From an uncultured Pelagibacteraceae bacterium (GTDB taxonomy: Bacteria; Pseudomonadota; Alphaproteobacteria; Pelagibacterales; Pelagibacteraceae), in NCBI GenBank assembly GCA_902615435.1, contig CACMOZ010000008.1, forward strand, positions 1 through 33,173: DNA of 33,173 nucleotides, written 5' to 3'. Positions 1 to 33,173 of this stretch are shown piece by piece. Position numbers and translations under genes: made by a program. The notes under the pieces are model-generated. The model had not been told where the DNA came from. It searched no databases and saw only the letters and a program-made list of their open reading frames with translations. How positions within the stretch are numbered: position 1 is the stretch's first letter; each line of letters opens with the position of its first letter.

Positions 1-630
1 ACAGGTTTATCTTTTAGAGATGGACACAAAATTGTTGAAATAGCCTGTATAGAGACTAAAGACCTAGTTGCAACCGGAAAAATCTTCCACAAACTAATTA
101 ACCCTAAGAGAAACGTTCCGGACGAAGCCTTTAAAGTGCATGGTTTTTCACAAGAATTTTTAAGTGACAAAGAAACTTTCGAACAAATTGCTGATGAATT
201 TCTTGATTTCATTAAAGATAAAAAGATCATAATTCATAATTCCTCTTTTGATTTAGGTTTTTTAGACGGAGAGTTAGGATCAGCGCAAAAAGGAAAAATG
301 AACAAGAATCAAGTAATAGACTCCTTAGAGTTAGCTAGAAATAAGTTTCCTGGAACTTCAAATTCTCTAGATGCACTCTGTAAAAGATTTAACATAGATT
401 TATCTCGAAGAACAAAACACAACGCGTTGCTAGACTGCGAACTGTTAAGAGAGGTCTATATAAATTTATTAGATGCAAAGGAACCAAAATTTAATCTTTC
501 AAATAATATTTCCGAAATAAATATTAATAAGGCAAAAGATTATAATAGAACAGTAGTCAAAATATCAGATGTTGAACTAAAAAAGCATAAAGATTTTTTA
601 GTGTCAGAATTAAAAAAGAATTTTTACTGA
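1..630 (+). CDS. dnaQ: DNA polymerase III epsilon subunit, 3'-5' proofreading exonuclease (5' end cut by window)
   Basis: The reading frame is open from base 1 to the stop at 628-630, so the start lies outside the window; 209 codons are visible. The product is the proofreading exonuclease of the replicative polymerase. Seen: the frame opens with TGLSFRDGHKIVEIACIE, which matches the segment just after the first exonuclease motif (DxET); that motif itself is upstream of the window. The second motif follows as HNSSFD (visible residues 79-84) and the third as KHNALLD (H140, D145), giving the DEDDh pattern. The dnaQ-secB-fxsA-Tim44 neighbourhood is typical of Alphaproteobacteria and supports the call. 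The 3' end overlaps convergent secB by 7 bases. The ATG at 136 is internal, not the start. Confidence 0.95.
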   Translation, partial: TGLSFRDGHKIVEIACIETKDLVATGKIFHKLINPKRNVPDEAFKVHGFSQEFLSDKETFEQIADEFLDFIKDKKIIIHNSSFDLGFLDGELGSAQKGKMNKNQVIDSLELARNKFPGTSNSLDALCKRFNIDLSRRTKHNALLDCELLREVYINLLDAKEPKFNLSNNISEININKAKDYNRTVVKISDVELKKHKDFLVSELKKNFY

Positions 631-1043
631 ACTTTTTTCATTTTATATAATTCTTCAAAATCAACAGTTTCACTGATTTTTACATCTTTAAATCCTGAGT
701 TTTCAAATAAAAAAATAAATATTTTTCTTAACTCAGGGTAAATTTTGCTCGGAACTTCTACGAGGATTATCTTTTTCATTTCTTCTTTGGTTAATCGATT
801 TCCTTCTAACTCAACTATCGTTGAAAAGATAATTTTTGTGTTAATTTTCTCAAAATCATTTCTTGTTGGATTCAGGCTTAAGCTAGTTAGAACTTCTATA
901 ATATTTTGTTTAGCTTGAGAGCTTTTTATATCAATATTAATTTTATAATTTGCAATGTTTTTAGAAAGTAAAAAGAATGTTTTTGGATTTGGAATATTAA
1001 AATTTAAATTTTTTATATATTTTCCTATAATTTTATAACTCAT
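624..1043 (-). CDS. secB: Protein-export chaperone SecB (divergent, short)
   Basis: SecB is a tetrameric cytoplasmic chaperone that keeps preproteins unfolded and delivers them to SecA. The 139-residue product is diverged but keeps family landmarks: an N-terminal strand followed by NP (residues 19-20), the EVPSKIYPELRKI segment (96-108, matching the family's E-x-P-x-x-x-(F/Y)-P-x-x-R), then SGF (116-118) and the C-terminal VDFEELY (127-133, matching VDFxxLY). It is shorter than most SecBs (about 150-165 residues) and lacks an acidic N-terminal tail. It overlaps fxsA upstream by 11 bases, so the two are probably cotranscribed and coupled, and it overlaps dnaQ convergently. Position between dnaQ and fxsA strengthens the assignment. 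Family identity is inferred from motifs and synteny. Confidence 0.85.
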   Translation of the reverse strand: MSYKIIGKYIKNLNFNIPNPKTFFLLSKNIANYKINIDIKSSQAKQNIIEVLTSLSLNPTRNDFEKINTKIIFSTIVELEGNRLTKEEMKKIILVEVPSKIYPELRKIFIFLFENSGFKDVKISETVDFEELYKMKKVQ

Positions 1044-1452
1044 CTTTATTATCCTCTATTATTTCACCATCAATAGTTTTATTTTGAGATTTTTCATCGT
1101 TTTTTGTTTTTTTTCTCAAAGCTAAGTTGAATAAAATTTTTCTAGTATAGGGAATAAGTATTAGAAAACCTACAAAGTCAGTAAAGAAACCAGGCACAAT
1201 TAACAAAAAGGCAGCTAAGGCTATCGACGCGCCTGATATTATCTCATAAATAGGCATTTTATTTTGATATAGATTGACCATACCAGACTTTAATGTTTGT
1301 AATCCTTGGTATTTCGCAAAATAAAGACCAATTATTGCAGTTAAAAAAATTAAAGCCACAGTGTTTAGGGCTCCAACTTGCCCCCCTACCTTGATCAATA
1401 AGTAAATTTCTAATGCTGGAATACCTATAAATATAAGAAAAAATGGGTTCAT
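1033..1452 (-). CDS. fxsA: FxsA family inner-membrane protein
   Basis: A 139-residue membrane protein of the FxsA family. In E. coli the protein is known for relieving exclusion of phage T7 by the F plasmid when overproduced; its normal role is unclear. Seen: N-terminal hydrophobic segment (about 4-22) with the family-typical PALEIYLLIKVG run, a second segment (about 29-48) with AIIGLYFAKYQG, and a hydrophobic C-terminal pair (about 75-100) with LIVPGFFTDFVGF, followed by a charged cytoplasmic tail rich in Lys, Asn and Asp. The start is ATG at 1452. It is the first gene of the minus-strand pair fxsA-secB and is divergent from the Tim44-domain gene 44 bases away, so a pair of promoters must fit in that gap. 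Confidence 0.88.
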   Translation of the reverse strand: MNPFFLIFIGIPALEIYLLIKVGGQVGALNTVALIFLTAIIGLYFAKYQGLQTLKSGMVNLYQNKMPIYEIISGASIALAAFLLIVPGFFTDFVGFLILIPYTRKILFNLALRKKTKNDEKSQNKTIDGEIIEDNKDEL

Positions 1453-1496
1453 TTGTCTGATACAAAAATATATGATTAATGTATATTTATCAAACT

Positions 1497-2099
1497 ATGA
1501 GTAACAATTTTGGTTATATAGACATAATTTTATTAGGGATGATCGCAGGATTCATTATTTTGCGTCTACGAAGTATATTAGGCAGAAAAACTGGACATGA
1601 GTCGAAAGTTTACCCTGGCTTTGCTGAAAAAGAATTTAGTATACCAAAAAATGAGGCTAAACCAGTTAAGCAAAATTTAGAAATTTTAGAAGGTAAAGAC
1701 AAAAAAGAGTTTTTAAGAGGTGCTGAAATTGCTTATGAAAGTATTCTTACCTCTTTTGCATCTGGAGACTTAATTAAATTAAAGAATTTATTATCATCAG
1801 ATATGTTTTCAAATTTTTCTGATGCCATTAAATCAAGAAACAAGGAAGGCATAACATCTGAATTCACATTTATTGGAGTGAAAGAGTCCTCCGTTGAAAA
1901 ATACGAAAAAATAAAGGATAATTTATTTGCAACTGTAAAATTTGTTGCTGAAGTTATATCTGTTAAGAAAGATAAGGAGAATAAAGTTATAGAAGGAAAT
2001 CCTGATAAAATTAAATTTGTAACAGATAGTTGGAAATTTACTAGAAATATAAAACAAAAAGGTCCTAATTGGTATTTGTCTGAAATTATCAGTAAGTGA
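1497..2099 (+). CDS. Tim44-like domain protein (TimA-type)
   Basis: A 200-residue protein with one N-terminal membrane helix (about residues 7-24, IDIILLGMIAGFIILRLR) and a Tim44-like domain in the C-terminal two thirds (about 70-200), ending in the typical W-x-F-x-R, GPNWYLSEI pattern. Bacterial Tim44-like proteins are anchored on the cytoplasmic or periplasmic face of the inner membrane; the alphaproteobacterial TimA is related to the mitochondrial import motor subunit Tim44, but its bacterial job is not settled. An in-frame ATG also occurs at 1479; I chose 1497 because the membrane helix follows it directly and because it leaves more room for the divergent promoter. The stop overlaps the GTG start of the next gene. 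Association with secB and fxsA fits an envelope or export role. Confidence 0.85.
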   Translation: MSNNFGYIDIILLGMIAGFIILRLRSILGRKTGHESKVYPGFAEKEFSIPKNEAKPVKQNLEILEGKDKKEFLRGAEIAYESILTSFASGDLIKLKNLLSSDMFSNFSDAIKSRNKEGITSEFTFIGVKESSVEKYEKIKDNLFATVKFVAEVISVKKDKENKVIEGNPDKIKFVTDSWKFTRNIKQKGPNWYLSEIISK

Positions 2100-2515
2100 T
2101 TAAAAAAAAAGAACCTAATCTAGAAGATAAAAAAGCTTGGGAAGAGTATATAAAAAATCCTTCTGATATTTACGATAAAGATCGAGGTTTCCCCAAAAAA
2201 ATTCAAAGAAGAGAACGTTATAAATTTGACCTCCACGGATTTACTTTGGATGAGGCCAACACCAAAGTAAAAGAAATTATAGAATATTGTATAAAAAATA
2301 AATTTAGGGAACTACTACTTATCACTGGAAAGGGTATACACTCAACAAATCATGAAGATGCCTATATATCAAAAAATTTAGGAAAATTAAAATATTCTGT
2401 TCCAGAATTTATAAGAACTAATTCAGAATTAAATAAATTTATTATTACAATTAATGATGCGGATAAAAAAGACGGCGGCGAAGGAGCAATAATAATTAAA
2501 TTGAAAAATTTATAG
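2096..2515 (+). CDS. Smr domain protein
   Basis: A 139-residue protein with a C-terminal Smr (small MutS-related) domain. Seen: a Lys/Glu-rich N-terminal third, then [12 protein letters not shown] (about residues 43-54, the LDLHG motif), LLITGKG (about 79-85, the T-G-K/R-G loop), and a final [11 protein letters not shown] strand. Smr domains bind or nick nucleic acids; the small stand-alone alphaproteobacterial proteins have no well-established substrate. The start is GTG at 2096, overlapping the TGA of the Tim44 gene (GTGA), so translation is probably coupled. The 3' end overlaps convergent hslU by 6 bases. In many Alphaproteobacteria an mltA gene lies between the Tim44 gene and this one; here it is absent. 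Confidence 0.87.
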
Positions 2516-3883
2516 TATAAACTTAGATAAATCAGTATCTTTTACTAAGTTTCCTAAATTATCTTTTACGTATTTTTGATCAACTGTAATTGTTTCACCT
2601 GCTTTATCAGTTGCGTTAAAACTAATATCATCAAGAACTTTTTCAATAATAGTATGAAGTCTTCTTGCACCTATATTTTCTACTGATGAGTTTACCTCTG
2701 CAGAAATTTTAGCAAGCATATCAATTCCATCATCTGTAAATTCAAGAGTCACATTTTCAGTTTTTAGTAATTCTTTGTATTGTTTTATTAAGCTGTTATC
2801 TGGTTCTTTAAGGATTCTTTTGAAATCTTCTTCTTTAAGTGCATCTAACTCAACTCTTATTGGTAATCTACCTTGTAACTCAGGCAACAAATCAGAGGGT
2901 TTGGCTAATTGAAACGCTCCAGAAGCAATAAATAAGATATGATCAGTTTTAATCGGTCCGTGCTTAGTGCTCACAGTGGTTCCTTCTATTAAAGGCAACA
3001 AATCTCTTTGAACACCTTCCCTTGAAACGTCGCCCCCAACTCTATCACTTCTTGCAGAAACTTTATCAATTTCATCCAAGAAAACTATTCCATTTTCTTC
3101 CGTAGCTCTTTTCGCTTCAGTAATAATTTTATCCTCTTCGATCATCTTATCAGATTCTTGCGAAACCAAAATATCGTGAGACTCTTTTACGGTCATTTTT
3201 TTCTTTTTACCTTTTTTACCACCCATTGATTTACCAAGTATATCACCAAGGTTTATCATTCCAACGTTCCCACTAGGCATTCCAGGTATTTCGAAACTTT
3301 GAAGTGGAGAAGAAGTGTTCTGAACTTCTATCTCAATTTCATTGTCATCTAAGTCACCAGTTCTTAATCTTTTTCTAAAACTTTCTCTTGTTGCAACGCT
3401 TGCTTTATTGCCAACAAGTGCGTCTAACACTTTTTCTTCTGCTTTTAACTCTGCTTTAGCTTTTACTTCTTTTCTTTTTTTCTCTCTTTCCATAGCAATG
3501 GCAATTTCAATCAAATCTCTTATAATTTGTTCAACATCTCTTCCTACATAACCAACTTCTGTAAATCTTGTCGCTTCAACTTTTATAAAAGGGGCCTCTG
3601 CTAATTTCGAGAGTCTTCTAGATATTTCTGTCTTACCAACTCCTGTTGGCCCAATCATCAAAATATTTTTAGGAAGAACTTCGTCTCTCATTTCATCAGA
3701 TAAAGCTTGTCTTCTCCATCTGTTTCTTAATGCGACAGCAACAGCTTTTTTTGCATCTTTTTGACCGATTACATATCTATCTAGCTCTGAAACAATTTCT
3801 CTTGGAGACAAAGCACTTACTTTAGAAATTTTCTTATCCTTTTTAATTACTTTTAAATTTGTAACTTTGTTAGTAGGTCCCAT
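2510..3883 (-). CDS. hslU: ATP-dependent protease ATPase subunit HslU
   Basis: HslU (ClpY) is the AAA+ unfoldase ring that feeds substrates to HslV. Counting from the ATG at 3883 the product has 457 residues, the usual size including the inserted I domain. Seen: [16 protein letters not shown] near the start, Walker A GPTGVGKT (78-85), the GYVGRDVE pore-loop region, a Lys-rich intermediate I domain, Walker [11 protein letters not shown], the arginine-bearing [12 protein letters not shown] sensor region, [10 protein letters not shown], and the C-terminal LSKFIL tail that docks into HslV. The frame stays open 19 codons further upstream, but that extension runs back into hslV and is not conserved in the family; the ATG at 3883 lies one base after the hslV stop, as expected for an operon. 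Convergent overlap with the Smr gene. Confidence 0.97.
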
Positions 3884-3884
3884 T

Positions 3885-4424
3885 TTAAACTTTTTCCACA
3901 GTAACGTTATTATTTGTAAATACACATATATCAGATGCAACTTTAATAGACTTTCTAGCTATATCTTCAGCACTCATATCAGTTTCAACTAATACTTTTG
4001 CAGCTGCGAGAGCATAATTTCCGCCTGATCCAATTCCAATTATTCCGTCCTCTGGTTCTAAAACATCCCCAGTCCCAGAAATTATAAAACTATGTTTTTT
4101 ATCTGCTACAGCCATTAAAGCTTCTAATCTTCTTAAAAATTTATCGCTTCTCCAGTCTTTCGCTAGTTCAACAGCAGCCCTTTGTAAATTGCCTGCATGT
4201 TTTTCAAGTTTAGCCTCAAGCCTTTCAAATAAAGTAAGAGCATCTGCAGTTGAACCTGCAAATCCTGCTATTACTCCTCTGCTTTCAATTTTTCTTACTT
4301 TCTTAGCCTTACTTTTTAAAACAGTATTACCTAAGCTTACTTGCCCGTCTCCGGCTACTACGGTTTCTCCATTCTTCCTAAGCAAGACAATCGTTGTTCC
4401 ATGCCATTTTTCAGCTGTATTCAT
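3885..4424 (-). CDS. hslV: ATP-dependent protease peptidase subunit HslV
   Basis: HslV (ClpQ) is the N-terminal-threonine peptidase, a bacterial relative of the proteasome beta subunit, acting as a double hexamer with HslU in the cytoplasm. The 179-residue product has the family's [13 protein letters not shown] start: removal of the first nine residues would expose Thr10 as the nucleophile. Other landmarks are [16 protein letters not shown], the [18 protein letters not shown] segment, and [20 protein letters not shown] at 4424 is the first gene of the hslV-hslU unit; the stop is one base before hslU. The 102-base gap to divergent hisB must contain both promoters. Confidence 0.97.
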
Positions 4425-4475
4425 AATGTTATATGTGGAGATTAATTTTAGATCTTCAATAGCAAATCTGATTTA

Positions 4476-4504
4476 TTGATAAAATGACCGATTATATATA
4501 TATC
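4476..4504 (+). promoter_or_regulatory. Possible sigma-70-type promoter for the his operon
   Basis: In the hslV-hisB gap, TTGATA (4476-4481) is followed after 17 bases by TATATC (4499-4504). The first hexamer differs from the consensus at one place and the second at two. Alternating TA in this stretch offers several other -10 registers, so the exact element is uncertain. It would start transcription roughly 15 bases before hisB. Confidence 0.35.
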
Positions 4505-4526
4505 AAAGATAACTCAGAGATAATTT

Positions 4527-5117
4527 ATGGCAAGAAAAGCAAAAATTAGTAGAAAAACAAAAGAAACTAGTATTTCCGTTTCCGTAAATTTAGACGGTAA
4601 AGGTAAATATAAAATTAAAACTGGAATAGGTTTTCTAGACCACATGTTAGAGCAACTTTCTAAGCACTCTTTAATCGATTTAGAAATAAATGCGAAGGGT
4701 GATACACATATTGATTTGCATCACACTACAGAAGACACAGGTATAGCTATCGGAGAAGCTATTAAAAAAGCTGCAGGCAATCGAAAAGGAATTACAAGAT
4801 ATGCTTCTACTATGATACCGATGGATGAAACGCTTAGCCGGGTTTCTATTGATGTATCTAATAGACCTTACCTAATTTGGAAGGTAGATTTACCAGTAGA
4901 AAAATTAGGCGAGATGGACACAGAATTATTTAAGGAGTGGTTTCAAGCATTTTCCCAATCTGCTGGAGTTACTTTACATATAGAAAATATTTATGGTGAA
5001 AATAGTCACCACAAAATTGAATCTTGTTATAAAGGTTTAGCTAGATCATTAAAAGATGCATTAGCGATAGATAAAAGAATTAAAAACTCAATACCTTCGA
5101 CAAAAGGCTCTATTTAA
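4527..5117 (+). CDS. hisB: Imidazoleglycerol-phosphate dehydratase
   Basis: HisB removes water from imidazoleglycerol phosphate to give imidazole-acetol phosphate, a late step of histidine synthesis. The 196-residue product is the monofunctional form, without the N-terminal histidinol-phosphatase domain found in enteric bacteria. Seen: [14 protein letters not shown], the metal-binding [32 protein letters not shown], and the second metal site [18 protein letters not shown], followed by the usual SIPSTKGSI end. It opens the hisBHAFE run and ends 5 bases before hisH. Confidence 0.97.
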
Positions 5118-5122
5118 TTTTG

Positions 5123-5749
5123 ATGAACGTCACAATCGTTGACTACCAATCGGGCAATATAAGCTCAGTCATTAACTCTTTTACAGAGGTCACTAAGGGT
5201 AAAGTTAATTTAGAAGTAACTTCGGATATAAAGAAAATTAAATCTAGTGATAAAATAGTTTTACCTGGACAAGGTTCATTTAAAAGCTGCGTAGACTCTT
5301 TAAACAGCATCAATGGTTTGGTTGAAACGCTTAAAGAATTTGCAATAACAAATAAAAAACCTTTATTAGGCATTTGTGTTGGCTTACAGATGTTTGCTGA
5401 CGTTGGTTATGAGGAAGCAGAAACAAAAGGATTAGGTTGGATTTCTGGTAAAGTTTCTAAAATCGATAATCAAAATGGAAAATTCAAACTTCCTCACATT
5501 GGGTGGAACGAAATTGAAATAAAAAAAGAAAGCAAAATATTTAAAGACATAAAAAACAAATCCCATATGTACTTTGTTCATAGTTATGAGTTTATTCCTG
5601 AAGATAAGTCAGTTATTTCAGCAACAACAAACTATTCATCAAAGATTATATGTGCAGTCGAGAAAGAAAACTTATTTGGTACTCAATTTCACCCAGAGAA
5701 AAGTGATAAAACAGGATTAAAAATAATTGATAACTTTATAAAACTATAA
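5123..5749 (+). CDS. hisH: Imidazole glycerol phosphate synthase, glutaminase subunit
   Basis: HisH hydrolyses glutamine and channels ammonia into HisF. The 208-residue product is a class I glutamine amidotransferase: nucleophile in GICVGLQM, and the His-Glu pair in QFHPEKS near the C terminus. Seen also: VDYQSGNISS at the start and LPHIGWNEI in the middle. A TTG lies one codon upstream at 5120; I chose the ATG at 5123, which matches the family N terminus. The stop overlaps the hisA start by one base (TAATG), as expected for coupled subunits. Confidence 0.96.
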   Translation: MNVTIVDYQSGNISSVINSFTEVTKGKVNLEVTSDIKKIKSSDKIVLPGQGSFKSCVDSLNSINGLVETLKEFAITNKKPLLGICVGLQMFADVGYEEAETKGLGWISGKVSKIDNQNGKFKLPHIGWNEIEIKKESKIFKDIKNKSHMYFVHSYEFIPEDKSVISATTNYSSKIICAVEKENLFGTQFHPEKSDKTGLKIIDNFIKL

Positions 5750-6474
5750 TGAAAATATTTCCTGCAATAGACATCAAAGATAAAAAGTGTGTGAGGTTAA
5801 TTAAAGGAGACTTTGAAAATAAAACTGAATACAAAACTTCACCTATTGATCAAGCAGGTAAATATAAAGAACACGGTTTTAAAAATTTACATATTGTTGA
5901 TTTAGATGGAGCACTAACAGGCAAAACAGTTAATTTAGATGTAATTAAAGAAATAGTAAGTAAGTATGATTTAAGGATCGAAATAGGTGGTGGCGTTAGA
6001 TCCATTGATAGTATAAAGCAGTATATTAATGTAGGAGTTGAGAAAGTAATTTTAGGAAGTGGCGCGATCAAAAACAAAGAATTTTTAAAAGAAGCGTGTC
6101 AAAAATATAAAAATCAAATTGCTTTAGGATTAGATGCAAAGGATGGAAATCTCTCTGTGTCAGGTTGGAAAGAAAATCTAAATGTAAAAACTATAGACTT
6201 TCTCAAAGATGTAAACAATTATGGAGTGAGCCGTATTATTTATACAGATATCAATAGAGATGGAATGAAGAATAGCCCCAACTTTGATGAGACAGTTAAA
6301 ATTGCAGAGCTTTCTAATTGTCCTGTTGTGATTTCAGGAGGCGTTTCTTCAATAAATGATATTAAGAAAGCTAAAGAGTTAAACAATAATAAAATTGAAG
6401 GTATCATTGTTGGTAAAGCCATTTACGATGGTGATATTAAACTTGATGAATTAGCGAAGGAGATCAGTGCTTAA
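5749..6474 (+). CDS. hisA: Phosphoribosylformimino-AICAR-phosphate isomerase
   Basis: HisA isomerises ProFAR to PRFAR, just before the HisHF step. The 241-residue product is a half-barrel-duplicated TIM barrel. Seen: [14 protein letters not shown] with the first catalytic Asp (residue 8), a phosphate-binding [17 protein letters not shown] with the second Asp, TDINRDGM, and VISGGVSS followed by [11 protein letters not shown]. It shares one base with hisH and 8 bases with hisF, so the three are probably translated together. Confidence 0.96.
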
Positions 6475-7225
6475 GAATAGAATTATACCTTGCCTCGATG
6501 TTAAGAATGGAAGAGTAGTCAAAGGCATCAACTTTGTTGAATTAAAAGACGCTGGCGATCCAGTTGAACAAGCTAAGATCTACAGCGATGGTGGAGCTGA
6601 TGAGATTTGTTTTTTAGATATTACCGCATCGAATGAAAACAGAGAGACAATTATTGATATTGTAAGAAAAACTGCTAAAGAATGCTTTGTTCCTTTAACA
6701 GTAGGAGGTGGAGTTAGAACTATTCAAAATATTACTGATTTACTTTTAGCCGGGGCAGATAAAGTTTCTATTAATACTGCTGCTGTTAATGATGTAAGTT
6801 TTGTAAAAGAGGCGTCTAAAAAATTTGGCTCTCAATGTATTGTTGTAGCAATAGACGCTAAAAAAATTTCAGATAATAAATGGGAAGTCTTTACTCATGG
6901 TGGAAGAAACAGAACTGGCATTGACGCTGTAGAATTTGCTAAACAAGTGGAAACAAATGGTGCAGGAGAAATTTTATTAACCTCTATGGATAGAGACGGA
7001 ACAAAGTCTGGTTATGATGTTAAACTATTAAAAGTAATTACAGATAGTACGAATATTCCCGTTATTGCTTCTGGCGGTGTAGGAACATTAAATCACCTGT
7101 ACGATGGTATAGTTAAAGGTGGAGCGAGTGCAGTTCTAGCAGCTTCTATTTTTCACTATGGAGAATATAAAATCAAAGAGGCTAAAGAATATTTGAATTC
7201 TAAGAATGTTTCAGTAAGATTATAA
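6467..7225 (+). CDS. hisF: Imidazole glycerol phosphate synthase, cyclase subunit
   Basis: HisF uses ammonia from HisH to convert PRFAR into imidazoleglycerol phosphate and AICAR. The 252-residue TIM barrel is homologous to HisA. Seen: [16 protein letters not shown] (catalytic Asp near residue 11), [17 protein letters not shown] (second catalytic Asp), [13 protein letters not shown], and VIASGGVGT. The start is GTG at 6467, inside the end of hisA; it is supported by a strong Shine-Dalgarno AAGGAG at 6457-6462, four bases upstream, one of the clearest ribosome-binding sites in the window. Confidence 0.96.
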
Positions 7226-7226
7226 A

Positions 7227-7499
7227 ATGTTTGAAAACCTAGAACAGTTAATGAAAATTATTAGAGAAAGAAAAAATTCTTCTTCAGATAAATCTTATAC
7301 AAATAAACTTCTCAGCGATAAAAGCTTAAGTGTTGCAAAAGTTAAAGAGGAAATAGGAGAATTAATCGAGGCTGTTGAACAAAACTCTAATAAAATACAT
7401 GAGGCAACAGATGTAATTTATCATTTGATGGTTTACCTTGAGGCCAATAATATCAAAATAGAAGATGTTATGAGTGAACTTAAAAAAAGACAAAAATGA
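7227..7499 (+). CDS. hisE: Phosphoribosyl-ATP pyrophosphatase
   Basis: HisE hydrolyses phosphoribosyl-ATP to phosphoribosyl-AMP, the second step of the pathway. The 90-residue product is a MazG-like all-alpha protein; the metal-binding EExxE and ExxD signatures appear as EEIGELIEAV and EATDVIYH. It is a stand-alone HisE, not fused to HisI. It starts one base after the hisF stop, and its TGA overlaps the start of the HIT gene (ATGA). hisG, hisD, hisC and hisI are not in this window. Confidence 0.94.
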   Translation: MFENLEQLMKIIRERKNSSSDKSYTNKLLSDKSLSVAKVKEEIGELIEAVEQNSNKIHEATDVIYHLMVYLEANNIKIEDVMSELKKRQK

Positions 7500-7852
7500 G
7501 TTACGATAAAAATAATATATTCGCAAAAATTCTTAGAGGAGAAATTCCTTGCAAGAAAGTTTATGAAAACGATCATGTTTTAGCTTTTCATGACATTAAC
7601 CCTCAGAAGAAAGTACACATATTAGTAATACCAAAAGGTGAATATGTTGATTTAGATGATTTCAACAATAAAGCATCTGATAAAGAGATTGTTGAACTTA
7701 ATAAAGCCATCACACACGTAGCAAATTTAATGGGATCAAAAGAAAAAGGTTATAGAGCTCTTACAAATATTGGTAGTGATGGAGGACAAGAAGTCCCTCA
7801 TCTACATTTTCATATTTTTGCAGGTGAAAAGATAGGAAAGATGGTATCTTAA
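7496..7852 (+). CDS. HIT family nucleotide hydrolase (HinT-like)
   Basis: A 118-residue histidine-triad protein. The signature HLHFHIFAG (HxHxHxx) near residue 105 and the N-terminal FAKILRGEIPCKKVYENDHVLAFHDINPQ pattern match the HinT branch, which hydrolyses purine nucleoside phosphoramidates and aminoacyl-adenylates in the cytoplasm. It overlaps hisE by 4 bases and the GNAT gene by 1 base, so it is read as part of the his transcript. A hisE-hinT link is common in Alphaproteobacteria. No special role in histidine synthesis is shown by the sequence. Confidence 0.93.
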   Translation: MSYDKNNIFAKILRGEIPCKKVYENDHVLAFHDINPQKKVHILVIPKGEYVDLDDFNNKASDKEIVELNKAITHVANLMGSKEKGYRALTNIGSDGGQEVPHLHFHIFAGEKIGKMVS

Positions 7853-8358
7853 TGGTTTCAAGAGTTAAAAGATATTTTTTAGAAATTAAAGATTTTTCAA
7901 AGACTGTAGATCTTAACCTTCCTGAAAATTATAAAATTATTTTAGATAATACAGATAATTTTCATTTGAATAAATTTTTCTACAAACAAATAGGTCTAGA
8001 TCATTTTTGGAAAGATAGGTTACTATGGTCAGATAGTGAGTGGGTGAAATATGTAACTAATAAAAATTTAGAAACTCATATCTTAAAGAAAGGAGAAGAT
8101 CTCGTTGGTTATTATGAACAAGAATATCATCCAGGTTCTAATGAAGTAGAGCTAATAAATTTAGGTGTATTAAAAGAATTTAGGGGTATAAAACTTGGAT
8201 CAACTCTTGTAAATCACGCTATCGCCAGCGCATCGAGAAAGAACCCAGGAAGAATGTGGGTTCACACTTGTAGTTTAGATCACAAACACGCGCTGCAAAA
8301 CTATAAGTCAAAAGGTTTTGAAATTTTTAAAGAAGAAGAAATAGATTTTGTTGCTTAA
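7852..8358 (+). CDS. GNAT family N-acetyltransferase
   Basis: A 168-residue protein with one GNAT fold in its C-terminal half. Seen: motif A as INLGVLKEFRGIKLGSTLV (about residues 102-120; the R-G-x-x-x-G acetyl-CoA pyrophosphate loop), then motif B with ALQNYKSKGFEIFKEE. The N-terminal half is aromatic and charged with no recognisable domain. The acceptor substrate cannot be read from the sequence. It is the last gene of the hisBHAFE-hinT run (one-base overlap, TAATG) and overlaps convergent lolA by 4 bases. Confidence 0.85.
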   Translation: MVSRVKRYFLEIKDFSKTVDLNLPENYKIILDNTDNFHLNKFFYKQIGLDHFWKDRLLWSDSEWVKYVTNKNLETHILKKGEDLVGYYEQEYHPGSNEVELINLGVLKEFRGIKLGSTLVNHAIASASRKNPGRMWVHTCSLDHKHALQNYKSKGFEIFKEEEIDFVA

Positions 8359-8915
8359 TTCATCTCAGGTATTTTAAAAGTTCCTTTTTTAAACACATCA
8401 TTTTTAGCGACAATTTTCAAAGAGAAATTTATATTGTTGTTATACTGGTCAATTATTTGCCAACCTTTTAAGTCCAATGTTTTCTTGTCAAAAAAAACTG
8501 TTATCTCATTTTCACCTAAATAAACCAACGTTATAATTTGATCAGATAAATCTAACTTTCCAGATTTTATAATTTCTAAAAGTTTATCTTTATATAAAAT
8601 ATTTAGAAATGGAGATTGTGAAATAGGATAATAGTATGTTTTGTTATATCTCTTTTGTGTAATCGCTAATCTTTTTTTATTTATTATTAATTCTTTTTTT
8701 TTGTCATCAAAATAATCACATTTTAATTTTCCAGGAAATTCTAAAAGACAACTTCCCTTTTCAGTTTTGTCATTAATTATCTGATCAAAAGTAAATTCTA
8801 AAGAATTTATATTATTTAATTTTGCGATTATTTGATCTTTCTCACTAGCTGAAAGATTTGATGATAATAAAATAAAGAATATAAATATTTTAAAGTACTT
8901 CACGCTTACCAACAT
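8355..8915 (-). CDS. lolA: Outer-membrane lipoprotein carrier protein LolA family
   Basis: LolA shuttles lipoproteins across the periplasm from LolCDE to the outer membrane. The 186-residue product has a Sec signal peptide (hydrophobic FKIFIFFILLSSNLSA, cleavage probably before SEK) and a LolA-like beta half-barrel: LNNINSLEFTFDQ, GSCLLEFPGKLKCDYFDD and a YYYPISQSPFLNIL stretch. The open frame begins at ATG 8915, 26 bases inside ftsK; a GTG at 8903 would give a start closer to the signal peptide (MKYFKIF) and a shorter overlap of 14 bases. The ftsK-lolA order is standard in Alphaproteobacteria and helps the call, since the sequence is diverged. Confidence 0.85.
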   Translation of the reverse strand: MLVSVKYFKIFIFFILLSSNLSASEKDQIIAKLNNINSLEFTFDQIINDKTEKGSCLLEFPGKLKCDYFDDKKKELIINKKRLAITQKRYNKTYYYPISQSPFLNILYKDKLLEIIKSGKLDLSDQIITLVYLGENEITVFFDKKTLDLKGWQIIDQYNNNINFSLKIVAKNDVFKKGTFKIPEMN

Positions 8916-10986
8916 GATTTGCTTTACTTACAATACCTTTTTCTTCCATCATATCAATAATTCTTGCTGCTCTATTGTAGCCGATTTGTAGTTTTCTTTG
9001 TAAGAAACTTGTTGAAGCTTTTCCCTCAGATTTAATAATATCGACTGCTTGCGTATATAGTTCGTCTTCATCGCTGTCTCCTTCCACAGCGGAAGAAGGC
9101 TCATTACTTGTATGAGCTGTAATTTCATCCATATAATCCGGCTCGCCTTGCGCTCTAATGGAGTTAACAATTTTTTCTATCTCATTTTCCGAAACAAATG
9201 GACCGTGAATTCTAACAATTCTATTCGCTGATGACATGAATAACATATCACCTTTACCTAATAACTGTTCAGCGCCCTGCTCTCCTAATATTGTTCTACT
9301 ATCTATTTTAGAGCTCACTTGAAAAGAGACTCTTGTTGGAAAGTTTGCTTTAATTGTACCCGTTATTACATCAACACTTGGTCTTTGCGTTGCCATAATA
9401 ATATGTATTCCAGCTGCTCTTGCCATTTGTGATAATTTTTGAATATAATTTTCGATTTCTTTGCCAGCCACAAGCATTAAATCCGACATTTCATCAACCA
9501 CTACAACAATGTAAGGCATTTTTAATCTGTGTTTGGCATTGTACCCATCTATGTTTCTCACTCCAACTTTGCTCATAAGTTTGTATCTGCTATTCATTTC
9601 TTTCACTGTCCAAGCCAAAGCAGAAGTTGCTTTTTTCGCATCGGTGATTACTGGAGTTAATAAATGAGGAATACCCTCGTAAGTAGATAGCTCTAACATT
9701 TTAGGATCAATTAAAATAAACTTACAAAGATCAGGGTTTAATTTGTAAAGTAATGAAACAATAATCGTATTAATACAAACTGACTTACCTGAACCTGTTG
9801 TACCAGCTATTAATAAGTGAGGCATTGATGTAAGGTCTCCAACTATTGGCATTCCAGATATACTTTTTCCAAGTGCTATAGGCAATTTTACATCTTTCTT
9901 TTGAAACTTTTCGTAAGAAATAATTTCTCTAAGCGATACACTTTCTCTCGTCTCGTTTGGTATCTCGATACCTACTGTATTTTTGCCAGGAATTACTGAA
10001 ACCCTTGCTGATGTTGAGCTAGTATTTCTAGCTAAATCTTCAGACAAATTTATTATTTTTGAAACTTTCACTCCAGGGGCTGGTTCAAATTCGTATAAAC
10101 TTACAACTGGACCATTATTAATTGCTTTAATTTTCCCATCAATACCAAAATCTAAAAGAATTTTTTCCATAAACTCACCTTCAGGACGATTTTTATTCAA
10201 TTCTGTTGCACTAAGTTTTGTAGAAATTTTGTCTAAATAATCTATTGCTGGCAGTTTATATTTTGATCTTAAACTAGTTGATGGTTTTTCTGATTGATTT
10301 AAGTCACCAAAAGAAAATGACTGTTGTGGTCTTTCAATGATCTCACTTTTATCCTCTGAAGTATCTATTTCTAAATTTACGTCAGGAATAGTATTTTCTT
10401 TTCTTCTAAACAATGAAGCAATTGTAGAAAAAATCCTAGTAATTATTTTCTTTATATTTAAATCTGCTGAAAAAATAAAAAAGATTAAAGTAAGCAATAA
10501 TAAACCATAAGCAGAGTAAGTGTTATCAATATATGGAAACAATGTGCTTAAAAATTCATAACCAATCTTTCCAACAAAACCTGAGTTACCATTATCGATA
10601 AGCCAGAACGAATTATTAAAGGTAATATAAATAAAAATTGAACCTAAGATCAAATATGAAACTACTAGAAATAATTTTAAAACTATTCTTTTGATTTCTT
10701 TCTGAATTATTAAATTAATCCCCCAAAATAAGAAATTAGCTAAAATTAAAAATGAAACGAGACCAAAACTCTGTAAGAGAAAATCAGCAATACTACTGCC
10801 ATAGATTCCAAAGAAATTTTTGATCTCAAATTCCCTATCACCATACACAAATGAAGGATCCTCTGGTGAATATGTCGCAAAAGCTATTGCTAGACCTATA
10901 CTTGTTGAAATTAAGATTAGTCCTATAAATTCAAAGGTTCGTTTTTTTAAAAAATTTGTTACACTATTTAAAAAGTTTGTATTCAT
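8890..10986 (-). CDS. ftsK: DNA translocase FtsK
   Basis: FtsK pumps DNA at the division septum and helps resolve chromosome dimers. The 698-residue product has four N-terminal membrane helices (about 20-40, 68-92, 100-122, 158-175), a short charged linker (about 190-250), the alpha/beta motor domain with Walker A GTTGSGKS (395-402) and Walker B IVVVVDEMSD (493-502), and a C-terminal winged-helix gamma domain (about 635-698, YTQAVDIIKSEGKAST...) that reads KOPS sequences. The linker is short compared with the roughly 600-residue linker of E. coli FtsK, as in other streamlined genomes. The gene is divergent from the ubiH-like gene, with 55 bases between starts, and overlaps lolA downstream. 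Confidence 0.97.
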   Translation of the reverse strand: MNTNFLNSVTNFLKKRTFEFIGLILISTSIGLAIAFATYSPEDPSFVYGDREFEIKNFFGIYGSSIADFLLQSFGLVSFLILANFLFWGINLIIQKEIKRIVLKLFLVVSYLILGSIFIYITFNNSFWLIDNGNSGFVGKIGYEFLSTLFPYIDNTYSAYGLLLLTLIFFIFSADLNIKKIITRIFSTIASLFRRKENTIPDVNLEIDTSEDKSEIIERPQQSFSFGDLNQSEKPSTSLRSKYKLPAIDYLDKISTKLSATELNKNRPEGEFMEKILLDFGIDGKIKAINNGPVVSLYEFEPAPGVKVSKIINLSEDLARNTSSTSARVSVIPGKNTVGIEIPNETRESVSLREIISYEKFQKKDVKLPIALGKSISGMPIVGDLTSMPHLLIAGTTGSGKSVCINTIIVSLLYKLNPDLCKFILIDPKMLELSTYEGIPHLLTPVITDAKKATSALAWTVKEMNSRYKLMSKVGVRNIDGYNAKHRLKMPYIVVVVDEMSDLMLVAGKEIENYIQKLSQMARAAGIHIIMATQRPSVDVITGTIKANFPTRVSFQVSSKIDSRTILGEQGAEQLLGKGDMLFMSSANRIVRIHGPFVSENEIEKIVNSIRAQGEPDYMDEITAHTSNEPSSAVEGDSDEDELYTQAVDIIKSEGKASTSFLQRKLQIGYNRAARIIDMMEEKGIVSKANHVGKREVL

Positions 10987-11041
10987 ATCGAATCGTTTAC
11001 GTACTTTTTACCATTTTTATGAAAGTGAGAAAAATTTTAAT

Positions 11042-12139
11042 ATGACAAAACAGAGAATTTGTATAGTTGGAGACGGTCTTTCAGGATTAATGACTGCTTT
11101 AGCATTAAACAAATTAGAAGGCTTAGAAGTTCACTTAATATCAAGAAAAAACAAGCATTCTAAAGATAAACGCACAACAGCAATTTCTGCTTCTAACTAT
11201 GAGTTTTTTAATAATATCATAGGCAAACTCGACAAAAAATTATTTTGGCCTTCCAAAAAGATCGATCTTTACTACGAGACAAAAGATAAGAACATGAATT
11301 TCCTAAACTTTAACGAAGATAGTAAAAATCTTATGTACGTTTTTGAGAATGACAAAATCAAAGAAATTTTAATTAAAGAAATTAAAAAGAAAAAAATTAA
11401 AACACTTCAAAAAAATATTAACGAATTAAAAGATTTAGATAGCTATGTCATGAAAATATTATGTTTAGGTAGATCTTCAAAAATTTATCAAAGCATAGTT
11501 GATAAAAGATCGTTAAATAAAGACTATAAAGAAATCGCTATTACAGGCTACGTTAAACACGACATGAAGAATTTGAATACTGCTCAATATTTTTTAAAAG
11601 ATGGTCCATTAGCAATACTTCCTTTTTCAAAAAATAATTTCTCTTTCGTGTGGAGTGTAGATAAAGAGTTTTTAAAAAAAGATATTAATTCACTCGTTAA
11701 AATAAAAATTTGTGAAGTTTTAAAAACAAAAAAAATACAGATATCTAATCAACAATCATATCCATTGATGCTCAATTTAAAACGAACCTATTATAAAAAT
11801 GATATTCTTATCTTAGGTGAAGGATTGCACACAGTTCATCCCGTAGCTGGTCAAGGCTTTAATCTTGTATTAAGAGATATTTATAAATTACAAAAAATTT
11901 TTAAATATTATACAGAATTAGGTATGTCATTAACAAGCACTCCTGCTCTTGAAGAATTTACTAATAATAGAAAATCTGAGAATATTATTACCGGTATAGG
12001 TATAGATCTAACTCATAATTTCTTTAAACAAAATAAATTACTAGATCCATTTAAAGAAACAATTTTGAAAAATATCTCAAAAAATAATAGTCTTAAAAGA
12101 ATAAGTAAATTTATTTCAAATCAGGGTTTATCAATTTAG
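11042..12139 (+). CDS. UbiH/COQ6-type FAD-dependent hydroxylase (ubiquinone biosynthesis)
   Basis: A 365-residue flavoprotein monooxygenase of the UbiH/UbiF/COQ6 family, which hydroxylates the aromatic ring during ubiquinone synthesis at the inner membrane. Seen: N-terminal FAD-binding GDGLSG (10-15), a TTAIS segment (about 43-47), an LPFSKNNFSFVWSV strand, and the second FAD motif GEGLHTVHPVAGQGFNLVLRD, where the family usually has GDAAH. The frame is open back to 10820, but that extension runs antisense through the ftsK start; ATG 11042 puts the Rossmann fold at the N terminus as in the family. It lies 4 bases before mnmE. Which ring position it hydroxylates cannot be told from sequence. 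Confidence 0.85.
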   Translation: MTKQRICIVGDGLSGLMTALALNKLEGLEVHLISRKNKHSKDKRTTAISASNYEFFNNIIGKLDKKLFWPSKKIDLYYETKDKNMNFLNFNEDSKNLMYVFENDKIKEILIKEIKKKKIKTLQKNINELKDLDSYVMKILCLGRSSKIYQSIVDKRSLNKDYKEIAITGYVKHDMKNLNTAQYFLKDGPLAILPFSKNNFSFVWSVDKEFLKKDINSLVKIKICEVLKTKKIQISNQQSYPLMLNLKRTYYKNDILILGEGLHTVHPVAGQGFNLVLRDIYKLQKIFKYYTELGMSLTSTPALEEFTNNRKSENIITGIGIDLTHNFFKQNKLLDPFKETILKNISKNNSLKRISKFISNQGLSI

Positions 12140-12143
12140 TTCA

Positions 12144-13472
12144 ATGAACATTTACGCACTTTCATCAGGCACAGGTCCGTCAGGAATAGCCATCGTCAGA
12201 GTCTCAGGTAAAGATACTCTTAAAATTTGTAAAAACTTAACAAAATTAAAAGAAATTAGTTCTAATCAAGTTAATTACTGTAAATTTTATGATCCTAAAA
12301 ACGATAATATAATAGACCCAGAGGCTCTATTATTGTGGTTTCCTGGGCCTAATAGCTATACTGGCGATGATTTAGCTGAGTTTCAGGTTCATGGAAGTAA
12401 TGCTGTTATCAACGCATTATTAAAGGCACTATCAGAGCAAGAAAATTGTAGATTAGCTGAACCAGGTGAATTTACAAAAATAGCTTTTCAAAACGATAAA
12501 ATCGATCTTTTAAAAGCTGAAAGTATAGGCGATTTAATTCACGCAGAAACAGAACTTCAAAGAGATCAAGCTGTTAAATTAATTCAAGGTAATGCCTCAA
12601 ATTATTATAATGATTTAAGAGAAAAATTAATTAAATCTTTATCTTATATTGAAGCTAAAATTGATTTTGCTGAGGATGATTTACCAGAAAAAGTTTTAAA
12701 GGAAGTACAAAACTCTATTAAAGAAATCCATAAGGATATTCATAAAATAATAAAGGATAATAAAATAGGAGAAAAAATAAGAGATGGATTTAAAGTTTCT
12801 ATAACAGGTGAAGTGAATGCAGGTAAATCTTCTCTTTTAAATCTAATAGCAAAAAGAGATGTCGCTATTGTTTCAGATGAAGCTGGAACCACAAGAGATG
12901 TAATTGAGATATATTTGAATATAGAAGGCTATCCTGTGATCTTAGCTGATACTGCAGGTATAAGAGATGCTAAAAACGAGATTGAAAAAAAAGGTATATC
13001 TTTAGCTTTAGGAAAATCAAATGAAGCTGACTTAAATATTGTTGTTATTGATAATTCTTCAAAAAGTATAAACAACGAAGTTAAAAAAATGATCAATAAA
13101 GATACAATTGTTTTACTAAATAAGTCAGATGTAGATATTAAGCAAAATTATAAATTTGATGCAGAAACAGTGTTAGCGTCAGTTAAAGAAAATAAAAACA
13201 TTGATTTTTTGATTAAAAAGATTAAAGAAAAATTAAGTAAAAAATTCACGTCTAACAATACTGCTCTAATTACAAGAGAAAGACATAGAGTTAAACTTAA
13301 TGAATGCTTAAAAGAAATAGATAACTTTCTTAAAAAAGATCAAAATAAAGATTTAGAATTAGCTGCTGAAGATCTAAGAATGGCTACACGACATCTTGGA
13401 AGCATTGTCGGTAAAGTTGATGTCGAAGAAATCCTTGGATCGATATTTAAAGACTTTTGTATAGGCAAATAA
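12144..13472 (+). CDS. mnmE: tRNA modification GTPase MnmE
   Basis: MnmE works with MnmG to place the carboxymethylaminomethyl group on U34 of certain tRNAs. The 442-residue product has the N-terminal tetrahydrofolate-binding domain (ALSSGTGPSGIAIVRVSG, then GEFTKIAFQNDKIDLLKAE), a helical domain, an inserted Ras-like G domain with P-loop GEVNAGKS (222-229), TTRD, DTAG and NKSD motifs, and the catalytic C-terminal CIGK (439-442). ATG at 12144 follows the upstream stop by 4 bases. It is 42 bases upstream of mnmG, its working partner. Confidence 0.97.
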   Translation: MNIYALSSGTGPSGIAIVRVSGKDTLKICKNLTKLKEISSNQVNYCKFYDPKNDNIIDPEALLLWFPGPNSYTGDDLAEFQVHGSNAVINALLKALSEQENCRLAEPGEFTKIAFQNDKIDLLKAESIGDLIHAETELQRDQAVKLIQGNASNYYNDLREKLIKSLSYIEAKIDFAEDDLPEKVLKEVQNSIKEIHKDIHKIIKDNKIGEKIRDGFKVSITGEVNAGKSSLLNLIAKRDVAIVSDEAGTTRDVIEIYLNIEGYPVILADTAGIRDAKNEIEKKGISLALGKSNEADLNIVVIDNSSKSINNEVKKMINKDTIVLLNKSDVDIKQNYKFDAETVLASVKENKNIDFLIKKIKEKLSKKFTSNNTALITRERHRVKLNECLKEIDNFLKKDQNKDLELAAEDLRMATRHLGSIVGKVDVEEILGSIFKDFCIGK

Positions 13473-13514
13473 AATACCACTTGTATTCCTAATATACGGC
13501 GTTACATTCATCTT

Positions 13515-15383
13515 ATGACTAAACAAAACTATGATGTGGTGGTTATAGGGGGTGGACATGCTGGATGTGAAGCAGCAGCAGCATCCGCTAGAATGGGCGT
13601 CAATACAGCCCTTTTTACTCATAAAGTAGAGACTATTGGTGAGATGTCATGTAATCCTGCTATCGGAGGACTTGGAAAAGGGCATCTTGTTAGAGAAATC
13701 GATGCTTTAGATGGTGTAATGGGTGTTGTAGCCGACAAATCAGGTATTCAATTCAGATTATTAAATAGAAGTAGGGGCCCAGCAGTGCAGGGTCCACGGA
13801 CTCAGTCAGATAGAGCTCTCTACAAAGAGCATATGCAAAAGATTTTACTAAATTACAAAAACTTGGAGGTAATTGCAGACCCAGTCATTAAATTTTTATT
13901 TATGGGAGATAAAATCATAGGTTTTGTATGTCAAAGTGGAAAAGAAGTGAGGACTAAGGAACTTATATTAACTACTGGTACTTTTCTTAATGGATTAATA
14001 CATATTGGTGAAACTCAAATACCAGCAGGTAGATATGACGAGAAACCATCTACAGGTTTGAGTGAACAATTAGCAAAATTTAAAATGCAAATAGGAAGAT
14101 TGAAGACAGGAACCCCACCTAGATTAGATGGGAGTACAATTAACTACGATGACTTAGAAATGCAGCCAGCTGATGATGACCAATATTATTTTTCTTTTCT
14201 TACTAATAAAATAGATAACAAACAAATAAAGTGTGGAATGACTTATACTAACAACGAGGTTCACAAAATTATAAGCGATAATATTTCCCGTAGCGCAATG
14301 TATTCGGGAAGTATTAAAGGTGTAGGACCACGCTATTGCCCATCTATTGAAGACAAAATTGTCAAATTTAAAGAGAAGCAACAGCATCAAATATTTCTTG
14401 AACCCGAAGGATTAAAGGACAATACTATTTACCCAAATGGTATATCTACCTCTCTTCCAGAGGAGATACAGCTTAAAATATTGTTTAAAATAAAAGGTTT
14501 AGAGCAGGTTAAAATGAAAAGAGCTGGTTATGCTATAGAGTACGATTACGTTGATCCTAGAGAACTTAATGCTACTTTAGAGACCAAAAAAATTAAGTCT
14601 CTATTTTTAGCAGGGCAAATTAACGGTACGACAGGTTATGAGGAAGCAGCAGCTCAAGGTTTAATGGCTGGTATTAATGCAGCCTTAAAAATTAAAAAAA
14701 AATCTGAGTTCGTTTTAGATAGATCAACTTCTTACATTGGTGTCATGATTGATGATTTAATAACTAAAGGTGTTACGGAACCATATCGTATGTTTACTTC
14801 TAGAGCAGAATATAGATTAACTTTAAGATCTGATAATGCAGATCAGAGATTAACAGATCTTGGTATCAACTTAGATTTAGTAGGATCTGAAAGAAAAAAA
14901 ATATTTTCAGAAAAGAAAAAAAATATCCATTCACTAAATAATTTTTTAGAAACAAAATTTTTGACTCCAAATGAGGCAAAAAAATATGATATTAAAATTG
15001 CCATGGATGGAGTTAAAAGATCATGTCTAGAAATTATGGGCCAACGAAAAGTAAATATGGCTAAAATAAGGCAAATATTTAATGACATGCCTGTATTTCC
15101 TGAACCAATAGAAAAGCAGGTTGTAACAGATGCTCATTATATGGGTTACATTAAGAGACAGGAGAGAGATATTAAATCTTTTAAGAAAGATGAGACAGTT
15201 ATCATACCTAATAATATTAATTATGAAAACTTAAGTGGTTTGTCTAACGAGGTTAAGTCGAAGCTCATTTCTATAAGGCCTAAAACTTTAGGACAGGCAA
15301 TTAGAATAGATGGTATCACTCCTGCAGCTATAATAATCTTATTATCACACATCAAAAAGTTAAAATTCAAAGCTTCTGCTTAA
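13515..15383 (+). CDS. mnmG: tRNA uridine-5-carboxymethylaminomethyl(34) synthesis enzyme MnmG
   Basis: MnmG (GidA) is the FAD/NADH partner of MnmE in wobble-uridine modification. The 622-residue product is full length. Seen: FAD-binding [12 protein letters not shown] at the N terminus, [36 protein letters not shown], the [24 protein letters not shown] motif, and the C-terminal helical MnmE-binding region. The stop overlaps the rsmG start by one base (TAATG). Gene order mnmE-mnmG-rsmG-parA-parB is characteristic of the origin-proximal region of many bacteria. Confidence 0.98.
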
Positions 15384-15997
15384 TGAATGAAAAAGAAGTT
15401 ATAAGTATTCTTCAAAATCAGCTTAAATATAGTTCAAAAAGTATATCTGATATTAAAATATTTATAAACGAGTTGCTTAAAGCCAATAAAAAACATAATT
15501 TTATCTCCAAAAGCACTGAAAAGGTAATTTGGCACAGACATATCCTTGACTCAGCTCAATTAATAAAATTTATAGACTTTTCAAAAGGATCTTTGTCTGA
15601 TTTAGGCTCTGGTGCTGGTTTTCCAGGCTTGATTTTAGCTTTGTTTAACAAAAATAAGAACTTTCACGTGAAATTGTACGAAAAATCACCAGTTAAAAGA
15701 GCTTTTTTGAAGGATATAAGTGATAGATTATCACTTGAGATTGAAATCTGTGGTAATATATACGAAGAATATATAGATGCTAACTACATAGTAGCTAGAG
15801 CTTTTAAGAAATTTGAGTCAATAATACAAGTTTCACGTGAAATCATCAAAAAGTCACATAAATTGATAATTCTAAAAGGTCAAAACGCACAGAAAGATTT
15901 AAAAAAAGCTTTCAATAAGGAAAAATACGATTATAAACTTGAGGATAGTATAACGAATGAGGATTCTAAAATAATTATAGTCGATTTTAAAAAATGA
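15383..15997 (+). CDS. rsmG: 16S rRNA (guanine-527-N7)-methyltransferase RsmG
   Basis: RsmG (GidB) methylates N7 of G527 in 16S rRNA, using S-adenosylmethionine. The 204-residue product has the family's LDSAQL segment, the SAM-binding loop DLGSGAGFPG (73-82) and VARAFKKFESII in the C-terminal half. The gene also carries two parS-like palindromes (listed separately), so part of its sequence seems constrained for DNA binding as well as coding. It overlaps mnmG by one base and parA by four. Confidence 0.95.
   Translation: MNEKEVISILQNQLKYSSKSISDIKIFINELLKANKKHNFISKSTEKVIWHRHILDSAQLIKFIDFSKGSLSDLGSGAGFPGLILALFNKNKNFHVKLYEKSPVKRAFLKDISDRLSLEIEICGNIYEEYIDANYIVARAFKKFESIIQVSREIIKKSHKLIILKGQNAQKDLKKAFNKEKYDYKLEDSITNEDSKIIIVDFKK
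15662..15673. promoter_or_regulatory. parS-like centromere site 1
   Basis: TTTCACGTGAAA, a perfect 12-base palindrome and the core of the bacterial parS consensus TGTTTCACGTGAAACA bound by chromosomal ParB; 12 of 16 consensus positions match. It lies in rsmG, where it encodes Phe-His-Val-Lys, about 330 bases upstream of parA. Confidence 0.75.
15830..15842. promoter_or_regulatory. parS-like centromere site 2
   Basis: GTTTCACGTGAAA, carrying the same palindromic core plus one more consensus base (13 of 16 match the parS consensus). Its centre is 169 bases from that of site 1. Here the core is read in a different codon frame (Val-Ser-Arg-Glu), so protein constraint does not explain the repeat. 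It lies about 150 bases upstream of parA. Confidence 0.8.
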
Positions 15998-16779
15998 CGA
16001 CAACGATTTCAGTGATTAATCAAAAGGGTGGAGTAGGAAAAACTACAACGGTAATAAATTTAGCTGCTTCACTGTCCATTTTGGGTCAAACAAATCTTGT
16101 CATTGATTTAGATCCTCAGGGGAATGCTACAACAGGTTTCGGCAAAAGTAATAACGATGAAGAAAAAAATATTTATAATTTATTAATAAAAAAAATTAGT
16201 CTTAATCAGGTAATACAAAAAACAAATATACAAAATTTAGATATCATAGGATCACATGTAAATTTGTCAGGTTTAGAGGTTGAAACTGCTAATGACTCCA
16301 AGAGAGCATTTGTATTAAAAGAAATATTATCATCGGAAAAGTCAGGCCTATTAAAAAAATATGACAACATATTTATAGATTGCCCTCCTTCTTTAAGCTT
16401 GCTCACTATTATGTCATTAGTGGCCTCAGACGAATTACTAGTTCCTTTACAAACAGAATTCTTTGCTTTGGAAGGAATTACACAGTTAGTAAAAACAATA
16501 GATAGAATAAAAGAAAACCTAAATCCCACACTCTCTATAAGAGGAATACTTTTAACTATGTTTGATAAAAGAAATAAACTTTCATCAGAAGTAGATAGAG
16601 AAGCAAGAAATTATTTTAAAGACAAAGTTTATAAAACAGTCATTCAAAGAAATGTAAGATTGTCCGAAGCACCTTCACATGGATTACCTTGTGTTATTTA
16701 TGATAAAAGTTGTGTTGGCAGCAAGTCATATTTCAAATTAGCAGAAGAATTTAAAAATAAAATAATGAGTGCTGCATGA
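15994..16779 (+). CDS. parA: Chromosome partitioning ATPase ParA
   Basis: ParA (Soj) is the nucleoid-binding Walker-type ATPase that moves ParB-parS complexes. The 261-residue product has the deviant Walker A KGGVGKTT (11-18), LVIDLDPQGNATTGFG, and IFIDCPPSLSLLT (Walker B), with the SEAPSHGLP end typical of chromosomal ParAs. There is no N-terminal helix-turn-helix domain, which separates it from plasmid type Ia ParA. It overlaps rsmG and parB by four bases each (ATGA), so the three are likely translated together. Confidence 0.97.
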   Translation: MTTTISVINQKGGVGKTTTVINLAASLSILGQTNLVIDLDPQGNATTGFGKSNNDEEKNIYNLLIKKISLNQVIQKTNIQNLDIIGSHVNLSGLEVETANDSKRAFVLKEILSSEKSGLLKKYDNIFIDCPPSLSLLTIMSLVASDELLVPLQTEFFALEGITQLVKTIDRIKENLNPTLSIRGILLTMFDKRNKLSSEVDREARNYFKDKVYKTVIQRNVRLSEAPSHGLPCVIYDKSCVGSKSYFKLAEEFKNKIMSAA

Positions 16780-17627
16780 GTGGAAAAAAAAAGGGGTTAG
16801 GTCGAGGTTTGTCCGCGCTGTTTGGTGATGAAAAACCTAAAAATAAACCACAAGATATTCGTCAATCTAATGCTGTTTCAATTAGTGATTTAAGTCGAAA
16901 TCCGTACCAGCCAAGACAACATTTTAGTGAAGAAAAACTTGAAGAATTGGCTAATTCTATAAAAAAAAACGGTCTAATTCAGCCTATAGCTGTGAGACCT
17001 AAAAAATTAGAACCAGGTAAATATGAAATTGTAGCCGGAGAGAGAAGATGGTTGGCTGCTCAAAAAGCTGGTTTGCATGAAATTCCAGTAACAATTTTAG
17101 ATTTAAGCGATGTAGAGTCCTTAGAGGTCGCTATTGTAGAAAATATTCAGAGGGACGATCTTAATCCAATAGATGAGGCAAGAGGCTATCAAAGACTTAA
17201 TAAAGAATTTAGTTATGATCATGAAAGCATTTCTAAATTAATGTCAAAGAGTCGAAGTCATATAAGTAATACATTAAGATTATTAACTCTACCTAGTGAT
17301 GTTATTGCAATGTTAGAAGAGGGTTCTTTAACATCTGGACAGGCTAGGCCACTAATTGGTATTTCCAACGCATCTTCTATAGCCGAGGAGATAGTATCTA
17401 AAAACTACAGTGCAAGAAAAGTTGAATATTTAACAAGAAATAAGAAAGGAAACCTAAAAGAAAAGACAATTGATACAAATATTTTTAAAACACAAGAACG
17501 CATCGAAAAAATACTTGGTTTAAAAGTAAATATTGTTAATAAGAAAAATAATTCAGGTAAAATTACAATTGAATATAAAGATTTAGATCAATTTGAGTTA
17601 TTGTCCAATTTACTTACTAAGCATTAG
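16776..17627 (+). CDS. parB: Chromosome partitioning protein ParB
   Basis: ParB (Spo0J) binds parS and spreads on DNA as a CTP-switched clamp. The 283-residue product has the N-terminal ParA-contact peptide KKGLGRGLSALFG, the N-terminal CTPase domain (NPYQPRQHFSEEKLEELANSI; IVAGERRW, the GERRW CTP-binding motif; ENIQRDDLNPIDEARGY), a central helix-turn-helix (ISKLMSKSRSHISNTLRLL) that reads parS, and a small C-terminal dimer domain. Two parS-like sites sit just upstream. The 3' end overlaps convergent holA by 11 bases. Confidence 0.97.
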   Translation: MSGKKKGLGRGLSALFGDEKPKNKPQDIRQSNAVSISDLSRNPYQPRQHFSEEKLEELANSIKKNGLIQPIAVRPKKLEPGKYEIVAGERRWLAAQKAGLHEIPVTILDLSDVESLEVAIVENIQRDDLNPIDEARGYQRLNKEFSYDHESISKLMSKSRSHISNTLRLLTLPSDVIAMLEEGSLTSGQARPLIGISNASSIAEEIVSKNYSARKVEYLTRNKKGNLKEKTIDTNIFKTQERIEKILGLKVNIVNKKNNSGKITIEYKDLDQFELLSNLLTKH

Positions 17628-18606
17628 CTAGATTGCAAACATCTATTAATAATTTTTTAATTAATAAATTATAATTTATTGATGAGTTTGATTTCAATTT
17701 AAATTCCAAATTATAGGTCTCTTTTAATATTTTTTTTATTTTGTATTCATCCCATTTTTTTGCTTGTTTTGTAAAAGCAGGTTTGTCTTTCCAGAAAATT
17801 GGTGGTTTGATATTATTTACAGCATCTTCTAAACTTGAAAGTTCCTTTTGCCGTACTATTTCTAATAGTTTGTGTAGTCTTTGGTTTATTGAATTTAAAT
17901 AAAATATATTTTTGTCTGATTCTAATATTGTATCGTTTATAAGTTTATTAGTTTTTTCTTTATTTCCAATTAATGCTTCATCCTTAAGATAATTAAAGTT
18001 ATCATTTACTCTTAGATTTAGAAGCGAGATTAATTTATCATTTTCAATTATTTTATTATCAAAGCAAATTAATATTTTCTCAATTTCATTGTATAGCTTG
18101 TTTCGATCTAGATTAGAATTTTCTATGATTATATTTATGCTATCTGGGGTTAATCCTTTAAAAAATTTTAGTTTATTAAGTAATATTTTTCTTATTGTAA
18201 TTTCGTTATCTTGGTAGCATGGAACTGCTCCATGTTCTTTCGATTTTTCAAAATAACTTCTGAGCTTTGATTTTTTATCAAGTATTTCAGCAAATAAGTA
18301 AATTTCATGTTCATTATTCTTTTCTTCTACTTCTTGGAAATTAGAAAAGATTTTGTCGTTAACATTATCAATAAAGAAAATTTTTTTTTGCTCAAATAAA
18401 GATAAATTAAATACTTCTTTAAAAAACTGATCTTTATTCTTTAATATTTCTTCTTGGTTAAATTTAACAATTTGTGCCTGTGACTTTTCCAATCTAATTT
18501 TGTTTTTAATATCATTTTGGAGACCTGAGTTTTCACCATAAAAAAGTGTTGGTCTATTATTTAATATTTTTAGGTTTTGTTCTACTACGAAGCTTTTAAA
18601 AATCAT
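17617..18606 (-). CDS. holA: DNA polymerase III delta subunit
   Basis: HolA is the clamp-loader subunit that opens the beta sliding clamp. The 329-residue product is strongly diverged and Lys/Asn-rich, but has the expected size and features: FYGENSGLQNDIKNKI near the N terminus, a vestigial AAA+ fold with FFIDNVNDKI, and the C-terminal helical collar with the NSINQRLHKLLEIVRQ pattern. The lptE-holA order downstream of leuS is the standard context for this gene and supports the call. It overlaps lptE by 11 bases and parB by 11. Confidence 0.88.
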   Translation of the reverse strand: MIFKSFVVEQNLKILNNRPTLFYGENSGLQNDIKNKIRLEKSQAQIVKFNQEEILKNKDQFFKEVFNLSLFEQKKIFFIDNVNDKIFSNFQEVEEKNNEHEIYLFAEILDKKSKLRSYFEKSKEHGAVPCYQDNEITIRKILLNKLKFFKGLTPDSINIIIENSNLDRNKLYNEIEKILICFDNKIIENDKLISLLNLRVNDNFNYLKDEALIGNKEKTNKLINDTILESDKNIFYLNSINQRLHKLLEIVRQKELSSLEDAVNNIKPPIFWKDKPAFTKQAKKWDEYKIKKILKETYNLEFKLKSNSSINYNLLIKKLLIDVCNLANA

Positions 18607-19072
18607 TTAAGTTCTTTGCTAATTGTCTACCGACATTTGAAGAAATATCATCAACTAATTTATTTATTAAATTTTTTTCATTTTTAACAGTTTGAGAATA
18701 TTGATCAGAAACTAAATAATCTCCCGAAACTTTGACAGTAAAACTCCCTTGCTGAATACTATCTAATACTCTAAAATTTACTTCAGTTATAATTTCTAAG
18801 CCATGTTTAGTAATTTCATTTTTAATATTTTTTTCTTTAATTGACTTTTTGCTTTTTGTGATAAACTTTAAATAAATATTCTTTTCTCCACTATAATTGG
18901 AAATTGCTTGTATTTTATTTTTAAGTTTATAATTGATTTTATTTTCACCTGTAGACTCAATTTTTTTTATAGTAAAATTATTTATTTCAGAGTAATTATC
19001 TATTTTAAATCCACAAGCACTTGTTAAGATAATTAATAAAATTAGAATTATAATATTTTTTGGCATTATCAA
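18596..19072 (-). CDS. lptE: LptE-like LPS-assembly lipoprotein
   Basis: LptE sits inside the LptD barrel and helps place lipopolysaccharide in the outer membrane. The 158-residue product has a lipoprotein signal peptide (ILILLIILTSAC, lipobox Cys near residue 20) followed by GFKI and a Lys-rich small alpha/beta domain. The sequence is diverged; the call rests mainly on the lipobox, the size, and the leuS-lptE-holA order. ATG codons at 19072 and 19066 are both possible starts and leave the signal peptide intact. It starts 3 bases after the leuS stop. Confidence 0.75.
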   Translation of the reverse strand: MIMPKNIIILILLIILTSACGFKIDNYSEINNFTIKKIESTGENKINYKLKNKIQAISNYSGEKNIYLKFITKSKKSIKEKNIKNEITKHGLEIITEVNFRVLDSIQQGSFTVKVSGDYLVSDQYSQTVKNEKNLINKLVDDISSNVGRQLAKNLNDF

Positions 19073-19075
19073 TTT

Positions 19076-21598
19076 TTAAATTATGTAGTTTATTATTTTA
19101 TTATTTATAAATATAGTTTTTATTATTTTTTTATTTTGTAAATATTTATTTGCTTTAGAGACGTTTAAAACAACCTTAGTTACTTCATCTTCGTTTAAAT
19201 CTTTCTCAATTTCTAAAATATCCCTTGTTTTGCCGTTAATTTGAACCGCAAATTTTACTTGTTTAAATATGTTATCTTTTTCAATTTTTGGCCACTGATT
19301 AATGTTTTTACATTTAAGAAATTCTAGACTCTCATAAGCTAAGTGAGGTGTAAAAGGAATCATTAATTTCATAACTTTTGACATATTTTCAGTTATTATT
19401 TTTTTATTTAGTTTTTTACTCTCTAAACCTTCCCTTATTATTTTATAAACTTCATAAAAATTTGCAATTGCCACATTAAATCTAAAAGAATTAATTGCAT
19501 TATCTATTTTGTATACAAAGTTATTTATTTCTAATTTGAATTTATTTTCAGATTTCAAATCTGATTGAACCTCTTTTTTTTTGGAAACTAAAAGACTTAA
19601 ATTCCAAATTTTTTGTAAGAATTTATTTGCTGAGGAAACTCCAGTGTTAGACCATTGAACATCTTTTTCAGGAGGACTGTCCGACAAAATAAACCATCTT
19701 ACTGCGTCGGCTCCATATTCTTTAATCATTGTCTCCGGATCGACAGTATTTTTTTTGGATTTTGACATCGACTCTGATGGTCCTACCTTTACTTTTGTCT
19801 TATCAGTTTTTTTAATAAAATTTGTTGTATCAATTCTTTCTACTTCATCTGGATTTAACCAATTATTATTATTATCCTTATAAGTTTCGTGGCATACCAT
19901 CCCTTGAGTAAAGAGATTTTTAAAGGGTTCAGATAATTTAATTTTTGTATTACAAAGATTAATACTTTTGGTAAAAAAACGAGAATACAAAAGATGAAGT
20001 ATAGCATGCTCTATACCACCAATGTATTGATCTACTGGCATCCAGTAGTCGATTTTTTTTTCATCAAAAGGTGAACTTTTATGATCCGGTGAGCAAAATC
20101 TTAAAAAGTACCAGGAAGAGTCTACAAATGTATCTAGTGTGTCTGTCTCTCTCAGAGCCTTTTTACCAGTGGCTTTGTGCGTAGTTAATTTCCAACTTGG
20201 ATGAGCATCTAGAGGATTCCCGTTAGCATTTAAATCTACATCGTCCGGAAGTTCAATTGGTAATTCACTTTTATCAACTGGTACAACTGACCCATCTTCA
20301 AGGTAAATCATAGGAATAGGACAACCCCAATATCTTTGTCTAGAGACACCCCAGTCTTTGAGCCTATACAAAATCCTCCTTTTTCCAATATTTATCTTTT
20401 CTATCTCCGAGATTATTCTTTCTTTTGCTTCAGAAATTTCCAAATTATTCAAAAATTGAGAATTTATCATTTTTCCAGGTCCAGTATAAGCTTCGGTTAA
20501 ATCATTACTTTTGTTTTTACTATCTGAAACAACTTTTATTATTTCGAGATTGTATTTTTTCGCAAAATCAAAATCTCTTTGGTCATGCGCAGGACACCCA
20601 AAAATAGCACCTGTACCGTAGTCCATTAAAACAAAATTTGCAAAATAAACAGGAAGTTTCTTTTTAGGGATGAAAGGATGATTAACAAATAAATTTGTAT
20701 TAAAACCAAGTTTTTCTGCATTAGCAATAGCCTCTTCAGTGGTTCCAGTTTTGTTACAAGCTAATTTAAATTCTTTAAATTTTTCATTATTTGAAAAATT
20801 TTTATTTAAGGGATGATCTACAGACAGACAAATAAAACTTGCTCCAAAAATTGTATCTGGTCGAGTAGTGAAAACTTTTATAAAATTTTTATCATTTTCT
20901 AATTTAAAATTAAGTTCACAACCATAAGATTTACCTATCCAGTTTTTTTGCATTAACTTAACTTTTTCAGGCCAGCCGTCTAATTTTTCAAGATCATTTA
21001 AAAGATCTTCAGAAAATTTGGATATATTTAAAAACCATTGAGATAATTTTTTTCTTTCAACTAATGCATTTGACCTCCAGCCTCTACCGTTTATAACTTG
21101 TTCGTTTGCTAGAACTGATTTCTCAATCGGATCCCAGTTAACATAAGTCTCTTTTCTTGAAACTAAACCTTTATTATAAAAGTCTATAAATAATTCCTGC
21201 TGATGTTTGTAATATTCTTTATTGCAAGTAGAAATTTCTAAATCCCAGTCAATTGATAAACCTAGCATTTGAAGTTGTTTTTTCATTGTTTTAATATTAT
21301 TTTCAGTCCATTTTTTTGGGTGGAGGCTGTTTTGTTTTGAAGCATTTTCTGCAGGTAGACCAAAAGAGTCCCAACCCATTGGATGTAAAACATTATATCC
21401 ATTTAGAAACTTATAGCGGGCAATTACATCTCCTATTGTATAATTTCTAACATGTCCCATATGAATTTTTCCTGATGGATAAGGAAACATTTCAAGACAA
21501 TAAAATTTTTTAGCGGATGGTTTTTTGTTATAAAGTTTTTCTGATTTAAATTTTTTTTGCCATTTTTTTTCAATTACTTGAAAATTTATTCTTTCCAT
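19076..21598 (-). CDS. leuS: Leucyl-tRNA synthetase
   Basis: LeuS charges tRNA-Leu. The 840-residue class I enzyme shows the HMGH form of the HIGH motif (residues 46-49), the CP1 editing domain ([32 protein letters not shown]), [32 protein letters not shown], the second signature as SMSKS (about residue 610) instead of KMSKS, and a C-terminal anticodon-binding and tail region (VQINGKTRD). The catalytic second Lys of that loop is kept; only the first is changed to Ser. It is cotranscribed with the DUF3576 gene (8-base gap) and lptE (3-base gap). Confidence 0.97.
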
Positions 21599-21606
21599 AA
21601 TTGAAA

Positions 21607-22119
21607 TTACTTTTTCTTTTTACTTTCTTTTTCAAGAATTGCAGCTTTTCGAATAATTGATGATCTTAGTTCATTACCAATTTCGCTACTGTTTAAAAGG
21701 TTTATTCTGCAATCATTATTGCTTTTACATACCCTTTTGTGCACCGTTACTTTTAAACTATCAGACCTAACTTCATTTGCTAAAAATCTAACAGTAATTT
21801 TTATAGACTCACTAGAATTATTTTCAGCATACCAATCTGTTACAATCATTCCCCCAGAATAATCAACTGTGGAAAAAGGTAAAAAATCAAGAATTTCGAG
21901 TGAGGCTCTCCACATAGGATTAGAGGTGCTAAACTCGTATGTTGTTTTTCCGCGGCCCACTAAATCTTTTAAAGATGTACCTTTACCCTCATTAATATTT
22001 TTTCTAGCACGTTCCTGGGCATTTATTGGATTTTCTCTTGTATCAACTTTTTTCGGTTTGAGAGCATTGCACGACAAAAACAGTAAGCAGATAAGAGAAA
22101 AAGTTAAAATTTTAATCAT
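21607..22119 (-). CDS. DUF3576 family lipoprotein
   Basis: A 170-residue protein of the alphaproteobacterial DUF3576 family, always found just upstream of leuS; its function is not known. Seen: lipoprotein signal peptide ([17 protein letters not shown], Cys17), then a Lys/Arg-rich segment, a conserved [28 protein letters not shown] core (about 70-97) and a Lys-rich end. Two further Cys (VCKSNNDC) may form a disulfide. It is the first gene of the DUF3576-leuS-lptE-holA unit and reads away from the porin gene across a 216-base gap. Context with lptE and the lipobox suggests an outer-membrane or periplasmic role. Confidence 0.85.
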
Positions 22120-22273
22120 TTTGATCTATTTTTAGTTCAAAGATAACATGAACACAAAATAATAGTTAAAAAACCCCTATTTTATTAATAAATAAGCCTA
22201 ATTTATAACGTGATAAAATTACAACACATGCTAAAAAAGTCAATAAAAACTACAAAATTAGCAACTTTTGATA

Positions 22274-22294
22274 GGTCAAACTGATAGTTTGGCC
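22274..22294 (+). promoter_or_regulatory. Hairpin 1 in porin leader
   Basis: Arms GGTCAAACT and AGTTTGGCC around a GAT loop form a 9-base-pair stem with one G-U pair. It lies 41 bases before the first porin's ATG and abuts hairpin 2. There is no T-run after it, so it is not a typical terminator. It is a candidate 5'-leader structure or operator. Confidence 0.5.
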
Positions 22295-22314
22295 AAGTTT
22301 ATAATTATAAACTT
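22295..22314. promoter_or_regulatory. 20-base perfect palindrome in porin leader
   Basis: AAGTTTATAATTATAAACTT reads the same on both strands. It follows hairpin 1 directly and ends 21 bases before the porin ATG; the ribosome-binding site AAAGGAA (22324-22330) comes just after. As DNA it could be a dimeric repressor site; as RNA, a stabilising hairpin. The centre, TATAATTATA, also contains -10-like hexamers, so a promoter here is possible too. In the rest of the 216-base gap (22120-22335) I see no gene and no clear -35/-10 pair. Confidence 0.5.
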
Positions 22315-22335
22315 AAACTTAACAAAGGAAAAATA

Positions 22336-23373
22336 ATGAAAACAATAATTAAAACTTTATTAGTTTCTATCGCTTCTTTGTCTTTAATGTTTTCTGTTAA
22401 TGCAGGTGAATTAACAGTTAACGGTACTGCTAAAGCTACATACAATGCTACAAGCGGTAACCAAAATGACAATGGTATCGGTATTACTAATGAATTAAAC
22501 TTAACTGCTAGTGGTGAATTAGATAACGGTTATACATGGAGCTACTCTTTGGAAATGGATACTGCTTCTGGCGGAACAAACATGAACAATGATGACACTA
22601 AGATCACTATTGGCATGAATGACATGGGAACAATTAAAGTTTGTGTATCTGAATGTGGAAATAACAAGAAATACTCTTGGGATGCTTCAGCATATACTTC
22701 TATGTCTGATACAGGAACATCGTACGGTATAACATACCCAGGCGATGCTGGTGCATCAAGTACTTCAACTATTCAGTACCACACACCAGAATTACCTTTT
22801 GGTACAACAGCATCATTTGCTTATAATACTAACATGGGACATGACTCTGCTTCAGGAAATGAGCCAGGTGTGTCAGGTAACTCAAGACAAGAGTACTCTA
22901 TAGTAACTAAGCCAATTGATGGTTTAACAGCATCTGCTCACTACAATAAAGTGAACGATTACGAAGATGGCGTTGACACAGAAGACCAACTTGAAGAAGG
23001 TGGATCTTGGGGTCTAAAATACGCTGCAGGTAACGTAACAATTGGTTATGGTAAATCTTTTCAAGCTCCAGAAGCTTTAGAAGCTAACAGAACTAGCGGT
23101 GCAACTAATGTTGAATACTATGAAAATACTGGTATGTCATTTGGTTATGCAGTTAATGATGCAGTATCTGTGTCTTACACAAGAGAAACATCAGAAGCTA
23201 ATTACCAAACTTCAACAACGACTGCTTACGATGTAGAAATGGACTCAGTCCAAATCGCATACAATGTTGGTGGTGCTACACTATCATTAGCTAGAGCTGA
23301 TGTAGAAAATGCATCTTACACAGAAGCGAACGACTTGACTGAAACTATTATCGCTATGACGTTTGCGTTCTAA
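22336..23373 (+). CDS. Porin (outer-membrane beta-barrel), copy 1
   Basis: A 345-residue general-porin-like protein (porin 4/16-strand class). Seen: Sec signal peptide ending VNA before GEL (about residue 23), then alternating beta strands with Gly/aromatic turns (TAKATYNATSG, ELDNGYTWSYSLEMDTASGG, SWGLKYAAGNVTIGYGKSF), and the C-terminal strand ending in Phe (AMTFAF) needed for barrel assembly. The region KVCVSEC (C103, C107) corresponds to the constriction-loop segment usually without Cys. A good ribosome site AAAGGAA lies 5 bases from ATG. It has better codon regularity and more Gly/Ala than its neighbours, as expected for an abundant protein. It is followed by a strong terminator and by a paralogue. 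Solute specificity cannot be told. Confidence 0.9.
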   Translation: MKTIIKTLLVSIASLSLMFSVNAGELTVNGTAKATYNATSGNQNDNGIGITNELNLTASGELDNGYTWSYSLEMDTASGGTNMNNDDTKITIGMNDMGTIKVCVSECGNNKKYSWDASAYTSMSDTGTSYGITYPGDAGASSTSTIQYHTPELPFGTTASFAYNTNMGHDSASGNEPGVSGNSRQEYSIVTKPIDGLTASAHYNKVNDYEDGVDTEDQLEEGGSWGLKYAAGNVTIGYGKSFQAPEALEANRTSGATNVEYYENTGMSFGYAVNDAVSVSYTRETSEANYQTSTTTAYDVEMDSVQIAYNVGGATLSLARADVENASYTEANDLTETIIAMTFAF

Positions 23374-23393
23374 TTAGAAGATAATATTTAATT

Positions 23394-23424
23394 AAAAGGG
23401 GCGATTTTATCGCCCCTTTTTTTT
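23394..23424 (+). terminator. Strong intrinsic terminator after porin 1
   Basis: AAAAGGGGCGAT, loop TTT, then ATCGCCCC followed by eight T: an 8-base-pair GC-rich stem, extendable by four A-T pairs, with a three-base loop. It lies 21 bases after the porin stop and is the only clear intrinsic terminator in the window. Confidence 0.93.
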
Positions 23425-23451
23425 GACTTTTTAAAAACTGATTGGCATAAT
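23423..23451 (+). promoter_or_regulatory. Sigma-70-type promoter of porin 2
   Basis: TTGACT (23423-23428), 17-base spacer, CATAAT (23446-23451): one mismatch to consensus in each hexamer. The -35 overlaps the last T residues of the upstream terminator. A start 6-8 bases after the -10 would fall at about 23457-23459, on the porin ATG (23458). Confidence 0.7.
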
Positions 23452-23457
23452 GACTCC

Positions 23458-24492
23458 ATGAAAAATAGTTTGAAAAAAATAATTGTTCTATTAATCAGTA
23501 CAATTTTCAGCGCATCCGCGGTATTTAGTGGTGAACTGAAAGTATCAGGTACAGCTAAAGCTACTTACAACAGTGTTAGCGGTACACAAGTGGACCAAGG
23601 AATTGGTATTACTAATGAATTAAACTTTACTGCTAGTGGTGAAATGGATAACGGTTTTACATGGGCGTATTCTATGGAATTGGATACAGCATCTGGCGGT
23701 ACAGCAATGAACAATGATGATACACAAATCAGTCTTACTTTGAATGATATGGGTATAATTAAAGTTTGTGTATCTGAGTGCTCTAACAACAAAAAATATG
23801 CATGGTCAGCCGACGCTTATGCTGTAATTACAGACACTTCTTTGGAGGAAAGTATTGTTTATCCTACTGGAGAAGATAGCTATGCCACTATTCAGTATCA
23901 CACTCCAAAACTTCTTTTTAATACAACCGCCTCTATAGCGTTTGGTCAGCAGAAAACTGACGGTCAAAGTGGTAACACCACAGCTACAAGCGGGGACTCT
24001 GCAGAATTTTATTCAATAGTGTCTAAACCATTAGATGGTTTGGTGATTTCATCATCTTACATGAAGGTAAACAAATACAGTGATGGAAGTACTGAAGAGC
24101 AACTAGAACAAGGTGGTGCAGCAGCTATAAAGTATAATATCAATAATTTATCATTTGGTTATGGGAAATCTTACAAATCTCCTAAAACAACACTTGGAAT
24201 TGGTACTAGCGATATAGAGTATTTTGAAAACACTGGTTACTCTTTAGGTTATTCAGTTAACGATAGTTTATCCGTATCCTATTCAAGCGAAGTATCAGAT
24301 AAAGTCCAGAGAACTTCAACAGATTTTACTCATAAGACAAAAGTAAAATCTCTACAAGCAGCATATTCTTTAGGTGGTGCAACATTGTCATTAGCAAGAT
24401 CTGAATATGATAACAGAGATTATAGACAGCATCCAAGACTTGGAACTACAGAAAATACAGAGACTATTGTGGCAATTTCATTCGCTTTTTAG
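23458..24492 (+). CDS. Porin (outer-membrane beta-barrel), copy 2
   Basis: A 344-residue paralogue of the preceding porin. Signal peptide with KKIIVLLISTIFSASAVFS, mature start near GELKVSG. The first 110 residues are highly similar to copy 1 in protein and DNA (GIGITNELNFTASGEMDNGF; NDMGIIKVCVSEC), while the middle, where surface loops lie, differs greatly, and the C-terminal strand again ends in Phe (AISFAF). The Cys pair (C104, C108) is kept. No Shine-Dalgarno is seen before ATG 23458, and the promoter just upstream would give a message with no leader. The pair looks like a tandem duplication with loop divergence. It ends 17 bases before the convergent ThiE-like gene. Confidence 0.9.
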   Translation: MKNSLKKIIVLLISTIFSASAVFSGELKVSGTAKATYNSVSGTQVDQGIGITNELNFTASGEMDNGFTWAYSMELDTASGGTAMNNDDTQISLTLNDMGIIKVCVSECSNNKKYAWSADAYAVITDTSLEESIVYPTGEDSYATIQYHTPKLLFNTTASIAFGQQKTDGQSGNTTATSGDSAEFYSIVSKPLDGLVISSSYMKVNKYSDGSTEEQLEQGGAAAIKYNINNLSFGYGKSYKSPKTTLGIGTSDIEYFENTGYSLGYSVNDSLSVSYSSEVSDKVQRTSTDFTHKTKVKSLQAAYSLGGATLSLARSEYDNRDYRQHPRLGTTENTETIVAISFAF

Positions 24493-24509
24493 ATTAAAAA
24501 TTAAACCAC

Positions 24510-25085
24510 TCACTTTAAAAAGGTATGAATTATGTGAGACTTATTTTTAATTAAGGATGATAATGCTATATTTTCACAATTCACATTTTTCAAATTATTT
24601 AAATTTTTTAAATTAATTCCACCTAAAGGAGTTAAAGAGATTTTAGTTAACTTTGATAATAAATTAAATTTAATTACGCCTAAAAAATCAATTTTATTTT
24701 TGTAAGTTGTTTTAAATAATCGAGATAAAATTATTTCTGAACAACCTTGTAGTTTTTTTAAATTTATTTCTTTTATGTTATGTGCTGACCCAATAATTTT
24801 AAAATTATTTTTTAAATAACTAGAATTTAAATTTTTATTGTAAGCAGAAATATATAATCCATCAGCTTTAAGCGCTTTAATTAAGTTAACATTATTAGCA
24901 ACAAAAAAAGGAATTCTTTGGATTTTGCACTTAAGTCTAAATTTTTTTAATATTTCAATATTTTCAGGGGAATTATTTCTGTAAATTATACTGTATTTTC
25001 CGAAATTTTTTATATTTTTTAGATCTATATCTTTTATACTTTCAATTATAAAAAAATATTTTTTTTTAAAGATAAACATTGCCAT
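24510..25085 (-). CDS. ThiE/TenI-like TIM-barrel protein, probably lacking thiamine-phosphate synthase activity
   Basis: A 191-residue protein resembling thiamine phosphate synthase/TenI. Landmarks by eye: IIYRNNS at the QLREK position, PFFVANNVNL at the IIND(R) position, ADGLYIS at DGVHLG, GSAHN near GISTHN, LSRLFKTTYK at GPxFxTxTK, and the PLGGI loop. The Asp of the ND pair is Asn here, and the Asp following DGVHLGQ has no counterpart, so both Mg ligands known from ThiE appear lost. It may be a TenI-like or unrelated barrel; its role is unknown. The start is ATG 25085 or 25079; the first leaves only one base to the divergent yggS ATG. Confidence 0.65.
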   Translation of the reverse strand: MAMFIFKKKYFFIIESIKDIDLKNIKNFGKYSIIYRNNSPENIEILKKFRLKCKIQRIPFFVANNVNLIKALKADGLYISAYNKNLNSSYLKNNFKIIGSAHNIKEINLKKLQGCSEIILSRLFKTTYKNKIDFLGVIKFNLLSKLTKISLTPLGGINLKNLNNLKNVNCENIALSSLIKNKSHIIHTFLK

Positions 25086-25086
25086 T

Positions 25087-25731
25087 ATGATAATTGAAAG
25101 ATTTAATAAAATAAAATCTAATATTGATGATTTAAAGCCTTCTAAACCTGTAAATATTGTTGCAATTAGTAAAACTTTTTCATTAGATCATATAAAACCC
25201 TTAATTGACTTTGGTCATAACCATTTTGGGGAAAATAAAGTACAAGAAGCAAAAGTTAAGTGGAGTGAAATTAAAAAGATAAATAAAACTTTAAATTTAC
25301 ATATGGTAGGAAAATTGCAAAGTAATAAAGCTAAAGATGCAGTAAGCATTTTTGACTATATTCATTCATTAGATAATCAAAAATTAGCAGATCAATTACT
25401 TAAACATCAAATAAATTTGAATAGAAAATTAAAGTATTTTATTCAAGTCAATATTGGAAATGAAATTCAAAAGTCAGGGATACCTGTAACAGAATTAGAT
25501 GCATTTTATACTTATTGTGTTAATGAAATAAATCTTAACGTAGTGGGCCTTATGGTTATACCTCCTAATGATAATAATGCAGAAAAATATTTTAAATCAT
25601 TAAATGATCTAAATAAATCCCTGTCGTTGGAAAATCTTAGTATGGGTATGTCAGCTGATTATATAGAAGCCGTTAAACAAGGTTCAAACTTTGTGAGAAT
25701 TGGAAGTTCTATTTTTGGTGACCGATCTTAA
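25087..25731 (+). CDS. YggS/PLPBP family pyridoxal-phosphate homeostasis protein
   Basis: A 214-residue alanine-racemase-fold protein that binds pyridoxal phosphate without known catalysis and influences amino-acid and vitamin B6 balance. Seen: VAISKTF (PLP-binding Lys near residue 28), FGENKVQEAKVKW, HMVGKLQSNKAK, VNIGNEIQKSGI, LMVIPP, SMGMSADYIEAVKQGSNFVRIGSSIFG. It is shorter at the N terminus than the E. coli protein but complete. It is divergent from the ThiE-like gene with almost no gap; its 3' end overlaps the convergent L,D-transpeptidase-like gene by 23 bases, the deepest overlap in the window. Confidence 0.94.
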   Translation: MIIERFNKIKSNIDDLKPSKPVNIVAISKTFSLDHIKPLIDFGHNHFGENKVQEAKVKWSEIKKINKTLNLHMVGKLQSNKAKDAVSIFDYIHSLDNQKLADQLLKHQINLNRKLKYFIQVNIGNEIQKSGIPVTELDAFYTYCVNEINLNVVGLMVIPPNDNNAEKYFKSLNDLNKSLSLENLSMGMSADYIEAVKQGSNFVRIGSSIFGDRS

Positions 25732-26209
25732 CTATTGTTCCAGTTCTTAAAAATTTTAGGACTTTTAAAAGTTCGTTTTTTTTAATTGCCACACATCCCT
25801 CTGTTTTTTTATAATTTTTTTTTGCGATATGAATAAAAATTGCGCTACCTTTATTTTTTTTGGCAGGGTTCATATTATAATTTAATACTAAAATAATATC
25901 GTAGATATTTTCTCTTCTATAAAGTTTTTCATAACTAAAAGCAGATGGTAATTTTACAAGTTTGTTATATTGTCTAGAATTTGGATCATCACACCAAACC
26001 ATATTTTTTTTAATAATAATTTTTTTCATTTTGGTTTGAATTTTTTTAATTCTATCTCTTCTGTATAAAATATATTTAATTTTATACTTACCTTTAGGTG
26101 TTACATGGTCTCCTTCCTTTTTTTTATAGCCGATTCCCCTTTTACCTATGGCACATTTTACTTTATATTTATTAAAAGAAAGATAATTTTTATTTATTAA
26201 AATATGCAT
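25709..26209 (-). CDS. L,D-transpeptidase (YkuD) family protein, short form
   Basis: A 166-residue protein with the YkuD catalytic signature HIAKKNYKKTEGCVAI (His near 139, Cys near 151), the nucleophile Cys of L,D-transpeptidases that cross-link peptidoglycan or attach lipoproteins. The domain fills the whole protein: GIGYKKKEGDHVTPKGKYKI is the typical VGK...TPxGxF opening. There is no signal peptide or anchor, unusual for a periplasmic enzyme; this short alphaproteobacterial branch often lacks one, and its substrate is not established. The Lys-rich composition is high even here. A TTG at 26212 is in frame; I chose ATG 26209, which abuts the divergent regulator's ATG (ATGCAT). Confidence 0.82.
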   Translation of the reverse strand: MHILINKNYLSFNKYKVKCAIGKRGIGYKKKEGDHVTPKGKYKIKYILYRRDRIKKIQTKMKKIIIKKNMVWCDDPNSRQYNKLVKLPSAFSYEKLYRRENIYDIILVLNYNMNPAKKNKGSAIFIHIAKKNYKKTEGCVAIKKNELLKVLKFLRTGTIVKIGHQK

Positions 26210-26809
26210 CAATTAAATGTTATAATTTTAGGACCTTCCTCATTTATCTCTACATTAAATGAACTTAAAAGTTTTTTAAAGTTTAATTCGTTTCCAAATA
26301 ATTTAAGCATTGATCATGATATTGTCTTATTTCATAATGATGCATTAAAGGATAAGAAACAAAAAGATTTCATAAATAAAAGTAATTCTATAAAAGTTTG
26401 TGTGTCTAATAAAGATGGACTATCAAATAATTATGATGCTGTTTTAACTCTACCCACAACATTAAAAGATCTAAACGCTACTGTTGACAATGTATTTGCA
26501 AAGAAAAAATTTAACAAAAATTCTTCCATTAAGGTGAAAAAATATTTTTTGGATAAAAATGAAAAAAAATTATCTAAATTAGAAGAATCTATAACCCTTA
26601 CAGAAAAAGAAATTCATCTATTAGAATTATTTCAAAAAAATATGAAACCTATATCAAAAGATAAAATCTTATCAATCGTTTGGAATTACGCCGCAGATGC
26701 TGATACACATACTGTAGAGACACATATTTATAGACTGAGGAAAAAAATTGCTGATAAATTTGGAGACGAAGAGTTCATTCTTAATAATAAAGATGGATAT
26801 TATTTGTGA
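26204..26809 (+). CDS. OmpR-type winged-helix regulator with pseudo-receiver domain
   Basis: A 201-residue DNA-binding protein. The C-terminal third (about 125-201) is an OmpR/PhoB winged helix: ITLTEKEIHLLELF, KDKILSIVWNY, DTHTVETHIYRLRKKI (recognition helix), and NNKDGYYL at the end. The N-terminal half has the size and strand pattern of a receiver (NVIILG; DIVLFHND; IKVCVSN; AVLTLPTTLKDL), but the acidic pair, the phospho-acceptor Asp (VLFHND in place of LLD) and the Lys of the KP motif (TLP) are all missing. It therefore cannot work by ordinary Asp phosphorylation. No histidine kinase is nearby. Its ATG abuts that of the L,D-transpeptidase gene and its TGA overlaps the next gene's GTG. 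Confidence 0.82.
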   Translation: MHQLNVIILGPSSFISTLNELKSFLKFNSFPNNLSIDHDIVLFHNDALKDKKQKDFINKSNSIKVCVSNKDGLSNNYDAVLTLPTTLKDLNATVDNVFAKKKFNKNSSIKVKKYFLDKNEKKLSKLEESITLTEKEIHLLELFQKNMKPISKDKILSIVWNYAADADTHTVETHIYRLRKKIADKFGDEEFILNNKDGYYL

Positions 26810-26913
26810 AAAAGAGAAATAAAATTGCAAAAGATCTTTTTACAGTTAAGTACAGGAAAAGAATTGTTAAGCCCAAAAAAGGGAAAGGTAGTTTTAAAAG
26901 AAGAAAAAAATAA
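26806..26913 (+). CDS. ArfA-like alternative ribosome-rescue factor (35 residues)
   Basis: A small gene starting at GTG 26806, which overlaps the regulator's TGA (GTGA). The product is very basic and contains KYRKRIVKPKKGKGSFKRR, matching the ArfA core (FRQRVEKNKKGKGSYMRK in E. coli). ArfA recruits RF2 to ribosomes stalled on messages without a stop codon. At 35 codons it is about the size of the core without the N-terminal lead and hydrophobic C-terminal tail of E. coli ArfA; it ends in Arg/Lys with a normal TAA. No Shine-Dalgarno is seen; translation is probably coupled. It ends one base before the convergent kinase gene's stop. The call rests on the KGKGS motif and the pattern around it. 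Confidence 0.65.
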   Translation: MKKRNKIAKDLFTVKYRKRIVKPKKGKGSFKRRKK

Positions 26914-26914
26914 A

Positions 26915-27847
26915 TTAATTATTCAGCCTAGCACCAATAATCTGAATTACCTTCGATGACATTTCTGTAGCAGTCTCTAAACTTTCTTTTGTAGATTTAT
27001 CATTAATTAAACCATGCAAATAACCCCCAGCAAATAAATCTCCTGCACCCGTTAAATCTTTTATTTGGAGATTCTTTTTTGCAGAACATTCCTCTATTTC
27101 ATTTTTATCAATTGCAATTGCACCTTTTTCTCCACGTGTAATAACAATTAATTTGTTTGTTTCTTTAGCAAAACTAATAACATCATCGAATTTTTTAGCA
27201 TCAATTAACGACATTATCTCTTGCTCATTTGCAAAAGTGATATCTAATTTATTTTTAACTAATTCTAGAAAATTTGGTTTATGTCTTTCTACACAGAATA
27301 GATCTGATAATGACATTGCAACTTTGTTTGCATTATTTATAGCTTTTTCAAATGCTTTCTTTGGCTCACCTTCATCCCAAAGATAGCCTTCTAAAAATAA
27401 GATTTCACTATTCTTCACTGCGTTTTTATCAATATCGTTTTCATTAATTTTACCTGCAGTACCAAGAAAAGCTACCATGGTTCTCTCAGAGTCAGGCGTA
27501 ATTAATATTAAGCAAGTTCCCGTTGGTATTGCTTCTTTTTTCTTGGAATAAAAGAACTGTACTTTTTCTTTTTTCAACCCTTCTTCATACTTATTACCTA
27601 AATCATCATCGCTTACCTTTCCTATAAAACCAACTTTATTTCCAAGTTGCGCGAGACCTACTATTGAATTTGCTACTGAACCACCTGAAACAGTTTCCTC
27701 AATCTTAAGATTGGATAATAAATTTTTAAATTCATTTTCATCTACAAGCTTCATTGTGCTTTTTGTTAATTTATTTTGAGTAATAAAATTTTCTTCAACT
27801 TTACAAATTACATCAACAATGGCGTTACCAATTCCTAAGATTTTCAT
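26915..27847 (-). CDS. PfkB-family kinase, adenosine-kinase-like
   Basis: A 310-residue ribokinase/PfkB-fold sugar or nucleoside kinase. Seen: GNAIVDVIC at the N terminus, the substrate-binding VSGGSVANSIVGLAQLG (about 54-70), FIGKVSDDDLGN, and the C-terminal PfkB signature DLTGAGDLFAGGYLHG with the catalytic Asp in GAGD. Among PfkB branches it is closest by eye to the alphaproteobacterial adenosine kinase group; adenosine salvage to AMP is therefore the likely reaction, but ribose or fructose analogues cannot be excluded. ATG 27847 directly follows the nth stop at 27848, so the genes share an operon. Confidence 0.85.
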   Translation of the reverse strand: MKILGIGNAIVDVICKVEENFITQNKLTKSTMKLVDENEFKNLLSNLKIEETVSGGSVANSIVGLAQLGNKVGFIGKVSDDDLGNKYEEGLKKEKVQFFYSKKKEAIPTGTCLILITPDSERTMVAFLGTAGKINENDIDKNAVKNSEILFLEGYLWDEGEPKKAFEKAINNANKVAMSLSDLFCVERHKPNFLELVKNKLDITFANEQEIMSLIDAKKFDDVISFAKETNKLIVITRGEKGAIAIDKNEIEECSAKKNLQIKDLTGAGDLFAGGYLHGLINDKSTKESLETATEMSSKVIQIIGARLNN

Positions 27848-28501
27848 TTAAGCTTTTTTTGTTTTAACAGGTTTTTTTCTATTGGGATAACAGCTTTTGC
27901 AAATTTTACAAGTTATTCCATAACAATCTCTAGCCTTACAATATTCCCTGCCATACCAAATTATTTGGAGATGAAGTCTGTTCCAGTATTTTTTTGGAAA
28001 GGTTGCTTTTAAATCTTTCTCAGTTTGCACGACATTGTTGCCATTCGTTAAACCCCACCTTTGGGCTAATCTATGAATATGAGTATCTACTGGAAAGGCA
28101 GGAAAACCAAAACCTTGAGACATAACAACACTAGCTGTCTTATGACCTACACCAGGCAATTGCTCTAATTCTTCAAAGGTTTTTGGTACTTTACCTTTAT
28201 ACTTCTCAACCAAAGTTTTCGATAAGTAAAAAATACTTTTAGCTTTAACTCTGAATATCCCTATTCTTTTTATTAATCGCTCAATTTTTCTTCTTCCAAG
28301 TTTTACAAAATGAGTTGGTTTATTATATTTTGGGTAGATATCTTTAGTAACATTATTTACATTTACATCTGTACATTGCGCTGAAAGCAATACAGAAACT
28401 AAAAGAGTAAAAGTATTTTTGTAATTTAATGGTATAGGAACTTTAGGATAAGTTTTGTTCAATATCCTTAAAATAATCTTAGCTCTTTGTTTATTGTTCA
28501 C
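27848..28501 (-). CDS. nth: Endonuclease III
   Basis: A bifunctional DNA glycosylase/AP lyase that removes oxidised pyrimidines. The 217-residue product has the helix-hairpin-helix LPGVGHKTASVV with the catalytic Lys, then VDTHIHRLAQRWGL with the catalytic Asp. The C-terminal iron-sulfur region reads CKARDCYGITCKICKSCYP: it has five Cys, but not the usual C-x6-C-x2-C-x5-C spacing. Start ATG 28501 overlaps the dapB stop by 4 bases. A Lys-rich tail follows the cluster. Confidence 0.95.
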   Translation of the reverse strand: MNNKQRAKIILRILNKTYPKVPIPLNYKNTFTLLVSVLLSAQCTDVNVNNVTKDIYPKYNKPTHFVKLGRRKIERLIKRIGIFRVKAKSIFYLSKTLVEKYKGKVPKTFEELEQLPGVGHKTASVVMSQGFGFPAFPVDTHIHRLAQRWGLTNGNNVVQTEKDLKATFPKKYWNRLHLQIIWYGREYCKARDCYGITCKICKSCYPNRKKPVKTKKA

Positions 28502-29274
28502 TTAAAGTTAAGAAGGTCTCTCATAGAATAAAGACCTGCTTTTTTAGACATTAACCAAGTTGCAGCGGTTAATGCACCTTCTGAATATAAAGCTCTGTCA
28601 AAAGATTCGTGGCTAAGTTTTATAATTTCTTTTCCACTAGAAAATCTTACTTCATGCTCACCAATCACTTCACCTTTACGAATAGAATTAAAATTAATTT
28701 TTTTTGCATAAGGAAATGATTTTTTATTTAAATACTTTTTACCAATTAAATTATAAAAATTTTTATTTTTCCCATCGGCTATTCCTCTACCTAACATTAA
28801 AGCTGTGCCTGAAGGGTAGTCAATTTTATGTTTATGATGCACTTCATAGACTTTACTTAGAAAATTATTTCCCAGAGATTTTGAAGCAATCTCAGTTAAA
28901 TACATAAGTAAATTTACTCCTAAACTCATATTACCTGCTTTAAGTATAGGAATTTTTGTAGAAAAATTTTTTATTAAATTTTCTTCTTTTTTTGTAAAAC
29001 CTGTTGTTCCAATAACAACTCTTTTTTTTAATCTAGATGCAATTTTCAATATTTCTAATGTGCATTTAGGAACAGTAAAGTCTATTATCACATTTGATCT
29101 TTTAAATGCCTCAACACTATTTTTTAAAGGTTTTATCCCTGCAATTTTTTTATTTATAAATCTGTTTTCTGTTAAAGAAACCAATTTAAAATTTCTATTT
29201 TTTTTTGATGATTTAATGAGTTGTTGACCCATTCTTCCCATACAGCCAGAAATAGATAAATTTATTTTTCTCAT
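28498..29274 (-). CDS. dapB: 4-hydroxy-tetrahydrodipicolinate reductase
   Basis: DapB makes tetrahydrodipicolinate for lysine and meso-diaminopimelate. The 258-residue product shows the NAD(P)-binding ISGCMGRMGQQL, VIIDFTVP, VVIGTTGF, the catalytic EVHHKHKIDYPSGTAL, and GEHEVRFSSGKE. ATG 29274 overlaps the TGA of the upstream small membrane-protein gene (ATGA), and its own stop overlaps nth. Confidence 0.96.
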   Translation of the reverse strand: MRKINLSISGCMGRMGQQLIKSSKKNRNFKLVSLTENRFINKKIAGIKPLKNSVEAFKRSNVIIDFTVPKCTLEILKIASRLKKRVVIGTTGFTKKEENLIKNFSTKIPILKAGNMSLGVNLLMYLTEIASKSLGNNFLSKVYEVHHKHKIDYPSGTALMLGRGIADGKNKNFYNLIGKKYLNKKSFPYAKKINFNSIRKGEVIGEHEVRFSSGKEIIKLSHESFDRALYSEGALTAATWLMSKKAGLYSMRDLLNFK

Positions 29275-29441
29275 AAATTAATAAAATAGATGATTACAAT
29301 AATAACTAGCGTAATTATAGCCCAAATAGATAAATTTCTTAAAAATTCTTTTAATTTATAATTTGAAGAAAGAAAACTGGGTAAAATTAAAATTAGCACA
29401 GCAATTAGAAAAATTGCAGACATTATTTGATCAGTGCTCAT
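29271..29441 (-). CDS. Small two-helix membrane protein (56 residues)
   Basis: This frame runs from ATG 29441 to TGA 29271-29273. It begins five bases after the dnaJ stop and overlaps the dapB start, so it is almost certainly a gene. The 56-residue product has two hydrophobic helices (about 8-24 and 38-54) separated by a charged loop (NYKLKEFLRNL). The LPSFLSSNYKL ... LRNLSIWAIITLVIIVIIY pattern resembles the N-terminal membrane module of the alphaproteobacterial TIGR02281-type aspartic proteases; the protease domain itself is absent. I do not know its function. Confidence 0.7.
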   Translation of the reverse strand: MSTDQIMSAIFLIAVLILILPSFLSSNYKLKEFLRNLSIWAIITLVIIVIIYFINL

Positions 29442-29446
29442 TTAGT

Positions 29447-30565
29447 TTATGAATTTCTCCAAAATTTTTTAGCTTTTTCAAAAAAACTTTTAATTACTGG
29501 ATCAGGTTTATTACTTTCGATTTCATTGAATTCTTCAAGAATCTCTTTTTGTTTTTTAGTCAACGAGGTAGGAACTTGAGTATTTATTCTTATGTATAAA
29601 TCTCCAAAAGCATTTCCTCTTAAAACTGGCATCCCTTTACCTCTAAGTCTAAATTGCTTACCATGCTGTGTACCAGCAGGAATTTTAATCTTAGATTTAC
29701 CTCCATCAATTGATGGGACCTCAACAGAGGTTCCAAGCGCAGCATTGGTAAATGAAATTGGAAGTTCGTAGTACAAATTTTCATCGGCTCTTTTAAAGAT
29801 TTCATGATTGTCTATAGATATAAATAAATATAAATCTCCACTAGAACCACCTTTTGATCCGGCTTCACCCTTACCCGATACTCTTATTCTTGTACCATCA
29901 TCAACACCTTTTGGAATTTTTACAGTCACATTTTCATTTGATTGTACTTTTCCATTACCGCTACACTTGTTGCATGGATCGTTAATCATCTCTCCGTATC
30001 CGCTACATTGAGGGCAAGTTTGTTGTACAGTAAAAAATCCCTGGTTGGTTCTTACTTTTCCCCGTCCAGAACAATAATCACATCTTACAGGTTTAGAACC
30101 TTTTGCAGCACCACTTCCAAAGCAAGAAGAACATGCTTTATAAGTAGTATATTTAACGTTTTTCTGAATACCTTTGTAAGCTTCCTCTAAATTAATACTT
30201 ACATCATATCTTAAGTCATTTCCTCTATTACTTGATCTTCTAGTGGAACCGCCCCCACCAAAATCACTAAAGAAGTCTTCAAAAATATCTGAAAAGGAAG
30301 ACGTATCAAATCCACCAAACCCTTGTCCTCCACCGCCTCCCTCAAAGGCTGCGTGGCCGAATTGATCGTAATTTGCTTTTCTCTTTTCATCTGAGAGAAT
30401 ATGATATGCTTCACTTGCTTCTTTAAATTTCTCTTCGGAGGTTTTGTCGCCTTTAGTTTTGTCGGGGTGATATTTAAGAGCGAGTTTTCTATACGCTTTT
30501 TTAATATCGTCTTTGGATGCAGATCTTGGTACACCTAAGACATCATAACAATCTCTTTTAGCCAC
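29447..30565 (-). CDS. dnaJ: Chaperone protein DnaJ
   Basis: DnaJ stimulates the DnaK ATPase and delivers clients. The 372-residue type I protein has a J domain (1-70) with HPD, a Gly/Phe linker (about 74-105), four CxxCxGxG zinc repeats (CSSCFGSG, CDYCSGRG, CPQCSGYG, CNKCSGNG) and a C-terminal substrate domain. The start is GTG at 30565, with a strong Shine-Dalgarno AAAGGAG seven bases upstream. It lies 20 bases downstream of dnaK. Confidence 0.97.
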   Translation of the reverse strand: MAKRDCYDVLGVPRSASKDDIKKAYRKLALKYHPDKTKGDKTSEEKFKEASEAYHILSDEKRKANYDQFGHAAFEGGGGGQGFGGFDTSSFSDIFEDFFSDFGGGGSTRRSSNRGNDLRYDVSINLEEAYKGIQKNVKYTTYKACSSCFGSGAAKGSKPVRCDYCSGRGKVRTNQGFFTVQQTCPQCSGYGEMINDPCNKCSGNGKVQSNENVTVKIPKGVDDGTRIRVSGKGEAGSKGGSSGDLYLFISIDNHEIFKRADENLYYELPISFTNAALGTSVEVPSIDGGKSKIKIPAGTQHGKQFRLRGKGMPVLRGNAFGDLYIRINTQVPTSLTKKQKEILEEFNEIESNKPDPVIKSFFEKAKKFWRNS

Positions 30566-30585
30566 AGGACGTCTCCTTTATTTTC

Positions 30586-32514
30586 TTAGGCGCTTTTTTC
30601 TTTATCTTCTTCTTTATCTTTTACGTCTTCAAAATCAGCATCAACTACGTTATCTTTGTCGTTAGGTTTAGCATCTTTAGGACTTTCAGTTTTACCTGCT
30701 CCAGGTTTTTGTTGGCTTTTATAAACTGCTTCACCTAATTTCATAGAAACTTGAATTAAACTCTGTGTTTTTTTCTTAATATCTTCAGAGTCTGTGCCTT
30801 CTAAAGATTTTTTAAGATCAGCAATACCATTTTCGATTGCTTTCTTCTCCTCTACTGAAATTTTATCTCCGTGTTCTTTCAAACTTTTTTCTGTTGAGAA
30901 AACAAGACTATCTGCTTGATTTCTAGCATCAACGTTCTCTCTTTTCTTTTTATCTGCTTCTTTATTAGCTTCAGCATCTTTGACCATTTTATTAATTTCT
31001 TCTTCTGAAAGTCCTCCAGAGGCCTGAATTTGAATCTTTTGCTCTTTTCCTGTTCCTTTATCTTTAGCAGAAACGTTTACTATACCGTTTGCGTCAATAT
31101 CAAATGTAACCTCAATTTGAGGTGTTCCTCTTGCTGCAGGAGGTATACCTACTAATTCAAAATTTCCTAAAATTTTATTATCCGCAGCCATTTCTCTTTC
31201 GCCTTGAAGAACTCTAATTGATACCGCAGGTTGATTATCTTCAGCAGTTGAAAAAACCTGACTTTTTTTAGTTGGTATTGTTGTATTTTTTTCAATTAAC
31301 TTTGTAGAAACGCCACCTAAAGTTTCAATTCCTAAAGAAAGAGGCGTTACATCTAAAAGCAAGACATCTTTCACATCGCCTTGAAGAACACCACCTTGTA
31401 TAGCTGCACCCATTGCTACAACCTCATCAGGATTAACACTCTTATTAGGTTCTTTTCCAAAAAAGTTTTTTACTGTCTCTATAATTTTAGGCATTCTTGT
31501 CATTCCGCCTACAAGGACTACTTCATTAATTTCCGCTGCTGAAAAACCTGAGTCTTTAAGAGCGGTTTTGCATGGTTCTAAAGTTCTATCTACTAGTCCT
31601 TGAACTAAAGCTTCTAACTTTGCTCTTGTAAATTTTAAATTTAAATGTTTCGGACCGGTTTTATCAGCTGTGATAAAAGGTAAATTTATTTCTGTTTGTG
31701 CTGCTGAAGAAAGTTCTATTTTTGCTTTTTCTGCAGCTTCTTTTAATCTTTGAAGAGCAAGTTTATCAGATTTTAAATCTATACCATTATCTTTTTTAAA
31801 TTCATTTGCAAGATATTCAACAATAGCATCATCAAAATCTTCACCTCCTAGAAAAGTATCACCATTAGTAGACTTTACCTCAAATACACCGTCACCAATT
31901 TCTAAGATTGATATATCAAATGTACCGCCACCTAAGTCGTACACAGCTATTTTTTTTCCACCTTTTTTATCTAATCCATATGCAAGTGAGGCTGCAGTTG
32001 GCTCATTGATTATTCTTAACACCTCTAGCCCGGCAATTTTTCCAGCATCTTTAGTTGCTTGCCTTTGAGAGTCATTGAAATAGGCAGGGACAGTAATTAC
32101 AGCTTTCGTTACAGATTGCCCCAAATACTTTTCAGCTGTCTCTTTCATTTTTTGTAAAACGAAAGCTGAAATTTGAGCTGGTGAATATTTTTTTCCTTTT
32201 CCTTCTACCCAGGCATCACCATTATCTGATTTCACAATTTTATAAGGAACCTTTGAAATATCTTTTTGAACTGAAGGCCCGTCAAATTTTCTTCCTATAA
32301 GCCTTTTAGCAGCAAATATAGTGTCTCCAGCATTGGTTACGGCTTGTCTTTTTGCAGGTTGACCCACTAACTTTTCCTCATTTTCTAAGAAAGCCACAAC
32401 AGAAGGAGTAGTTCTTGCCCCCTCAACGTTTTCTAAAACTTTAGCTTGTGTACCATCCATAATGGCTACACATGAATTAGTTGTTCCTAAATCTATTCCT
32501 ATAACTTTACTCAT
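30586..32514 (-). CDS. dnaK: Chaperone protein DnaK (Hsp70)
   Basis: The 642-residue Hsp70 chaperone is complete. Seen: [17 protein letters not shown] phosphate loop, [33 protein letters not shown], the [16 protein letters not shown] motif, [10 protein letters not shown], the [14 protein letters not shown] linker into the substrate domain, and a charged C-terminal tail containing VDADFEDV (the EEVD-like end of bacterial forms). AGGAAT lies upstream of the ATG. It is separated from grpE by 53 bases and from dnaJ by 20. Confidence 0.98.
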
Positions 32515-32567
32515 AATTTAATTCCTATTAGATATTAGATATGGGTGTTATTTTTTCATCTACAAGG

Positions 32568-33173
32568 CTATTTTTCCTCTTTTTTATCTTTATTTTGTTG
32601 GTCTTTAGAGCTTTTTTTCTTTGAAACACTTACCAATGCTGGTCTTAAAAGTCTTTCTCCAAGCAAATAACCAGCTTGTATTTCGTGAAGGATGGTACCA
32701 GGATCCGCTTTATCATCTTCTATTTCAGACATAGCTTGATGAAAATTAGGATCAAATTTCTTATTTTGAGAATCTATTTTTTTTATATTATTTTTTTCGA
32801 ATATAGAAATCAAATCTTTTTCAATAATTGTAATATTCTCTAAAAATTTGTCTAAGTCTTTATTGATTTTAAGACTCTCATCATTTTTAATAGCTTCTTT
32901 AGCTCTCTGAAGATTGTCTAAGATAGCTAAACTCTCTTTTGCAAAATTATATGACCCAAATTCAAAAGCGTCCTTAATTTCTTTTTCAAACCTTCTTCTT
33001 TGGTTTTCAATCTCAGCTAAAGAACGAAGTAGTTTTTCTTCAGTATCTTTAAGTTTTTCTTCGACAGTTTTTTCTTTTATGTCTTCCTTATTCTTATCTG
33101 GTGATTTAGCTTCTTCTAAATTGCTATCTTCTTCAGATTTTTGATTATTTTTAATATTTTCTTCTTTATTATT
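32568..33173 (-). CDS. grpE: Nucleotide exchange factor GrpE (5' end cut by window)
   Basis: GrpE exchanges ADP for ATP on DnaK. The frame is open from the window edge to the TAG at 32568; about 201 codons are visible and the start is outside. Seen: a Lys/Glu-rich N-terminal lead, a long coiled-coil helix (EIENQRRRFEKEIKDAFEF...), AILDNLQRA, and the C-terminal beta-wing with FDPNFHQAMSEIEDD, TILHEIQAGYLLGERLLRPALVSVSKK. The ATG at 32813 is internal. It heads the grpE-dnaK-dnaJ run. Confidence 0.95.
   Translation of the reverse strand, partial: NNKEENIKNNQKSEEDSNLEEAKSPDKNKEDIKEKTVEEKLKDTEEKLLRSLAEIENQRRRFEKEIKDAFEFGSYNFAKESLAILDNLQRAKEAIKNDESLKINKDLDKFLENITIIEKDLISIFEKNNIKKIDSQNKKFDPNFHQAMSEIEDDKADPGTILHEIQAGYLLGERLLRPALVSVSKKKSSKDQQNKDKKEEK

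Follow-up and report, generated by a model that had tools for sequence, protein, structure and literature searches.

Porin duplication and the question it raises

The window analysed here, i.e. the whole stretch of 33,173 nucleotides from an uncultured Pelagibacteraceae bacterium of the SAR11 group, carries two porin genes in tandem, which show 54% identity and are separated by 84 bases. The question is whether the second copy is expressed from the promoter of the first or from one of its own, and, in the latter case, where in so short a space its mRNA would begin.

22336-23373, forward strand: porin 1 (Porin_4), the ancestral copy
23458-24492, forward strand: porin 2, 344 aa, a duplicate seen only in the window's genome among those searched

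The Porin_4 profile (PF13609) assigns 35.2 bits to porin 1, against a curated cut-off of 27, and 22.3 bits (E 0.00013) to porin 2, which thus remains below the cut-off despite its identity to the first copy. The space between the two genes holds, in this order, a hairpin, a run of eight T, TTGACT, 17 bases, an extended -10 (TGGCATAAT), six bases (23452-23457) and the ATG of porin 2.

23394-23424, forward strand: predicted intrinsic terminator of porin 1 (12-pair stem, 23394-23420; loop of 3; T-run, 23417-23424)
23423-23428, forward strand: predicted -35 of porin 2, TTGACT, sharing two T with the terminator T-run
23443-23451, forward strand: predicted extended -10 of porin 2, TG-G-CATAAT (TG 23443-23444, CATAAT 23446-23451)
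23458 (23456-23459 allowed), forward strand: predicted transcription start of porin 2, the A of the start codon, from the SAR11 calibration given below

Behind porin 1, a G+C-rich stem is combined with a T-run, as in intrinsic terminators, and termination is predicted at this point from the sequence. The fold (-17.7 to -20.7 kcal/mol, varying with the ends taken; z -4.8 to -5.9) was equalled by none of 200 shuffles. An earlier, sequence-only reading of this DNA had described the T-run as overlapping a TTGACT -35, followed by a 17-base spacer and a CATAAT -10, and both the sequence and a scan bear this description out, the terminator and the -35 having two bases in common. The TG ahead of the -10 was absent from that reading. 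With it, TTGACT-17-CATAAT is a predicted extended -10 promoter of the sigma-70 type, with 10 of the 12 hexamer positions matched.

The absence of a Shine-Dalgarno (SD) sequence had been proposed as well and was confirmed: the bases scanned upstream of the start contain no SD-like 4-mer, and porin 2 is the sole start without SD among the 47 porin starts examined (42 loci, made up of the best matches from the porin searches and six added ones, after removal of duplicate records of one genome). The first 40 bases of porin 2 fold at -1.7 kcal/mol. No in-frame ATG, GTG or TTG was found upstream of ATG 23458. A TTG at 23470 lies in the same frame, and a protein begun there would retain a plausible signal peptide, so that translation could be imagined to start at this TTG, with the predicted transcription start kept and a 12-base leader without SD. 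This is extremely unlikely, as ATG 23458 aligns with the starts of porin 1 and of the relatives, and a TTG without SD on a 12-base leader would be a poor translation start. A short frame at 23450-23461 (ATG ACT CCA TGA) overlaps the ATG of porin 2 with its end; translational coupling would be possible there only given a longer transcript.

Rarity of the predicted porin 2 promoter

Promoter-like sites are common in this AT-rich DNA (13 in 2.6 kb, against a mean of 10.8 in 50 shuffles), and the -35, spacer and -10 were therefore scored jointly, with the transcription start placed at the ATG and a gap of 4-8 bases between it and the -10. The gene sample consisted of 1,693,173 bases from seven SAR11 genomes, in which 1639 genes were called by a simple script; ORFs of fewer than 90 codons, genes cut by the end of a stretch or starting less than 90 bases from it, and GTG and TTG starts were dropped. 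The porin 2 promoter scores 11.5, which places it sixth among the 1639 gene starts. Among 20,000 dinucleotide shuffles of the 84-base region between the porins, 16 attain that score, as do 6 of the 25,750 gene-internal ATGs; a chance origin of this promoter is unlikely. In the DNA search with the porin 2 promoter region across 169 genomes of the genus, most of the matches listed concerned the generic terminator and a few, 23-32 bases in length, fell in other parts of the query; none of those listed from outside the window's genome covered both promoter and start.

Of 1181 co-directional starts, 12 have a terminator upstream with the end of its T-run 15-55 bases away, and porin 2 is one of the 12, which means that the packed layout is rare, though found at other genes as well. 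Ten of these 12 genes lack an SD, and several recur as orthologues in at least two genomes. The promoter of porin 2 is by far the best of the 12 (11.5, the next scoring 8.25). Two genomes (G000:C2:161218, i.e. L064:11218, and G133:C1:39344) have a gene encoding a small hydrophobic protein with its ATG placed behind a near-copy of the porin 1 terminator; a -10-like TATTTT is present at gap 6 in both.

Calibration against published SAR11 start sites

The distance at which transcription would start from such a -10 was taken from Hou et al. 2016 (PMC5069720), where in-situ SAR11 start sites were determined by mdRNA-Seq and where Table 2 gives HTCC7211 genes with start-site reads. Genome G200, in which gidA sits where that paper lists it, was used for the HTCC7211 coordinates. 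According to the text of the paper, the glcB start lies 162 bases before the ATG, and the listed glcB coordinate is located in G200 exactly 162 bases upstream of an ATG; since the two agree, the listed coordinates of such rows were taken as start sites. Of the 28 Table 2 rows with start-site reads, PB7211_8, atpD and PB7211_885 were excluded (start inside the frame, or frame unresolved), and the 16 rows with leaders of at least 11 bases served as the calibration set, in which the leaders of acpP (16 bases) and PB7211_130 (34 bases, the ATG being preferred to an earlier TTG) were set by eye. In these 16 HTCC7211 starts, the median gap between the best-scoring -10 and the published start is 6 bases (range 3-10), as exemplified by glcB (TTGACT-17-TAAAAT-6-start) and opuAC (TTGACT-17-CATACT-5-start). 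A median gap of 6 puts the predicted start of porin 2 on the A of its ATG.

Starts very close to a start codon are also listed in Table 2 of PMC5069720, namely 2 bases ahead of the ATG for trxB and hflK and 3 bases for ybhL, which means that near-leaderless mRNAs exist in SAR11. For actR, ahcY, PB7211_767, rpoZ, gidA and ftsH the listed coordinate is exactly the ATG, and it may represent either a start site or a mere gene coordinate. The word leaderless does not occur in the main text of that paper, and Table 2 contains no porin.

Control region of porin 1

The first copy is preceded by a different set of elements.

22209-22226, no strand assigned: operator-like palindrome upstream of porin 1, CGTGATAAAATTACAACA; relatives' consensus TGTTGTAA-NN-TTACAACA
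22282-22290, forward strand: predicted extended -10 of porin 1, TG-A-TAGTTT, with a putative start at about 22297
22295-22314, forward strand: palindromic, nearly AT-only hairpin with which the porin 1 mRNA is predicted to begin
22324-22329, forward strand: SD of porin 1, AAAGGA

When 16 close loci are aligned upstream of the gene, they have the palindrome, an extended -10-like TG-N-TA, a short palindromic hairpin and an AAAGGA-type SD in common; at the -10, TG-N-TA is present in 16 of 16 and TG-N-TA-N-TTT in 13 of 16. If transcription starts about 7 bases after this -10, the mRNA would open directly with the hairpin, and the leader of porin 1 would probably be about 39 bases. The long structured leader that the sequence-only reading had assigned to copy 1 is therefore unsupported.

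The hairpin, with a stem of at least 7 pairs, is present in all 42 first or single porins examined and beats shuffles at P <=0.05 in 35 of them, and although its letters vary, the pairing is kept. The hairpin is a possible stabiliser of porin mRNAs. The region 22200-22335 folds better than its shuffles (z -3.35), which is put down to this hairpin, and the fold of the 150 bases that precede the porin 1 promoter is weak (z -1.57, with 11 of 200 shuffles as good). In an Rfam search of the window no family reached the gathering score, which means that the porin 1 leader matches no catalogued RNA family at that score.

In 38 of these 42 porins the operator-like palindrome occupies positions -118 to -135 (a raw count, without shuffle control), being absent or displaced at L034, L036, L037 and L042. 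At its score it is the single site in 493 kb of the window's genome, located between DUF3576 and porin 1; in the stretches from six relatives it occurs at 3 porins and 4 other places, the porin lying outside the stretches of G068, G012 and G136. Some half-sites of this 18-base palindrome read TGTGAT, and its distance before SAR11 porins (L003-L049) is near-constant, while other places in the stretches sampled rarely carry it.

Origin of the duplicate and other porin pairs

In the 15 closest relatives (genomes 65-93% complete) one porin was found per genome, and this porin stands closer to the first copy of the window (60-75%) than to the second (51-59%). It is followed by a T-run terminator in 15 of the 15 loci, 9 of which have a near-identical GGGGCGA stem, and its neighbours, DUF3576 and a thiE-like gene, are the same in 14 (at L022, near a contig end, DUF3576 alone was found). 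No relative of porin 2 closer than 61% was found in 169 genomes of the genus or 397 genomes of the family (overlapping sets), and the search of the latter for a porin 2 orthologue gave porin-1-type genes only, 61% at best. A tree built from 30 porins puts porin 2 in a 17-row clade (97/97), where it sits on a branch of 0.79; the five-row clade to which porin 1 belongs (100/99) does not include it. Following from this distribution and tree position, the duplication would be either older than the sampled tips, with loss elsewhere, or recent, with fast change.

A long branch in a gene that is present in only one of the genomes searched would also be expected of a decaying duplicate, i.e. a porin 2 stripped of its expression signals and barely made, and the lack of SD, hairpin and operator, as well as of a terminator behind porin 2 in the scan, agrees with this. 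Decay is nevertheless very unlikely, as the gene is still open over 344 codons after 46% divergence, has a signal-peptide-like start and a terminal Phe, and carries a promoter that ranks sixth among the 1639 gene starts. The proportion of its codons that end in C, which is at the 95th percentile for 447 genes of the window's genome (porin 1: 99th), also argues against decay, but this index is weak evidence of expression, since dnaK is at only the 66th percentile.

Four other genomes (G148, G016, G078 and G144) have second porin copies in which the hairpin is absent as well, but the SD is kept. The hairpin between the copies has no T-run in G148, G078 and G144 (not in G016), which fits an operon in these three. 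Transferred to the window, this would mean a leaky terminator, a porin 2 that depends mostly on read-through transcripts begun at the porin 1 promoter, and a promoter-like site that is incidental. Such an operon is unlikely here: unlike those three pairs, the window pair has a full terminator between its copies (12 pairs, 8 T), porin 2 has no SD for use on a read-through mRNA, and its promoter score was reached by so few of the 20,000 shuffles. Some transcription may pass the porin 1 terminator. Among the porin duplicates seen in SAR11, porin 2 is thus unusual in combining a predicted promoter of its own with the lack of SD, hairpin and operator. At L046 (G078:C2) the second tandem copy is split over two frames, which may be a broken copy or an assembly error.

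Apparent recurrence of the layout at other SAR11 genes

The leaderless promoter layout of porin 2 seems to recur at other SAR11 genes. Full promoters, i.e. those with a score of at least 9.5, were counted in the 1639-gene sample at each gap before the ATG, with gaps 0-3 and 9-57 as background. At gap 6 there are 51, against a background mean of 12.3 and a maximum of 30, and at gaps 4, 5, 7 and 8 there are 19-21 each; with a score of at least 10.5, gap 6 has 17 against a mean of 2.1 (maximum 8). Gap 12 is also somewhat enriched in the seven-genome sample (30, mean 12.3). When the window's genome is left out, the 592 starts that are not operon-internal still give 26 at gap 6 against 5.15 (maximum 17) at the lower threshold and 11 against 1.0 (maximum 4) at the higher one. 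Operon-internal starts show little excess (13 against 5.0, maximum 15).

Conservation points in the same direction. In 478 orthologue pairs, a promoter with a common spacer is kept at gap 6 in 12 families, compared with no more than 6 families for each of the other gaps in the range 0-40; when at least 4 of 6 matches are demanded of the -35, 7 families remain at gap 6 and at most 4 at other gaps. Several of the 12 families have a weak -35 (3/6), and at least one pair is near-identical upstream. Examples are mnmG (13515), a ybhL-like gene and a gene which we take to be ilvB-like from its sequence. The first of these provides the second candidate in the window:

13481-13514, forward strand: candidate leaderless promoter of mnmG/gidA, TTGTAT-16-TACATT-6-ATG (13515)

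Its hexamers and spacings are identical in G133 and G074, and gidA of HTCC7211 has in-situ start-site reads, with the ATG as listed coordinate (PMC5069720).

Not all tests were equally clear. With the -10 alone, the window's genome has a distinct peak at gap 6 (21 of 159; mean 6.8 per gap, maximum 16), and its six relatives have no clear one (32, with 12-33 at neighbouring gaps); adding the -35 makes the peak clear in both. The quality of the -35 at gap-6 genes is slightly above that of others (three genomes; Mann-Whitney P 0.03, Fisher P 0.16), and starts supported by orthologues show no stronger gap-6 signal than the rest (6/75 versus 15/84). As the -10-only peak is limited to the window's genome and the -35 quality is barely raised, less weight is placed on a general claim for SAR11.

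Proposed control of the two porins

Taken together, we put the probability at roughly three in four that porin 2 is a tandem duplicate with its own promoter abutting the terminator and a leaderless mRNA, while porin 1 keeps the ancestral control. The separate control of the two porins and the leaderless nature of the second, both put forward in the sequence-only reading, are thus probably right as predictions, given the sequence, the comparison with relatives and the published SAR11 start sites.

Porin 2 would then be a tandem copy of the porin gene that this SAR11 genus has between DUF3576 and the thiE-like gene. Porin 1 would have retained the operator-like palindrome, the extended -10, the leader of ~39 bases with its 5' hairpin and the SD, and the terminator would end its transcription. 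For porin 2, RNA polymerase carrying the housekeeping sigma factor would bind to a promoter packed into the 33 bases between T-run and ATG, the -35 reaching two bases into the T-run, and transcription would begin on the A of the ATG or at most 2 bases from it. The resulting mRNA would be translated by direct recognition of the start codon, as in leaderless mRNAs elsewhere.

As for SAR11 in general, we lean towards the view that leaderless initiation is a regular mode, including at strongly transcribed genes, and that a duplicate can gain independent control in about 65 bases when terminator, promoter and start codon directly adjoin one another, with the operator, 5' hairpin and SD given up in exchange for a leaderless start. 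SAR11 are among the most abundant bacteria in the ocean. If the signal is right, the annotation of gene starts and the models of expression in SAR11 must allow for leaderless starts. The porin pair offers a natural side-by-side comparison, with related proteins encoded in the same place, one with operator, hairpin and SD and the other predicted to be leaderless.

Comparison with known systems

Stem-loops at the 5' end stabilise the mRNAs of outer-membrane proteins, e.g. that of E. coli ompA. The hairpin of porin 1 is similarly placed at the predicted 5' end, but it is short and nearly AT-only, and its effect is putative.

The literature search returned no report of leaderless genes in SAR11; in PMC2704228 the word leaderless was found once, in the reference list. 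Among the published SAR11 starts (PMC5069720), Table 2 yields starts 2-3 bases before an ATG, although the main text does not name them leaderless. Zheng et al. 2011 (PMC3160421) used a -10-like signal located some 12 bases upstream of the start codon as the mark of leaderless genes (TA-led genes), which were reported in 2 of 117 alpha-proteobacterial genomes, in a main text without the word Pelagibacter. Porin 2 likewise has a -10-like signal, but here the -35 and the exact gap of 6 were used in addition.

Leaderless mRNAs are known from alpha-proteobacteria, with 375 in Caulobacter crescentus and 171 in Sinorhizobium meliloti (PMC4117421). Porin 2 resembles these in its predicted start at the A of the ATG, its lack of an SD and the little structure in its 5' coding region, whereas it differs in being predicted from sequence, in being an outer-membrane porin duplicate, in a G+C content of about 29%, and in having a promoter that abuts a terminator. 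With leaderless mRNAs already known from Caulobacter and rhizobia, what is new here is the signal in SAR11 and the contrast between two sister porins.
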